64,000 nucleotides of DNA from Cryomorphaceae bacterium (GTDB lineage: Bacteria; Bacteroidota; Bacteroidia; Flavobacteriales; ECT2AJA-044), in contig CP059070.1 in assembly GCA_017798125.1 (NCBI GenBank), positions 2,356,001 to 2,420,000 of the forward strand, written 5' to 3'. Shown in pieces: positions 1 through 64,000 of this stretch. The notes under the pieces were generated by a model. That model saw only the letters and a program-made list of their open reading frames with translations. It did not search any database and was not told the origin of the DNA. Position 1 is the stretch's first letter, and each line of letters starts with the position of its first letter. Both the position numbers and the translations under genes were made by a program.

Positions 1-2686
1 CACTGCCCATATGGAGCAAGAGGGTGCGGACAATGGCTAAACCTAAGCCCGTTCCCCCGTAATTCCGGGTAGTGCTTGAATCTTCCTGTACAAATCGTTC
101 AAAAATCTCCGAATGCTTATCCGGGTGAATACCAATACCCGTATCTCTGACTTCAAACCGGATGGATACAGTCTTGTCCGTTTCCTCGAGATGTTTAGCT
201 TCTACAACCACTTCTCCCTCATTGGTAAACTTAAATGCGTTTGAAATAAGATTTCCCAACACTTGAAGCAACCTGGTCGTATCTCCCATCAAAAATTCCG
301 GAATACGCTCGTCACAGATAACCTCGTAATTCAAGCGCTTTTCTGTGGCTTTAGGTAAAAAGGCATTACGCAGGCTTGTGCCAAGTTCTTTCAAGGAGAA
401 ATTGCGAATCTCCAACTCTACTTTTCCAGATTCGATTTTGCTGAAATCCAGAATGTCATTGATCAGGTTCAATAAGTTGTCTGAACTGAACTTCACGACG
501 TCCACCATTTCTTCCTGCTTACCGTCCAGCTCGGTTTTTTCCAGGAGGTGGGTCATCCCAATGATGGCATTCAGCGGCGTGCGAATCTCATGACTCATGG
601 TAGACAAGAAGTTCTCCTTTGCGGTGCTTGCCTCAATCGCTTTCTCTCTGGATTCAATGAGCTTGATCTCCGATTCTTTCCTCAATAGTGCACTCGAAAT
701 CAAGCGAGAAGTAAACATGAAAAATTCAATCTCCTTCTGAGTGAATTGCTTCATGTCGTGCACTGCGTCGAATCCTACAAACCCGTACACGTGCCCCTGC
801 TCCAGTAACGGAATATTGGCAAAACTCTTAGTCTTTAAGGCATATGTGATCTTTTGAACGAGCTCCGGATAGGTTTTTACGCGCTCTGGATCTATGGTCC
901 GAATAACGTTCTCTCCCCGCTCCATTTTTTCACGGAACGAAACAAAAGGGCCGGCGACTGCTCGGGGAAGCACTTCACCCAAAGGACGAACGCCTGCTCG
1001 CGTCCATTCATAGGTCAAGTCAACATGTTCACCACTATCATCAAGCTGATAGACGTAGGTCCGATCAACACCTGTGAATTCGGCGACCGCCTCCAACACC
1101 TCGTTGATGTTCTCGTCAATTCGATCAATGGACACGCCAATGAGTTTCGAAGAAATCTCATTGATGCGCTCCACAAAATTCAACCGATTCTGAATCAAGC
1201 GTTCTTTGATGCGTGAATCAGTCACCTCGTTGATCACGACTATAATTTCGTCTACGGCACTACGAACTAAAGTAACTTCAAAGCTCCGAGGTTGCCCTTC
1301 AATGTTAAAATCAAACTCGGCAAACTCCTGATCACCCGTTTCTAATGCGCGTTTGAATTTGGTCTGGAATTCTTCAAGATACTTTGGAGGAAGCATCTCC
1401 ATCACGTTCATTTTATGAAGATGCTCCTGACCAATTCTGGTCTTTGTTTTTGGGTTGTAGATGTCCAATTCCGTCTGACCGACCTTGAAATCAATCACCT
1501 TTCCTGTGGCAGAAATCCTAAATATGTGACTCGGAACTGATTCAATAAGTGCCCGGTTTCTCGCCTCAGTTTCAAAAATTCGACTCTCGCTTTCCTTTTG
1601 TTCTGTAATGTTCTCAAAGGAGTTTAATACCTGGGTAGGGATGCCCAATTCATCTCGATAGAAAACCGAACTTATTTTTCGAATCCACTTCCAGGTTCCC
1701 TCCTTGTCACGTACCCGGTAGATCAACTCCTTCTTTTCACCATCCGGCAGGTCAAGAATTTCTTCATAGTAGGTGTCAATAGCCAACAAATAATCGTCGT
1801 GGAAGAATTGGCTTCGGCCACCTCCTTTGCGCAAGGCCGCCTCAATGTCCTCATTGGTATAGCCCAAGGAGGCGAAGAGTGAACGACTCTGATAGGTGTT
1901 TCTCTTGAGGCGTAAATCATAAACCGTCAAGATAATGGGAGAACTTCGCGCAATATCGTTGAGCAACTGTGTGGTCCGATACGTTCTCGATTGACGGCGG
2001 TTATTCAGATCCAACAAGGTAACCTCGAGCTCTACGCTCCTGTCGTCACCAATCATTTTGGTACTGGCCAAGACTTGGATCTCCTTTCGAAGGGCACTTT
2101 GCACTCCCCATTGCATGGGTCGGCTTGAATGCGCGGGATTGGCTTGTTGATTTTGGCGATCAATCTGCTCCTGAAAATCCAATTTGGTTAAATCAGCAAA
2201 GTCAAGTCCACGCAACTCTTCGAGCGCATAGCCGGTTAATAGCAAAAACTCTCGGTTCCAGCGGATTACTTTACCGTTTTCGTCAAAGGTAACTTGAGAA
2301 GTAAGGTCATAGCCAGAACTACGTCGCAGCCAGCGAGCTTCAAACATGACCATGTTTCGATCCTCGAAGGGACTCAATACCACGTCGTCTGCACCTTCTG
2401 CGAAGGCCTCCTCTACTTCATCCGCATTAGAGGCGACAATGACCACCAAGTCTCCCGGATTGGCTTGAATGAGGAGCTCCTGAATTTCGGACAATGCACC
2501 GAACCAAACGACGTTTTTATTCAGAGTATCATTGGACCAGACATGAAGCTCACGATTCATGGTGCTCAGCACCTCTCGAAGTCTGGATTCAACAGGACTC
2601 AAGGGAAGTATGTAGTAATTAAATCCGGAAACGTTGGCCAGATTCTGTAACCCCGCCATTTGGTTTCCCTCTTCTGTCTCTTTCAT
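1..2686 (-). CDS. PAS/GAF sensor histidine kinase (3' end outside window)
   Basis: Reading the minus strand from an ATG at 2686, preceded by AAGGA, the frame is open to the window edge (895 codons). Order: a receiver-like N-terminus (about 1-120), three PAS-like regions (about 125-235, 240-365, 370-490), a GAF-like region (about 505-665), a HisKA box SHEIRTPLNAIIGM with the phospho-accepting His699, then HATPase_c with an N-box (LISNAFKFTNEGE) and G-boxes (DTGIGI, GGTGLGLAI). No membrane segment or signal peptide is visible, so it is probably a cytoplasmic sensor of a small ligand or redox state. The missing 3' end could hold receiver or Hpt domains (hybrid kinase); this cannot be judged here. 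Divergent from the mutL group. Confidence 0.9.
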   Translation of the reverse strand, partial: MKETEEGNQMAGLQNLANVSGFNYYILPLSPVESRLREVLSTMNRELHVWSNDTLNKNVVWFGALSEIQELLIQANPGDLVVIVASNADEVEEAFAEGADDVVLSPFEDRNMVMFEARWLRRSSGYDLTSQVTFDENGKVIRWNREFLLLTGYALEELRGLDFADLTKLDFQEQIDRQNQQANPAHSSRPMQWGVQSALRKEIQVLASTKMIGDDRSVELEVTLLDLNNRRQSRTYRTTQLLNDIARSSPIILTVYDLRLKRNTYQSRSLFASLGYTNEDIEAALRKGGGRSQFFHDDYLLAIDTYYEEILDLPDGEKKELIYRVRDKEGTWKWIRKISSVFYRDELGIPTQVLNSFENITEQKESESRIFETEARNRALIESVPSHIFRISATGKVIDFKVGQTELDIYNPKTKTRIGQEHLHKMNVMEMLPPKYLEEFQTKFKRALETGDQEFAEFDFNIEGQPRSFEVTLVRSAVDEIIVVINEVTDSRIKERLIQNRLNFVERINEISSKLIGVSIDRIDENINEVLEAVAEFTGVDRTYVYQLDDSGEHVDLTYEWTRAGVRPLGEVLPRAVAGPFVSFREKMERGENVIRTIDPERVKTYPELVQKITYALKTKSFANIPLLEQGHVYGFVGFDAVHDMKQFTQKEIEFFMFTSRLISSALLRKESEIKLIESREKAIEASTAKENFLSTMSHEIRTPLNAIIGMTHLLEKTELDGKQEEMVDVVKFSSDNLLNLINDILDFSKIESGKVELEIRNFSLKELGTSLRNAFLPKATEKRLNYEVICDERIPEFLMGDTTRLLQVLGNLISNAFKFTNEGEVVVEAKHLEETDKTVSIRFEVRDTGIGIHPDKHSEIFERFVQEDSSTTRNYGGTGLGLAIVRTLLLHMGS

Positions 2687-2758
2687 GCAGCTGTTCCTTA
2701 TGCCTGTTTCATGAGCGTAGAACCGTCCTGTCGAGGCCTAAAATACGAGAAAATTGGA

Positions 2759-2766
2759 TAGTTTTG
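2759..2766 (+). promoter_or_regulatory. possible -7 promoter box (TAGTTTTG)
   Basis: TAGTTTTG fits the Bacteroidota -7 consensus TAnnTTTG. It ends 5 bases before an ATG at 2772 and 32 bases before the preferred start at 2799 of the first gene of the mutL run. No clear TTG element was found at the usual -33 distance, so this is a candidate only. Confidence 0.35.
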
Positions 2767-2798
2767 TAGCTATGGATGCACCCAGACTACCGTCTTTC

Positions 2799-3041
2799 AT
2801 GAAAATCAATAGGATACGTCGGTTTGATTTTAAACCGAGGTATTACGATGAGCAGAAAGAACGTCTGGACAACCTCAAGAAAAAGTACCACGGCGAAGGA
2901 AAAGATACCCTTGAATTTCGGGATCGACTTCAAGAGAATTGGAGTCGTCGAAAACCAGCAGCTTCCGGTTATCCCTTTGGACGATTGGTCGCCATCATGG
3001 CCATCTTATTCTTCCTCGCCTACCTCCTACTGTTCCGATGA
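2799..3041 (+). CDS. small membrane protein upstream of mutL
   Basis: An 80-residue protein, basic at the N-terminus (MKINRIRRFDFKPRYYDEQ), charged in the middle, with one C-terminal membrane segment (about 61-78, rich in Ile, Leu, Phe). Small proteins with an FKPRYYD-type N-terminus and a C-terminal anchor commonly precede mutL in Bacteroidota; the function is not known to me. ATG 2799 was chosen because it starts directly at the conserved part; in-frame ATG 2772 and TTG 2754 would add 9 or 15 residues. Its stop TGA overlaps the ATG of mutL (ATGA), so the two are probably translationally coupled. Confidence 0.8.
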   Translation: MKINRIRRFDFKPRYYDEQKERLDNLKKKYHGEGKDTLEFRDRLQENWSRRKPAASGYPFGRLVAIMAILFFLAYLLLFR

Positions 3042-4849
3042 CCGACATCATTCAGGTGCTGCCCGATCGGGTAGCGAATCAAATAGCTGCCGGTGAAGTG
3101 GTCCAACGACCCGCTTCCTTGGTGAAAGAGCTCCTGGAAAACAGCATTGATGCTGGCGCCACGGAAATCTCATTGATTGTGCGCGACGCGGGTCGAACCC
3201 TGGTCCAAGTCGTGGACAACGGAAAAGGCATGTCTACGGCTGATGCCCGACTATGTTTTGAAAGGCATGCCACCTCAAAAATCAAGGATGCAGAGGAACT
3301 CTTTCGAATCTGCACCAAAGGATTTCGAGGTGAAGCATTGGCATCCATCGCCGCTGTAGCACATGTGGAGCTCCGAACCAAAAGGACCGAAGATGAACTG
3401 GGCACAACGGTCACCATTTCGGGCTCAGAGGTGAGCTCGGAAGAACCCGCGCAGGCGCCTGATGGAACCAGTATTTCGGTCAAAAACCTATTCTACAACA
3501 TACCCGCGCGTCGGAACTTTCTGAAGAGCGACAAGGTCGAACTCAAGCACATCATTGACGAATTCGAGCGCGTGGCTTTGGCCCATCCGGACATTGCTTT
3601 CGACCTTCACCACAATGATCATGAGCTTTTTCGCCTACGGCGCGATGTCCTCCGCAAACGAATCGTGGATGTCTTCGGCACAAAATTCAATGAGCGCCTC
3701 GTCCCGGTAGAAGAAGAAACCGACGTAGTTGTAGTTCAGGGTTTTGTCGGAAAACCGGAACACGCGCGGAAAACAAGAGGAGAACAATTCTTCTTTGTGA
3801 ACAGCAGGTTCATTAAAAACCCCTACCTCAACCACGCCGTATCCTCTGCCTTTGAAGGACTCATACCAGAAGGACACCACGCATCGTACTTCCTGTATTT
3901 AGAAGTAGATCCACAGACCATTGATGTCAATATTCACCCGACCAAAACGGAGATTAAGTTTGAAGATGAACGAGCGATTTACGCCATTCTTCGATCGGCG
4001 ATTCGGAAGTCCCTGGGTCAGTACAACATTGCGCCGAGCTTGGATTTTGAGCGCGAGACCAGTTTCGACGACATCCCATTAAAGCCCAGCGGTCCTGTTC
4101 GAATGCCTACGATTGAAGTGGATCCGGATTTCAATCCCTTTGATACAAGTGAGGAGCGCGGTGGCCAGGCGGGAGCATCGGGCCGTAGGCCCCAAACCCA
4201 TCACAACCAATTCGACTGGACAGCCGCGTACGCACAGGACTCGGCGCCGCAGGTCGAAGAACAGCAGCTGTCACTCGAGGAATCCAAAAGCGTGATGGCC
4301 TACCAGCTTCACGGAAAGTACATCCTGACCCACATTAAATCGGGCTTTATGATCATCGATCAGAACAGAGCCCATCAACGCATTCTCTTTGAACAGTTTC
4401 AAAAGAGCCTCGGACGACAGAACTCTGTCACGCAGCAGCTGTTGTTTCAACAGACCATCGAGCTCGGAGCTGGCGATTTGTCACTTCTCGAAGAACACGA
4501 AGAGACACTGCGTCAGCTTGGATTTGACCTAGAACGCTTTGGAGGTCAATCCATTGTCGTTCGCGGAATCCCACCGGGAGTGCGGGAAGCAGACGTGCAA
4601 GGGCTCATCGAGACCCTTCTTGATGACCTAAAGAACCATCGCGATGATCTGGGTCGTGGAAACACGGATCGGGTTGCGGGCTTCATGGCACGGAATTTGG
4701 CCATTCGCAGCGGTGCATCACTGGAAAAAGAGGAGATGCATCAACTGGTTGATGAGCTATTTGCCTGTGAACAGCCATTCGTGGCGCCCAATGGAAAATC
4801 TGTGCTAATCACCCTGAGTCTCGATGAGCTCGATAAAAGGTTTCAGTAG
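3038..4849 (+). CDS. mutL: DNA mismatch repair protein MutL
   Basis: 603 residues. The GHKL ATPase N-terminus is complete: IAAGEVVQRPASLVKELLEN, DAGA, DNGKGM, RHATSKI, GFRGEAL. The transducer domain follows (VNSRFIKNP, DVNIHPTKTEI), then a poorly conserved linker (about 365-425) and the C-terminal dimerisation domain. It couples mismatch recognition by MutS to repair. The C-terminal endonuclease motif DQHAxxExxxxE is degraded to DQNRAHQRILFE (His to Asn, Glu to Gln), and the CPHGRP element reads APNGKS, so nuclease activity is doubtful. Start taken at ATG 3038 overlapping the upstream stop; the longer frame upstream lacks family similarity. The rhomboid gene begins directly after the stop. 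Confidence 0.96.
   Translation: MTDIIQVLPDRVANQIAAGEVVQRPASLVKELLENSIDAGATEISLIVRDAGRTLVQVVDNGKGMSTADARLCFERHATSKIKDAEELFRICTKGFRGEALASIAAVAHVELRTKRTEDELGTTVTISGSEVSSEEPAQAPDGTSISVKNLFYNIPARRNFLKSDKVELKHIIDEFERVALAHPDIAFDLHHNDHELFRLRRDVLRKRIVDVFGTKFNERLVPVEEETDVVVVQGFVGKPEHARKTRGEQFFFVNSRFIKNPYLNHAVSSAFEGLIPEGHHASYFLYLEVDPQTIDVNIHPTKTEIKFEDERAIYAILRSAIRKSLGQYNIAPSLDFERETSFDDIPLKPSGPVRMPTIEVDPDFNPFDTSEERGGQAGASGRRPQTHHNQFDWTAAYAQDSAPQVEEQQLSLEESKSVMAYQLHGKYILTHIKSGFMIIDQNRAHQRILFEQFQKSLGRQNSVTQQLLFQQTIELGAGDLSLLEEHEETLRQLGFDLERFGGQSIVVRGIPPGVREADVQGLIETLLDDLKNHRDDLGRGNTDRVAGFMARNLAIRSGASLEKEEMHQLVDELFACEQPFVAPNGKSVLITLSLDELDKRFQ
3633..3641. repeat. dispersed palindrome copy 1 (GCCTACGGC)
   Basis: Inside mutL, read as RLRRD. 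The surrounding 23 bases (3628-3650) are identical to the reverse complement of 8867-8889. Confidence 0.5.
4180..4192. repeat. dispersed palindrome copy 2 (GGGCCGTAGGCCC)
   Basis: Lies in the mutL linker, read as GRRP. An 18-base match (4178-4195) occurs inverted at 8017-8034, in a gene where it is read in another frame. Confidence 0.6.
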
Positions 4850-5593
4850 ATGAATTATCAACCCACGCGGTTTAGCATATTGCCTGAAGTGATCAAGAAC
4901 CTCTTGATTATCAATGGTTTGTTCTTTTTTGGTTCTCTCGTCTTGGAGAGCACCTTTGGTATTGACCTCAATCGAATTTTGGGGCTTTACGTTCCCGGTT
5001 CAGAGCATTTTCGACCTTATCAGTTGATTACGCACATGTTCATGCACGGGAACCTCGGGCATATTTTCTTCAATATGTTCGCCCTTTGGATGTTCGGAAA
5101 TATGCTTGAGAACGTCTGGGGAGGACGACGCTTTCTGGTGTACTACATGGTCACCGGATTGGGCGCTGCGGTCATCCACTTGGGCTGGAACTACTTTGAG
5201 CTCATGCAAGTGCTCCAAAGTGTATCGCCGGAACAGGTTCAGCGCATTGTGGAGGGAGGAACGGACGTGTTGATGCGCGGGCAAAACTACAGCGACCCCG
5301 CCTTAGCTAAATTGAACCTCATCTACAACATCCCTACTGTTGGGGCATCAGGAGCAGTGTTCGGCATTTTGCTGGCCTACGGTATGCTCTTCCCTGAAAC
5401 CCGTATTTACTTGTATTTCGCCTTCCCGATTAAGGCCAAGTACTTTGTCATTGGGTACGGTTTACTCGAGCTCTTCAACGGTATTTCTAACGATCCATCC
5501 AGTAATGTTGCGCACTTCGCTCACTTGGGCGGAATGCTCTTCGGCTTCCTCTTGATCAAGTATTGGCAGAACAAAAACGGAACACGTTACTGA
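4850..5593 (+). CDS. rhomboid family intramembrane serine protease (first of pair)
   Basis: 247 residues, about six membrane segments. Catalytic elements are visible: Ser167 in GASGAVFG and His225 in AHLGG of the last segment; the HGNLGHIFFNMFAL stretch in the early part is the typical rhomboid L1/TM2 region. It would cleave single-span membrane proteins within the membrane; substrates unknown. It starts at the base after the mutL stop and is followed after one base by a second rhomboid, so the genes are probably cotranscribed. A tandem rhomboid pair behind mutL is a recurring Flavobacteriia arrangement (general knowledge, not tested here). Confidence 0.92.
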   Translation: MNYQPTRFSILPEVIKNLLIINGLFFFGSLVLESTFGIDLNRILGLYVPGSEHFRPYQLITHMFMHGNLGHIFFNMFALWMFGNMLENVWGGRRFLVYYMVTGLGAAVIHLGWNYFELMQVLQSVSPEQVQRIVEGGTDVLMRGQNYSDPALAKLNLIYNIPTVGASGAVFGILLAYGMLFPETRIYLYFAFPIKAKYFVIGYGLLELFNGISNDPSSNVAHFAHLGGMLFGFLLIKYWQNKNGTRY

Positions 5594-5594
5594 C

Positions 5595-6473
5595 ATGGCA
5601 AGCATCACGGACGAAATCAGAGAAAACTTCCGCCGCGGAGACATGATGACGCGGCTTATTTACATCAATATTGGCATCTTCTTGGTGATCAACATCTTGA
5701 AGGTACTGGGCTTCTTTTTTAATGCTGATTTTTCCATAGCGGAATATTTTACAGTGAAGGCAGCTCCCGGAGCCCTGCTCTTACAACCATGGGGGCTCAT
5801 TACTTATATGTTTCTCCATGAGGGCTTCCTGCACATTCTCTTCAACATGATTTGGCTGTTCTTTGGAGGCCGGATCTTCTTGGAATACCTCAATGAGAAA
5901 AAACTCTTGAGCGTCTACCTCCTCGGGGGTCTAGCTGGTGCTGCCTTGTACATCCTGGCCTACAACCTCTTTCCGGTTTTCGCTGATCAACTCCCCTATT
6001 CTCAAGCTCTAGGGGCTAGCGCGTCTGTTATGGCCATCTTTGTGGCTATTGCCACCTTTGTTCCTGACTACACGGTCCGTTTGATGTTCGTTGGGAACGT
6101 GAAGCTCAAGCACATAGCCATTTTCTATCTTTTGCTGGACCTGTTGAGCATCCCGAGCGGAAATGCCGGCGGCCACATCGCTCACTTGGGTGGGGCGCTT
6201 TTTGGCTTCCTCTATGCCCGTCAACTTCAAAAAGGAAACAACATCGCTGCTGGATTCGAAAAATTCCTCGAGTCCTTCTTCACGTTTATCCGCCCTAGAC
6301 CCAAGATGCGGACGGCTTACAAGGCCAAAACGAGAACGGAAACGCAGTACCACGAGCAAAAAGCTTCGCAAAAAGCAAAATTGGATGCTATCTTGGACAA
6401 GATTTCGGAGTCCGGATACGACAGTCTCTCCAAAGACGAGAAGGACTTCCTGTTTCAGATGAACAAGGAATAA
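5595..6473 (+). CDS. rhomboid family protease with C-terminal extension (second of pair)
   Basis: 292 residues. The rhomboid fold is indicated by HEGFLHILFNMIWLFFGG, Ser142 in GASASV and His197 in AHLGG. The Ser motif reads GASA instead of the usual GxSG. After the last membrane segment (ending about 210) comes a charged cytoplasmic tail of about 80 residues ending in a helical piece (YHEQKASQKAKLDAILDKI), which the first rhomboid lacks. The two copies are clearly diverged, suggesting an old duplication with different substrates. Confidence 0.9.
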   Translation: MASITDEIRENFRRGDMMTRLIYINIGIFLVINILKVLGFFFNADFSIAEYFTVKAAPGALLLQPWGLITYMFLHEGFLHILFNMIWLFFGGRIFLEYLNEKKLLSVYLLGGLAGAALYILAYNLFPVFADQLPYSQALGASASVMAIFVAIATFVPDYTVRLMFVGNVKLKHIAIFYLLLDLLSIPSGNAGGHIAHLGGALFGFLYARQLQKGNNIAAGFEKFLESFFTFIRPRPKMRTAYKAKTRTETQYHEQKASQKAKLDAILDKISESGYDSLSKDEKDFLFQMNKE

Positions 6474-6477
6474 ACGA

Positions 6478-7536
6478 GTGAACAAGTACCGCTGGATCGA
6501 CAAACTGCTTTTGCCCTTGACCTGGCTCAGTGTCGGTGCACTCGTCTTCTCCTACCTTGCATGGTATCTAAAGCCTTCTCAGTTTATCCTAGCCACTTTC
6601 GCTGGACTGGCCTACCCGGTGCTATTAATCACTGTCCTGGGCTGGCTTCTGTTTTGGCTGTTCCGCTTTAAACGTGTTTTACTCATCCCAATACTGGCCC
6701 TAGCCCTTGGATGGGGACAATTGTCCGCCTTTTTCCCTTGGGGAGGTGCGGCCGTCCTGACCCCAAACAAAGATGCCCTTAGAGTTATCTCTCTCAATAG
6801 CCGACATTTTGATCAGAGCTATTGGGATCCGGACTACGACCTATTGGGTACTATTGATGGCTTCTTTAGAGCAGAACAAGCCCACGTCATTGCCCTTCAA
6901 GAATTCAACAAAGGACGAGCAGTACGCATCCTGGAATCCGAGAGCTACTCACGACTAAATGGAAAAAGTAATTTGGCCTTATTCACGGACCTTCCGGTCG
7001 TTGAAACAGGCTCTCATCGTTTTGCGTCCCACATCAACTACGGCGCCAATGGTTTTCAATGGGCTGACCTTTTATACGAAGGAGACACTTTGAGGGTATA
7101 CAATTGCCACATTAGTTCCAATCAATTAGAACGAAGCCAAGTAGAGTTGATCGAAAAGGTCGAAGATATTACCACCGAAAAGGTCAATTCTCGTTTTGGA
7201 GCCATGTATCGCCTTTTGAAAACGGGATTTCTTTTCCGTGAAAAACAGGTGGAAGTGCTCAAAGAGCACATTTCGGCATCACCCTACCCAGTCCTGGTTG
7301 TCGGGGACTTCAACGATACCCCTTTGAGCAACGCATACCGTGAAATGACTAGGGATCTGGTCGATGGGTATGGGGAGAACGGTCGCGGCTGGGGAAAAAC
7401 ATATCGAAAGAGTCTTATACCTCTGCGGATTGACTATCACTTCCACGACCCTATGCTCAAGGCTCAATTCGTACGTGTACGCAAAGTGGAAATCAGTGAT
7501 CATTTCCCCCTAGTCGGTCACTACACCTGGAACTAG
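6478..7536 (+). CDS. membrane-anchored endonuclease/exonuclease/phosphatase (EEP) family protein
   Basis: 352 residues. Three N-terminal membrane segments (about 10-30, 38-62, 64-85) precede an EEP domain with LNSRHF, LQEF (metal-binding Glu), GDFND and the C-terminal SDHFPL. These are the metal and catalytic residues of the DNase I/sphingomyelinase/phosphatase superfamily; the substrate cannot be told from sequence. The catalytic domain is expected outside the cytoplasmic membrane. Start is GTG 6478, four bases after the rhomboid stop and in the frame of the hydrophobic N-terminus. It converges with the next gene, the two stops overlapping by 4 bases. Confidence 0.88.
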   Translation: MNKYRWIDKLLLPLTWLSVGALVFSYLAWYLKPSQFILATFAGLAYPVLLITVLGWLLFWLFRFKRVLLIPILALALGWGQLSAFFPWGGAAVLTPNKDALRVISLNSRHFDQSYWDPDYDLLGTIDGFFRAEQAHVIALQEFNKGRAVRILESESYSRLNGKSNLALFTDLPVVETGSHRFASHINYGANGFQWADLLYEGDTLRVYNCHISSNQLERSQVELIEKVEDITTEKVNSRFGAMYRLLKTGFLFREKQVEVLKEHISASPYPVLVVGDFNDTPLSNAYREMTRDLVDGYGENGRGWGKTYRKSLIPLRIDYHFHDPMLKAQFVRVRKVEISDHFPLVGHYTWN

Positions 7537-9164
7537 TCTGCAAGAACTTCTACCCGACGCAGGTCTAATAAATTGAGCGCATTGGGCGTCAATCCCCTCA
7601 CCTCCTTTCGCGTAAAGCGCAGGACCTCATCGTAAAAAAGCGGAACCGCGGGTGCCTCATATACGATTAGAGAATCCATTTGCTGATACAAGGCATACCG
7701 AATCGAATCTTCGGTTTCTCGGCGAGCTTCTTCATACCAGGCATCGAATTGCGGATGGCTGAAGTGCGTGTAATTGGGACCGTTCGGGGCAGCATTTGCG
7801 CTGTAAAACAAGCTCAAGTAATTCTCAGCGTCTGCGTAATCTGCAATCCAGCTTCCACGGAAAAATGGCGTCTTACTGGTGGCCATCATTTGCCGTAGCG
7901 TCGATGGAGGCAATACTTCTACTTGAACGGGAATACCGAGTGCATTCCACTGCGCCTGCATATACTCACAAAGGTCTAAGTAACTCGCGTTTGTTTGAAG
8001 CCTAATTTCCGGAAGATTGGGGCCTACGGCCCGAAGAAGCTCTTCCACTTTACCAGGATCATAGCTGTACCCCTTCACCCGCTCTGGATCATAGCTGGGC
8101 AACCCCGAAGGCACAAATCCGGCTGTGGCCGGCTGACCGATGTTGTTGCGCAGGTAGCGCATCATTTCAGCCCGATCAAAGCCATAATTCAGTGCCTGTC
8201 TGAGGGCTCGTTTTTGAAGAGGTTTGATTTGTTGATTGGAATCCACCACAATACCCAGGTATTCGGTATTCAAATACGGTAGGGTCTGCAGTCGAAAGCG
8301 ATCCGCGTATTTCTCTTGAAGCTCCCCTTCATAGGTTAATAGTTCATCCTTGTAGCTGGCATCCAGCCCGGACAAAAAGTCGAGGTTTCCTTTCACCAGC
8401 TCTAAAAATCCGGCCTGTTTGTCTGGAACAAAGGTGACGGCCACTGCCTCCAAATAAGGAAGCGCGCGGCCCGTATCGTCCGATTCGAAGTAAAAGGGGT
8501 TTCTTCGGAAGACCAGTTTTTCATTGGGCGCCCAGAGCTTGAAGTAAAAAGGCCCTGTACCAATCGGTGCATTCCGTAGATCAACCTCCGGATGATCTTC
8601 CAACGCGCGTGGAACAACGGAGCAGTACTTCATTGATAGCAGACCCAAGAAAGGCGGAAAGGGCTCGTTTAAGGAAATTTGAAGGGTGGAATCATCCAGA
8701 GCTGTGTACGACGCCACGTTTTCCATGACCCATGCGCCGGGTGCAGCCAGACTGGAAGAGCGCAGACGGTCAAAGCTGTACACGAAATCCTCTGCGGTCA
8801 CTCGAGGTCCTTTCTGGTTTGAAGGATCACCGTGTTCCGGACCGAAAATGGGATGGGCGTGAAAGTGGACATCGCGCCGTAGGCGAAAAGTATATACCCG
8901 ACGGGTAGAGTCAATGCTCCAGGAATGGGAAATGGCCGGCTGAGGACGCAGGTTGGAATCCAATTGAACCAGGCCGTTATACAGCTGATTTGTGGCCCAA
9001 ATCAGGGCTTGATTGCGGGAAAATGCCGGATCAAGGGTGGTAATGCCACTGCTTTCATTGTAGCGAAAAACCATTCCGCGCTGGGGTTGTTCCTTCACCG
9101 AACAGGCTGTGAATCCGCTGAAAAACAGCACAAAAAGCAGTATCTTTGCCGCCCCATGACGCAT
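7533..9164 (-). CDS. peptide/oligopeptide ABC transporter substrate-binding lipoprotein
   Basis: 543 residues. The N-terminus is a lipoprotein signal (basic start, LLFVLFFSGFTAC) with the lipidated Cys at 21. The rest is an SBP family 5 (DppA/OppA) protein: LDPAFSRNQALIWATNQLYN, RRDVHFH, TAEDFVYSFDRL, APIGTGPF, LRQALNYGFDR. It should bind peptides or related solutes outside the inner membrane; no permease or ATPase gene lies nearby, so the transporter partner is elsewhere. The frame is open further upstream to 9719, but that part runs antisense through mtaB and lacks similarity. The chosen start (9164) lies inside mtaB, so the two divergent genes overlap by 9 bases at their 5' ends. Confidence 0.9.
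   Translation of the reverse strand: MRHGAAKILLFVLFFSGFTACSVKEQPQRGMVFRYNESSGITTLDPAFSRNQALIWATNQLYNGLVQLDSNLRPQPAISHSWSIDSTRRVYTFRLRRDVHFHAHPIFGPEHGDPSNQKGPRVTAEDFVYSFDRLRSSSLAAPGAWVMENVASYTALDDSTLQISLNEPFPPFLGLLSMKYCSVVPRALEDHPEVDLRNAPIGTGPFYFKLWAPNEKLVFRRNPFYFESDDTGRALPYLEAVAVTFVPDKQAGFLELVKGNLDFLSGLDASYKDELLTYEGELQEKYADRFRLQTLPYLNTEYLGIVVDSNQQIKPLQKRALRQALNYGFDRAEMMRYLRNNIGQPATAGFVPSGLPSYDPERVKGYSYDPGKVEELLRAVGPNLPEIRLQTNASYLDLCEYMQAQWNALGIPVQVEVLPPSTLRQMMATSKTPFFRGSWIADYADAENYLSLFYSANAAPNGPNYTHFSHPQFDAWYEEARRETEDSIRYALYQQMDSLIVYEAPAVPLFYDEVLRFTRKEVRGLTPNALNLLDLRRVEVLAD
8020..8032. repeat. dispersed palindrome copy 3 (GGGCCTACGGCCC)
   Basis: Inside the substrate-binding protein gene, read on the minus strand as RAVGP. 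Same DNA as copy 2 but in a different codon phase. Confidence 0.6.
8876..8884. repeat. dispersed palindrome copy 4 (GCCGTAGGC)
   Basis: Inside the same lipoprotein gene, read on the minus strand as RLRRD like copy 1. Confidence 0.5.
9141..9148 (+). promoter_or_regulatory. possible -7 promoter box of mtaB (TATCTTTG)
   Basis: TATCTTTG matches TAnnTTTG exactly and ends 7 bases before the mtaB ATG, so the transcript would have almost no leader. The box lies inside the signal-peptide codons of the divergent lipoprotein gene. No convincing -33 TTG is present. Confidence 0.4.
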
Positions 9165-10490
9165 ACGCCAAAAGTAGCATTTTATACACTGGGCTGTAAG
9201 CTCAATTTCTCGGAGACCTCGACCATTGCGCGGGACTTTGAACAGAAGGGCTATGAGCGTGTGAATTTTGAGCAATCTGCGGATGTATATGTTATCAATA
9301 CCTGTTCGGTAACGGACAATGCAGACAAGCGCTGTCGGCATACCGTACGGACTGCCCTGCGACAGAACCCCAAGGCCTTTGTGGTGGTCGTGGGTTGTTA
9401 TGCACAGCTCAAGCCAGAGGAAATCGCAGCCATTGACGGTGTAGATTTGGTTCTTGGCGCTACTGAAAAGTTCAAGGTCACGGACTACATCAACGATTTC
9501 ACCAAAAACGATATGGGCGAGGTCCACAGCTGCGAGATCAGCGAAGCGGACTTCTACGTTCCCGCCTACTCCGCTGGGGATCGGACCCGCGGCTTTCTGA
9601 AGGTCCAGGATGGATGTGACTACAAGTGCACCTACTGCACCATTCCTTTGGCGCGTGGGATATCGCGCAGTGCTCGGTTGGAAGACGTCGTATCTTCTGC
9701 CCATGAAATTGCGAAACAAGGCCGCAAAGAGGTGGTTCTAACGGGCGTCAATATTGGAGATTACGGAAAGGGAGAGTTCGGGAACAAGAAGCACGACAAT
9801 ACCTTCTTGGAACTCGTTCAAGCCCTCGATCTAGTGAAGCCCATTGATCGCTTTCGGATTTCGAGCATCGAGCCGAACCTACTTCGAAATGAGATCATCG
9901 ATTTTGTGTCCACCTCACAGCGCTTCGTTCCTCACTTCCATGTCCCTCTTCAGAGCGGAAGCAATACCATCCTGAAAAAGATGAAGCGTCGCTACCTGCG
10001 CGAGCTCTACGTTGATCGAGTCAATCGCATACGCGAGGTCATGCCTGCAGCGTGTATCGGAGTCGACGTGATTGTGGGCTTCCCGGGCGAAACCGACGAG
10101 CTATTCTTGGAGACCTATAACTTCCTGAACGACCTCGACATCAACTACTTGCACGTGTTCACCTACAGTGAACGGGCGAATACGGAAGCCGCTGAAATGG
10201 AAGGGGTCGTCGACAAAGCCGTTCGGCACAAACGCTCCAAAATGCTTCGCGTATTGAGCGCTAAGAAGCGCCGTCAATTCTATGAATCTCAACTGGGCGG
10301 AACTTTTGATGTCCTATTCGAGGGCGAAAACAAGGAAGGATACATCCACGGCTTCACCGAGAACTACGTGAAGGTGAAAATGCCCTGGGATCCAGCCCTG
10401 GTCAATACACGCGCTCAAGTCCGATTGACCGATATCGACGAAGATGGCTTGGTCCGATTTGAGTATCTTGGGGCGAACGTACACGCCTAA
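9156..10490 (+). CDS. mtaB: tRNA (N6-threonylcarbamoyladenosine(37)-C2)-methylthiotransferase MtaB
   Basis: 444 residues. A radical-SAM methylthiotransferase that converts t6A37 of tRNAs to ms2t6A. The N-terminal cluster Cys are in TLGCKLN, NTCSVTDNADKRC and VVGCYAQ; the radical SAM triad is CDYKCTYC (Cx3Cx2C); PLQSGSNTILKKMKRRY and DVIVGFPGETDE are typical of the family. A C-terminal TRAM-like part follows. ATG 9156 starts one residue run before the conserved beta-strand (KVAFYTLGCK). The longer in-frame extension to 8925 is antisense to the lipoprotein gene and was not used. LOG-family gene follows after 4 bases. Confidence 0.95.
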   Translation: MTHTPKVAFYTLGCKLNFSETSTIARDFEQKGYERVNFEQSADVYVINTCSVTDNADKRCRHTVRTALRQNPKAFVVVVGCYAQLKPEEIAAIDGVDLVLGATEKFKVTDYINDFTKNDMGEVHSCEISEADFYVPAYSAGDRTRGFLKVQDGCDYKCTYCTIPLARGISRSARLEDVVSSAHEIAKQGRKEVVLTGVNIGDYGKGEFGNKKHDNTFLELVQALDLVKPIDRFRISSIEPNLLRNEIIDFVSTSQRFVPHFHVPLQSGSNTILKKMKRRYLRELYVDRVNRIREVMPAACIGVDVIVGFPGETDELFLETYNFLNDLDINYLHVFTYSERANTEAAEMEGVVDKAVRHKRSKMLRVLSAKKRRQFYESQLGGTFDVLFEGENKEGYIHGFTENYVKVKMPWDPALVNTRAQVRLTDIDEDGLVRFEYLGANVHA

Positions 10491-10494
10491 GTCC

Positions 10495-11040
10495 ATGAAG
10501 AATATTGCGGTTTTTTGCGGCGCGTCCACAGGACGTGATCCAAAGTATGTAGATGCGGCCAAAGTCGTTGGTCAACACCTCGCCAAATCCGGGATTGGAC
10601 TGGTTTATGGAGGTGGCAGAGCCGGACTCATGGGTACAGTGGCCGATGCCGTCCTCGAAGGTGGCGGAGAAGTGTACGGAGTGATTCCCGACCGAATGGT
10701 GGCCGCCGAACGAGCGCATCACGGCGTGACCAAGCTCTACGTCGTGGAGTCCATGCATGCACGCAAGTCCCTTATGGCTCAACTGGCCGATGGGTTCATT
10801 GCCCTCCCAGGAGGATTGGGAACCCTGGACGAACTCTTCGAAATCTTAACCTGGAACCAACTTGGAATTATTGCGAAACCAGTAGGTTTGCTCAATGTCG
10901 ACGGATATTTTGACCCCCTGCTAAACATGGTGGATCACATTTCCGAGCAAGGCTTTCTTCATGCCCTACGGGCCGATGAATTGCTCCGCTCAGACCGCAT
11001 CGACACCTTGGTTGAATCCATGACAAAACAAAACGCATGA
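10495..11040 (+). CDS. LOG family protein (TIGR00730 type)
   Basis: 181 residues with the Rossmann-like lysine-decarboxylase fold typical of LOG proteins: FCGAS, YGGGRAGLMG, and the signature PGGLGTLDELFE. Characterised members hydrolyse cytokinin riboside monophosphates or other nucleoside monophosphates to base and ribose phosphate; the physiological substrate in this organism is unknown. ATG 10495 fits the family N-terminus (KNIAVFCGAS). It follows mtaB by 4 bases and its stop overlaps the next start (ATGA). A second LOG protein lies at 19546. Confidence 0.92.
   Translation: MKNIAVFCGASTGRDPKYVDAAKVVGQHLAKSGIGLVYGGGRAGLMGTVADAVLEGGGEVYGVIPDRMVAAERAHHGVTKLYVVESMHARKSLMAQLADGFIALPGGLGTLDELFEILTWNQLGIIAKPVGLLNVDGYFDPLLNMVDHISEQGFLHALRADELLRSDRIDTLVESMTKQNA
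10963..10974. repeat. dispersed palindrome copy 5 (GCCCTACGGGCC)
   Basis: Inside the LOG gene, read as ALRAD (HALRADELL), in the poorly conserved C-terminus. Confidence 0.6.
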
Positions 11041-11348
11041 TTACTATGCAATACACCTTCGCTGTCCCCGAAGGCCAAAAAGATGCCTTTGAGGAATCTT
11101 GGGCTCGCGTGACCGAAATCTACCTCCACTACTCCAACAGCGGTGGTAGTCGTCTTTGGTTCGAAAAGTCCACTGGTCTGTATGTCGCCCTTGCTCTTTG
11201 GCCTTCACGCGAAGCTTACGACAGCCGAGAGGAACATATTCCAGCAGATAATCCCGAATTAGAAAAATGGGGTAAGGCCATGACGGATACCGGGTATACA
11301 CTAGTGGAGAAAAGAGAACTCATCGATCGAATCAACCTCTGGAAATGA
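11037..11348 (+). CDS. small dimeric alpha/beta-barrel-like protein
   Basis: 103 residues, no signal or membrane segment. The beta-alpha-beta-beta-alpha-beta pattern (QYTFAVPEGQKDAFEESWARV, LWFEKSTGLYVALALWPSREAY) resembles the antibiotic-biosynthesis-monooxygenase/dimeric ferredoxin-like fold, which covers monooxygenases and non-enzymatic proteins; no catalytic residue can be named. The start overlaps the LOG stop by 4 bases; a second ATG at 11046 is also possible. Its stop overlaps the next start, placing it inside the mtaB-LOG-phosphatase run. Confidence 0.75.
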   Translation: MITMQYTFAVPEGQKDAFEESWARVTEIYLHYSNSGGSRLWFEKSTGLYVALALWPSREAYDSREEHIPADNPELEKWGKAMTDTGYTLVEKRELIDRINLWK

Positions 11349-12145
11349 GCGGAAAAGAACTTCAAGACTTCACCCTACAAGTTGCCGAACTGGCCAAGCG
11401 CGTGGGTCAATACATCGAAGATGAACGCGTTCGATTCAACGCCTTTGAGCACGTGGAACGCAAGAGTTTCAACTCACTGGTCAGTTACGTGGACAAGACC
11501 GCAGAGGAACAGTTGGTCGAAGCACTGGGAGCGCTTCTACCTGAAGCTGGCTTCGTAACCGAAGAAGGAACTGCTGGAGCCGAAGATCAAGACTACCTCT
11601 GGATCATCGACCCTTTAGACGGCACCACCAACTACATTCACGGTATTCCTTGCTATGCCGTAAGTATCGGGTTGACCTATCGGAACAAACTCTTGATTGG
11701 GGTGGTGTATGAAATCACCAAGGACGAGAACTTCTACGCCTGGAAAGATGGCGGTGCCTACTTGAATGGAAAGGCCATTCAGGTAAGTCCGCAAACCAGC
11801 TTTGCTGCCTCCTTGTACGCCACGGGCTTCCCGTATTACGATTTCGAAAAGATGCGGGGTTATTTAGACCTCTTAGCTCATCTCATGCAGCACTCTCGCG
11901 GTATACGCCGATTGGGCTCTGCCGCGACGGACTTAGCCTATGTGGCTTGTGGACGATTTGAGGGCTTTTACGAATACGGACTCAGTCCATGGGATGTTGC
12001 CGGCGGATCTCTTTTGGTTATGGAAGCCGGTGGTATTGTCACGGATTTCTCCGAAAGTGTAGACTTCATCTATGGCCGTGAAATCATTTCGGCCAATGCC
12101 CATACGGCTCAGCCCTTGACCGAAGCTCTTCAAAAGTTCCTTTGA
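11345..12145 (+). CDS. inositol monophosphatase family protein
   Basis: 266 residues. Metal-binding motifs of the IMPase superfamily are present: EEGTAG, WIIDPLDGTTNYIHG near residue 87-103 and WDVAGGSLLVMEAGG near 216. It should dephosphorylate a sugar or inositol monophosphate using Mg2+; SuhB-type and PAP-phosphatase roles cannot be separated by eye. ATGA overlap with the upstream gene and a TGATG junction with the next one indicate coupled translation. Confidence 0.9.
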   Translation: MSGKELQDFTLQVAELAKRVGQYIEDERVRFNAFEHVERKSFNSLVSYVDKTAEEQLVEALGALLPEAGFVTEEGTAGAEDQDYLWIIDPLDGTTNYIHGIPCYAVSIGLTYRNKLLIGVVYEITKDENFYAWKDGGAYLNGKAIQVSPQTSFAASLYATGFPYYDFEKMRGYLDLLAHLMQHSRGIRRLGSAATDLAYVACGRFEGFYEYGLSPWDVAGGSLLVMEAGGIVTDFSESVDFIYGREIISANAHTAQPLTEALQKFL

Positions 12146-12801
12146 TGCGAGTGGTGGCACTTCTTGGACTGGGAATGGACGCTCGTGCGGTGAAGCAGCT
12201 GAGCTCACTGGTCAATATTGAAGTGCACCACCAGATTCCTCAGGAGCCCCAGGAAAGCCTTAGAGCCTACGCTTTACGATGGGGACATCACCTACAACTT
12301 CAAGCCGGTGATGTCGTTATCGGCATGAGCTTTGCCGGTCCCATGGCCCTGGAAATGACGGATCATTTTAAACTGGCAGGCTGTGTGCTTCTCTCCACTT
12401 TTGTTACGCCTGAGGAACTCCCTAAAATTCACCGTCGCGCCCTGCGGCTCGGTCTTCATCATTGGATCCCCTACCGACTGGGTTGGTGGTTGGGCAAGAG
12501 GTGGGCTCGTCGAAAGGCGATATTGGATCCTAAAAACGCCAGGGCCATTGCGGCCATTGAGCGCAAAACAGACCCCTCATTCTACCGCTGGGTGATTGAT
12601 GCTTTGGGAAAATGGGAAGGAACAGAATCGTCTTACCCTCAACTTAGAATCCATGGTTTGGGAGATCGAGTACTCCCGTTGGACACCTCAACGACCGGGG
12701 TTGAATTCTTGGAAGGGAATCACTTTTTGCTCGCGGACTCATCGGCCCGTAGGGCCATGCAATTGAAGATTGACGCCTTCTTAGGCAATCTGGCATCCTA
12801 A
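12145..12801 (+). CDS. alpha/beta hydrolase family protein
   Basis: 218 residues. The nucleophile elbow is GMSFAG with Ser62; a later Asp in GLGDRVLP and a His in GNHFLL complete a likely triad. The elbow has Ala where GxSxG has Gly at its last position, then Gly one residue later, a common variant. The substrate is unknown. The ATG at 12145 shares its A with the upstream TGA; a TTG one codon earlier is less likely. The N-terminal oxyanion strand (VVALLGLGMDARA) fits the family. Confidence 0.8.
   Translation: MRVVALLGLGMDARAVKQLSSLVNIEVHHQIPQEPQESLRAYALRWGHHLQLQAGDVVIGMSFAGPMALEMTDHFKLAGCVLLSTFVTPEELPKIHRRALRLGLHHWIPYRLGWWLGKRWARRKAILDPKNARAIAAIERKTDPSFYRWVIDALGKWEGTESSYPQLRIHGLGDRVLPLDTSTTGVEFLEGNHFLLADSSARRAMQLKIDAFLGNLAS
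12744..12756. repeat. dispersed palindrome copy 6 (GGCCCGTAGGGCC)
   Basis: Inside the hydrolase gene near its C-terminus, read as SARRA; orientation opposite to copy 5. Confidence 0.6.
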
Positions 12802-12835
12802 TTGTAGTTCTCTCTACAAATTCAATTCCTTTGTC

Positions 12836-14494
12836 ATGAAACACCTACTCACCGCGGCTTTAGCCGTACTGCTATCCTTTTCCGTATCCGCTGAAGGCGA
12901 AATTATCTCCGAGGTGGATGAAGTCACGTTCTTCCTTTCAGGCGCACAAATAAAGCGCTCAGCCGATATTCAATTCAGCGCTGGTATACAGGAAGTTATT
13001 CTGCACGGTTTGGAACCCAGTATTAATCCGAGCAGCATCATACTTGCGGGAACCGGCCCTTATACCCTGCTCTCTTATCGCCACGAAATCCGAACCATTC
13101 AACCGGACAACGCCGAACCGACGGATCCCCGTGCACGGGAACTCCAGGCCAAGATCAAAGCTGCGGACGACAGCTTGAGTGATATGCGCTATTGGCAGCA
13201 AGACATGAGGTTTCGACTGGATGTACTCAAGAACGAAAAACGGCTTCTATTGGAAAATCCGATCAACCAAGGGCAAGCCATCGGGGATTCCCTTGAATTG
13301 TTGAAGAATGCCGTGGACTATCTAAGCAAACGCTTGACCATCGTCAATGATGCCCTTCTTGAATTGCAGCGCGAAGAAGCGCTTTATACGCAAACCGGTG
13401 GCCGATTGGGTCAACGACTGCAAGCGCTACGTCAAGAATACCAGAGTCTTTACCCTACAAAGAATCCGTATTACGACTATCGCTTGGTCCTTACAATTGA
13501 CGCCGAGCGAGCGGGAAGCGGGAGCATGGATTTCAGCTACACCGTGCCTTCAGCGGGCTGGCAACCTGAAATCGAGTTTCGCTCGAACGGATATGGTGAA
13601 CCCATGGAATTGCAGCAACGCGCTCTGCTGCATCAGAATACAGGAACAGATTGGAAGGGCATTGACCTCTTTGTATCGACCAGCAATCCAGCAGGATATC
13701 GGAATAAGCCCATGCTTCAGCCGTGGGTGTTGAATTTCATCCAACGCGGTGCTCGTAGAGATGCGGCCTTACTGGACGCCGTTCAGGTCTATGCGGCGGA
13801 AGAGGATGTGGCAGACGAAGAGGTCATGGATGCGGTTATAGTCCAATCCTTTGATGTGGCTCAAGCCAAATCATATCAACAACTGGCCTACAAGCGCTTT
13901 GAGTTTGATCGAAAGTTCACAGTGAAATCGGGGGCAGCCTATCCCGTCCGTGTAAAATTGGAGTCCGCGAAACTCGATTGCGAGTATCGCCTAGTTGCGG
14001 TGCCTAAGCTCGATTCGCGCGTGTATGTTCAGGCCCGATTTGCGGATTGGCAAGAATACATGCTCCCTGACGCAAAGGCCAAGTTATACTACCAAAACAT
14101 GTTCCTAGGCGAGCTGGCGATTCATCAAAATATGTACGCCGATACTCTTGAGGTAAGCATGGGCTTCGACGATGGTATTCAAGTAACTCGCGAACTCCTC
14201 ATGAGTGGTTCAAAGAACCGCATTATTGGGAAACGAATTGAGCAAGAGCGCGTATACAGTTACCGAGTACAGAACTTCAAGTCCAGTCCAGTCACCGTTT
14301 ACATCGAGGATCATATCCCGCTTTCAAGGCAAGAAGGTCTAGAAATTGAGCGAATGGAATGTCGCAAGGGTTCGTATACCGAACACGATGGGAAATTAGA
14401 ATGGAAGTTTGATTTAGATGGAAAGGCGACCGAAACGTACGAATGTGGTTTCCGGGTTAGCTATCCGAAGGATAAAGTAGTGCAAGGTCTTTGA
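12836..14494 (+). CDS. DUF4139/DUF4140 (mucoidy inhibitor-like) exported protein
   Basis: 552 residues with a signal peptide (MKHLLTAALAVLLSFSVSA). Order: DUF4140-like beta domain (about 22-100; VTFFLSGAQIKRSADI), a long coiled coil (about 100-215), and a DUF4139 beta-rich C-terminal half (GWQPEIEFRSNG, NTGTDWKGIDLFVST, VYIEDHIPLS). Proteins of this type are periplasmic or cell-surface; the molecular role is not established. TTCCTTTG just upstream (12826-12833) resembles a -7 box but ends only 2 bases before the ATG. It converges with the next gene, the two coding ends overlapping by 38 bases. Confidence 0.88.
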   Translation: MKHLLTAALAVLLSFSVSAEGEIISEVDEVTFFLSGAQIKRSADIQFSAGIQEVILHGLEPSINPSSIILAGTGPYTLLSYRHEIRTIQPDNAEPTDPRARELQAKIKAADDSLSDMRYWQQDMRFRLDVLKNEKRLLLENPINQGQAIGDSLELLKNAVDYLSKRLTIVNDALLELQREEALYTQTGGRLGQRLQALRQEYQSLYPTKNPYYDYRLVLTIDAERAGSGSMDFSYTVPSAGWQPEIEFRSNGYGEPMELQQRALLHQNTGTDWKGIDLFVSTSNPAGYRNKPMLQPWVLNFIQRGARRDAALLDAVQVYAAEEDVADEEVMDAVIVQSFDVAQAKSYQQLAYKRFEFDRKFTVKSGAAYPVRVKLESAKLDCEYRLVAVPKLDSRVYVQARFADWQEYMLPDAKAKLYYQNMFLGELAIHQNMYADTLEVSMGFDDGIQVTRELLMSGSKNRIIGKRIEQERVYSYRVQNFKSSPVTVYIEDHIPLSRQEGLEIERMECRKGSYTEHDGKLEWKFDLDGKATETYECGFRVSYPKDKVVQGL

Positions 14495-15128
14495 TCTCAT
14501 CACTTTCCCACACATATTTATCGCGGGGATTCAATACCAATTCAATCATCGCCTTGGCGACATCTCGGGCTTGAATCCCCCGATATCTTTTCCACGAACC
14601 CATGAGGAATGGGCCGAACAGCTGGATGAAAAATTTCCCAATACTCTCCCCCGTTCTTTTCTCTCCTCTAGGGCCCAATAGAAAACTTGGGCGGAGCGCC
14701 CATTTGCGCCGAGGTCCGTGCTTGAGAACATCGAGCTCCATCTGTCCTTTCGTTCGCAAATAAAATGGCTGAGCACCGGCATTGGCTCCAATGGTGGATA
14801 CGACCGCAAAGGCTTCCACCCCGTCTCTTCGCGCCTTACACGCTGCTGAGACTGGAATACCATAATCAATGGCTCGATATGTTTCCTCATCCGGCGTCTT
14901 GGCGTTAGTGGTACCAATGCAGCAGAAAACTCCATCTTCTAAAAAAGGAGTGTCGTGATGCTGAATATCAAATAGGTCGGCAACAATAACCTCCACTTTA
15001 GGGTGGCTAATGGCAAGAGGACGCCTAGACCAAACCTGAATCCTTTCGATCTCAGGATGCCCTATGAGTTCTTCCATTAGCATTCGTCCGACAAGACCTG
15101 TCGCCCCTAAAACACTTACTTGATGCAT
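14457..15128 (-). CDS. NAD(P)-binding Rossmann-fold oxidoreductase (TIP30-like)
   Basis: 223 residues starting with a dinucleotide-binding strand and GATGLVG (8-14), followed by VSTIGANAGAQPFYLRTKGQMELDV, where the Tyr/Lys spacing of atypical SDR proteins is relaxed. LRPSFLLGPRGEKR matches the NAD(P)H-binding/TIP30-type group. Substrate unknown. It is the only minus-strand gene in this stretch, divergent from rfbC with a 71-base gap, and its last 38 bases are antisense to the end of the DUF4139 gene. Confidence 0.85.
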   Translation of the reverse strand: MHQVSVLGATGLVGRMLMEELIGHPEIERIQVWSRRPLAISHPKVEVIVADLFDIQHHDTPFLEDGVFCCIGTTNAKTPDEETYRAIDYGIPVSAACKARRDGVEAFAVVSTIGANAGAQPFYLRTKGQMELDVLKHGPRRKWALRPSFLLGPRGEKRTGESIGKFFIQLFGPFLMGSWKRYRGIQARDVAKAMIELVLNPRDKYVWESDEIKDLALLYPSDS

Positions 15129-15185
15129 ATCTTAATTACAGCTCAGCGAAGGTATTGTTTTCATTATTTTGGGGTAGAATCTTCG

Positions 15186-15193
15186 TATCTTCG
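15186..15193 (+). promoter_or_regulatory. possible -7 promoter box of rfbC (TATCTTCG)
   Basis: TATCTTCG differs from TAnnTTTG at one position and ends 6 bases before the rfbC ATG, in the gap shared with the divergent oxidoreductase gene. No TTG at the expected -33 distance. Confidence 0.3.
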
Positions 15194-15199
15194 CTCCTT

Positions 15200-15748
15200 A
15201 TGAAAATTACCCCCTCCCATATAGACGGTCTGCTGGTCATCACTCCTCGAGTATTCCGCGATGACCGAGGTTATTTTGCCGAAACATACTCAGAAGAACG
15301 CTACCGAGAAGCCGGAATTATTGGGCCTTTCGTTCAAGATAATCAGAGCCTATCACAAAAGGGTGTCCTTAGAGGCCTTCATTTTCAAAAGCCTCCATTT
15401 GCCCAAGGCAAATTAGTACGTGTAATCAAAGGTTCCGTACTCGATGTTGCCGTGGACATTCGCAAAGGATCCCCAACTTACGGACAGTATCATGCCGAAA
15501 TCCTGGACGAAGAGCTTCAGAATCAGTTTTGGATTCCCCCCGGTTTTGCACATGGTTTCTTAACACTTGAAGACAACACGATTTTCTCCTACAAGTGCAC
15601 CCAGTACTACAACAAGGAAAGTGAGGACGCGATTCGCTGGAACGATCCGGACGTACACATTAATTGGGATGTGGAAAATCCAATTTTGAGCGAGAAGGAC
15701 CAAGTTGCTGCCTTCTTGAAAGACTTTGAGAGTCCCTTTACCCTATGA
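15200..15748 (+). CDS. rfbC: dTDP-4-dehydrorhamnose 3,5-epimerase
   Basis: 182 residues, cupin fold. It converts dTDP-4-keto-6-deoxyglucose to dTDP-4-keto-rhamnose, the third step of dTDP-rhamnose synthesis. Visible signatures: DDRGYFAETY, FVQDNQSLS, the catalytic His in LRGLHFQ, PPGFAHGF and the Tyr-containing YKCTQYYNKESE. ATG 15200 fits the family N-terminus (MKITPSHIDGLLVI); the upstream in-frame TTG gives an unlikely hydrophobic leader. rfbA, rfbB and rfbD are not in the window. Its product plausibly feeds the polysaccharide locus 8 kb downstream. The stop overlaps the next ATG by 4 bases. Confidence 0.95.
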   Translation: MKITPSHIDGLLVITPRVFRDDRGYFAETYSEERYREAGIIGPFVQDNQSLSQKGVLRGLHFQKPPFAQGKLVRVIKGSVLDVAVDIRKGSPTYGQYHAEILDEELQNQFWIPPGFAHGFLTLEDNTIFSYKCTQYYNKESEDAIRWNDPDVHINWDVENPILSEKDQVAAFLKDFESPFTL

Positions 15749-16692
15749 AAAAGTTCCTTCAAGCTACCGGATTACTAGCTGTCCTCTTTGTCCTGACCCA
15801 GCTCTTCATCTATTCGGATAAGGATGTCGAAACCGATGATGTGACTTTTGAGGAAACCTTTGAGCGGAATTACAACGTCTACGCGCTCAACTTGCCGAAC
15901 GAACCTCGTTTCATGGACGAGACCGTTCCCGTCAGTGACCCGGACGTGTTGGAACGCCTTGACCGCGAACTCTTGGTGAACACGTACTGGCAGTCGAATG
16001 GCCTTCTTCTTCTCAAGCGTTCCAATAAGTATTTCCCCATCATCGAGCCCATTCTAGCCGAAATGGGTGTTCCGGATGATTTCAAGTATTTGGCGGTTGC
16101 CGAGAGCGGCTTGCAAAACATTGTATCCCCCGCCGGTGCCGCTGGTTTCTGGCAAATCCTCAAGTCTACAGGCCCTGAATATGGTTTAGAGGTCAACAAA
16201 GAAATTGATGAGCGATATCATTTAGAGAAGGCGACCTATGCCGCCTGTGACTACCTCTTGGAGGCTAAAGAAAAGTTCGGAACCTGGTCCCTTGCCGCTG
16301 CGAGCTACAATATGGGGATGAATGGTCTAGAGCGTCAACTCGAGCGACAAAAAGTCAATTCCTATTGGAATTTATTGCTCAATCCCGAGACCAGTCGATA
16401 TGTATTCCGCATCATGGCCATTAAAGAAGTCATGGAACATCCGGAGAAATACGGTTTTCACTACCGAGAGAAGGATTTGTATACCATGCCCGACTTGTAC
16501 GATGCCGTTGTAGATTCGAGTGTGACGCATTGGAGTGATTTTGCTCAAGAGAAAGGAATATCCTACAAAACACTTAAGTACTATAACCCTTGGCTTCGCG
16601 AAAGCTATTTGCGGAATCCAAGTGAAAAGGAGTACGTGATTAAACTACCAACAGACACAAGCGTTTACTACAGAGAGAAGGCGGTAGAATGA
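15745..16692 (+). CDS. membrane-anchored lytic transglycosylase (MltD-like)
   Basis: 315 residues. An N-terminal signal anchor (about 5-22) is followed by an SLT domain: the catalytic Glu in AVAESGLQN, SPAGAAGFWQI, and AASYNMGMNGLERQL. These are hallmarks of family 23 transglycosylases that cleave peptidoglycan with anhydro-sugar formation. The C-terminus (WSDFAQEKGISYKTLKYYNPW) resembles a single partial LysM-like region. It is coupled to rfbC upstream and uvrA downstream by ATGA overlaps. Confidence 0.9.
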   Translation: MKKFLQATGLLAVLFVLTQLFIYSDKDVETDDVTFEETFERNYNVYALNLPNEPRFMDETVPVSDPDVLERLDRELLVNTYWQSNGLLLLKRSNKYFPIIEPILAEMGVPDDFKYLAVAESGLQNIVSPAGAAGFWQILKSTGPEYGLEVNKEIDERYHLEKATYAACDYLLEAKEKFGTWSLAAASYNMGMNGLERQLERQKVNSYWNLLLNPETSRYVFRIMAIKEVMEHPEKYGFHYREKDLYTMPDLYDAVVDSSVTHWSDFAQEKGISYKTLKYYNPWLRESYLRNPSEKEYVIKLPTDTSVYYREKAVE

Positions 16693-19562
16693 CCCAATTT
16701 GAAGAGAAGTTAGAGGTACTTGGTGCCCGTGTGCACAACCTCAAGGACATCGATATATCTATTCCTAGGGATGAGCTGGTTGTTATCACAGGTTTGAGTG
16801 GTAGCGGTAAAAGTTCATTGGCCTTTGACACCATCTACGCCGAAGGACAGCGTAGGTACATTGAGACATTTTCCGCGTATGCGCGGCAATTCCTGGGTGG
16901 CCTGGAGCGACCCGATGTCGACAAGATTAACGGGCTGAGCCCCGTCATCTCCATAGAACAGAAAACGACGAGCAAGAACCCGAGATCTACTGTAGGAACC
17001 ATCACAGAAGTTTATGACTTTTTGCGCCTCCTCTACGCCAGGGCCGCAGATGCTTACAGTTATGTTTCGGGTGAGAAAATGATAAGCTATACAGACGAGC
17101 AAATTCGACAGCTCATCAAAGAAGACTTTGAGGGAGAGCGAATTCTACTGCTGGCTCCTGTCGTCCGAGCACGTAAAGGTCATTATCGGGAGCTTTTCGA
17201 AACCATCCTTAAGCAAGGCTTTGTCCGTGCCCGTGTTGACGGAGAATTAGTGGAGGTGACCCGTGGCATGAAGCTGGATCGTTATAAAACCCACGACATT
17301 GAAATTGTCATCGACCGCCTACAGGTGGATTCCTCCAGTGATCAAAGATTGAAGCAATCCATCGAGACGGCCATGAACCAGGGAAAGGGGATGCTGATGG
17401 TTCAGCGACATCAAAGCGATGAAGTCCGGTATTTCTCTCGTCAGCTCATGTGTCCGACAAGCGGTATTGCTTACGATCATCCCGAACCAAATACGTTTTC
17501 CTTCAACTCTCCCAAAGGGGCCTGCCCGAGCTGCAATGGAATTGGAAAGGTTTCTGTTGTGGACCGCGACAAGATTGCTCCGAATCCAAAGAAGTCCATT
17601 AAAAATGGAGGCATTGCGCCACTCGGCGAAATGAAGAACAACTGGATCTTTGGAGAGCTTAAAATGATCGGAGAGCGTTTTGGATTTGACCTCAATACGC
17701 CTGTCGGAGAGATTCCAGATGAAGGATGGAAGGCCATTCTCCATGGAGCCCATGAGACGTTTGAAGTCAAGAGCAAAACGCTGGGTGTGACTAAGACCTA
17801 CTCTATCAATTTTGATGGACTCATCCCCTTCTTGGAGCAGCAACACAACAACGCAAAGAGTCGAAGCTTAAGACGTTGGGCCGGAGATTACATGATCAAA
17901 AAGAACTGCCCGGAATGCGGCGGTGCGCGACTTCGAAAAGAAAGCCTTCACTTCCGCATTGATCATCATAACATTTTCCAGCTCAGCAATATGAGCATTG
18001 GAGACCTTCGAACTTGGTTGGTTGGTGTAGAAGATCGCGTCAGTGAACGACAGCGAGTCATCGCATTGGAAATCCTAAAAGAAATCCGATCCCGACTCGG
18101 TTTTCTCAGCGATGTCGGTCTAGATTATCTGAGCTTAAACAGAGGTAGTAAGAGCCTTTCAGGTGGCGAAGCACAACGTATTCGTTTAGCGACTCAGATA
18201 GGGTCTCAACTGGTCGGTGTACTATACATCCTCGATGAGCCTAGTATTGGGCTCCATCAACGAGACAACATCAAGCTCATTCAAGCTTTAAAGGACCTGA
18301 GGGATGTGGGTAACAGCATCATTGTTGTGGAACACGACCGGGATATGATCGAACACGCGGATCATGTGATTGACATTGGCCCCGGAGCAGGTGTACACGG
18401 AGGTCATATCGTGGCCGAAGGGAAACCAAACCACGTACTTGAGCTCCCTACCCTGACCGCGGAATACCTCAAAGGAGTTAAACGGATTGACCTACCCGAA
18501 GGACGCAGAGAGACAGCTAATCAAACGATCAAACTTTTCGGCGCACGAGGGAACAACTTAAAGAACGTGGACATTGAGCTTCCTCTCGGCGTATTGACTT
18601 GTGTTACCGGTGTAAGTGGTAGCGGAAAATCAACGCTTATTAACGAGACCTTGTATCGTATTCTGAGCGCCCATTTCTACAACGCGGTCACCAAACCTAT
18701 GGAGTACGATCGAATTGAAGGGGTCGAGCACATTGACAAAGTCATCGATATTGATCAAAGCCCCATTGGACGAACCCCGAGATCAAATCCCGCTACGTAC
18801 ACCAATGTGTGGGGCGATATTCGGGCCCTGTTCTCCAATCTTCCCGAAGCGAAAATCCGAGGGTACAAGCCTGGTCGATTTAGTTTTAACGTAAAGGGTG
18901 GGCGTTGTGAAACCTGCCAAGGAGCCGGTGTACAGGTGATCGAGATGAATTTCTTACCCGATGTACAAGTGCCATGCCCTACCTGTAGTGGGAAGCGATT
19001 CAATCGAGAAACCCTTGAGGTTCGCTACAAAGGGAAATCCATAGCCGAAGTTCTGGACATGACCGTTGAAGATGCTTCAGAGTTCTTCAAGAACATTCCT
19101 AAGATCTACAACAAAATCAAAACACTCAACGATGTAGGGCTAGGCTACGTCAAATTGGGTCAGCAGAGCACTACTCTATCGGGAGGTGAAGCACAACGGG
19201 TTAAACTGGCTACGGAACTCAGTAAAAGGGACACAGGAAAGACCCTGTATATTCTGGATGAACCCACTACCGGTCTACATTTTGAGGATATTCGCGTACT
19301 TCTGGACGTTCTGCAGCGTTTAATAGATCGGGGCAATTCTGTCCTTGTGATTGAGCACAATCTTGATGTCATCAAGGTCGCCGATCACATCATTGACCTT
19401 GGTCCTGAAGGTGGCGCAGAAGGTGGCACTATTTTGGGAACGGGTACTCCAGAAGAAATCGCGGAAATGGCGCACAGCTATACCGGTCAGTTCCTCAAGA
19501 AAGAACTCGAATGGACTCGTGCGGCAGCCGCTAAAACGGCAAGCTATGAACCAACGACTTAA
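16689..19562 (+). CDS. uvrA: excinuclease ABC subunit A
   Basis: 957 residues, full length. Two ABC modules are visible: Walker A GLSGSGKSSLAFDT and GVSGSGKSTLINET; signatures SLSGGEAQRIRLA and TLSGGEAQRVKLA; Walker B regions ILDEPSIGLHQRD and ILDEPTTGLHFED. The C-terminal zinc finger is intact (CETCQGAG ... CPTCSGKRF); the first zinc module reads CPTS where many UvrA proteins have CPxC, then CPSC, a variant I believe is usual in this phylum. It recognises bulky DNA lesions with UvrB. The start overlaps the previous stop; the following LOG gene starts inside its last 17 bases. Confidence 0.97.
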   Translation: MTQFEEKLEVLGARVHNLKDIDISIPRDELVVITGLSGSGKSSLAFDTIYAEGQRRYIETFSAYARQFLGGLERPDVDKINGLSPVISIEQKTTSKNPRSTVGTITEVYDFLRLLYARAADAYSYVSGEKMISYTDEQIRQLIKEDFEGERILLLAPVVRARKGHYRELFETILKQGFVRARVDGELVEVTRGMKLDRYKTHDIEIVIDRLQVDSSSDQRLKQSIETAMNQGKGMLMVQRHQSDEVRYFSRQLMCPTSGIAYDHPEPNTFSFNSPKGACPSCNGIGKVSVVDRDKIAPNPKKSIKNGGIAPLGEMKNNWIFGELKMIGERFGFDLNTPVGEIPDEGWKAILHGAHETFEVKSKTLGVTKTYSINFDGLIPFLEQQHNNAKSRSLRRWAGDYMIKKNCPECGGARLRKESLHFRIDHHNIFQLSNMSIGDLRTWLVGVEDRVSERQRVIALEILKEIRSRLGFLSDVGLDYLSLNRGSKSLSGGEAQRIRLATQIGSQLVGVLYILDEPSIGLHQRDNIKLIQALKDLRDVGNSIIVVEHDRDMIEHADHVIDIGPGAGVHGGHIVAEGKPNHVLELPTLTAEYLKGVKRIDLPEGRRETANQTIKLFGARGNNLKNVDIELPLGVLTCVTGVSGSGKSTLINETLYRILSAHFYNAVTKPMEYDRIEGVEHIDKVIDIDQSPIGRTPRSNPATYTNVWGDIRALFSNLPEAKIRGYKPGRFSFNVKGGRCETCQGAGVQVIEMNFLPDVQVPCPTCSGKRFNRETLEVRYKGKSIAEVLDMTVEDASEFFKNIPKIYNKIKTLNDVGLGYVKLGQQSTTLSGGEAQRVKLATELSKRDTGKTLYILDEPTTGLHFEDIRVLLDVLQRLIDRGNSVLVIEHNLDVIKVADHIIDLGPEGGAEGGTILGTGTPEEIAEMAHSYTGQFLKKELEWTRAAAAKTASYEPTT

Positions 19563-20244
19563 GAGTAATCTACAGAGAGACTGGAATGAGATCAAGGCCA
19601 ACGATAGTTGGGCCATCTTCAAGGTCATGTCTGAATTTGTTGAAGGCTTTGAGAAGCTCAGTAAAATAGGCCCCTGCGTCAGTATTTTTGGTTCCGCGCG
19701 CACTAAACCTGAGGACAAGTACTACCTGCTTGCAGAAGACATTGCCTTCCGGTTGTGCCAACGTGGATATGGTGTAATAAGCGGAGGTGGACCCGGTATC
19801 ATGGAAGCGGCCAATAAAGGTGCCAAGCGTGCCGGAGGGAATTCGGTAGGCTTGAATATCGAGCTCCCCATGGAGCAAGGATCGAACCCTTATATCGACC
19901 CAGACAAAAACATTGATTTTGATTACTTCTTTGTTCGGAAGGTCATGTTTGTCAAGTATTCTCAAGCCTTTATTGCCATGCCTGGCGGTTTCGGAACCTT
20001 GGACGAGTTCTTCGAATCCTTGACCTTGATACAAACGAATAAAATAGAACGCTTCCCCATTATTCTGTACGGTTCTGAATTCTGGTCCCCACTGCTCGAC
20101 TGGATTAAAACCACTGTGCTCAATGAATTTGCGAACGTCAGCCCTGAAGATCTGGATTTGATCACCATTTGCGATGAGCCAGACAACGTCGTTCAGACCA
20201 TCGACAAGTTCTACATGAAGTACCTTCTTCGTCCGAATTTCTAA
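19546..20244 (+). CDS. LOG family protein (second copy)
   Basis: 232 residues with SIFGSARTKPEDKYY, SGGGPGIMEAANKGA and the signature PGGFGTLDEFFE. Longer than the LOG protein at 10495, with an extra N-terminal helical region (about 1-40), so it belongs to the larger LOG subgroup often called lysine-decarboxylase-like; nucleoside-monophosphate phosphoribohydrolase activity is inferred from family. ATG 19546 lies within uvrA and starts a plausible helix; the frame is open further up to 19351, but those codons are antisense-like shadow of uvrA. Its TAA overlaps the ATG of ctlX by one base. Confidence 0.88.
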   Translation: MNQRLKSNLQRDWNEIKANDSWAIFKVMSEFVEGFEKLSKIGPCVSIFGSARTKPEDKYYLLAEDIAFRLCQRGYGVISGGGPGIMEAANKGAKRAGGNSVGLNIELPMEQGSNPYIDPDKNIDFDYFFVRKVMFVKYSQAFIAMPGGFGTLDEFFESLTLIQTNKIERFPIILYGSEFWSPLLDWIKTTVLNEFANVSPEDLDLITICDEPDNVVQTIDKFYMKYLLRPNF

Positions 20245-21143
20245 TGGCCTCGAGAGTCTTTATGGTTCGCCCGGCCGCTTTTGGACCCAATCCGCAAACC
20301 GCGCAGAGCAACGCCTTTCAAAGTGAAGAAAAGCCCCCCGATAATCTTCCTGAACTCGCTCGATTAGAATTCGATGCCTTGGTCCACTCCTTGCGGAACG
20401 CCGGTGTACTTGTGGAGGTATTCGACGAGCCTTCCGAGACGGCTAATCCCGATGCGGTTTTCCCTAACAATTGGGTTAGCTTCCATCCAAAAAAAGGGCG
20501 CGTTTTCCTTTATCCTATGTTAGCGCCTACACGGCGCGATGAGCGGCGTCCTCAATGGGTAGATCAACTCGTCATTGACTGGCCGCAGACAAAAATCACG
20601 GATCTGAGCCCTCACGAGAAAGACGGTAGATTTCTTGAAGGCACGGGATCCCTCATATTCGACCCGCTTCAAGAATTAATCTTTGCAACGCGTTCACCTC
20701 GAACGGACGACGAATTGGTCCACCAAGTAGCTACAGACTTAGGATTGCGTGCCATGCTCTTCGACGCCTTCGATAAAAATGGCCAGGCGATCTACCACAC
20801 CAATGTCGTTTTTGGCCTCGGCCAACATCTGGCTATGGGTTGTTGGGAAGCAATCCCTCAAGATCAACGCATTGAAGTTATTACCACTCTGAATTCGTCG
20901 AATCGTCCGGTGATGCATCTGAATCACGAGCAAATGGCCTCTTTCGCGGGGAATTGGATTGAGTTAGAAGGCCATTCCGGACCCGTTATGGCGTTAAGCA
21001 AAACAGCATGGCAATCACTACAGCCAAGCCAAAAAGCTGTTATTCAGGACATTTACGAAGTTGTGGTCGGTACTATACCCTTGATCGAAACATTTGGAGG
21101 TGGATCCGTGCGTTGCATGATTTGCTCTGTTGATGCCCGGTGA
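20244..21143 (+). CDS. ctlX: CtlX-type amidinotransferase/arginine deiminase-related hydrolase
   Basis: 299 residues of the guanidine-modifying pentein fold. Catalytic residues are visible: Asp in NPDAVFPNNW, Glu in LEGTGSLIFD, His in YHTNVVFGLG, and the C-terminal nucleophile Cys291 in GGGSVRC. Members act on arginine, citrulline or methylated arginine; CtlX was proposed for citrulline use, so the exact substrate is inferred. Last gene of the rfbC-uvrA run. The 223 bases after it hold repeated motifs and no gene. Confidence 0.88.
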   Translation: MASRVFMVRPAAFGPNPQTAQSNAFQSEEKPPDNLPELARLEFDALVHSLRNAGVLVEVFDEPSETANPDAVFPNNWVSFHPKKGRVFLYPMLAPTRRDERRPQWVDQLVIDWPQTKITDLSPHEKDGRFLEGTGSLIFDPLQELIFATRSPRTDDELVHQVATDLGLRAMLFDAFDKNGQAIYHTNVVFGLGQHLAMGCWEAIPQDQRIEVITTLNSSNRPVMHLNHEQMASFAGNWIELEGHSGPVMALSKTAWQSLQPSQKAVIQDIYEVVVGTIPLIETFGGGSVRCMICSVDAR

Positions 21144-21151
21144 CTTTTCGC

Positions 21152-21269
21152 TAAAATCACAATTCCGAAAGTCTGGATAAAATCACATATCCGATGCAAA
21201 CTGGCTTCAAGCCCCTGATTTCCCTAAAATCACGCCTCTAATCGGGTAATCCGCTTTTCCTAATATCAC
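21152..21269 (+). promoter_or_regulatory. four direct copies of TAAAATCAC
   Basis: TAAAATCAC occurs at 21152, 21178 and 21225, and TAATATCAC at 21261, all in the same orientation, each followed 2-5 bases later by a loosely similar TCCGA/TCTAA/TCTGA stretch. Spacings are 26, 47 and 36 bases. Placed about 100-215 bases before the next gene, they could be binding sites of an unknown regulator. No protein-coding frame fits this stretch. Confidence 0.5.
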
Positions 21270-21291
21270 ACTTCTGATTTTCCTCCAAGCT

Positions 21292-21314
21292 AGAGCCCTT
21301 GTATTATGGGCTCT
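21292..21314. other. hairpin with 7-bp stem
   Basis: AGAGCCC (21292-21298) pairs with GGGCTCT (21308-21314) around a 9-base loop. No T-run follows on the plus strand, so it is a weak terminator candidate for ctlX at most, or an element in the leader of the next gene. GTTAC-TCT-GTAAC, a second short palindrome, lies downstream near 21340. Confidence 0.4.
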
Positions 21315-21366
21315 TGAATCCACTATATTGTACTCTGTTACTCTGTAACACACCAAACCTAATTAC

Positions 21367-22929
21367 ATGTCTAAGAAAACAAGCGAACATCTTCACGCTT
21401 TAGTGCATAGCTTGACACCGCATGAAAAGCGGTATTTCAAGATATATGCAACGCGACATGTGATCGAAAAGAACAACGTTCATATTCAAGTCTTTGACGC
21501 GGTAGACGAACAAGAGACCTACGACGAGCAGATCATTCTAGATCGTTTTAAAGGGGAAAAGTTTGTCAAGCGATTTGCAGTAACAAAATCACGTCTCTAC
21601 GAACTAATTCTCAAGAGTCTTCACGCCTATCACGCTTCTAGCTCCGTTGATGCTGAGCTCAAGAAAATGCTGCATATGGCGGAAATCCTGTACAAGAAGA
21701 CGCTTTACAGACAGTGCGACAAGTTGTTGAAAAAAGCCAAAAAGCTAGCGCTTGAACACGACAAGCACACCACCCTGTTGGAAATTAGACTTTGGGAAAA
21801 GCGGATTTTAGAAAAGGACAACTATTCGGGACAAGACGATCAGGCCATCAAGGACATTCTCGAAGAAGACTTACATACTATTGAGCTCATTAAGAACTAC
21901 TACACCTTCTGGAACTTGAAGTCTCGTTTCTTCCTTCCGCTATACAAAGGTGGAAAAGTTCGAAACTTAGAGGAAAAAGAGAAATTCAATCAGATCCTCT
22001 TGGATCCGCATCTTCAAGATGAGGACATGGCGCTCACCGTTGAAGCGAAGTACTTGTTTCACCATATCTATTCAGCACACAACTTCTCCACCGGGGATTA
22101 CGAGAAGAGCTATCAACATATGATTCTCAACCTGAGACTCATTGAAAAAAACTTCATCCTCTTCAAAGAAGAACCCAACACCTACTTCAGCATCTTGTCC
22201 AATGTAATCTACATCGGAAATCAACTGAAGAAACACAGCGAAATACGAGATCACTTTGACAAATTGGGTGAGTTCGTTGCTCGACTGGATCAAAAGGACA
22301 ATGTGGACCTTCAGATGCGGATTTTCAGCATTCTTAAATCACTCGAGCTCACTATTCATGTGCAGAAAGGAGAATATGATAGGGCTCTTGATATCCTTCC
22401 CGAGGTGGAAGGTGGACTTAAAAAGTTCGACACAAAATTGAGTCCGCTGCGCAAGGCTGACTTCTTATTCAATATCGCTACGCTCTATTTCGGTTTAGAG
22501 CAGTACTCGGATAGCCTGAAGAATGTCAATAAAATTTTGAATGAGACGCGAATTGACGAGAATGAGGATTTATTCAGCTTCTCGAAATTCATGAGTCTGG
22601 TTCTCCATTATGAATTGGGACATTTCGAACTGGTGGTCTATCAGAGCGAAAGCACGTACCGATACCTTAAAAAGCGTAACCGCGTCTTCAAAACGGAACA
22701 AGCGCTCATTCGCTTCTTCAAGCGCCTTCATCAGTATGAACCTAAGGATACAAAGCCCTTTATTGAATTGCGCGATGAACTGATGAGCTTGATTGAAGAG
22801 CCCTTGGAAAAAGCACCCTTCGAATACTTTGATTTCATCTCTTGGTGCGACAGTAAAATCTCCGGGCAGTCGTTCGCTCATTTGGTTCGCGTAAAGCACG
22901 GAATTGAGCCTCTAGACAAGGCGGGGTAA
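21367..22929 (+). CDS. all-helical TPR-like protein of unknown function
   Basis: 520 residues, no signal or membrane segment, strongly helical and rich in Lys, Leu, Glu and aromatic residues. Several degenerate tetratricopeptide-like helix pairs can be seen (LLKKAKKLALEHDKH, FLFNIATLYFGLEQYSDSL), but no canonical TPR run. The N-terminus (SEHLHALVHSLTPHEKRYFK) is distinctive and recurs, as I recall, in uncharacterised Flavobacteriales proteins. A scaffold or regulatory role is only a guess. It stands alone, preceded by a repeat-bearing leader and followed by a converging gene block. Confidence 0.75.
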   Translation: MSKKTSEHLHALVHSLTPHEKRYFKIYATRHVIEKNNVHIQVFDAVDEQETYDEQIILDRFKGEKFVKRFAVTKSRLYELILKSLHAYHASSSVDAELKKMLHMAEILYKKTLYRQCDKLLKKAKKLALEHDKHTTLLEIRLWEKRILEKDNYSGQDDQAIKDILEEDLHTIELIKNYYTFWNLKSRFFLPLYKGGKVRNLEEKEKFNQILLDPHLQDEDMALTVEAKYLFHHIYSAHNFSTGDYEKSYQHMILNLRLIEKNFILFKEEPNTYFSILSNVIYIGNQLKKHSEIRDHFDKLGEFVARLDQKDNVDLQMRIFSILKSLELTIHVQKGEYDRALDILPEVEGGLKKFDTKLSPLRKADFLFNIATLYFGLEQYSDSLKNVNKILNETRIDENEDLFSFSKFMSLVLHYELGHFELVVYQSESTYRYLKKRNRVFKTEQALIRFFKRLHQYEPKDTKPFIELRDELMSLIEEPLEKAPFEYFDFISWCDSKISGQSFAHLVRVKHGIEPLDKAG

Positions 22930-22935
22930 AAAAAA

Positions 22936-22977
22936 GAAAACCCTTTTCAAAATCGTATGACTTCTCAAAGGGCTTTC
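22936..22977 (-). terminator. probable terminator of the minus-strand glycosyltransferase block
   Basis: GAAAACCCTTT (22936-22946) pairs with AAAGGGCTTTC (22967-22977), ten pairs with one A-C mismatch and a 20-base loop. On the minus strand the second arm is followed by a run of eight T (complement of 22928-22935), the layout of an intrinsic terminator. The plus strand lacks a T-run, so it should act mainly on transcripts coming from 23123. The rest of the 22930-23122 gap shows nothing else clear. Confidence 0.55.
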
Positions 22978-23122
22978 CCCACCTAAAAACAACTGCTACA
23001 AGATATTCAAGCTTTGTGCCAAAAGTACCATAAGGCTTAAGTCTTGATAAACAGCCATTTAACAGAAATGGGGAATTGTATGTCTTCCCAATTTGAGAAT
23101 AGGTAGACGCGAATGAGAAAAT

Positions 23123-24290
23123 TTATCCCGCGCGTTTTGCTCGCTCCCATAGACTGCTCTGATTCCCTTTCAAGAACCTAAAGAGTCCCATGATGACAGC
23201 ATAGTTCATCACGAAGAAATAATAGGGAACCCAGAAGACTTTGATCTGTGTTTTGCGATCGTTGAGAAGTCGTCCAATGAAAATCATCCCGTACACAACC
23301 ACCATGGCCCAAAAGAAGAACCCAAATCCAGGCGTATTGGACAACCAAAGGAAAGTAACAAGCGGAACCAATAAAAAGAAGCTAATGGGACCAATACTCC
23401 ACCGCAGCACTCGGTGAGAAACGTACTGAAACCAAAGTCTAAAATCAAAGAAAGGATTTCCCGCACGCTTGAGTCTAAATACACTTTGCCAACCTCCTGC
23501 AGCGATTCTGATCTTGCGCTTTAGTTCTTCTTCAACATTGGCACTCGCCGCTCTGCTCGCCTGCTCCGGCTCCAACGTAGACGACTCTGTAGCCCTTCTC
23601 GCAAACGCGCATACTTTGCATAAAGTCGTCAAGGATGGTGTCCTGAGGTAGCTCTTCATATAAATCTCTACGGTAACTCATGAGTTCTCCTGCCGCGCCT
23701 ACCACCGTGTAGAATCGACTATCCCACTTCTTGAGGGTGGATTCGTACTTCCAATAGATTCCTTCACCCGCTCCACTGGCACTCTCAGCGTCGTTTTGTT
23801 TGATGGTTTTTACACCCGCAACTCCACCAATCTTTGGATTATGGTAATGTCGGGCGATACTCTTGATGGCTTCTGCATTCAGTTCCGTATTGGCGTCGCA
23901 GAAGATGAGGACCTCGGCTTGGGTCGCCTCTACGGCGCGATTCATAGCTGCCGCTTTCCCACGTCGCGCATCTTCGTGCATGGGTTTTACTTGCCCTTCA
24001 TAGCGACGAACAATCTCAGGTGTATTGTCGGAGCTACCATCTGAAATGAAGATGAATTCGATTCGATCTCTGGGATAATCCAGTTCTAGGGAGTTCTTGA
24101 TTTTGTCTTCGATATAGCTACCCTCATTAAAACAGGGGACAATTAAAGCTACTGAAGGCCACTCATTCGATTCAGGTACCTCTTCCTTGTTTCGGAATCC
24201 AAGCTTGATGAGGATGCCCAGAAGAATTCCGTATCCGAGATAGGAATAGAAGACGATAAACAACAAGACCCAAAAAATAGTCACCCACAT
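23123..24290 (-). pseudogene. membrane glycosyltransferase family 2, frameshifted
   Basis: The 5' part (24290 to about 23580) encodes an N-terminal membrane segment and a GT2 catalytic core: IVPCFNEGSYIEDKI, ISDGSSDNTPEIVRR, FCDANTELN and DTILDDFMQSMRV. Near 23573-23580 the frame is lost: after GYRVVY the family continuation EPEQASRAASANVEEELKRK is found in the next frame, which then gives the C-terminal half with about three membrane segments to 23123. Total length 1168 bases, one more than a multiple of three, fits an extra base (or four). Either a recent mutation or a sequencing error. It would be the last gene of the block; a 6-base gap separates it from the GT4 gene. Confidence 0.85.
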
Positions 24291-24296
24291 AGTAGC

Positions 24297-25424
24297 TTAC
24301 TTCAATTGATGATAGAGTTCAAGAACAGATTTCGCCGTATTGCGCCAAGAGAATTCACGGGCTCTTTCAACGCCTCGAGCAATTAAATCGGCCCGTAGGG
24401 CCTGATCCTCAAGAAGCCGCTTTAGACCATCAGAAATCTCTTTTTGCTCATTGGGATCTACCAGCAAGGCGGCCTCACCGGCGACCTCGGGCATGCTCGC
24501 AGCCCGTGACGTGAGTACTGGAGTTTCGCAAGCCATCCCTTCGAGAATGGGAATACCAAAGCTCTCGCGGAGGCTGGGATACAGGAGAACGTCTGCCATA
24601 GTGAGAATGGCTGGCATATCGGTGTTCAGGATGTAGCCGGGAAAAATGAACTGCCCCATAAGATCAGATGCCGAGTGCTCCTTCAAAAGATTCTCTACGA
24701 GCTCCCGGGCGTAATCCCCAATCACCAGAGGAAGCGGATGCTCATTCTCACGGCAATAATCTACGTAGGCCCGCAGCGTTCGAGGGGTGTTCTTCTTGGG
24801 GTCCGTATTCCCAAAAAAGAAAATGTACTGATCCGGCAATCCATACTTCTCTCGGACGCGCCGTTGCTCGTTTTCTTCACGAACAGGTTTAAAGTGATCG
24901 CCTACTCCATTGTAAACCGCCACGAGTTGGTTATCCTTCAAGCCCAACTGTCTGCCGATCCGGTCTTTTTCGAAATTGCTTACCGTGATCACTTTTTTTG
25001 CCTTCGGCAAGATGGCTGGAACCACCCAACGGCGGTAAACATTGCCGAGTTTCTGATACCAAGTAAATCCCTTGGTCATTAGGTTATTCTTTTCTAGAAA
25101 GATAATGTCGTGCAAGGTGACAATCAGCGGAACGGAGTTTCTCACAGGGGCTGTATTCGACGTGCAGTGAAGCACATCGAGCTTTAGTTCTTTGGCTTTT
25201 TTGGGAAGCTTGATCTGCTCCCAAACGGGATATGACCCCGTCAATTCTACCAAGTGAAAGTTCTCCGAAGGCTCCCAACAACGGTCTTCATCGGGCTTGA
25301 CAAAAATGAAATACTCGTTCTCCGAGTCAATTTTTTGGAGTTGGCGGATCATTTCCAAGGCCACCATGTCCATTCCGTGTTTTTTGGGACGGAATATGCG
25401 TTGTGCTTCAATACCTATCCTCAT
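24297..25424 (-). CDS. glycosyltransferase family 4 (GT-B)
   Basis: 375 residues. The acceptor half begins MRIGIEAQRIF with a long loop, HCTSNTAP and TLHDIIFLE; the donor half has FFFGNTDPKKN, the EX7E-type stretch ESFGIPILEGMACETPVL and LLVDPNEQKEI. It should transfer a sugar from a nucleotide donor to a growing lipid-linked glycan at the cytoplasmic face. The start overlaps the upstream GT2 stop by 4 bases. A dispersed palindrome lies in its C-terminal helix (DQALRAD). Confidence 0.92.
   Translation of the reverse strand: MRIGIEAQRIFRPKKHGMDMVALEMIRQLQKIDSENEYFIFVKPDEDRCWEPSENFHLVELTGSYPVWEQIKLPKKAKELKLDVLHCTSNTAPVRNSVPLIVTLHDIIFLEKNNLMTKGFTWYQKLGNVYRRWVVPAILPKAKKVITVSNFEKDRIGRQLGLKDNQLVAVYNGVGDHFKPVREENEQRRVREKYGLPDQYIFFFGNTDPKKNTPRTLRAYVDYCRENEHPLPLVIGDYARELVENLLKEHSASDLMGQFIFPGYILNTDMPAILTMADVLLYPSLRESFGIPILEGMACETPVLTSRAASMPEVAGEAALLVDPNEQKEISDGLKRLLEDQALRADLIARGVERAREFSWRNTAKSVLELYHQLK
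24390..24402. repeat. dispersed palindrome copy 7 (GGCCCGTAGGGCC)
   Basis: Inside the GT4 gene, read on the minus strand as ALRAD. Together with flanks (24387-24407) it is identical over 21 bases to 30290-30310. Confidence 0.65.
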
Positions 25425-26599
25425 GAGTCCTTAGAGTCTTCGCCGTGAGGCGTATGAATGAATTTCTTATTGGCCCCGCGAATTCGAAGGAGCGAGAGCA
25501 GCATGTTCAAAATGCCGATTGGCAAATACAAGACGGCACGGAGCGTTTTTGCATTGTAGAATTTTCGAGGAATGGAGAATAAAAAGGCCAACACCAGAAG
25601 CAAGAAGAGCAACTGCCATCCATTACTACTCGGAGGTATCGGGATGAAGAAGGACAACACGCCAAACAGCCCGACAAATCCGATCAACAAAGCACGAGGA
25701 ACAAGGGCCATTTGAATCGCCTTGTCAAAGAAGTCCACGTTTCCTTTCGTCAGCAAATGCTTGAGTGCCGAACCGAAATACCGCTGGAGGTAAATGAACT
25801 GTGCGGAAAGCCAACGGCGTCGTTGATTCTGAAAGCTTTTTCCTTGACTGACCTTTTCATCATAAACTACAGCATCTATGGAATACGCTATTTTTATTCG
25901 ATCTCTGAGCATCTCGAGCTCAGTTCTTTAATCGAACCCTCCTATGGCCTTAATTCGGGCCATGATATCCTTGAAAAATGCGTAATCAAAGGCCATTCCA
26001 GATCCAATGAGCGCGCTGCTCAAGCCAAATACGCGGTGTCCTTTCCTAAAGACACTGTTGTTTACTTCTTCAGAAATGGCGTCAAGCTGCGCCATGGCAG
26101 TGCCGGTATTTTTGGCGACGCGGTGTCCTTGGACAACCGTAAACCCGAGATCAAATTGAGCATCAATGCGCCGGAGGAAGTCTTCTTCCATCACGTTATC
26201 TGCATCTAGGATCACAGCAACATCGTAGTCGTCACCAACGACCTCCATAGCTTTGTTCAAGGCTTTGGATTTGGTACTTACCTCGAATTCAACTTCGACT
26301 ACCTTAATAGGAAGCGCAGCTAATCGCTGAAGGGTTTCGGACTGAAAACTATCGGCAATGACTATGACGTCATACCACTCCTTACTTGCGTCCTGTTTCA
26401 ACGCGGCTTCTGCTACGGATACGATGACGGCATCTTCCTTGTACCCGGGAATCAGTACGGCATATTTTCGCTTTAAGTCATCAACTGGAGATGGGTCCTT
26501 GAGTGGGAAAAGAGCGCCCCAAGAGAATAGGTGGAAATAGATCACGGAAAAACCGAGATAAATGAAAAGGGCCGTCCATAAGATAGAGATGACGATCAT
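25421..26599 (-). pseudogene. membrane glycosyltransferase family 2 with internal stop
   Basis: From ATG 26599 the protein has an N-terminal membrane segment and a GT2 core (YAVLIPGYKEDAVI, VILDADNVMEEDFL, GSGMAFDYAFFKD). An in-frame TAA at 25928-25930 stops it after AIGGFD. The same frame continues with LEMLRDRIKIAYSIDAVVYD, the QNQRRRW acceptor motif and two or three membrane segments to 25421, so both halves belong to one gene. A pair of compensating single-base changes around the TAA (extra T, missing G) would restore a family-like GGFDKEL. ATG 26599 is supported by the ATGA overlap with the upstream gene; the GT4 start overlaps its end. Confidence 0.85.
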
Positions 26600-27483
26600 G
26601 CTCGATGACTTAAGTTCCAGGTGGCCGCTTGCCAAGTTGCTTTGAGGTGCTTGAACTCGCGGGATATGGTGAATTTCAGCAAATTCTTTGGAATGACCAC
26701 AAGGTAGAAATACAACCCACTAAGGACCTTGGTGACTCCTGTTTGATTCCTTCGCGCCCACAAACGGCGGTTCCGAGTAAGGTAATAGGTTTTTAGAGGA
26801 CTCGCTTTTCCTGTACTCAGAGATTCTTTGTGATAGATGGCCACACGTCCGTCAACGTATAGAGGATAACCGGCCCTTTTGATTCGCTCACACCAATCAT
26901 ATTCTTCGTAGTACAGAAAGAACACATCATCCATGGGCCCGACTTGCTTAATGACAGAACCCCGAATCATCATGGCTGCACCGTGCAAGAATTCCGTGGG
27001 AACAATTTTATGAAAGGACTCCGAGTCCTTTTCCATGTAGCCTAGGCTTTCATTTCCAATTTTTAGTGGGTGCATTTTGGTGGCTCCCGCATACTGCAAC
27101 GTGTCCGGTGTATGGTGGTAAAGAATTCTCGGACTGACCCCTCCCCAATCCGGATGCTGCTCGAGATCCTCGACAAGTCTTTCGATGAGACCTTCAGTGA
27201 CCTCTGTATCGTTGTTGATGAAAAAGTAGTAATCGGCTTCTGCTGCAGTTACCGCTAGATTATTTCCCCCTGCAAACCCTAGGTTCAGGTCGGAACGGAT
27301 GTATTTAATTTCCGGGAATCGTTCGACCAGCTCAGATGGATTTTCACCGGATCCATTGTCCACCACCCAAATCTCTAGTTCAGTATATGGAAAGGCCCTC
27401 AAACTGCGAAGCAATTCTTCAGTTGCCTCCGTCTGATTGAAATTGACGGTGATTATCGCGACCTTAGGTGGTGTAGTTGGCAA
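26596..27483 (-). CDS. glycosyltransferase family 2 (rhamnosyltransferase-like)
   Basis: 295 residues. GT-A signatures: VAIITVNFNQTEATEELL, WVVDNGSGENP, LNLGFAGGNNLAV, FINNDTEV (DxD-like), and the C-terminal YEEYDWCERIKRAGY. Close in pattern to WbbL/rfbF-type rhamnosyltransferases, which fits the presence of rfbC in the window, but the sugar is inferred. The start is TTG 27483: the frame is closed by a stop shortly upstream and no ATG lies near the conserved first strand. First gene of the four-gene minus block; divergent from the secreted protein at 27523 with a 39-base gap. Confidence 0.9.
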   Translation of the reverse strand: MPTTPPKVAIITVNFNQTEATEELLRSLRAFPYTELEIWVVDNGSGENPSELVERFPEIKYIRSDLNLGFAGGNNLAVTAAEADYYFFINNDTEVTEGLIERLVEDLEQHPDWGGVSPRILYHHTPDTLQYAGATKMHPLKIGNESLGYMEKDSESFHKIVPTEFLHGAAMMIRGSVIKQVGPMDDVFFLYYEEYDWCERIKRAGYPLYVDGRVAIYHKESLSTGKASPLKTYYLTRNRRLWARRNQTGVTKVLSGLYFYLVVIPKNLLKFTISREFKHLKATWQAATWNLSHRA

Positions 27484-27522
27484 TTCTGCGTTACTTTACG
27501 TCAAGTTTACTAATTTTTACCC

Positions 27523-28314
27523 ATGGGGAAGTTGAAATTGACCTTATATCTAGCGATGATTCTTTGTTCCAGCACCATGCTCGGACAGGGAAGAGAAAAC
27601 CTACCCCAACCGGTATCAGAGGACAGCTCCTTAGCTCGGCTCGATGGTGAAGTCATCACAGGATGGACCTTTGGAGAAGATATGCGCTGGTATAGCCTAC
27701 CCGGAGCTATTCCGGTTCGAACGACTAGTTTTCGTTGGGAGAACATCCAAGATGACCCTAATTATGCCTTGGGCGAGGACAATATTCGATTCATTGAGAC
27801 TTTTCGACTGTATTACGGAACAAAGGCCTATTACGTAATGGTGAAGGCCTCTGAGGAAGGTGCTTACAAGTACCCGGCTCGCGAACGCGGATGGGAAACC
27901 GCTCCGCGCATTGACTACTTTATGTTGGAGGAAAGTGAAGTCGTGAAGATTCACGCCAAAGACAGTATCGGCACCTTTATGTATCAGCTGAAATTGGTGG
28001 ATCACGGTATCGTCCGAAACATAAAACTGAAGAAAAGAGAGGACTGGGTCGAGGAAATCATGCGAAAGGCGATTCCCCGAGAGGACTATCCCTGGGAATT
28101 AGTTTTTCACGCCTCGCTATTTGGGGAACAGAATGTCGCCCGCTTTCAGTTCTATGCCATGCATCGGGCTTTCAAGGATATTGATGCTGTTCGGCACGTT
28201 CAAAAAATTCGAGGGAATCGCATTTACGGCAAACCCGAATTGATGGACTATTTCTACTACGAGATCCCTTTTGAATTGATGTTCACTTATTTGCGCACAA
28301 GAGACCGACTATGA
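27523..28314 (+). CDS. exported protein of unknown function in EPS locus
   Basis: 263 residues. A signal peptide (MGKLKLTLYLAMILCSSTMLGQ) leads into a soluble mixed-fold protein rich in Arg, Glu and Tyr. No known domain was recognised. Its stop overlaps the start of the O-antigen-ligase-like gene (ATGA), so it is likely made together with it and may be a periplasmic or outer-membrane partner in polysaccharide assembly; that is inference from position only. Confidence 0.7.
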   Translation: MGKLKLTLYLAMILCSSTMLGQGRENLPQPVSEDSSLARLDGEVITGWTFGEDMRWYSLPGAIPVRTTSFRWENIQDDPNYALGEDNIRFIETFRLYYGTKAYYVMVKASEEGAYKYPARERGWETAPRIDYFMLEESEVVKIHAKDSIGTFMYQLKLVDHGIVRNIKLKKREDWVEEIMRKAIPREDYPWELVFHASLFGEQNVARFQFYAMHRAFKDIDAVRHVQKIRGNRIYGKPELMDYFYYEIPFELMFTYLRTRDRL

Positions 28315-29759
28315 GCCGTACGATCTCCACCTCTGTTGGGATTCTCTTTGGTTTAGTAGTGTGGGGATTACTCATCATGAAAAATGGCATGATGGGAATC
28401 TTGATGATTGGAATGCTTCCTTTCATTATCCTGGCGGTCGCAGGGTTCTTCCGATATCCTAAGATTGGGCTCTACGGGGTTTTGATTTTCAGCTTTTTCG
28501 TTGGGTTCTTGAATCGCTTGATTCCCGGCGTGCCCTTCGGTTTAATGGTTGACGCTATACTCGTATTAACCGGCATTGGCATTATTTTCTTTTTCTGGCA
28601 AAAAGCTCCCACGAAGTATTGGAAGTCTCCTGTGGTATGGGGTTTTGTAGGATGGATGGCCATGATCATCTTACAGCTTGCCAACCCCATTGCAAGTTCA
28701 CGCGTAGCCTGGTTTTACGCCATGAGAGGTATGGCTCTCTATCCTGTTTTGACCATACTTTTAGGGATGCTGGTCTTGAGAAGCCCTAAGGATATAAGCC
28801 GCTTTCTCTTTATTTGGATGACGCTGAGCTTTCTGGGCGCTCTATACGGTGTTAAGCAGCAACTCTTCGGCGTATTTGGTTTTGAGCAACGCTGGTTGGA
28901 CGCTGGTGCTGCCGTTCAACACGTGCTTTTTGGAAAGCTTCGGATCTTCTCGTTCTACAGCGATGCAGGGCAATTTGGACCAGCCATGGCTCAAGCATCA
29001 CTGGTTGCTGGATTGCTTTTTTTGAGTTCCCACAGAAGGAAAATTCGCTGGATCATGCTGGTGGTTGCCTTAGCCGCATTTTACGGCATGCTCATATCAG
29101 GTACGCGAGGAGCGCTAGCGGTGCCCTTTTTCGGAGGAATCCTGTACCTCATCTTGATCAAAAACTTCCGCATTCTCGCATTGGGTATCGTAGTTGGCTT
29201 TTCGGCCTTCGCCTTTTTGAAATACACCACCATTGCCAATAGCAACTACGAAATCAATCGTCTTCGAACCGCTCTTGACCCGAACAATCCTAGTCTTTTG
29301 GTACGTCTCAACAACCAGGCTCGCCTTAAAGTATACCTGAGGGACAAACCCTTCGGTGGCGGAGTTGGAAGCGCAGGAAGTTGGGGCGAGCGATTTGCTC
29401 CAGGGACTTTTTTGGCCGAATTCCCTACAGACAGCCTTTATGTCGCCATTAGAGCTGAAACGGGAGTCGTTGGTCTGAACTTATTCTTCTTGTTCATATT
29501 TGGTCCGGCCATCTATGCTTTTGTAAGGATATACAGGATGCCGGAATCTCCTCGAAGGCCGGTCTTAGTAGCCCTTCTATCCGGATACGTCGGCATTCTT
29601 GGAGCGAGCTACGGGAATAGCGTCTTGACCCAAATGCCTACGAGTTTTGTATGCTATTTCAGCTTACTCGCCATTTTCACTTCCATTCAACGCTATGATC
29701 GAGAAGAGGAAATTGCCCAGCGCAAAATCGCAGTAGACGTCGACGACCCGGAAGACTAA
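28311..29759 (+). CDS. O-antigen ligase/polymerase family membrane protein (Wzy/WaaL-like)
   Basis: 482 residues with about ten to twelve membrane segments and one larger periplasmic loop (about 315-375) containing ANSNYEINRLRTAL and KPFGGGVGSAGSWGERF, the position and style of the Wzy_C/O-antigen ligase loop. It should polymerise or ligate lipid-linked polysaccharide units outside the inner membrane. Wzy and WaaL cannot be told apart by sequence; within an EPS locus that has a Wzc-like protein, a polymerase is more likely. It converges with the GT gene, with only 2 bases between the stops. Confidence 0.85.
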   Translation: MSRTISTSVGILFGLVVWGLLIMKNGMMGILMIGMLPFIILAVAGFFRYPKIGLYGVLIFSFFVGFLNRLIPGVPFGLMVDAILVLTGIGIIFFFWQKAPTKYWKSPVVWGFVGWMAMIILQLANPIASSRVAWFYAMRGMALYPVLTILLGMLVLRSPKDISRFLFIWMTLSFLGALYGVKQQLFGVFGFEQRWLDAGAAVQHVLFGKLRIFSFYSDAGQFGPAMAQASLVAGLLFLSSHRRKIRWIMLVVALAAFYGMLISGTRGALAVPFFGGILYLILIKNFRILALGIVVGFSAFAFLKYTTIANSNYEINRLRTALDPNNPSLLVRLNNQARLKVYLRDKPFGGGVGSAGSWGERFAPGTFLAEFPTDSLYVAIRAETGVVGLNLFFLFIFGPAIYAFVRIYRMPESPRRPVLVALLSGYVGILGASYGNSVLTQMPTSFVCYFSLLAIFTSIQRYDREEEIAQRKIAVDVDDPED

Positions 29760-29761
29760 AT

Positions 29762-30952
29762 CTAATATTCCCCAGGGAACCACTCCCTCAGCAACGACTT
29801 AAACGTTTCTGCACGGGCGCTCCAAGAGTTTCCCTGAGCTACCTCGGCCCTTCTCCTTCTTTTCTCCGCGTCATCCTCCAACACAGCGCTCTGGACAGCT
29901 TGCACAAAGGTTTCGTGACCTTCGCATAGATCAACGGACGTCTCAAAGTCACTCAAATCGGCAAACCGAGTACTGATAACGGGTACCCCAGCAGCCAAAT
30001 ACTCATTAATTTTCAGAGGGTATATACCCTTCGTAAACTCGTTGCTCACAAAGGGAATGAGGGCAGCGGAAAACGTAGACAAAAATTCTGGGAGCTTTTC
30101 CAGTGGATGGGCTCCGTGGAAGACCACCCGATCTCGGTTTCGCCAAGAAGCTACGAGCCCTTCGTCCATCACCCTACCGACAAAATGGATTTCGGCCTGA
30201 GGCATGGCTTGATATAGGGCTTCGAGTAATTGATAGTCAATGCGGTCATCGATGGATCCGATGTAGCCCAAGATTGGCGCAGCGTTTTCATCGGCCCGTA
30301 GGGCCTGATCTCTAAAACCGGAGTGAAACAACTCGAAATCTACGCCATTCCGAACAAGACCTACCCGATTGTGGAGTGGCTCTTTCTCGCGCTGAATTCC
30401 GGGCGAGGTCGTCATCACGCCATCCGTAAGCGGAATGAACTCCTTCTCCAAATAAGTCCCGTGCTTCTTGAGCCATGGAGCCGCTGCAATGTTGTCATAA
30501 CAGTAATAAATCCATCTCCCCTTGCCTAAAGAAGTTGTATTGTATCGGCCTACGGCCGGATTAAAGGCGTCGACGACCAAGGGGTCATTCATTCCGAGTT
30601 CGGCCATAGCCCAGCGAACGCGGCGGCGAATCCGTGCATTGTTCTGCTTCAGGAAGAAACGATACAAGGGTCCTGCCGGGAGCGGGTTTATCGGCCAGAT
30701 GGCTGGAGGGGTTAAAACATGGATTTCCGTACCCCTCTTAGTTTCGAGGGCACGAAGCGATTGAGCCTTGTTTTTAATTCGTTCGAGAGGCAAATCCGGG
30801 TGGCCCTTGAGCACGTCTTTAAATGTAAAGGCATAGTCCACATATAGGATTCGAAAATCCTGGGACAACTCCGTCATGATCTCAACAATCGTTTTGGCGT
30901 AGTCTCCCTCCCAATTCGGTGTGGCCAAGCAAAGGAGGTCAGGCTTACTCAT
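29762..30952 (-). CDS. glycosyltransferase (GT-B, family 1/4 type)
   Basis: 396 residues. N-terminal half: LLCLATPNWEGDYAKTIVEI, VVDAFNPAVGR, YYCYDNIAAAPW; C-terminal half: LGYIGSIDDRIDYQLLEAL, VHF-like FVGRVMDEG and PLKINEYLAAGVPVISTRF, a donor-binding pattern seen in GT-B enzymes resembling GDP-mannosyl or TagH-like transferases. Last gene of the long EPS operon; its ATG overlaps the stop of the Wzc-like gene (ATGA). It contains two copies of the dispersed palindrome (30293 and 30546). Confidence 0.88.
   Translation of the reverse strand: MSKPDLLCLATPNWEGDYAKTIVEIMTELSQDFRILYVDYAFTFKDVLKGHPDLPLERIKNKAQSLRALETKRGTEIHVLTPPAIWPINPLPAGPLYRFFLKQNNARIRRRVRWAMAELGMNDPLVVDAFNPAVGRYNTTSLGKGRWIYYCYDNIAAAPWLKKHGTYLEKEFIPLTDGVMTTSPGIQREKEPLHNRVGLVRNGVDFELFHSGFRDQALRADENAAPILGYIGSIDDRIDYQLLEALYQAMPQAEIHFVGRVMDEGLVASWRNRDRVVFHGAHPLEKLPEFLSTFSAALIPFVSNEFTKGIYPLKINEYLAAGVPVISTRFADLSDFETSVDLCEGHETFVQAVQSAVLEDDAEKRRRRAEVAQGNSWSARAETFKSLLREWFPGEY
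30293..30305. repeat. dispersed palindrome copy 8 (GGCCCGTAGGGCC)
   Basis: Inside the glycosyltransferase gene, read on the minus strand as ALRAD (DQALRADENAAP). Confidence 0.65.
30546..30558. repeat. dispersed palindrome copy 9 (CGGCCTACGGCCG)
   Basis: Second copy in the same gene, here read on the minus strand as NPAVGR, a different codon phase from copy 8. Confidence 0.5.
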
Positions 30953-33126
30953 CGGATGTTCGAGAATTCGAAGGTAAGTATGGACTTGACGAGTCGCCGG
31001 ATTCGTGTTCGACGCTTTGGAACTGTGCCCAGTACGCTGTCCAGATAGTCCACGTGGGTCTTGGTCAGTACGGCCGCAATTCGGTTGCGCTTGGTGTCTT
31101 TCATGGAATCGACCACCGCCATATCTGCCGATTTCCAGATTCTAGGCGCTCTGATACAGAACAAAATAAAGTGCATTTCACGAACGATCTGCATGGAATA
31201 ACTGTGCTCTAGAAGTGCAGGAAATTCCATCAAGATGTAATCGAATTCCATCCAGTCATCACGTCCCAATTCCATTAAGAAGGACGGCATATTCTTCTGA
31301 TGCGTGAAGTCAGTATCAATTCTGTATTTGAGGGTCGATGGTGCGTCTACATCATTTGGAGTAACGAGCAAGGCGGAACGTCCATTCTTCTGGATGGACA
31401 AAGCCAAATCTTTCATCACTTTGGTTTTGTCTTCTCCGTATTGCGCAGAAGCAAATCCGATAAATCGAGGTCCGATCAGACCACCGTAATGCTTCTCCCA
31501 CTCCCATCGAATATTCTGCAGCAAGATCCTACTGGACTTATCATCCACTTGATCGTAATCAATATTTGAGAGCTTAACGGTTGGATCTGCGAACGCACCG
31601 AGAACGCGGAGCCTGGACAATCGTTCCGCTCGCTCCGGGAATTTAATGGTCTGATCTAAAAATTCGCGCAAGATGATAATACCGATGGGCAACATCAAGC
31701 CCATAATAAAGGCAACGATCACCAAAATCATGGTCTTACTCGGCAGTGGAGCAATGGGGAACCTAGGCTGATCAGTAACCTTGAGCGAATTCGACATTTC
31801 TATATTCTTCTGTCGAATCTTGGCCAAATTCAGCCCGTGCAGCAGCTCCAAAAAGGTGTCTTCTTCCAGATCTATTTTTCGCTCCAATCGCTTGAGTTGA
31901 CTTCCAAGCGGCGCGAATTCATCATAGGTTCGATCGAAATATATTCTGCGCTGCTTTAGAACTTCAAGGCGTGCTTTTGCTTCGTCATAGGCAAGTGTAA
32001 ACGTCAACCACTCGCGCAGTAAGTCCTCGATTTTCATCCCTTCGGTGGTCTTGCTATAAGCATAGCGCGTTTCCAAAGTGTTGCTCAAATCGGCCTTCAA
32101 TAAATCAGCCTCCTTCTTTAATTGAGCCACTTTTTCTGGCTCATTGCTGTAGATCTCGAGTTGCGCGATTTTACCATTGAGCTCTGAAAGCTCACGACGT
32201 TTGGTCAGTACCTCAGAACTGAACTTAATCAACGCGCGATTTAAGGAGAGCTGCTCCTCCATTCGCTCTACCCCTGCTTGAGCACTGGCCAATCGACTCA
32301 GTTCTTCTAGATATTCCTTTTCTAGGTCCTCTTTCTGCGAGGCAATGAATTTTGTTTGCTCTTGATAGTTGAGAATCTTCTTTTCCGTTCTAAACGTCTT
32401 TAGGTCATTCTCGGCGATGAGGAGTCGCTCTTCAGCAAGTGCAACCTGGCGCATGAAATACGCAACTACATCTGAACTCTGAGAGCGCAGCATGTCGGTG
32501 TACTTATTCATAAATACCTCGGTCAGAATTCGGAGTGTATTTGCCGTAATTCCTGGATCGTGGTATTCATAGCGCAGCTTGATTACATCCGAAAATCCTT
32601 CGCGAGTGACACGTACTGACCGTATCTGATTATGACTGTAAGGACTTGACCCTGAATGAAATAAATCTTTAACCAATTGTCCACGGCTAAACTCTTGGCT
32701 GCTGACCAGAATATTTTGATAAGTTGCTTCTTCTGTCGAATCTTTGAGCAGTTCCCAAACATCCGCAGGTATCTTTTCTTTCAACCAATCCCAAGAATCT
32801 TGCGAAAGAACTTCATCCCTCGGCGCCTCCAAGACCAGGTGGCTCGCCAATAGTCGCATCCCAGTTTCTTCCAGTGTTTCTCTCGACTCAATGGTGAAAA
32901 GAACATTATCAAAGGCGTTTTTCACAGCATTGTAGTCGATCTTTGCCCCGTCAATACTTTCAATGCTAATTCCTGAGGCAATTCCGGTATAGATAGATGT
33001 CTCAGAAACGTAGATCGGCTTGGTGTTTCGGGTCAGGAAAAAAACCAGGATAGCCAGGGAAAGACCGGTAAACAGAATGAGCTTCCATTTACGCGCAAGG
33101 ATCCGAATGAGTTGGATTAAATTCAT
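30949..33126 (-). CDS. Wzc/GumC-like polysaccharide co-polymerase with degenerate kinase domain
   Basis: 725 residues. Wzz-type N-terminus with a membrane segment (about 15-32), a long periplasmic coiled-coil region (about 215-445), a second membrane segment (about 465-485, preceded by the Pro-rich PRFPIAPLPSKT) and a cytoplasmic BY-kinase-like domain. The kinase motifs are damaged: Walker A GEDKTK for GEGKST, Walker A' LLVTPNDVD without the catalytic Asp pattern, Walker B ILMEFPA with Glu for Asp, and no Tyr-rich tail (the end is Arg-rich). It probably controls chain length and export with the TolC-like protein but without autophosphorylation. Start and end overlap the neighbours. Confidence 0.88.
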   Translation of the reverse strand: MNLIQLIRILARKWKLILFTGLSLAILVFFLTRNTKPIYVSETSIYTGIASGISIESIDGAKIDYNAVKNAFDNVLFTIESRETLEETGMRLLASHLVLEAPRDEVLSQDSWDWLKEKIPADVWELLKDSTEEATYQNILVSSQEFSRGQLVKDLFHSGSSPYSHNQIRSVRVTREGFSDVIKLRYEYHDPGITANTLRILTEVFMNKYTDMLRSQSSDVVAYFMRQVALAEERLLIAENDLKTFRTEKKILNYQEQTKFIASQKEDLEKEYLEELSRLASAQAGVERMEEQLSLNRALIKFSSEVLTKRRELSELNGKIAQLEIYSNEPEKVAQLKKEADLLKADLSNTLETRYAYSKTTEGMKIEDLLREWLTFTLAYDEAKARLEVLKQRRIYFDRTYDEFAPLGSQLKRLERKIDLEEDTFLELLHGLNLAKIRQKNIEMSNSLKVTDQPRFPIAPLPSKTMILVIVAFIMGLMLPIGIIILREFLDQTIKFPERAERLSRLRVLGAFADPTVKLSNIDYDQVDDKSSRILLQNIRWEWEKHYGGLIGPRFIGFASAQYGEDKTKVMKDLALSIQKNGRSALLVTPNDVDAPSTLKYRIDTDFTHQKNMPSFLMELGRDDWMEFDYILMEFPALLEHSYSMQIVREMHFILFCIRAPRIWKSADMAVVDSMKDTKRNRIAAVLTKTHVDYLDSVLGTVPKRRTRIRRLVKSILTFEFSNIR

Positions 33127-33854
33127 TAGTACCTATCAAATCTACTGAATGGAAGTCCGACGAGTCTTTCTAGCCGGTGATACGAATTCTCGTAATCAGT
33201 GCGCACAACTTCGTATTCAGTAAGTATTTTACTCTTCAAATCTGTGGTTCGAGCTAGGTCACTCACTGATAAATCGCCGTCCTCAAATCCCTTTTCCGCC
33301 ATCTCCATCAGAAGGATGGCCGTTTCCCGGGCATCGGCCTTGATGACCAGCAGCCGTTGCGATAGCTGCAGCTGATTGTACTCCTCTAGTACGTCTTCAA
33401 TGATTTCCCTTTCAATATCATCGGCTCGGTATCGCGCACTTTCAAGTAGAGACTCTGCTGCTCCCACCTCATCAGGTCTACCAACTATAGAAGAAAGTGG
33501 AATTTGTACCCAAACGGCACCAATGTAACCCAAGTTAATGTCATTCAAGGCTTCAGACCCCAAATTACCGGCTTGTGCTTGTCCCCCTAAACGAATGCCG
33601 TGCATCCATTCTTTTTTGGCCACACCGACTTCAAATTCGCGTTGCTTGACAATAGCATTGTAGAACGCCAATTTTGGGCTGTGCTTCAAAGCCGTATCTA
33701 AAAGAATATCGACCGGAGGGATATAACTATTCAGGGTTACTTTAACCGTATCAATCCAACGCAACTCGAGTGCCGCGCTATCGATGGGCTCGTTGAATTG
33801 AGCCTGGGCGAACACAGAGAAAAACAGCGATATGATGACCAACAAACGCTTCAT
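33126..33854 (-). CDS. short TolC-like outer membrane protein
   Basis: 242 residues. Signal peptide MKRLLVIISLFFSVFAQA, then helical TolC-type sequence (DTALKHSPKLAFYNAIVKQRE, VWVQIPLSSIVG, IEREIIEDVLEEYNQLQLSQRLL). It is about half the usual TolC length, covering one of the two repeats; such short forms sit next to Wzc genes in Bacteroidota EPS loci. Export role inferred. The ATG at 33854 shares its A with the stop of the ancestral full-length sugar-transferase gene (TGATG), and its own stop overlaps the Wzc ATG (TAATG). Confidence 0.8.
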   Translation of the reverse strand: MKRLLVIISLFFSVFAQAQFNEPIDSAALELRWIDTVKVTLNSYIPPVDILLDTALKHSPKLAFYNAIVKQREFEVGVAKKEWMHGIRLGGQAQAGNLGSEALNDINLGYIGAVWVQIPLSSIVGRPDEVGAAESLLESARYRADDIEREIIEDVLEEYNQLQLSQRLLVIKADARETAILLMEMAEKGFEDGDLSVSDLARTTDLKSKILTEYEVVRTDYENSYHRLERLVGLPFSRFDRY

Positions 33855-35011
33855 CAAACGTTTTCTTTCTGAAATAATGCTGGTATCGTTCTGAATATCA
33901 GCTTGATATCAAACCAAAGTGAGGCTTTCTTCGCATAAATATTGTCTAAGCCCTTTCTTTCTTTCTTCGCTCATTTCCCGCCTTTTCCGCGCTTTTCTAC
34001 TTGCCAGAGACCCGTTATACCAGCGGGAGCTAAAAATCGCTCAGACCAGTCGTCATCTGTTAATAGCTCAGCTTCGTATAATGGAAGAGGTCGATTACCT
34101 ACTATTGACATGTCTCCTTTGAGCACATTGATCAGTTGGGGCAGTTCGTCGATACTCGTATTTCGGATAAATCCTCCGACCTTGGTGATCCGCGGATCAT
34201 TGGCAATCTTAACAAAAGCGGATCCGCCCTCTTCGGCCTTCTTCTTCAAGTATTCACCTTCACTGACTGACCCCGTATCTTGAAACAAGGTGGTCGATTC
34301 TTCTGTGTCGTGATTCAAGGCCGCCTGTTGCTCTCTATTCTCAGCCGTATACTTATTGCTGTACTGGTTCAAGTGCTTCATATCCTTCAAGCGCTTATCG
34401 GCGTCCATATACATGGAACGTAGCTTGTAGAAATCAAATACTTTATAACCTGTTCCAACCCTCTTGGAGATGTAGTAAATAGGTCCTTTGCTTTCAAGAC
34501 GAATGGCAATGGCCACCGCAATCAGTAATGGGGACAAGACCAATAGCGCTCCTCCTGCTACGAGGATATCAAAAACACGCTTGGAGGGCGAGATTTTACG
34601 GTATTCGTACTTCGCAGAGAAGTTTGATTTTCCGCTTTTCTTGAACTCCATCATTTGGGTCCAAAACGGGATTCGGTCTACAATTTTTTGCGGATCAATG
34701 GGCCTGCGGTAGACATCGTCGATTCCCGCACGAATTAGGCGGGCTCTTGCATCTTGTGAAAATCGCTCATCCAGAAGCACATAGGGAATCCCCTTGGATC
34801 TAAGGTTCTTCTTGACCTTTGCGAAGGCCTCTTCACCGTTCATTCCAGTAAGCGCTCGTTCGGCAATAACGAGATCAGTTGTCAAGGCTCCACTTTCAAT
34901 GGTGTGGACCAATAGCAGAGCATTTTTTACGACCTGAACCTCAACTCCATCAATTGCTTGAAAGGCGTCAATTGTCCCTTGGTCTTCTCCCACATAGGTG
35001 ATCGTAGGCAT
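33854..35011 (-). pseudogene. receiver-like/bacterial sugar transferase fusion, internal stop near C-terminus
   Basis: From ATG 35011: residues about 1-120 form a receiver-like domain with the acidic pair E9-D10 but Glu51 (DLVIAERALTGMNG) where the phospho-accepting Asp belongs and RP for the KP motif. Then a PF02397 sugar transferase: one membrane segment (RVFDILVAGGALLVLSPLL), SKGPIYYISKRVGTGYKVF, FYKLRSM, IDELPQLINVLKGDMSIVGNRP and GITGLWQV. It should start EPS synthesis by transferring a sugar phosphate to undecaprenyl phosphate. A TGA at 33971-33973 cuts it after GKGGK; the same frame then gives the family tail (LDNIYAKKASLWFDIK, TIPALFQKENV) with a stop at 33854 coupled to the next gene. 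Activity of the truncated form is uncertain. Confidence 0.85.
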
Positions 35012-35018
35012 GACTTCG

Positions 35019-35399
35019 TTATTTGGATTCAATAAGGGTCAAAAGGTTGTCAATTCGCAACATCAACTCTTCCGGGTTAAAGGGCTTAATGATATAGTCA
35101 TTAGCTCCTAACTTCAAGCACTTTATACGTTCTGTACTGCTCTCCTCTCCAGATAGAATAATGATGGGAACAGACTCGAAATAATCACTTCCTCGAACCT
35201 TCTCCAAAAATTCAAATCCATTGATTTCTGGCATGTTCAAATCAGCTACGATTAAGTGAGGAATGTTTCCGCTATAGAGCCACTGTAAGGCGCTCTTCCC
35301 GTCGTCCATTTCCGTCACTTCGTACTTCTTGTTCAGGAACTGCTCCAGAAGCTTGCGCATTACTGGTTCATCATCGATCACCAAAACGGTTTTACTCAT
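35019..35399 (-). CDS. single-domain response regulator
   Basis: 126 residues, receiver domain only: acidic pair D9-D10, phospho-acceptor D53 (VADLNMPEINGFEFL), the switch Ser in IIILSGEES and KPF. All active-site residues are intact, unlike the fused receiver encoded by the next gene. Likely phosphorylated through the Hpt protein encoded just upstream. Eight bases separate its stop from the ATG of the sugar-transferase fusion, so it may regulate that enzyme post-translationally (inference). Confidence 0.93.
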   Translation of the reverse strand: MSKTVLVIDDEPVMRKLLEQFLNKKYEVTEMDDGKSALQWLYSGNIPHLIVADLNMPEINGFEFLEKVRGSDYFESVPIIILSGEESSTERIKCLKLGANDYIIKPFNPEELMLRIDNLLTLIESK

Positions 35400-35423
35400 G
35401 ATTGCTGTTTTAGGCGCTTGTCG

Positions 35424-35762
35424 TTAAAAATCTGCCCGAATCTGTTCAAAGACAGCCTCGGCCTTGGTGTTAAATTCGCTTACGAGCTCTTTTAAATCTC
35501 CCTGAGGATCATTGTCTTTGCCGTTGCGTTCTATTTGACGAACCAAGTCTCTCATGTTCTCAATTCCGAGGAGGTCAATAGAAGGCTTAATTTTGTGCGC
35601 TATTTGCCCAACCTGAACATGATCTTCCTGATTCAATGCCTCGTTCATTTCCGAGACGTGATTTGGGGTATGCTCTAGAAAGGTGTCAATCATACTCTTG
35701 ACAAAATCCTCCATTCCACCGGAGAGTTCCTTGAGCTGATCTAAGTTGTACAGCTTATCCAT
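35424..35762 (-). CDS. Hpt phosphotransfer protein
   Basis: 112 residues, helical, with the phospho-accepting His56 in IAHKIKPSIDLLG, the conserved Hpt core. It would shuttle phosphate between a hybrid kinase and the receivers encoded on both sides. No kinase gene is in this operon, so the donor must be elsewhere. It lies 8 bases after the sigma54 activator gene and 24 bases before the response regulator. Confidence 0.9.
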   Translation of the reverse strand: MDKLYNLDQLKELSGGMEDFVKSMIDTFLEHTPNHVSEMNEALNQEDHVQVGQIAHKIKPSIDLLGIENMRDLVRQIERNGKDNDPQGDLKELVSEFNTKAEAVFEQIRADF

Positions 35763-35770
35763 AAGTCTGG

Positions 35771-37123
35771 TTAGTTGATTTCAAGTTCTTTTGTTTGAAT
35801 CATACGGTAGATCGTGCTCTTTCCAATTTTGAGCTTATTTGCTACCGTATCTATATTGTTGTCGTACTTCTCCATGAAGTGGCGAATGATGCTCAATTGA
35901 TAATCTCTCAACGTTTTTTCTTCCGTAAAGAGGTCACTCATCTTATTGGTAGAATTGAAGGAGATATCCTCGGGTTGAATGACACCCTCTGAAGCCATTA
36001 CTGCTGAGAGCTCAATAGTAGCCTTCAATTCACGCACATTACCTGGATAGAGGTAATTCATCAATTTGGTTTGAGCCTCGTTGGAGATGACAACACTATC
36101 CATTCCATTGTCCCGTGTAAACTCATCCAAGAAGAACTTGGCCAGAAGAAGAATATCATTGCTGCGTTCTCTAAGCGGTGCAATTTCAATGGGCAATCCA
36201 AGCAAGCGGTAATACAAGTCTTCACGGAAGTTCCCTTTTCTCACCTCTTCAGCTAAATCTCGGTGTGTTGCAACAACTACCCGGGAATCAATCTTCTTGG
36301 AACCTGATCCACCAATCCGTGTGATCTCCTTTTCCTGCAATACGCGGAGTAGTTTGGCTTGGAGGTGCAAGTCCATTTCCCCAATCTCATCCAAAAATAT
36401 GGTCCCGGTATGCGCTTCTTCGAACTTTCCAATCCTTCTCGAAATAGCATCGGTAAAGGCGCCTTTCTCGTGGCCGAAAAGTTCACTTTCAATAAGGTTT
36501 GACGGAATAGCCGCAATATTGACAGTTACAAACGGCTTTTTCTTTCTGGGCGAATTGTAGTGTATCGCCTTGGCAACCAACTCCTTACCTGTCCCCGTTT
36601 CCCCGGTAATGGAAACGGTGATGTTGGTTTTAATAGCCTTTTCAATCAGGTTGAAGACCCTCTTAATGGCTGCCGAATTACCCTTGATAATGTTGGAGTA
36701 TTCGTATTTCGTCGTTACCTCCTTCTTGAGCTCATCCAGTTGCGATTGAAGATCGATGGTTTCGCGCAGGTTCTTGATCAGGTTCCAAAGCCGGTCCTTG
36801 GTGTCCTCATCTTTAACAACATAATCATAAGCTCCATTCTTTAAGAGCTCAACTGCGGTTGACACATCTTCCTGACCAGAAACAATGATCACAGGAATGT
36901 CCTTATTATACGCCTTGATTTTTTTTAGGACATCCGCTCCCGATAAATCGGGCAAAGAATAATCTAGACTAACTACATCGGGGCGTTCGTGAAGCTTGTC
37001 AATACCAAGCTTGCCCGGTGGGAATAAGTGTACGTCGTTATCTGGGTTAAGGGACAGAAAATGCTCCAGTACTTTACCGTACATCAAGTCATCTTCAACG
37101 ACGAAAATCTTCAGTGCTTTCAT
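35771..37123 (-). CDS. sigma54-dependent response regulator (NtrC family)
   Basis: 450 residues from ATG 37123 (upstream in-frame codons to 37186 look non-coding). Receiver with D11-D12 and acceptor D54 (VVSLDYSLPDLSG); AAA+ domain with Walker A GETGTGKE, the sigma54 contact loop GAFTDA, Walker B FLDEIGEM and RREDLYYRL-type sensor region (FREDLYYRLLGLPI); C-terminal Fis-type helix-turn-helix (VANKLKIGKSTIYRMI). It activates sigma54 promoters when phosphorylated. First gene of the EPS operon and divergent from the sulfotransferase; the 154-base gap (37124-37277) is the obvious regulatory region, though no clear -24/-12 GG-GC element was seen. Confidence 0.94.
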   Translation of the reverse strand: MKALKIFVVEDDLMYGKVLEHFLSLNPDNDVHLFPPGKLGIDKLHERPDVVSLDYSLPDLSGADVLKKIKAYNKDIPVIIVSGQEDVSTAVELLKNGAYDYVVKDEDTKDRLWNLIKNLRETIDLQSQLDELKKEVTTKYEYSNIIKGNSAAIKRVFNLIEKAIKTNITVSITGETGTGKELVAKAIHYNSPRKKKPFVTVNIAAIPSNLIESELFGHEKGAFTDAISRRIGKFEEAHTGTIFLDEIGEMDLHLQAKLLRVLQEKEITRIGGSGSKKIDSRVVVATHRDLAEEVRKGNFREDLYYRLLGLPIEIAPLRERSNDILLLAKFFLDEFTRDNGMDSVVISNEAQTKLMNYLYPGNVRELKATIELSAVMASEGVIQPEDISFNSTNKMSDLFTEEKTLRDYQLSIIRHFMEKYDNNIDTVANKLKIGKSTIYRMIQTKELEIN

Positions 37124-37277
37124 AAGCTGCTTTTGGTCTCCACTGCAATATAGCGTGATTTTCTCGTTTCTAGAGTGCATTCTCACTGATTTATTAACGA
37201 GAAAATGTTCAGAACATGAAGGCGGAAACGAGGGCTTCAGGCAGAAAATCTTATTTTCAAGACATCAATCCTGAACT

Positions 37278-38204
37278 ATGCACACCCAAGGCCCTACCTT
37301 TTTGATCATAGGCGCTGGAAAGTCCGGTACTACTGCACTGCACGCCTACCTGGATCAACACCCCGACGTCTATATGTCCTCTGTTAAGGAAACCAATTTC
37401 TTTGCTCTTGAAGGGGTAGATGTCAAACGAGAAGGAGATCAGAGTGAAGATCAAATGGAACACTACCCATGGGCTATAACGGATCGGGGTGAGTACTTGA
37501 AACTCTTCGAGGAAGCCGGGAAGGTCTCCGCAAAAGGCGAGACATCACCTATGTATTTGTACAATGAAAAGGCACCCGTTAACATCAAGGCCTGGAATCC
37601 GGAAATGAAGCTGATTGCGATCTTGCGTGAGCCAGTGGATCGGCTTTATTCAAGGTATATGCATCTGGTTCGAGAGCATCGAGCCCCATCAAAGGACTTC
37701 ATGAACTGCCTAGACTCCAATAGCATTTGGTGGAAGCGAAATGATCTCGTTCGAGAAGGGTTCTACGGAACGTATATCGAGCGATATTTCAATCAATTCA
37801 ACCCGGAACAAATCAAGGTTTTCCTGTATGAGGACCTACGGTCCGATGAGCTCCGCGTCATCAAAGAAATTTATGCATTTATAGGCGTAGACGCAGATTT
37901 TATTCCCGATACCGAACGTCAGCATAATGTCAGCGGCAAAATCAAGAATCCCGTTGTCGATGCACTCTTTGGTCAGCGCAGTATCCTAAAGCGAGCTATT
38001 CGTTCTTTAGCTCCAGGGCTTGTCGAAAAGCTACGTTCGAGCGAAGGTGCACAGAAAATGGTTCAAAACATCCGTTCCAAAAATCTCGAAAAAGCTCCCC
38101 TTTCTCCTGAAGATCGGAGAAGAATTCAAGAAGAGGTTTACGCCTCCGAAATGGAAAAATTAAGCCGCTTACTGAACCGAGATTTGGGTCATTGGGGATA
38201 CTGA
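37278..38204 (+). CDS. PAPS-dependent sulfotransferase
   Basis: 308 residues. The 5'-phosphosulfate loop is GAGKSGTTALH (12-22) at the start, and the 3'-phosphate motif is in LREPVDRLYSRYMHLVREH; a late FLYEDLRSD stretch is also typical of the Sulfotransfer_1 family. It probably adds sulfate to a carbohydrate, which fits a marine sulfated polysaccharide and its place next to the EPS operon, but the acceptor is inferred. No signal peptide. A dispersed palindrome variant lies at 37832. Confidence 0.9.
   Translation: MHTQGPTFLIIGAGKSGTTALHAYLDQHPDVYMSSVKETNFFALEGVDVKREGDQSEDQMEHYPWAITDRGEYLKLFEEAGKVSAKGETSPMYLYNEKAPVNIKAWNPEMKLIAILREPVDRLYSRYMHLVREHRAPSKDFMNCLDSNSIWWKRNDLVREGFYGTYIERYFNQFNPEQIKVFLYEDLRSDELRVIKEIYAFIGVDADFIPDTERQHNVSGKIKNPVVDALFGQRSILKRAIRSLAPGLVEKLRSSEGAQKMVQNIRSKNLEKAPLSPEDRRRIQEEVYASEMEKLSRLLNRDLGHWGY
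37832..37844. repeat. dispersed palindrome copy 10 (GGACCTACGGTCC)
   Basis: Variant with both arms changed in a compensating way (GGACC/GGTCC), inside the sulfotransferase gene, read as DLRSD. Confidence 0.5.
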
Positions 38205-38344
38205 ATCTCCTGCCCAACCTAGTCTTTAAGCACCCCTGCAGTAGGCTAAAAACACTCTGAAAAACTTTTCATTCCTTGGATTTCTTTCCCATTTTGGGAA
38301 GATTCTCTGAATTCTTGGCACGCTCTCAAAAAAAAGATATCCAC

Positions 38345-38407
38345 GAAAAACAAGCGCATTTCTAAACATTCTTCTATCCACTAGAAGCTCTTATTCGCTT
38401 GTTTTTC
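38345..38407. other. long nested hairpin in the gap before porP/sprF
   Basis: GAAAAACAAGCG (38345-38356) is the exact reverse complement of CGCTTGTTTTTC (38396-38407). Within the 39-base loop, CTTCTA (38371-38376) pairs with TAGAAG (38382-38387). A smaller hairpin, TTCCCA-TTT-TGGGAA, lies near 38286-38300. The plus strand is T-rich after the right arm, so termination of the sulfotransferase transcript is one option, a structured leader the other. The 334-base gap 38205-38538 holds no coding frame that I can support. Confidence 0.5.
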
Positions 38408-38538
38408 AATGTTTTAAAGGCTTTTTGTTGGATTTACCAAAAGTCCGCTTCTCCTTTTGAGAACACCCTGCCTTCTTGTACCCCCCTATTATATGGCACA
38501 TGGCCTAGACTTTGCGCATACGTGTGCGAGTTACAGCT

Positions 38539-39537
38539 ATGAGTATTTACGGAGAAATAAACACACGCCTTACAAGCGCGTTCCAAACCATGGGAACGAC
38601 CCTGAACAGCATCTTGCTGGTCATGGTCGTTTTCGTGTTTGTGGCTACTCCGAAACAAGCCGTAGCTCAGCAAGATCCTCTCTTCACTCAATACACCAAC
38701 AACATGCTGCTCATCAACCCGGCTTACGCGGGTTCACGAGACGCCATGACGATGGTATTGCTGCACCGCGACCAGTGGGTAGGAATCGAAGGAGCCCCTG
38801 AAACTCAGACCCTCACCTTCCACTCTCCTTTCCGCAATCAAAACTTCGCATTCGGTACTTCACTGATGCACGACAAGATTGGACCTTCAACAACCACGAG
38901 CATTTTCGGAGACTTTACCGCTCGCGTTCAGCTCGATCGCAAATCACATCTCGCCTTTGGATTGAAAGCGGGCTTCAAGCACTACGTTGTTGACCTGACT
39001 CGTATGGCCGTAGCAGAAAGCGATCCTCTCTTCCAGGAGAACGTGAACAGCTGGCTTCCAAACATTGGGATGGGTGTTTACTATCACCGCCCTCGCTTCT
39101 ACGCTGGGTTCAGTATCCCCAAATTCGTTGAGGACGATTTGGACGGTACCGACAACACTTACGGAATCGATACACGCCACATGTACTTCATCACCGGAGG
39201 AGTTGTGGACCTCTCCCCTTACGTGAAGTTCAAGCCTACCATGATGGTGCGCTATGCAGACGCAGCACCACTTAGCGGGGACTTCACCGCAAACTTATTG
39301 TTCTACGATCGCCTCTGGACTGGGGCGTTCTACCGCACTGATTTGATTAACCAAGAATTGCCAGCGAGCTGGGGTCTTATGGTGGCCTTCCAGATCAATC
39401 CGCAATTCAAAATTGGATACAGCTACGATCGCTCCTTGAGCGATTTGCAATATGTGAACGACGGTTCACACGAGATATCTGTGACGTTTGATTTCGTCTT
39501 CGAGAAAGACAAGATCAAGTCGCCACGATATTTCTGA
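38539..39537 (+). CDS. PorP/SprF family type IX secretion system membrane protein
   Basis: 332 residues. A hydrophobic export signal (about 22-40, ending AVAQ) precedes the family hallmark QQDPLFTQYTNNMLLINPAYAGSRD, then an outer-membrane beta-barrel pattern with alternating aromatic strands to a C-terminal VTFDFVFEKDK. PorP/SprF proteins are outer-membrane partners of type IX-secreted proteins, best known from SprF acting with the gliding adhesin SprB in Flavobacterium johnsoniae. ATG 38539 gives a polar 20-residue leader before the hydrophobic core; ATG 38590 would start inside the signal. The giant repeat protein encoded next is the probable cargo. Confidence 0.9.
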   Translation: MSIYGEINTRLTSAFQTMGTTLNSILLVMVVFVFVATPKQAVAQQDPLFTQYTNNMLLINPAYAGSRDAMTMVLLHRDQWVGIEGAPETQTLTFHSPFRNQNFAFGTSLMHDKIGPSTTTSIFGDFTARVQLDRKSHLAFGLKAGFKHYVVDLTRMAVAESDPLFQENVNSWLPNIGMGVYYHRPRFYAGFSIPKFVEDDLDGTDNTYGIDTRHMYFITGGVVDLSPYVKFKPTMMVRYADAAPLSGDFTANLLFYDRLWTGAFYRTDLINQELPASWGLMVAFQINPQFKIGYSYDRSLSDLQYVNDGSHEISVTFDFVFEKDKIKSPRYF

Positions 39538-39562
39538 CATAGTGAAAGTATTTACCCAGGTG

Positions 39563-39620
39563 GGAAGCGGCCGATCTCTAACTCAATTACTAGCCGTAAC
39601 TCAACTCAAAGGTCGCTTCC
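39563..39620. other. long-loop inverted repeat after porP/sprF
   Basis: GGAAGCGGCC (39563-39572) pairs with GGTCGCTTCC (39611-39620), ten positions with one G-T pair, around a 38-base loop containing a repeated AACTCAA. It lies 25 bases after the stop and may be a weak terminator or leader structure. A short CTGCC-GTGA-GGCAG hairpin follows near 39712-39725. The remainder of 39538-39790 shows nothing definite. Confidence 0.35.
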
Positions 39621-39790
39621 TGCTCCGGGTGAATTAGAGGACTTGTCTCATTTTGGGAAAAATTATGAACGCCCAATGTGAGTAGTCTGATGGAGTTATC
39701 AACAAGTTATCCTGCCGTGAGGCAGCAAAAACTTAAATGAATGTATGGAATGACGTTTAGTAAAATTTTGAAAACCAAAGCCTTAGAACT

Positions 39791-39958
39791 ATGAGCTATA
39801 GTATTACCATTAAGAATGGTCTTCCTATCTTAGTCGAGAGGACCAACCACCCAGTATCTACAAGTGATTCAGAGCGCCCTGGCATTGCGTTTGGGCACTG
39901 CATTGTTGATGGAGATGGGTTTTTGTTCATTAACGCAAGTGCTACGGATCTGAATTAA
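39791..39958 (+). CDS. possible 55-residue ORF abutting the giant adhesin gene
   Basis: An ATG at 39791 opens a 55-codon frame whose TAA is directly followed by the GTG start of the giant gene (TAAGTG). The peptide begins MSYSITIKNGLPILVER and has no signal, membrane segment or known motif. It may be a real small protein, a leader peptide controlling translation of the adhesin gene, or a chance frame. Direct adjacency is the only support. Confidence 0.4.
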   Translation: MSYSITIKNGLPILVERTNHPVSTSDSERPGIAFGHCIVDGDGFLFINASATDLN

Positions 39959-42900
39959 GTGCTACTGTCGCTACGACATACCTTGCGCCTATTACTGGTA
40001 ACCTTTGTGTTGCTTGGCTCTGCTATGGCCCTACGGGCCGAGGGAACGAAAGAGCTTCGTCCTCAGCAAGACACAACCATTGGCGGCACCACCTTCACGG
40101 TCGAAGGAGCTTTGGCCCCTTACGATTGGGGAGGCGACTTTGCGTCTTGGGAATCCAGCACCAATCCTGATGAGCGACTGAACATTCACATTTTTGACAA
40201 TTCTCGAGAGTACATCTATTTCGGTTTCGCTCCACAGCGTACGGACGAAATCACCTATTGGCGCCTTCGAGACCCTAATGACAATATTGTTGCCTCCGGT
40301 ACCATAGAACCCGGGAACCCTGGCTTCATTGACAGCTATGCTGAGGCCGTCGCTGGTCCAAATGATGCCGTGAACTTCCCAAATCCGGGCGGATACGATG
40401 CGATTCGATTCGATCCCTCAATGAACGGGGACTACTACATCGAGTTAAACTTCGAAAACAACGTAGCTCAAAATACTACACGCGCTTCTAGCGGAGGCGA
40501 TTTCGCAAACCGATATGACTTTTTTGACATCACCGTTATTGATGAAACGGTGGATGAAGTAAAGCTCGGTCGCGTCTGGGCGACAAAATGGGCGTTAATC
40601 ACCAATGGTTCCAACGTCGTATTCAAACCTTCCGTGTACGTATATCGCGAAGATGGAACACTCTACGAAGTCAAGTACAACGATATTCGTCCTTTTGGAT
40701 TCGGAATTGTGGCGAATACATGGGGATTAGATACCGCCTTGAACCTCTTTGAATCCAGAAAAACCAGAGATGGTTCCGACCTGAACGGAACATTTACGGG
40801 ATCCGGTGGGGCTCCAGCCTATGGAGAGGTCCCCTATCAGCCCGAACACAAGATTTTCTTGAATCCCCCCGACGATTCTGCCTTTCCATACGCCTCCACT
40901 GTTCCTTCTGCAGCGCTTACCTCGATTACCGGGATTTCATGTGTTGGAAGCAACTACTGTATTAACGTTACGGCGGATGCGGATGGTCAGGTCACTTTGG
41001 ATATCGATGCCAATAACGATGGCGATACCGATGACCCTGAAGACCTTGTTCTTTTCGAATTGGTTCAGGCAGGAAGCAATTGTATCGAATGGGACGGATT
41101 GGATGGACTTGGAGTTGAAGTCGGGGATGGAGCCACAATTTCCATCGAATTCAAATACGAAGCGGGACTCGTTCACTTCCCTATCTACGATGCGGAGAAC
41201 AACGACGGTGGATTTACTGTAAATCAGCTTGCGCCAAGTTCTATAAACAACGTAGCTCAGTTCTGGAATGATCTTCCCGTGGGTGGGAGTTCAGACACAA
41301 CAACTGGCTGTACATCGACTGTGTGCCATACTTGGAGTGGAACAAATGAGATCTTCCACAACACATGGGTAGTTTCCAACGAATTCATCTCAACTTCGAG
41401 CTACATTTTTAACAGCTACTGTCCTCCAACGGCCATCAACGATACCGTCACAGTCAACGGATTCCAAGCCACCGGAGTAGACCCCATTCCAAATGATGAC
41501 TTTCCCAAGTCTAATCCTGACTTCACAACAATCTCCATTGTTACGAGTCCTGTGAACGGGGTAGTGACCAACATCAACACCTCAGACGGAACGTTCACCT
41601 ACACTCCAGGGCCAGGATTCTCTGGTTCAGACAGTTTGGAGTATGAAATTTGTGACGACCACACCACGCCAACTTGTGTCACCGCTTGGGTATATATCAA
41701 CGGAAACATTGTAGCAGGACCTTGTACACCTGAAACAGGTAAAATTAAAGTGGCCGGAACCGTATGGGAAGACGAAGACAGAGATCAATCCATTGACGGC
41801 TCTGAGAATGAGTATCAAGGAGCTCTCATTAGGGTTTGGAATGACGTTGACGGAGATGGAACTCTAAGTTCTGGTGATACACGATTCGATTCCACTTTCA
41901 CGGACGCAAATGGGGAGTACTCTCTTTCCATAGATGTGAGTGGCGGATCTGGAGGAAGTGGCGCCACCGATGGATTCGAGAGCAATAATCTCATTGGAGG
42001 AACTGGGTGGGCTGCCGGTTGGACCGAAACAGACAACGGAGGTGTCGGTACATCTACCGGAAATATTCAGATCTCTACAGCACAAACGAATAGCGGGACC
42101 TACGCCATTCGATTCGATGATATTGGAGACGACACAGACAATGCTACGGCCACCAACAATATTGAGGACGGAGACGGTATTCAAAGAACAATTGACCTTA
42201 CCGGTTATATTAGTCCAGAACTACAGTTTTCAGAGCGTAATGATAATGGAGAATCGGGAGATAATGTATTGGTTCGAATCAGTACCAACGGAGGTTCTAG
42301 TTACACGACCTTACTTACGCTCGTCGGAAATAACAACCAGACGTGGACAGACCAAACCATTGACTTATCCGCCTATGTTGGTCAAACTGTAATCATTGAC
42401 TTTTCGGCATTTAATGGGACCACTTCTGCGTGGTGGCCAGATGCTGGAAATGACGTATGGTACCTGGATGACGTTGCTATTGTAGAAGCCGGCAGCAATT
42501 GTACCACTCCTACATTCACCGTACGAGACGAATTTTCGACCATCGCCTACGACAACAATGATGGCACAGCTAATTGGTTCAATAATTGGGAAGACGATGA
42601 AAATGGCTCTCCTGTCGTCGCATCACCATTCCAAAATCGATCAAATGGACAATCGATCTATATCGGTACCGATGTAGACGGTCCAAACGGTCCTGATGAT
42701 CAGTGTTTGATTTTCGATGATGTCAACAACAACGACACCATTAGTAGACAGGTCGATTTGAGAAACGCATGCGGCACAGCAACATTCTCATTTGTCTACA
42801 CCGAAAACGCTGGTGGTAGTAATGATCTTTTACAAGTCTCCGTAAACGGCACACAAGAGCTTACCTTGCCGAATAATGTTGGTAGCACTCCAACCAATGA

Positions 42901-45900
42901 GTCGATTGATCTCACCCCTTTTATTGGTCAAATTGTGACTATTGGATTCTATCCCACAGGCGGATGGGGAGGTGGAGATGAGTACTTCGTAGATGACGTT
43001 CAGGTCCAATACGAGGAAGCTGTTCCAGAAAAATTCATTGTTGAAGTTGATAGCACAACGATTCCATTCCCGTTCCTCTACACAACGCTAAGCGAAATCC
43101 CTGTGGAGGGTTCATGCTGTTCGGCACCTACTTATTGCGACTCAGACTTTGGATTTGACGCCTTTATACCACCTGTTGTGGGGGATGATGACGTTACGTT
43201 AGAGCAGTGTGAATCCGTTACCTTTAATGTTCTTTCTAACGATTTCGGACCGGACCCTGATCGAAATCTTGATACAGCCTCATTAGTTATTATCACGAAC
43301 CCACTGAACGGTGTATTGTCCAATATCAATCCTGGTAATACAGGGGATATCACATACACCCCTAATACAAACTTTAATGGCTCCGACCAGTTCACCTATG
43401 CCATCTACGACGATGGATCCCCATCTTTAGGAGATACAGCGACTGTGACCATCACTGTAACGCCACCGGGTCAACAAATTTTCGTTTTAGATACTGTCAT
43501 CAACGTTTCTTGCAACGGCTTGAATGACGGATCAATCGACCTGACAACTGGGGGTGGCTTTTTCCCTCTTAGTTATGATTGGTCTACAGGTGCTTCAACT
43601 GAAGATATTAGCAGCCTTTCAGCTGGGACCTACTTCTTGACCATTACAGATGCCAACGGTTGTACACTTATTCGAAGTTTTGTCGTCAGTCAACCCGACT
43701 CACTTGAAGTTCAATTAGTTACCGCCGACCTAAACTGTAATGGTGATTCGGATGGGGCGGTTACCAGCTTCGTTTCGGGCGGTACTCCTCCGTACTCCTA
43801 CGCATGGAACACCGGTCCAGTAACTCCAAATTTGAATAGTCTACCGGCTGGAACTTATTCCGTAGTTGTAACGGATGCCAATGGTTGTACCGATAATGCA
43901 CAAGTGACGATTAACGAACCGGACGTCCTGGTATTGGCTAATACCGTTTCTTCTGATGCTTGCGCTAGCTCAATCGACCTGACGGTAAGTGGTGGAACAT
44001 TGCCATATGCCTATGCTTGGAGCAACGGTGCTGGATCTCAAGATGTTTCTGGTTTAGATGCGGGGACATACACCGTTACTGTAACCGACGGGAATGGATG
44101 TAAGGAGACCAGCACTGGTATCATTGTTCAGTCTGCTCAACTAAGCTTAGGTGTAACAAATACCGATGTTTCCTGTAACGGAGGAAGCGATGGAACGATT
44201 GATCTTACCATTACCGGAAATAATGGACCCTTCACCATTTCATGGACCAACGGTGCAAGTACAGAAGACTTAAGCGGCGTACCTGCTGGAACGTATCTCG
44301 TCACTGTAGACGACGCAGCCAATTGTTCAGCACAAATTACCGTAGTTGTCGACGAGCCCGACGCTATTGATCCAGGGGAAACCATTCAAAATGTTCTTTG
44401 CTTCGGTGATGCAAATGGTTCCATCACTTTGGTTCCTGTAGGCGGTACTTCCCCTTACTCTTTTGCTTGGAGTAATGGAGCCGGTAATGTAAGTAGTCAA
44501 ACGAGCCTTTCCGCTGGAAACTATACGGTATCCATTACTGATGCAAATGGATGCTTATATACTGAAACCTTAGTAGTTGGTGGGCCTAGCAATGCCCTTT
44601 CCTCTGGAATAGTCCAAGCAAATGTTACATGTAGCGGTGAAAATGACGGTGTACTGACCGCCAACGTTTCAGGAGGAACATCGCCTTACGCATACAATTG
44701 GTCTACTGGAGGCGCAACAAATTCTATTTCTTCGTTGAGTCCCGGGACCTACTTTGTTACCATTACAGATGATAATAGCTGTCAAGTAACAGAAAGCTAT
44801 ACCATCACGGAGCCTGATGAACTTACATTGTCCTATGTTCTTACGCAAAACCCATGTAATGGAAACGCACTTGGAGAAATAGACATTACTGTCATTGGTG
44901 GTACTGGCCCTTACACTTATGGGTGGTCTGACGGACCAAATACTCAAGACCGAACGGGGCTTACCGAAGGAAGCTATACGCTGAATGTTTTTGACGCAAA
45001 TGGATGCTCTGTTGACACAACGATTTCACTTAGCGATCCAAATGTCATATCTACTTCTACGGTAATTACAAATGCCTCTTCAGTATCCGCATCAGATGGT
45101 GCCATTGACTTGAACGTCTCAGGAGGAACATCACCATTTACCTACCTCTGGTCTAACGGGGCTGTAGTTCAAGATCCGAGTGGCTTGGCGGTAGGAACCT
45201 ATTGTGTCACTATTACCGATGATAATGGTTGTACGTTGATTGTATGTAAGACCGTTATCGCTGATATACCTGCCGCCGATTGTGGTAGTGGTATAGTCGC
45301 AGATAACTTTAGCACTCCAGACGTCTGGACGAATCAGGACGGAAGCATTAATTGGAGTACGGATTGGACAGAAGAAGGAGAAGGTCAAGATGCGAGCGCT
45401 GGAAGAAACCGAAATGAAGCCAATGCAAACTGCCCAAATGGAAATTGTCTTGTCTTCGGAGCTGGAGGAGTTGTGGCGCAAACCAATGATGCCGTTTATC
45501 GTGAAGTCGATTTAACGAATGCGACAACTGCTACCTTGACTTTTGATTGGTTTACATTCGAGACGGAAAGTAGCGCGAGTGAAAATGTTATTGTAGAAAT
45601 AGACACCACAGGTACAGGATCTTCATACACAACTGTCTACACTATTCTATCGGCAGCGGGGACCAACCAAAGCGGTTCAGGATCTGCAAACGAAAATCTG
45701 AACTCCTATGTGGGCAAAGTGGCCAGACTTCGGTTTAGAATTCAAAATGGATTTAGTATTGCCTCGGAAGAAATTCTTGTTGATAACATACAAATCAGTA
45801 TTACCTCTACCACGGATCTTCAAGTCACTATTACGGAGACCGATGCTCTTTGTAATGGAAGCGCCGATGGAGAGGCAGTAGCGAGTGTTTCAGGGGGTAC

Positions 45901-48900
45901 TGGGCCGTATACATACGCATGGAGCAGCGGAGGCAATGGAATTACTGAAACAGGACTTGGACAAGGTGTTTACACCGTAACGGTTACCGATGACGAAGGT
46001 TGTACGGTACAAGGGATCGCTATCATTGACGAACCTACCTCCATTTCTCTTAGTGGCTCAACTACGGACAATTTCTGTGTCGGAGACTCTCAAGGATCGA
46101 TTGACTTAGATGTAAATGGTGGAACACCTCCATACGCTTATGCCTGGACCAATGGTGCTGGAAGTGCTCAAGATCCAACCGGCTTGTCAGCAGGATCATA
46201 CACGGTTGATGTCACAGACGATAACGGGTGTAATGCTCAAATCAGTTTTACCATCAACGAACCATCCAACGCACTCTCTGCTTCTGCCTCTCCAACAGAT
46301 GTTTCGTGTAATGGGGATTCAGATGGTTCGATAGATCTTACTGTGACCTTTGGAACTCCACCATATAGCTACGTCTGGGACAACGGCGCTGGCTCAAGTC
46401 AAGACCCAAGTGGATTGAGCGCAGGAACGTACAACGTGACGGTTACTGACGCAAATGGTTGTACCACTACTGCATCAGCCGTTGTTTCCGAGCCAAGTGC
46501 TCTAGTAGCAACAGCGGTCGACGGTACCGTACCATGTTTTGGAGACACAGAGGGTTCCGCAAGTGTTAATCCTTCAGGAGGAACTCCCCCATACATGTAC
46601 CAATGGAATGCCCCTGCCGGTAACCAAACTACCCAGACCGCCACTGGGCTTGTAGCGGGAACCTATAATGTCGTAATTACAGACGCTAATGGATGTACGG
46701 CGAACGTGGACGTTGATGTTACCGAACCAAGTCTTTTATCCGTGACCATTGGAAGTGTCGTGAATGTTGATTGCAATGGCAATGCAACTGGGAGCGCTAC
46801 GGCAAATCCGACTGGAGGAACCCCTCCTTATACCTACAGCTGGAGTGCATCCGCTGGAAATCAGACAACGCAAACAGCCAGCAATGTTGCTGCTGGGACA
46901 ATTATAGTCGTTGTGACAGATGCCAACGGCTGTACCGCCCAAAACAACGTCACGCTCACAGAACCTTCACCTCTGATCACAGGATTTACTATTAACACTG
47001 CCTTAAGCTGCAATGGTGATAATAGCGCTCAGGCTACAATTACGGCGAGCGGTGGGACCCCGCCCTATTCTTACCAGTGGCCTGCTTCAGCTGGAAGTTC
47101 AACTTCCGCGACCGTTTCATCCTTGAGTGGAGGAACATACATAGCAACGGTTACGGACGATAATGGTTGTACCTCAGAAGTTAGTGTAGTTATTTCGGAA
47201 CCGGATGTAATAACTGTTGATGTCATTTTGGCGAGTGGAGTATCATGCACCGGTGAATCCGACGCAACAGCCACTGCTTCATCTTCAGGTGGTACTGGCT
47301 CTTTCACTTACTTATGGTCCGATGGACAATCTACACAAACGGCAACCGGCCTTGGTTCAGGGACCTACAGCGTTACCGTTACAGATCAAAACGGTTGTAC
47401 TGAAACTGGTTCAATTGTTATCGCAAACCCTCCTGTTTTAACCGTAGTTGCATCTCAAGTCCAAGGTGTTACTTGTAATGGAGATGGAGATGGAGAAGCA
47501 ACTGTAGTTCCTTCAGGAGGAACACCTCCTTATTCTTATCAATGGGACGGAAATGCAGGAGCACAGGTTACTCAGAACGCTACAAACTTGATTGGTGGTG
47601 TCTTTAACGTAATCGTAACAGATGCAAACGGATGTATCGCAAACGACTGGGTTACCATTACAGAGCCTGATGTCCTTACAGTCGTGGGAAGCGAAAATTC
47701 AGCCGTTACATGTAATGGCTTGTCAGATGGAACAGCTACAGCAACGCCTACTGGAGGAACTGGGCCTTATAGCTATCAATGGGGAGCTTCAGCAGGTAAC
47801 CAAACCACTCAGACAGCAACGGGGCTTGCGGCGGGAACATATAGTGTCGTGATTACTGATGCCAATGGATGTACGGCTTCTGACAATACTGTCGTCATTA
47901 GTCAACCGAATGCTATTGTAGTCAACGCCATTGAATCAAGTGCGGTTTCATGTAATGGACTAAATGACGGACAAGCTCTCATTAACTCTACTACTGGAGG
48001 AAATGGTGGCTTTACATATGAATGGAGTACCGGGGGAATTGGTACAAGTGTTAGTGGCCTTTCTGCAGGAACCTATGGAGTTACCGCAACGGATGCACTT
48101 GGTTGTACAGGTAAAACAACTGTCGTCATTACTGAGCCTGAGGCCTTGACACTTAATGTTGTCCTCGTTCAAGACGTTCAGTGTAATGGTGACGCGGATG
48201 GATCAGCCACTGCAAGCGTTTCCGGTGGTACTCCTCCGTACTCATTTGCCTGGGACAATCTTGAAAGCACTCAAACTGCAGTAGCACTATCTGCCGGTAG
48301 CCAGGGAGTAGTTGTAACGGACGCAAATGGCTGTTCTGTATCGGGTTCGATTACGATAAACGAACCTGTCGCCTTGTTTGCGTTTGCCCCTGCTGGTCGA
48401 GTTAGTTGCCTTGGAGATTCTGATGGTGCCTTTAATATGGTCGTATCAGGTGGAACATCTCCTTACACATATGCATGGAGCAATGGAGACATTACTGAAG
48501 ATGTAGAAAACCTTGCGGCCGGTACATACTCGGTGACCATTACTGATACCAACGGATGTATAACAGAACTAGAATCCCTATTGATTACTTCTCCGGATGG
48601 CATATCTGGATCATCAACTAACATTACGGACGTAGACTGTTTCGGAGCGTCTACTGGCTCAATCACCGTTTCTGCATCTGGCGGCTCTGGATCATTGACT
48701 TTCCAATGGTCCAATGGTGCTAGTAGCTCAGGATCTTCATATTCGCCAACCTATCTTCAAGATATGGAGGCAGGAAGTACGGCTAATGTGGAGGCTGAAT
48801 GCTGGCAGTTAGTGGGAGGATCCATCAATGCAACGAACGTAATAGAGGGTGCTGTAAGCTTCCGTTCTGGAAACATGAATAACTCAACTTCTGAGCGGTC

Positions 48901-49780
48901 TATTACTAGCCCATGGACCTCATTAACCTCAAGCGCTCCGATTTCATTTATTTACGATAAGAATAACACAAATACGGGCAACGTAACCCTGAAGGTTGTT
49001 GCCATCGATGAAAGCAACAATGAATCGACGATTTGGGGTCCTAACTTAGTACCATCTATTCCTGAAGCTGTTACCTTCCCGTCTGGTGTAACCGGCAACT
49101 ATCAGTTAAAATTTGAGTTCAACAGTACCGGGGGCGGGAATACTAGAGCCATCCTAGACAGCATTGTAATAGCTGGAAGAATTGTTGGTGATACGGCAAA
49201 CGTACCTGGAAATGGAAATTGCAACCTACTTGTAAGTCCTCCTGATGGAAATCCAGCCTCCAATTTCGCCACCTCCTCGATTAGTGATTTGGCCGCTGGT
49301 ACATATTCGGTTTCTGTTACCGATGAGAATGGCTGTAAGCAAGTCATCTCAGGTCTTGTTGTTGGAGAGCCAGCATCTGCGCTTGTCGCAGATGCCGATC
49401 TTGTTTCTGATGCCTCTTGCCCAAGCTCATCTGATGGATCCGCCACGGCTAGTGCTTCTGGTGGTACTGCTCCATATTCGTATCTCTGGAGTTCGGGTGC
49501 CAACACCAACACCGCGAGTGGTCTTTCTGCAGGGTCCTACGACGTGACTGTTACCGACGTCAATGGATGTAAGAGCATTGCTTCGGTTGCAGTTGCCGGT
49601 GTTGACAACATCGATCCGACAGCCATCTGTCAAGACATCACCATCCAACTCGACGCTTCCGGTAACGCCTCCATCTCCACTTCCGATATCGACAACGGGT
49701 CGGCCGATAACTGTGGCATCGACAACATCTCCTCGATATCACCACATTCGATTGTACCAACGTCGGACCAAACACCGTGA
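39959..49780 (+). CDS. giant SprB-repeat surface protein (frame ends in first HYR unit)
   Basis: 3273 residues from GTG 39959, chosen because it begins a clean signal peptide (LRLLLVTFVLLGSAMALRA). Order: unique N-terminal beta region (about 30-480); cadherin-like tandem domain (about 485-590); SdrD B-like domain (about 595-660, DEDRDQSIDGSENEYQG, DVDGDGTLSSGD); two MAM-like jelly-roll stretches (about 665-1050); second cadherin-like domain (about 1070-1170); about 22 SprB-type repeats (1178-3213); then the first HYR unit from 3217. It is most likely exported by type IX secretion and displayed as an adhesin. A one-base deletion in HYR unit 1 brings a TGA at 49778; the original frame continues in the following units. 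With an intact frame the protein would exceed 8000 residues at the window end. Confidence 0.88.
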   Translation: MLLSLRHTLRLLLVTFVLLGSAMALRAEGTKELRPQQDTTIGGTTFTVEGALAPYDWGGDFASWESSTNPDERLNIHIFDNSREYIYFGFAPQRTDEITYWRLRDPNDNIVASGTIEPGNPGFIDSYAEAVAGPNDAVNFPNPGGYDAIRFDPSMNGDYYIELNFENNVAQNTTRASSGGDFANRYDFFDITVIDETVDEVKLGRVWATKWALITNGSNVVFKPSVYVYREDGTLYEVKYNDIRPFGFGIVANTWGLDTALNLFESRKTRDGSDLNGTFTGSGGAPAYGEVPYQPEHKIFLNPPDDSAFPYASTVPSAALTSITGISCVGSNYCINVTADADGQVTLDIDANNDGDTDDPEDLVLFELVQAGSNCIEWDGLDGLGVEVGDGATISIEFKYEAGLVHFPIYDAENNDGGFTVNQLAPSSINNVAQFWNDLPVGGSSDTTTGCTSTVCHTWSGTNEIFHNTWVVSNEFISTSSYIFNSYCPPTAINDTVTVNGFQATGVDPIPNDDFPKSNPDFTTISIVTSPVNGVVTNINTSDGTFTYTPGPGFSGSDSLEYEICDDHTTPTCVTAWVYINGNIVAGPCTPETGKIKVAGTVWEDEDRDQSIDGSENEYQGALIRVWNDVDGDGTLSSGDTRFDSTFTDANGEYSLSIDVSGGSGGSGATDGFESNNLIGGTGWAAGWTETDNGGVGTSTGNIQISTAQTNSGTYAIRFDDIGDDTDNATATNNIEDGDGIQRTIDLTGYISPELQFSERNDNGESGDNVLVRISTNGGSSYTTLLTLVGNNNQTWTDQTIDLSAYVGQTVIIDFSAFNGTTSAWWPDAGNDVWYLDDVAIVEAGSNCTTPTFTVRDEFSTIAYDNNDGTANWFNNWEDDENGSPVVASPFQNRSNGQSIYIGTDVDGPNGPDDQCLIFDDVNNNDTISRQVDLRNACGTATFSFVYTENAGGSNDLLQVSVNGTQELTLPNNVGSTPTNESIDLTPFIGQIVTIGFYPTGGWGGGDEYFVDDVQVQYEEAVPEKFIVEVDSTTIPFPFLYTTLSEIPVEGSCCSAPTYCDSDFGFDAFIPPVVGDDDVTLEQCESVTFNVLSNDFGPDPDRNLDTASLVIITNPLNGVLSNINPGNTGDITYTPNTNFNGSDQFTYAIYDDGSPSLGDTATVTITVTPPGQQIFVLDTVINVSCNGLNDGSIDLTTGGGFFPLSYDWSTGASTEDISSLSAGTYFLTITDANGCTLIRSFVVSQPDSLEVQLVTADLNCNGDSDGAVTSFVSGGTPPYSYAWNTGPVTPNLNSLPAGTYSVVVTDANGCTDNAQVTINEPDVLVLANTVSSDACASSIDLTVSGGTLPYAYAWSNGAGSQDVSGLDAGTYTVTVTDGNGCKETSTGIIVQSAQLSLGVTNTDVSCNGGSDGTIDLTITGNNGPFTISWTNGASTEDLSGVPAGTYLVTVDDAANCSAQITVVVDEPDAIDPGETIQNVLCFGDANGSITLVPVGGTSPYSFAWSNGAGNVSSQTSLSAGNYTVSITDANGCLYTETLVVGGPSNALSSGIVQANVTCSGENDGVLTANVSGGTSPYAYNWSTGGATNSISSLSPGTYFVTITDDNSCQVTESYTITEPDELTLSYVLTQNPCNGNALGEIDITVIGGTGPYTYGWSDGPNTQDRTGLTEGSYTLNVFDANGCSVDTTISLSDPNVISTSTVITNASSVSASDGAIDLNVSGGTSPFTYLWSNGAVVQDPSGLAVGTYCVTITDDNGCTLIVCKTVIADIPAADCGSGIVADNFSTPDVWTNQDGSINWSTDWTEEGEGQDASAGRNRNEANANCPNGNCLVFGAGGVVAQTNDAVYREVDLTNATTATLTFDWFTFETESSASENVIVEIDTTGTGSSYTTVYTILSAAGTNQSGSGSANENLNSYVGKVARLRFRIQNGFSIASEEILVDNIQISITSTTDLQVTITETDALCNGSADGEAVASVSGGTGPYTYAWSSGGNGITETGLGQGVYTVTVTDDEGCTVQGIAIIDEPTSISLSGSTTDNFCVGDSQGSIDLDVNGGTPPYAYAWTNGAGSAQDPTGLSAGSYTVDVTDDNGCNAQISFTINEPSNALSASASPTDVSCNGDSDGSIDLTVTFGTPPYSYVWDNGAGSSQDPSGLSAGTYNVTVTDANGCTTTASAVVSEPSALVATAVDGTVPCFGDTEGSASVNPSGGTPPYMYQWNAPAGNQTTQTATGLVAGTYNVVITDANGCTANVDVDVTEPSLLSVTIGSVVNVDCNGNATGSATANPTGGTPPYTYSWSASAGNQTTQTASNVAAGTIIVVVTDANGCTAQNNVTLTEPSPLITGFTINTALSCNGDNSAQATITASGGTPPYSYQWPASAGSSTSATVSSLSGGTYIATVTDDNGCTSEVSVVISEPDVITVDVILASGVSCTGESDATATASSSGGTGSFTYLWSDGQSTQTATGLGSGTYSVTVTDQNGCTETGSIVIANPPVLTVVASQVQGVTCNGDGDGEATVVPSGGTPPYSYQWDGNAGAQVTQNATNLIGGVFNVIVTDANGCIANDWVTITEPDVLTVVGSENSAVTCNGLSDGTATATPTGGTGPYSYQWGASAGNQTTQTATGLAAGTYSVVITDANGCTASDNTVVISQPNAIVVNAIESSAVSCNGLNDGQALINSTTGGNGGFTYEWSTGGIGTSVSGLSAGTYGVTATDALGCTGKTTVVITEPEALTLNVVLVQDVQCNGDADGSATASVSGGTPPYSFAWDNLESTQTAVALSAGSQGVVVTDANGCSVSGSITINEPVALFAFAPAGRVSCLGDSDGAFNMVVSGGTSPYTYAWSNGDITEDVENLAAGTYSVTITDTNGCITELESLLITSPDGISGSSTNITDVDCFGASTGSITVSASGGSGSLTFQWSNGASSSGSSYSPTYLQDMEAGSTANVEAECWQLVGGSINATNVIEGAVSFRSGNMNNSTSERSITSPWTSLTSSAPISFIYDKNNTNTGNVTLKVVAIDESNNESTIWGPNLVPSIPEAVTFPSGVTGNYQLKFEFNSTGGGNTRAILDSIVIAGRIVGDTANVPGNGNCNLLVSPPDGNPASNFATSSISDLAAGTYSVSVTDENGCKQVISGLVVGEPASALVADADLVSDASCPSSSDGSATASASGGTAPYSYLWSSGANTNTASGLSAGSYDVTVTDVNGCKSIASVAVAGVDNIDPTAICQDITIQLDASGNASISTSDIDNGSADNCGIDNISSISPHSIVPTSDQTP
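40027..40039. repeat. dispersed palindrome copy 11 (GGCCCTACGGGCC)
   Basis: Falls on the signal-peptide cleavage region of the giant protein, read as MALRAE. Confidence 0.6.
43490..49600 (+). repeat. about 22 divergent SprB-type protein repeats
   Basis: Each repeat is roughly 70-80 residues and follows VSCNGDSDGSI ... GGTPPYSYAWSNG ... LSAGTYSVTVTDANGC ... EP. Repeats differ strongly at DNA level, so they are old. Two non-repeat modules interrupt the series: a MAM-like stretch at about 45270-45830 between repeats 8 and 9, and a similar one at about 48730-49250 that splits repeat 21 into two halves. The type is that of SprB, the mobile gliding adhesin of Flavobacterium. Confidence 0.85.
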
Positions 49781-52700
49781 CCCTTACCGTCACCGATGAG
49801 AATGGCAATACCGATCAGTGTACCGCTACGGTGACCGTCGAAGACAACATCGATCCGACAGCCATCTGTCAAGACATCACCATCCAACTCGACGCTTCCG
49901 GTAACGCCTCCATCTCCACTTCCGATATCGACAACGGGTCGGCCGATAACTGTGGCATCGACAACATCTCCCTCGATATCACCACATTCGATTGTACCAA
50001 CGTCGGACCAAACACCGTGACCCTTACCGTCACCGATGAGAATGGCAATACCGATCAGTGTACCGCTACGGTGACCGTCGAAGACAACATCGATCCGACA
50101 GCCATCTGTCAAGACATCACCATCCAACTCGACGCTTCCGGTAACGCCTCCATCTCCACTTCCGATATCGACAACGGGTCGGCCGATAACTGTGGCATCG
50201 ACAACATCTCCTCGATATCACCACATTCGATTGTACCAACGTCGGACCAAACACCGTGACCCTTACCGTCACCGATGAGAATGGCAATACCGATCAGTGT
50301 ACCGCTACGGTGACCGTCGAAGACAACATCGATCCGACAGCCATCTGTCAAGACATCACCATCCAACTCGACGCTTCCGGTAACGCCTCCATCTCCACTT
50401 CCGATATCGACAACGGGTCGGCCGATAACTGTGGCATCGACAACATCTCCCTCGATATCACCACATTCGATTGTACCAACGTCGGACCAAACACCGTGAC
50501 CCTTACCGTCACCGATGAGAATGGCAATACCGATCAGTGTACCGCTACGGTGACCGTCGAAGACAACATCGATCCGACAGCCATCTGTCAAGACATCACC
50601 ATCCAACTCGACGCTTCCGGTAACGCCTCCATCTCCACTTCCGATATCGACAACGGGTCGGCCGATAACTGTGGCATCGACAACATCTCCTCGATATCAC
50701 CACATTCGATTGTACCAACGTCGGACCAAACACCGTGACCCTTACCGTCACCGATGAGAATGGCAATACCGATCAGTGTACCGCTACGGTGACCGTCGAA
50801 GACAACATCGATCCGACAGCCATCTGTCAAGACATCACCATCCAACTCGACGCTTCCGGTAACGCCTCCATCTCCACTTCCGATATCGACAACGGGTCGG
50901 CCGATAACTGTGGCATCGACAACATCTCCCTCGATATCACCACATTCGATTGTACCAACGTCGGACCAAACACCGTGACCCTTACCGTCACCGATGAGAA
51001 TGGCAATACCGATCAGTGTACCGCTACGGTGACCGTCGAAGACAACATCGATCCGACAGCCATCTGTCAAGACATCACCATCCAACTCGACGCTTCCGGT
51101 AACGCCTCCATCTCCACTTCCGATATCGACAACGGGTCGGCCGATAACTGTGGCATCGACAACATCTCCCTCGATATCACCACATTCGATTGTACCAACG
51201 TCGGACCAAACACCGTGACCCTTACCGTCACCGATGAGAATGGCAATACCGATCAGTGTACCGCTACGGTGACCGTCGAAGACAACATCGATCCGACAGC
51301 CATCTGTCAAGACATCACCATCCAACTCGACGCTTCCGGTAACGCCTCCATCTCCACTTCCGATATCGACAACGGGTCGGCCGATAACTGTGGCATCGAC
51401 AACATCTCCTCGATATCACCACATTCGATTGTACCAACGTCGGACCAAACACCGTGACCCTTACCGTCACCGATGAGAATGGCAATACCGATCAGTGTAC
51501 CGCTACGGTGACCGTCGAAGACAACATCGATCCGACAGCCATCTGTCAAGACATCACCATCCAACTCGACGCTTCCGGTAACGCCTCCATCTCCACTTCC
51601 GATATCGACAACGGGTCGGCCGATAACTGTGGCATCGACAACATCTCCTCGATATCACCACATTCGATTGTACCAACGTCGGACCAAACACCGTGACCCT
51701 TACCGTCACCGATGAGAATGGCAATACCGATCAGTGTACCGCTACGGTGACCGTCGAAGACAACATCGATCCGACAGCCATCTGTCAAGACATCACCATC
51801 CAACTCGACGCTTCCGGTAACGCCTCCATCTCCACTTCCGATATCGACAACGGGTCGGCCGATAACTGTGGCATCGACAACATCTCCCTCGATATCACCA
51901 CATTCGATTGTACCAACGTCGGACCAAACACCGTGACCCTTACCGTCACCGATGAGAATGGCAATACCGATCAGTGTACCGCTACGGTGACCGTCGAAGA
52001 CAACATCGATCCGACAGCCATCTGTCAAGACATCACCATCCAACTCGACGCTTCCGGTAACGCCTCCATCTCCACTTCCGATATCGACAACGGGTCGGCC
52101 GATAACTGTGGCATCGACAACATCTCCTCGATATCACCACATTCGATTGTACCAACGTCGGACCAAACACCGTGACCCTTACCGTCACCGATGAGAATGG
52201 CAATACCGATCAGTGTACCGCTACGGTGACCGTCGAAGACAACATCGATCCGACAGCCATCTGTCAAGACATCACCATCCAACTCGACGCTTCCGGTAAC
52301 GCCTCCATCTCCACTTCCGATATCGACAACGGGTCGGCCGATAACTGTGGCATCGACAACATCTCCCTCGATATCACCACATTCGATTGTACCAACGTCG
52401 GACCAAACACCGTGACCCTTACCGTCACCGATGAGAATGGCAATACCGATCAGTGTACCGCTACGGTGACCGTCGAAGACAACATCGATCCGACAGCCAT
52501 CTGTCAAGACATCACCATCCAACTCGACGCTTCCGGTAACGCCTCCATCTCCACTTCCGATATCGACAACGGGTCGGCCGATAACTGTGGCATCGACAAC
52601 ATCTCCCTCGATATCACCACATTCGATTGTACCAACGTCGGACCAAACACCGTGACCCTTACCGTCACCGATGAGAATGGCAATACCGATCAGTGTACCG

Positions 52701-55700
52701 CTACGGTGACCGTCGAAGACAACATCGATCCGACAGCCATCTGTCAAGACATCACCATCCAACTCGACGCTTCCGGTAACGCCTCCATCTCCACTTCCGA
52801 TATCGACAACGGGTCGGCCGATAACTGTGGCATCGACAACATCTCCCTCGATATCACCACATTCGATTGTACCAACGTCGGACCAAACACCGTGACCCTT
52901 ACCGTCACCGATGAGAATGGCAATACCGATCAGTGTACCGCTACGGTGACCGTCGAAGACAACATCGATCCGACAGCCATCTGTCAAGACATCACCATCC
53001 AACTCGACGCTTCCGGTAACGCCTCCATCTCCACTTCCGATATCGACAACGGGTCGGCCGATAACTGTGGCATCGACAACATCTCCCTCGATATCACCAC
53101 ATTCGATTGTACCAACGTCGGACCAAACACCGTGACCCTTACCGTCACCGATGAGAATGGCAATACCGATCAGTGTACCGCTACGGTGACCGTCGAAGAC
53201 AACATCGATCCGACAGCCATCTGTCAAGACATCACCATCCAACTCGACGCTTCCGGTAACGCCTCCATCTCCACTTCCGATATCGACAACGGGTCGGCCG
53301 ATAACTGTGGCATCGACAACATCTCCCTCGATATCACCACATTCGATTGTACCAACGTCGGACCAAACACCGTGACCCTTACCGTCACCGATGAGAATGG
53401 CAATACCGATCAGTGTACCGCTACGGTGACCGTCGAAGACAACATCGATCCGACAGCCATCTGTCAAGACATCACCATCCAACTCGACGCTTCCGGTAAC
53501 GCCTCCATCTCCACTTCCGATATCGACAACGGGTCGGCCGATAACTGTGGCATCGACAACATCTCCTCGATATCACCACATTCGATTGTACCAACGTCGG
53601 ACCAAACACCGTGACCCTTACCGTCACCGATGAGAATGGCAATACCGATCAGTGTACCGCTACGGTGACCGTCGAAGACAACATCGATCCGACAGCCATC
53701 TGTCAAGACATCACCATCCAACTCGACGCTTCCGGTAACGCCTCCATCTCCACTTCCGATATCGACAACGGGTCGGCCGATAACTGTGGCATCGACAACA
53801 TCTCCCTCGATATCACCACATTCGATTGTACCAACGTCGGACCAAACACCGTGACCCTTACCGTCACCGATGAGAATGGCAATACCGATCAGTGTACCGC
53901 TACGGTGACCGTCGAAGACAACATCGATCCGACAGCCATCTGTCAAGACATCACCATCCAACTCGACGCTTCCGGTAACGCCTCCATCTCCACTTCCGAT
54001 ATCGACAACGGGTCGGCCGATAACTGTGGCATCGACAACATCTCCTCGATATCACCACATTCGATTGTACCAACGTCGGACCAAACACCGTGACCCTTAC
54101 CGTCACCGATGAGAATGGCAATACCGATCAGTGTACCGCTACGGTGACCGTCGAAGACAACATCGATCCGACAGCCATCTGTCAAGACATCACCATCCAA
54201 CTCGACGCTTCCGGTAACGCCTCCATCTCCACTTCCGATATCGACAACGGGTCGGCCGATAACTGTGGCATCGACAACATCTCCTCGATATCACCACATT
54301 CGATTGTACCAACGTCGGACCAAACACCGTGACCCTTACCGTCACCGATGAGAATGGCAATACCGATCAGTGTACCGCTACGGTGACCGTCGAAGACAAC
54401 ATCGATCCGACAGCCATCTGTCAAGACATCACCATCCAACTCGACGCTTCCGGTAACGCCTCCATCTCCACTTCCGATATCGACAACGGGTCGGCCGATA
54501 ACTGTGGCATCGACAACATCTCCTCGATATCACCACATTCGATTGTACCAACGTCGGACCAAACACCGTGACCCTTACCGTCACCGATGAGAATGGCAAT
54601 ACCGATCAGTGTACCGCTACGGTGACCGTCGAAGACAACATCGATCCGACAGCCATCTGTCAAGACATCACCATCCAACTCGACGCTTCCGGTAACGCCT
54701 CCATCTCCACTTCCGATATCGACAACGGGTCGGCCGATAACTGTGGCATCGACAACATCTCCCTCGATATCACCACATTCGATTGTACCAACGTCGGACC
54801 AAACACCGTGACCCTTACCGTCACCGATGAGAATGGCAATACCGATCAGTGTACCGCTACGGTGACCGTCGAAGACAACATCGATCCGACAGCCATCTGT
54901 CAAGACATCACCATCCAACTCGACGCTTCCGGTAACGCCTCCATCTCCACTTCCGATATCGACAACGGGTCGGCCGATAACTGTGGCATCGACAACATCT
55001 CCTCGATATCACCACATTCGATTGTACCAACGTCGGACCAAACACCGTGACCCTTACCGTCACCGATGAGAATGGCAATACCGATCAGTGTACCGCTACG
55101 GTGACCGTCGAAGACAACATCGATCCGACAGCCATCTGTCAAGACATCACCATCCAACTCGACGCTTCCGGTAACGCCTCCATCTCCACTTCCGATATCG
55201 ACAACGGGTCGGCCGATAACTGTGGCATCGACAACATCTCCTCGATATCACCACATTCGATTGTACCAACGTCGGACCAAACACCGTGACCCTTACCGTC
55301 ACCGATGAGAATGGCAATACCGATCAGTGTACCGCTACGGTGACCGTCGAAGACAACATCGATCCGACAGCCATCTGTCAAGACATCACCATCCAACTCG
55401 ACGCTTCCGGTAACGCCTCCATCTCCACTTCCGATATCGACAACGGGTCGGCCGATAACTGTGGCATCGACAACATCTCCTCGATATCACCACATTCGAT
55501 TGTACCAACGTCGGACCAAACACCGTGACCCTTACCGTCACCGATGAGAATGGCAATACCGATCAGTGTACCGCTACGGTGACCGTCGAAGACAACATCG
55601 ATCCGACAGCCATCTGTCAAGACATCACCATCCAACTCGACGCTTCCGGTAACGCCTCCATCTCCACTTCCGATATCGACAACGGGTCGGCCGATAACTG

Positions 55701-58700
55701 TGGCATCGACAACATCTCCCTCGATATCACCACATTCGATTGTACCAACGTCGGACCAAACACCGTGACCCTTACCGTCACCGATGAGAATGGCAATACC
55801 GATCTGTACCGCTACGGTGACCGTCGAAGACAACATCGATCCGACAGCCATCTGTCAAGACATCACCATCCAACTCGACGCTTCCGGTAACGCCTCCATC
55901 TCCACTTCCGATATCGACAACGGGTCGGCCGATAACTGTGGCATCGACAACATCTCCTCGATATCACCACATTCGATTGTACCAACGTCGGACCAAACAC
56001 CGTGACCCTTACCGTCACCGATGAGAATGGCAATACCGATCAGTGTACCGCTACGGTGACCGTCGAAGACAACATCGATCCGACAGCCATCTGTCAAGAC
56101 ATCACCATCCAACTCGACGCTTCCGGTAACGCCTCCATCTCCACTTCCGATATCGACAACGGGTCGGCCGATAACTGTGGCATCGACAACATCTCCCTCG
56201 ATATCACCACATTCGATTGTACCAACGTCGGACCAAACACCGTGACCCTTACCGTCACCGATGAGAATGGCAATACCGATCAGTGTACCGCTACGGTGAC
56301 CGTCGAAGACAACATCGATCCGACAGCCATCTGTCAAGACATCACCATCCAACTCGACGCTTCCGGTAACGCCTCCATCTCCACTTCCGATATCGACAAC
56401 GGGTCGGCCGATAACTGTGGCATCGACAACATCTCCCTCGATATCACCACATTCGATTGTACCAACGTCGGACCAAACACCGTGACCCTTACCGTCACCG
56501 ATGAGAATGGCAATACCGATCAGTGTACCGCTACGGTGACCGTCGAAGACAACATCGATCCGACAGCCATCTGTCAAGACATCACCATCCAACTCGACGC
56601 TTCCGGTAACGCCTCCATCTCCACTTCCGATATCGACAACGGGTCGGCCGATAACTGTGGCATCGACAACATCTCCTCGATATCACCACATTCGATTGTA
56701 CCAACGTCGGACCAAACACCGTGACCCTTACCGTCACCGATGAGAATGGCAATACCGATCAGTGTACCGCTACGGTGACCGTCGAAGACAACATCGATCC
56801 GACAGCCATCTGTCAAGACATCACCATCCAACTCGACGCTTCCGGTAACGCCTCCATCTCCACTTCCGATATCGACAACGGGTCGGCCGATAACTGTGGC
56901 ATCGACAACATCTCCTCGATATCACCACATTCGATTGTACCAACGTCGGACCAAACACCGTGACCCTTACCGTCACCGATGAGAATGGCAATACCGATCA
57001 GTGTACCGCTACGGTGACCGTCGAAGACAACATCGATCCGACAGCCATCTGTCAAGACATCACCATCCAACTCGACGCTTCCGGTAACGCCTCCATCTCC
57101 ACTTCCGATATCGACAACGGGTCGGCCGATAACTGTGGCATCGACAACATCTCCTCGATATCACCACATTCGATTGTACCAACGTCGGACCAAACACCGT
57201 GACCCTTACCGTCACCGATGAGAATGGCAATACCGATCAGTGTACCGCTACGGTGACCGTCGAAGACAACATCGATCCGACAGCCATCTGTCAAGACATC
57301 ACCATCCAACTCGACGCTTCCGGTAACGCCTCCATCTCCACTTCCGATATCGACAACGGGTCGGCCGATAACTGTGGCATCGACAACATCTCCTCGATAT
57401 CACCACATTCGATTGTACCAACGTCGGACCAAACACCGTGACCCTTACCGTCACCGATGAGAATGGCAATACCGATCAGTGTACCGCTACGGTGACCGTC
57501 GAAGACAACATCGATCCGACAGCCATCTGTCAAGACATCACCATCCAACTCGACGCTTCCGGTAACGCCTCCATCTCCACTTCCGATATCGACAACGGGT
57601 CGGCCGATAACTGTGGCATCGACAACATCTCCCTCGATATCACCACATTCGATTGTACCAACGTCGGACCAAAACACCGTGACCCTTACCGTCACCGATG
57701 AGAATGGCAATACCGATCAGTGTACCGCTACGGTGACCGTCGAAGACAACATCGATCCGACAGCCATCTGTCAAGACATCACCATCAACTCGACGCTTCC
57801 GGTAACGCCTCCATCTCCACTTCCGATATCGACAACGGGTCGGCCGATAACTGTGGCATCGACAACATCTCCTCGATATCACCACATTCGATTGTACCAA
57901 CGTCGGACCAAACACCGTGACCCTTACCGTCACCGATGAGAATGGCAATACCGATCAGTGTACCGCTACGGTGACCGTCGAAGACAACATCGATCCGACA
58001 GCCATCTGTCAAGACATCACCATCCAACTCGACGCTTCCGGTAACGCCTCCATCTCCCACTTCCGATATCGACAACGGGTCGGCCGATAACTGTGGCATC
58101 GACAACATCTCCCTCGATATCACCACATTCGATTGTACCAACGTCGGACCAAACACCGTGACCCTTACCGTCACCGATGAGAATGGCAATACCGATCAGT
58201 GTACCGCTACGGTGACCGTCGAAGACAACATCGATCCGACAGCCATCTGTCAAGACATCACCATCCAACTCGACGCTTCCGGTAACGCCTCCATCTCCAC
58301 TTCCGATATCGACAACGGGTCGGCCGATAACTGTGGCATCGACAACATCTCCCTCGATATCACCACATTCGATTGTACCAACGTCGGACCAAACACCGTG
58401 ACCCCTTACCGTCACCGATGAGAATGGCAATACCGATCAGTGTACCGCTACGGTGACCGTCGAAGACAACATCGATCCGACAGCCATCTGTCAAGACATC
58501 ACCATCCAACTCGACGCTTCCGGTAACGCCTCCATCTCCACTTCCGATATCGACAACGGGTCGGCCGATAACTGTGGCATCGACAACATCTCCCTCGATA
58601 TCACCACATTCGATTGTACCAACGTCGGACCAAACACCGTGACCCTTACCGTCACCGATGAGAATGGCAATACCGATCAGTGTACCGCTACGGTGACCGT

Positions 58701-60079
58701 CGAAGACAACATCGATCCGACAGCCATCTGTCAAGACATCACCATCCAACTCGACGCTTCCGGTAACGCCTCCATCTCCACTTCCGATATCGACAACGGG
58801 TCGGCCGATAACTGTGGCATCGACAACATCTCCCTCGATATCACCACATTCGATTGTACCAACGTCGGACCAAACACCGTGACCCTTACCGTCACCGATG
58901 AGAATGGCAATACCGATCAGTGTACCGCTACGGTGACCGTCGAAGACAACATCGATCCGACAGCCATCTGTCAAGACATCACCATCCAACTCGACGCTTC
59001 CGGTAACGCCTCCATCTCCACTTCCGATATCGACAACGGGTCGGCCGATAACTGTGGCATCGACAACATCTCCCTCGATATCACCACATTCGATTGTACC
59101 AACGTCGGACCAAAACACCGTGACCCTTACCGTCACCGATGAGAATGGCAATACCGATCAGTGTACCGCTACGGTGACCGTCGAAGACAACATCGATCCG
59201 ACAGCCATCTGTCAAGACATCACCATCCAACTCGACGCTTCCGGTAACGCCTCCATCTCCACTTCCGATATCGACAACGGGTCGGCCGATAACTGTGGCA
59301 TCGACAACATCTCCCTCGATATCACCACATTCGATTGTACCAACGTCGGACCAAACACCGTGACCCTTACCGTCACCGATGAGAATGGCAATACCGATCA
59401 GTGTACCGCTACGGTGACCGTCGAAGACAACATCGATCCGACAGCCATCTGTCAAGACATCACCATCCAACTCGACGCTTCCGGTAACGCCTCCATCTCC
59501 ACTTCCGATATCGACAACGGGTCGGCCGATAACTGTGGCATCGACAACATCTCCCTCGATATCACCACATTCGATTGTACCAACGTCGGACCAAACACCG
59601 TGACCCTTACCGTCACCGATGAGAATGGCAATACCGATCAGTGTACCGCTACGGTGACCGTCGAAGACAACATCGATCCGACAGCCATCTGTCAAGACAT
59701 CACCATCCAACTCGACGCTTCCGGTAACGCCTCCATCTCCACTTCCGATATCGACAACGGGTCGGCCGATAACTGTGGCATCGACAACATCTCCCTCGAT
59801 ATCACCACATTCGATTGTACCAACGTCGGACCAAACACCGTGACCCTTACCGTCACCGATGAGAATGGCAATACCGATCAGTGTACCGCTACGGTGACCG
59901 TCGAAGACAACATCGATCCGACAGCCATCTGTCAAGACATCACCATCAACTCGACGCTTCCGGTAACGCCTCCATCTCCACTTCCGATATCGACAACGGG
60001 TCGGCCGATAACTGTGGCATCGACAACATCTCCCTCGATATCACCACATTCGATTGTACCAACGTCGGACCAAAACACC
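49781..60079 (+). pseudogene. continuation of giant adhesin gene, frame broken repeatedly
   Basis: Within this part of the array the adhesin frame is lost in 18 more units through the CCC to CC deletion, and at a two-base loss (near 55804), four one-base insertions before 60000 (A near 57674 and 59114, C near 58057 and 58404), a missing C near 57787 and 59947, and an extra A near 60074. Each CCC deletion leads within 16 codons to TGA overlapping a GTG in the original frame, so the stretch breaks into frames of 80, 160, 240 or 480 codons. Whether this is biology or residual assembly error cannot be decided from the sequence. Confidence 0.6.
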
Positions 60080-63000
60080 GTGACCCTTACCGTCACCGAT
60101 GAGAATGGCAATACCGATCAGTGTACCGCTACGGTGACCGTCGAAGACAACATCGATCCGACAGCCATCTGTCAAGACATCACCATCCAACTCGACGCTT
60201 CCGGTAACGCCTCCATCTCCACTTCCGATATCGACAACGGGTCGGCCGATAACTGTGGCATCGACAACATCTCCCTCGATATCACCACATTCGATTGTAC
60301 CAACGTCGGACCAAACACCGTGACCCTTACCGTCACCGATGAGAATGGCAATACCGATCAGTGTACCGCTACGGTGACCGTCGAAGACAACATCGATCCG
60401 ACAGCCATCTGTCAAGACATCACCATCCAACTCGACGCTTCCGGTAACGCCTCCATCTCCACTTCCGATATCGACAACGGGTCGGCCGATAACTGTGGCA
60501 TCGACAACATCTCCCTCGATATCACCACATTCGATTGTACCAACGTCGGACCAAACACCGTGACCCTTACCGTCACCGATGAGAATGGCAATACCGATCA
60601 GTGTACCGCTACGGTGACCGTCGAAGACAACATCGATCCGACAGCCATCTGTCAAGACATCACCATCCAACTCGACGCTTCCGGTAACGCCTCCATCTCC
60701 ACTTCCGATATCGACAACGGGTCGGCCGATAACTGTGGCATCGACAACATCTCCCTCGATATCACCACATTCGATTGTACCAACGTCGGACCAAACACCG
60801 TGACCCTTACCGTCACCGATGAGAATGGCAATACCGATCAGTGTACCGCTACGGTGACCGTCGAAGACAACATCGATCCGACAGCCATCTGTCAAGACAT
60901 CACCATCCAACTCGACGCTTCCGGTAACGCCTCCATCTCCACTTCCGATATCGACAACGGGTCGGCCGATAACTGTGGCATCGACAACATCTCCCTCGAT
61001 ATCACCACATTCGATTGTACCAACGTCGGACCAAACACCGTGACCCTTACCGTCACCGATGAGAATGGCAATACCGATCAGTGTACCGCTACGGTGACCG
61101 TCGAAGACAACATCGATCCGACAGCCATCTGTCAAGACATCACCATCCAACTCGACGCTTCCGGTAACGCCTCCATCTCCACTTCCGATATCGACAACGG
61201 GTCGGCCGATAACTGTGGCATCGACAACATCTCCCTCGATATCACCACATTCGATTGTACCAACGTCGGACCAAACACCGTGACCCTTACCGTCACCGAT
61301 GAGAATGGCAATACCGATCAGTGTACCGCTACGGTGACCGTCGAAGACAACATCGATCCGACAGCCATCTGTCAAGACATCACCATCCAACTCGACGCTT
61401 CCGGTAACGCCTCCATCTCCACTTCCGATATCGACAACGGGTCGGCCGATAACTGTGGCATCGACAACATCTCCCTCGATATCACCACATTCGATTGTAC
61501 CAACGTCGGACCAAACACCGTGACCCTTACCGTCACCGATGAGAATGGCAATACCGATCAGTGTACCGCTACGGTGACCGTCGAAGACAACATCGATCCG
61601 ACAGCCATCTGTCAAGACATCACCATCCAACTCGACGCTTCCGGTAACGCCTCCATCTCCACTTCCGATATCGACAACGGGTCGGCCGATAACTGTGGCA
61701 TCGACAACATCTCCCTCGATATCACCACATTCGATTGTACCAACGTCGGACCAAACACCGTGACCCTTACCGTCACCGATGAGAATGGCAATACCGATCA
61801 GTGTACCGCTACGGTGACCGTCGAAGACAACATCGATCCGACAGCCATCTGTCAAGACATCACCATCCAACTCGACGCTTCCGGTAACGCCTCCATCTCC
61901 ACTTCCGATATCGACAACGGGTCGGCCGATAACTGTGGCATCGACAACATCTCCCTCGATATCACCACATTCGATTGTACCAACGTCGGACCAAACACCG
62001 TGACCCTTACCGTCACCGATGAGAATGGCAATACCGATCAGTGTACCGCTACGGTGACCGTCGAAGACAACATCGATCCGACAGCCATCTGTCAAGACAT
62101 CACCATCCAACTCGACGCTTCCGGTAACGCCTCCATCTCCACTTCCGATATCGACAACGGGTCGGCCGATAACTGTGGCATCGACAACATCTCCCTCGAT
62201 ATCACCACATTCGATTGTACCAACGTCGGACCAAACACCGTGACCCTTACCGTCACCGATGAGAATGGCAATACCGATCAGTGTACCGCTACGGTGACCG
62301 TCGAAGACAACATCGATCCGACAGCCATCTGTCAAGACATCACCATCCAACTCGACGCTTCCGGTAACGCCTCCATCTCCACTTCCGATATCGACAACGG
62401 GTCGGCCGATAACTGTGGCATCGACAACATCTCCCTCGATATCACCACATTCGATTGTACCAACGTCGGACCAAACACCGTGACCCTTACCGTCACCGAT
62501 GAGAATGGCAATACCGATCAGTGTACCGCTACGGTGACCGTCGAAGACAACATCGATCCGACAGCCATCTGTCAAGACATCACCATCCAACTCGACGCTT
62601 CCGGTAACGCCTCCATCTCCACTTCCGATATCGACAACGGGTCGGCCGATAACTGTGGCATCGACAACATCTCCCTCGATATCACCACATTCGATTGTAC
62701 CAACGTCGGACCAAACACCGTGACCCTTACCGTCACCGATGAGAATGGCAATACCGATCAGTGTACCGCTACGGTGACCGTCGAAGACAACATCGATCCG
62801 ACAGCCATCTGTCAAGACATCACCATCCAACTCGACGCTTCCGGTAACGCCTCCATCTCCACTTCCGATATCGACAACGGGTCGGCCGATAACTGTGGCA
62901 TCGACAACATCTCCCTCGATATCACCACATTCGATTGTACCAACGTCGGACCAAACACCGTGACCCTTACCGTCACCGATGAGAATGGCAATACCGATCA

Positions 63001-64000
63001 GTGTACCGCTACGGTGACCGTCGAAGACAACATCGATCCGACAGCCATCTGTCAAGACATCACCATCCAACTCGACGCTTCCGGTAACGCCTCCATCTCC
63101 ACTTCCGATATCGACAACGGGTCGGCCGATAACTGTGGCATCGACAACATCTCCCTCGATATCACCACATTCGATTGTACCAACGTCGGACCAAACACCG
63201 TGACCCTTACCGTCACCGATGAGAATGGCAATACCGATCAGTGTACCGCTACGGTGACCGTCGAAGACAACATCGATCCGACAGCCATCTGTCAAGACAT
63301 CACCATCCAACTCGACGCTTCCGGTAACGCCTCCATCTCCACTTCCGATATCGACAACGGGTCGGCCGATAACTGTGGCATCGACAACATCTCCCTCGAT
63401 ATCACCACATTCGATTGTACCAACGTCGGACCAAACACCGTGACCCTTACCGTCACCGATGAGAATGGCAATACCGATCAGTGTACCGCTACGGTGACCG
63501 TCGAAGACAACATCGATCCGACAGCCATCTGTCAAGACATCACCATCCAACTCGACGCTTCCGGTAACGCCTCCATCTCCACTTCCGATATCGACAACGG
63601 GTCGGCCGATAACTGTGGCATCGACAACATCTCCCTCGATATCACCACATTCGATTGTACCAACGTCGGACCAAACACCGTGACCCTTACCGTCACCGAT
63701 GAGAATGGCAATACCGATCAGTGTACCGCTACGGTGACCGTCGAAGACAACATCGATCCGACAGCCATCTGTCAAGACATCACCATCCAACTCGACGCTT
63801 CCGGTAACGCCTCCATCTCCACTTCCGATATCGACAACGGGTCGGCCGATAACTGTGGCATCGACAACATCTCCCTCGATATCACCACATTCGATTGTAC
63901 CAACGTCGGACCAAACACCGTGACCCTTACCGTCACCGATGAGAATGGCAATACCGATCAGTGTACCGCTACGGTGACCGTCGAAGACAACATCGATCCG
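60080..64000 (+). CDS. open HYR-repeat frame running off the window (adhesin continuation)
   Basis: From the GTG at 60080 the adhesin frame is open for 1307 codons to the window end, over sixteen perfect units and the start of a 61st. The GTG is only the first possible start after the last frame break; the stretch more likely belongs to the single gene that begins at 39959 and whose C-terminus, where a type IX sorting domain would be expected, lies outside the window. Confidence 0.6.
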   Translation, partial: MTLTVTDENGNTDQCTATVTVEDNIDPTAICQDITIQLDASGNASISTSDIDNGSADNCGIDNISLDITTFDCTNVGPNTVTLTVTDENGNTDQCTATVTVEDNIDPTAICQDITIQLDASGNASISTSDIDNGSADNCGIDNISLDITTFDCTNVGPNTVTLTVTDENGNTDQCTATVTVEDNIDPTAICQDITIQLDASGNASISTSDIDNGSADNCGIDNISLDITTFDCTNVGPNTVTLTVTDENGNTDQCTATVTVEDNIDPTAICQDITIQLDASGNASISTSDIDNGSADNCGIDNISLDITTFDCTNVGPNTVTLTVTDENGNTDQCTATVTVEDNIDPTAICQDITIQLDASGNASISTSDIDNGSADNCGIDNISLDITTFDCTNVGPNTVTLTVTDENGNTDQCTATVTVEDNIDPTAICQDITIQLDASGNASISTSDIDNGSADNCGIDNISLDITTFDCTNVGPNTVTLTVTDENGNTDQCTATVTVEDNIDPTAICQDITIQLDASGNASISTSDIDNGSADNCGIDNISLDITTFDCTNVGPNTVTLTVTDENGNTDQCTATVTVEDNIDPTAICQDITIQLDASGNASISTSDIDNGSADNCGIDNISLDITTFDCTNVGPNTVTLTVTDENGNTDQCTATVTVEDNIDPTAICQDITIQLDASGNASISTSDIDNGSADNCGIDNISLDITTFDCTNVGPNTVTLTVTDENGNTDQCTATVTVEDNIDPTAICQDITIQLDASGNASISTSDIDNGSADNCGIDNISLDITTFDCTNVGPNTVTLTVTDENGNTDQCTATVTVEDNIDPTAICQDITIQLDASGNASISTSDIDNGSADNCGIDNISLDITTFDCTNVGPNTVTLTVTDENGNTDQCTATVTVEDNIDPTAICQDITIQLDASGNASISTSDIDNGSADNCGIDNISLDITTFDCTNVGPNTVTLTVTDENGNTDQCTATVTVEDNIDPTAICQDITIQLDASGNASISTSDIDNGSADNCGIDNISLDITTFDCTNVGPNTVTLTVTDENGNTDQCTATVTVEDNIDPTAICQDITIQLDASGNASISTSDIDNGSADNCGIDNISLDITTFDCTNVGPNTVTLTVTDENGNTDQCTATVTVEDNIDPTAICQDITIQLDASGNASISTSDIDNGSADNCGIDNISLDITTFDCTNVGPNTVTLTVTDENGNTDQCTATVTVEDNIDPTAICQDITIQLDASGNASISTSDIDNGSADNCGIDNISLDITTFDCTNVGPNTVTLTVTDENGNTDQCTATVTVEDNIDP

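Follow-up and report, generated by a model that had tools for sequence, protein, structure and literature searches.

What the four same-direction copies of the short word TAAWATCAC do in the 223-base gap between a ctlX-like gene (ending at 21143) and the gene for a 520-aa protein (starting at 21367) is the question raised by this locus. The window, i.e., the whole stretch of 64 kb that was analysed, covers positions 2,356,001 to 2,420,000 of a 2.84-Mb single-contig genome (G000), which places the array at 2.377 Mb. The product of the upstream gene reached 323.5 bits against the NCBIfam profile citrull_CtlX, just under the cut-off of 334. The window also contains part of a much larger repeat: inside a giant secreted-protein gene, roughly 97 nearly identical units of 240 bp (80-aa repeats, presumably HYR-like) form a 23-kb array, which occupies window positions 49604-64000 and continues to about 73017 (about 2,429,000 of G000). 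The frame of the gene shifts at no fewer than two places, near the start of the 23-kb array and at about 60050, which may be due to assembly error or decay.

The array and its conservation in the sister species

A sequence-only reading had described four same-direction copies of the 9-mer in 118 bases, followed by a 7-bp hairpin and a palindrome, and all of these features are present in the window (Table 1). The 9-mer TAAAATCAC is found at 21152-21160, 21178-21186 and 21225-21233, and the variant TAATATCAC at 21261-21269, each on the forward strand. The repeat unit is longer than this word and comprises four 23-base copies, with copies 2-4 matching copy 1 at 74-78%. The exact word TAAWATCAC has four matches in the 64-kb window, all of them in the array, compared to an expectation of 0.87. 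Four matches anywhere in the window were reached by two out of 100 shuffles, with the real four confined to 118 bp, and when the 223-base leader was shuffled 400 times, no shuffle contained four non-overlapping 9-mers within one mismatch. With one mismatch allowed, the 9-mer occurs in the window 18 times compared to 17.1 expected, i.e., no more often than the background, so that the close grouping of the copies is what stands out, rather than the word itself. A further near-copy, AAAAATCACGGATCTGA, is located in the same direction inside ctlX (20591-20599), some 560 bp before the array.

Table 1. Features of the leader and its flanking genes (window positions), and loci of related genes.
Feature	Position or locus	Strand	Basis and remarks
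Upstream gene, CtlX-like citrulline hydrolase	20244..21143	+	PF19420; citrull_CtlX
Repeat copy 1, TTTCGCTAAAATCACAATTCCGA	21146..21168	+	direct-repeat family D1; stretch CTAAAATCACAATTCCGAA identical in sister species
Repeat copy 2, TCTGGATAAAATCACATATCCGA	21172..21194	+	direct-repeat family; core kept, same spacing, in sister species
Repeat copy 3, TTTCCCTAAAATCACGCCTCTAA	21219..21241	+	direct-repeat family; core kept in sister species
Repeat copy 4, TTTTCCTAATATCACACTTCTGA	21255..21277	+	direct-repeat family; core kept bar one base in sister species
7-bp hairpin AGAGCCC-9 nt-GGGCTCT	21292..21314 (arms 21292-21298 / 21308-21314)	+	sequence; in RNA fold
TATATTG in conserved block TTGAATnCnCTATATTGTnCTC	21324..21330	+	putative -7 promoter element; kept in sister species
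Palindrome GTTAC-TCT-GTAAC	21337..21349	+	sequence; sister species keeps only GTT-N7-AAC (alignment reading)
Downstream gene, 520 aa, RusR/BT2802-like	21367..22929	+	profiles and model: N-terminal helical domain plus TPR superhelix
RusR-like paralogue loci in nzgw129	L081, L083, L086, L089, L092, L094, L097, L098, L100, L102, L107, L109		

Among 59 other genomes searched for relatives, one (G001) belongs to the same genus and family as G000. Its homologue of the 520-aa protein is 91% identical, and the LOG, ctlX and glycosyltransferase neighbours follow in the same order, with ctlX, on the other side of the array, being 59% identical. All four sites are present in the G001 leader at the same spacing of 26, 47 and 36 bp, without any indel over 110 bp. 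The core AWATCAC is identical in 27 of 28 bases, compared to 44 of 96 in the other columns (Fisher p 5e-7), and the TCYR part in 12 of 16 bases (Fisher p 0.056). The site common to both species can be written as AAATCAC-N3-TCYRA, and the columns invariant over all eight copies are AxATCAC and, three bases on, TC. As would be expected of a transcription-factor operator array, the repeated site is thus conserved in position between related species, here in one species pair. Because the four sites are kept at exactly the same distances in the sister species, they most likely constitute a protein-binding control region, with the footprint resting on a single comparison since the genus is represented by two species.

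This agrees in part with the sequence-only reading, which had proposed a cooperative DNA-binding regulator: the identical spacing and the diverged sequence between the sites speak for a regulatory array, whereas the geometry does not speak for cooperativity. At 10.5 bp per turn, the spacings correspond arithmetically to about 2.5, 4.5 and 3.4 turns, so that neighbouring sites lie on opposite faces of the helix and only sites 1 and 3, and sites 2 and 4, are approximately in phase with each other. Simple side-by-side cooperativity is therefore disfavoured.

Downstream of the array, the alignment of both leaders contains a conserved block around TATATTG. The -7 promoter consensus of Bacteroidota is TAnnTTTG, and this likeness suggests that TATATTG may serve as the -7 element of the downstream gene. 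A sigma-70-type scan of the region returned three promoter-like sites where 0.8 would be expected; the putative TATATTG promoter on the forward strand is not among them. In the alignment as read here, the 7-bp stem of the hairpin is not preserved in G001.

The RusR/BT2802-like downstream gene

The 520-aa protein has one match at E <= 0.001 in the window genome and hence is single-copy there; the metagenome-assembled genome nzgw129 (JAHEYN contigs), in comparison, carries at least 12 RusR-like paralogues. No Pfam family scored above its cut-off. The NCBIfam profile NF058569 (RusR/BT2802) matched residues 5-506, i.e., nearly the whole protein, with 173.9 bits (E 6.5e-51), but the curated cut-off of this profile is 550 bits, which makes the protein a relative and not a member of the family. 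The namesake, BT2802 of Bacteroides thetaiotaomicron, is taken here to be RusR. The loci differ as well: among the immediate neighbours examined here, namely ctlX, a LOG-family gene, a uvrA-like gene and glycosyltransferase-like genes (uvrA and the glycosyltransferases named by eye), no ribose-utilisation locus was recognised, whereas RusR is named as the regulator of the ribose locus BT2803-2809 in the BtModulome study (PMC12596196).

A structure model of the 520-aa protein (pLDDT 89) is all helix; the TPR superhelix follows on an N-terminal domain some 95 residues long. The modelled TPR half is closest to Rap/NprR (best Z 20.6, rmsd 4.3, 298 residues aligned): for residues 124-512, the first ten structure matches are all Rap/NprR chains, followed by eukaryotic TPR proteins at Z 18. 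This result is consistent with a TPR receptor fold as found in the RRNPP proteins, and a profile search of PDB sequences likewise returned TPR proteins as best matches. The likeness to the Rap/NprR proteins of Firmicutes thus concerns the superhelix, over about 300 residues; sequence identity, however, is only about 9-15%, and an N-terminal helix-turn-helix is not recognised in the 520-aa protein. When the N-terminal 95 residues were modelled alone (pLDDT 88), the best Foldseek match had an E-value of 1.1 and the best match by VIA was an unrelated protein (Z 7.8, rmsd 2.8, 86 aligned). In this comparison no helix-turn-helix family stands out and no DNA-binding fold could be assigned. For membership in RRNPP, an adjacent propeptide gene is given as a criterion in PMC10075063.

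These features allow for a far-reaching interpretation, according to which the RusR-like helical-plus-TPR proteins encountered here across Bacteroidota would be DNA-binding regulators that parallel the RRNPP receptors of Firmicutes, with an N-terminal domain lacking a convincing match in the PDB, and the array would be the operator through which one of these proteins controls its own gene. Taken as a whole, we regard this interpretation as decidedly unlikely.

Distribution of the array

Outside the array, no second pair of the 9-mer was found in the window genome, and no other array of three or more sites was found in G000 or G001. The AAATCAC pairs of G001 are the array itself and one on contig C62, the latter overlapping a gene end. 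A sequence profile built from the eight copies, which these match by construction, was run on both genomes (150 of 191 and 150 of 153 candidates scored). Among the candidates scored, only one non-array place, on contig C10 of G001, ranks among the array copies (E 0.04, rank 8), with all remaining matches at E 0.27 or worse, and the array therefore stands alone in the two genomes.

By its own criterion, the sequence-only reading would be refuted by a 9-mer that is spread no more densely than the background and shows no conservation in front of orthologues of the gene. Conservation was observed before the nearest orthologue, but it fails before 67 more distant homologues, in whose upstream regions (up to 300 bp) two AAATCAC never occur and one occurs in six cases. 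This survey covered 69 regions, two of them from the genus, and left out the partial loci L079, L099, L110, L111 and L113. A profile search of 72 homologue loci, including these five, gave a single match (E 0.67) located downstream of the gene. When 68 homologue leaders (one leader containing N was dropped) were checked for arrays of their own sequence, p < 0.05 was reached only by those of G000 (0/60 shuffles) and G001 (2/60).

At the level of the order, a spaced pair was found in five out of 395 genomes, namely G345, G097, G241 and the two of the genus. The pairs of G345 and G097 are simple short repeats and that of G241 lies beside a gene read as a restriction-modification specificity subunit. 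Simple repeats aside, more than a pair was found in the genus only. The single motif AAATCACANTTCNGA occurred at 32 places in 26 of 196 genomes, compared to 13 for a reversed-pattern control, and 21 of the 24 placeable occurrences outside the genus lie inside open reading frames. Judged from sequence, the locus thus most likely contains a real, conserved and genus-restricted regulatory array of a familiar kind. The gene behind it, which encodes a probably regulatory protein, is of a type that has received little study.

Explanations of the array

Eight profile matches outside the array, some of them intergenic (L136, L140 and L142), raise the possibility that the array is merely the densest of genus-wide intergenic sites for a broader regulator or a chromosome-organising protein, with the RusR-like gene being one role among several. 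Some sites recur in both species: G000:201056 has its orthologous counterpart at G001:C57:12076, and G000:176202 and 176813, found by a profile scan of 1.19 Mb of stretches, reappear on contig C36 of G001. In addition, five of the eight matches (L136, L139, L140, L142 and L144, with L139 and L140 being one orthologous site) precede, by about 70-190 bp, genes whose products appear by eye to be secreted or lipoproteins, with the motif antisense to these genes. A sixth, L141, is also listed before a secreted-looking gene, the motif probably lying within its first codons. Against such a broader role, the E-values of the non-array matches range from 0.04 to 1, no secreted-protein genes adjoin L138 and L143, and the 3.6 kb around the dnaN end of G000 contain no AAATCAC that would correspond to the site beside the orthologous dnaN of G001. 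While the flanks of 176813 have diverged on one side, the DNA surrounding 176202 is conserved throughout, and the latter site therefore carries little weight. A regulon of secreted proteins was rejected, as the link did not exceed that of column-shuffled profiles (two among the top 20 antisense matches, null mean 0.67, reached by 8/60 nulls) in the 1.19-Mb genome sample, which includes the stretch chosen for the known site 201056. We consider a broader regulator of this kind rather unlikely. Still, because there are weaker single sites elsewhere, three of them seemingly conserved between the two species, a putative array-binding factor may have further targets. Two sequence features were noted at these places. 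At G000:C1:176816 and L144:2098 (contig C36 of G001), immediately past the presumed end of ahcY, AAAATCACAGTTCT is followed by the palindrome GGCCCGTAGGGCC; both are conserved in the two species, with the DNA on the other side differing. L136 (C10) and L142 (C16), two unrelated intergenic places in G001, have about 33 bases in common (AAAAGAATnTTTCGCCCTTAAATCACAnTTCCG), resembling a dispersed short repeat.

The repeats could also act at the RNA level, with AAAUCAC copies, some of them in hairpin loops, being read by an RNA-binding protein or taking part in attenuation. Both leaders fold better than 199 of 200 shuffles (z-scores -2.5 and -2.9), and around the core of 16 hand-picked sites, 75 of 2000 trials with partner-swapped flanks gave a mean stem at least as long as the real one, a weak effect. 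However, the folded structures differ between the two species, the conserved TATATTG, which resembles a promoter element, comes after the array and no Rfam family matched the leader at E up to 5. Moreover, several other sites have the motif on the strand opposite to the flanking genes, and its orientation towards transcription is hence not fixed. We consider an RNA-level element unlikely. Even less can be said for a replication origin or another iteron-type element, which the sequence-only reading had named as its less likely option. Iteron origins carry direct repeats, and the array, being the only one of its kind in the genome and kept in the sister species, resembles them in this regard, but neither its location nor its phasing fits, the spacings not being integral helical turns. 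In sampled stretches, the GC skew stays below zero as far as about 0.75 Mb, is positive in seven of nine samples between 1.05 and 2.25 Mb, and is mostly negative thereafter. As leading strands are G-rich, this pattern puts the origin near 0.9-1.05 Mb and the skew minimum 1.3-1.5 Mb away from the array. The single 16S gene (1.42 Mb, forward strand) is co-directional with an origin at that position, 220 kb separate the array from the coding sequence of the DnaA C-terminal domain, and the nearest of 27 matches to the DnaA box TTATCCACA is 30 kb off. We therefore regard an origin as extremely unlikely. An assignment to origin or terminus was rejected, since the positions of skew, dnaA, DnaA boxes and rRNA disagree; from the array to the change of skew near 2.25 Mb, the distance is about 120 kb.

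We consider it reasonably probable that the array is the cis-regulatory (operator) region of the RusR-like gene, bound by a sequence-specific protein. The four sites at fixed spacing, their higher conservation compared to the bases in between and the uniqueness of the array in both genomes argue for an operator, as does its position next to the better conserved of the two flanking genes. The clustering far beyond chance, the kinship of the downstream product with BT2802, its Rap/NprR-like TPR half and the lack of an Rfam match speak in the same direction. The absence of the array before the distant homologues, whose leaders have no significant arrays of their own, the failure to assign a DNA-binding fold to the N-terminal domain, the reliance on one species pair and the folding of both leaders count against an operator, as do the single intergenic copies, some of them orthologous, which are often antisense to flanking genes and therefore fit a wider role. 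Bacterial transcription factors commonly have multi-site operators, and the locus is similar to these in that same-direction copies of a short word, position-conserved between relatives, are found just upstream of a promoter-like element; it differs in the spacings that set neighbours on opposite faces.

We infer that the array is a protein site at the DNA level and that its target is the downstream gene. The four fixed sites lie some 50 to 175 bp before the putative TATATTG promoter. There, a putative DNA-binding protein would recognise AAATCAC-N3-TCYRA, which may be read as the weak dyad AATC-N8-GATT, and would thereby set the transcription of the RusR-like gene. A candidate for this protein is the RusR-like protein itself, although autoregulation appears possible rather than probable; alternatively, the binding protein could be a different regulator that also has a small number of single sites elsewhere.

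Among the matches listed in literature searches on RusR/BT2802, on RRNPP in Bacteroidetes and on the 9-mer, no account of the array was found. The locus provides a short fragment of DNA that carries four footprinted sites and precedes a gene of the RusR/BT2802-like family, which is widespread in Bacteroidota and hardly studied. Such a fragment could serve to tell whether RusR-like proteins bind DNA themselves.
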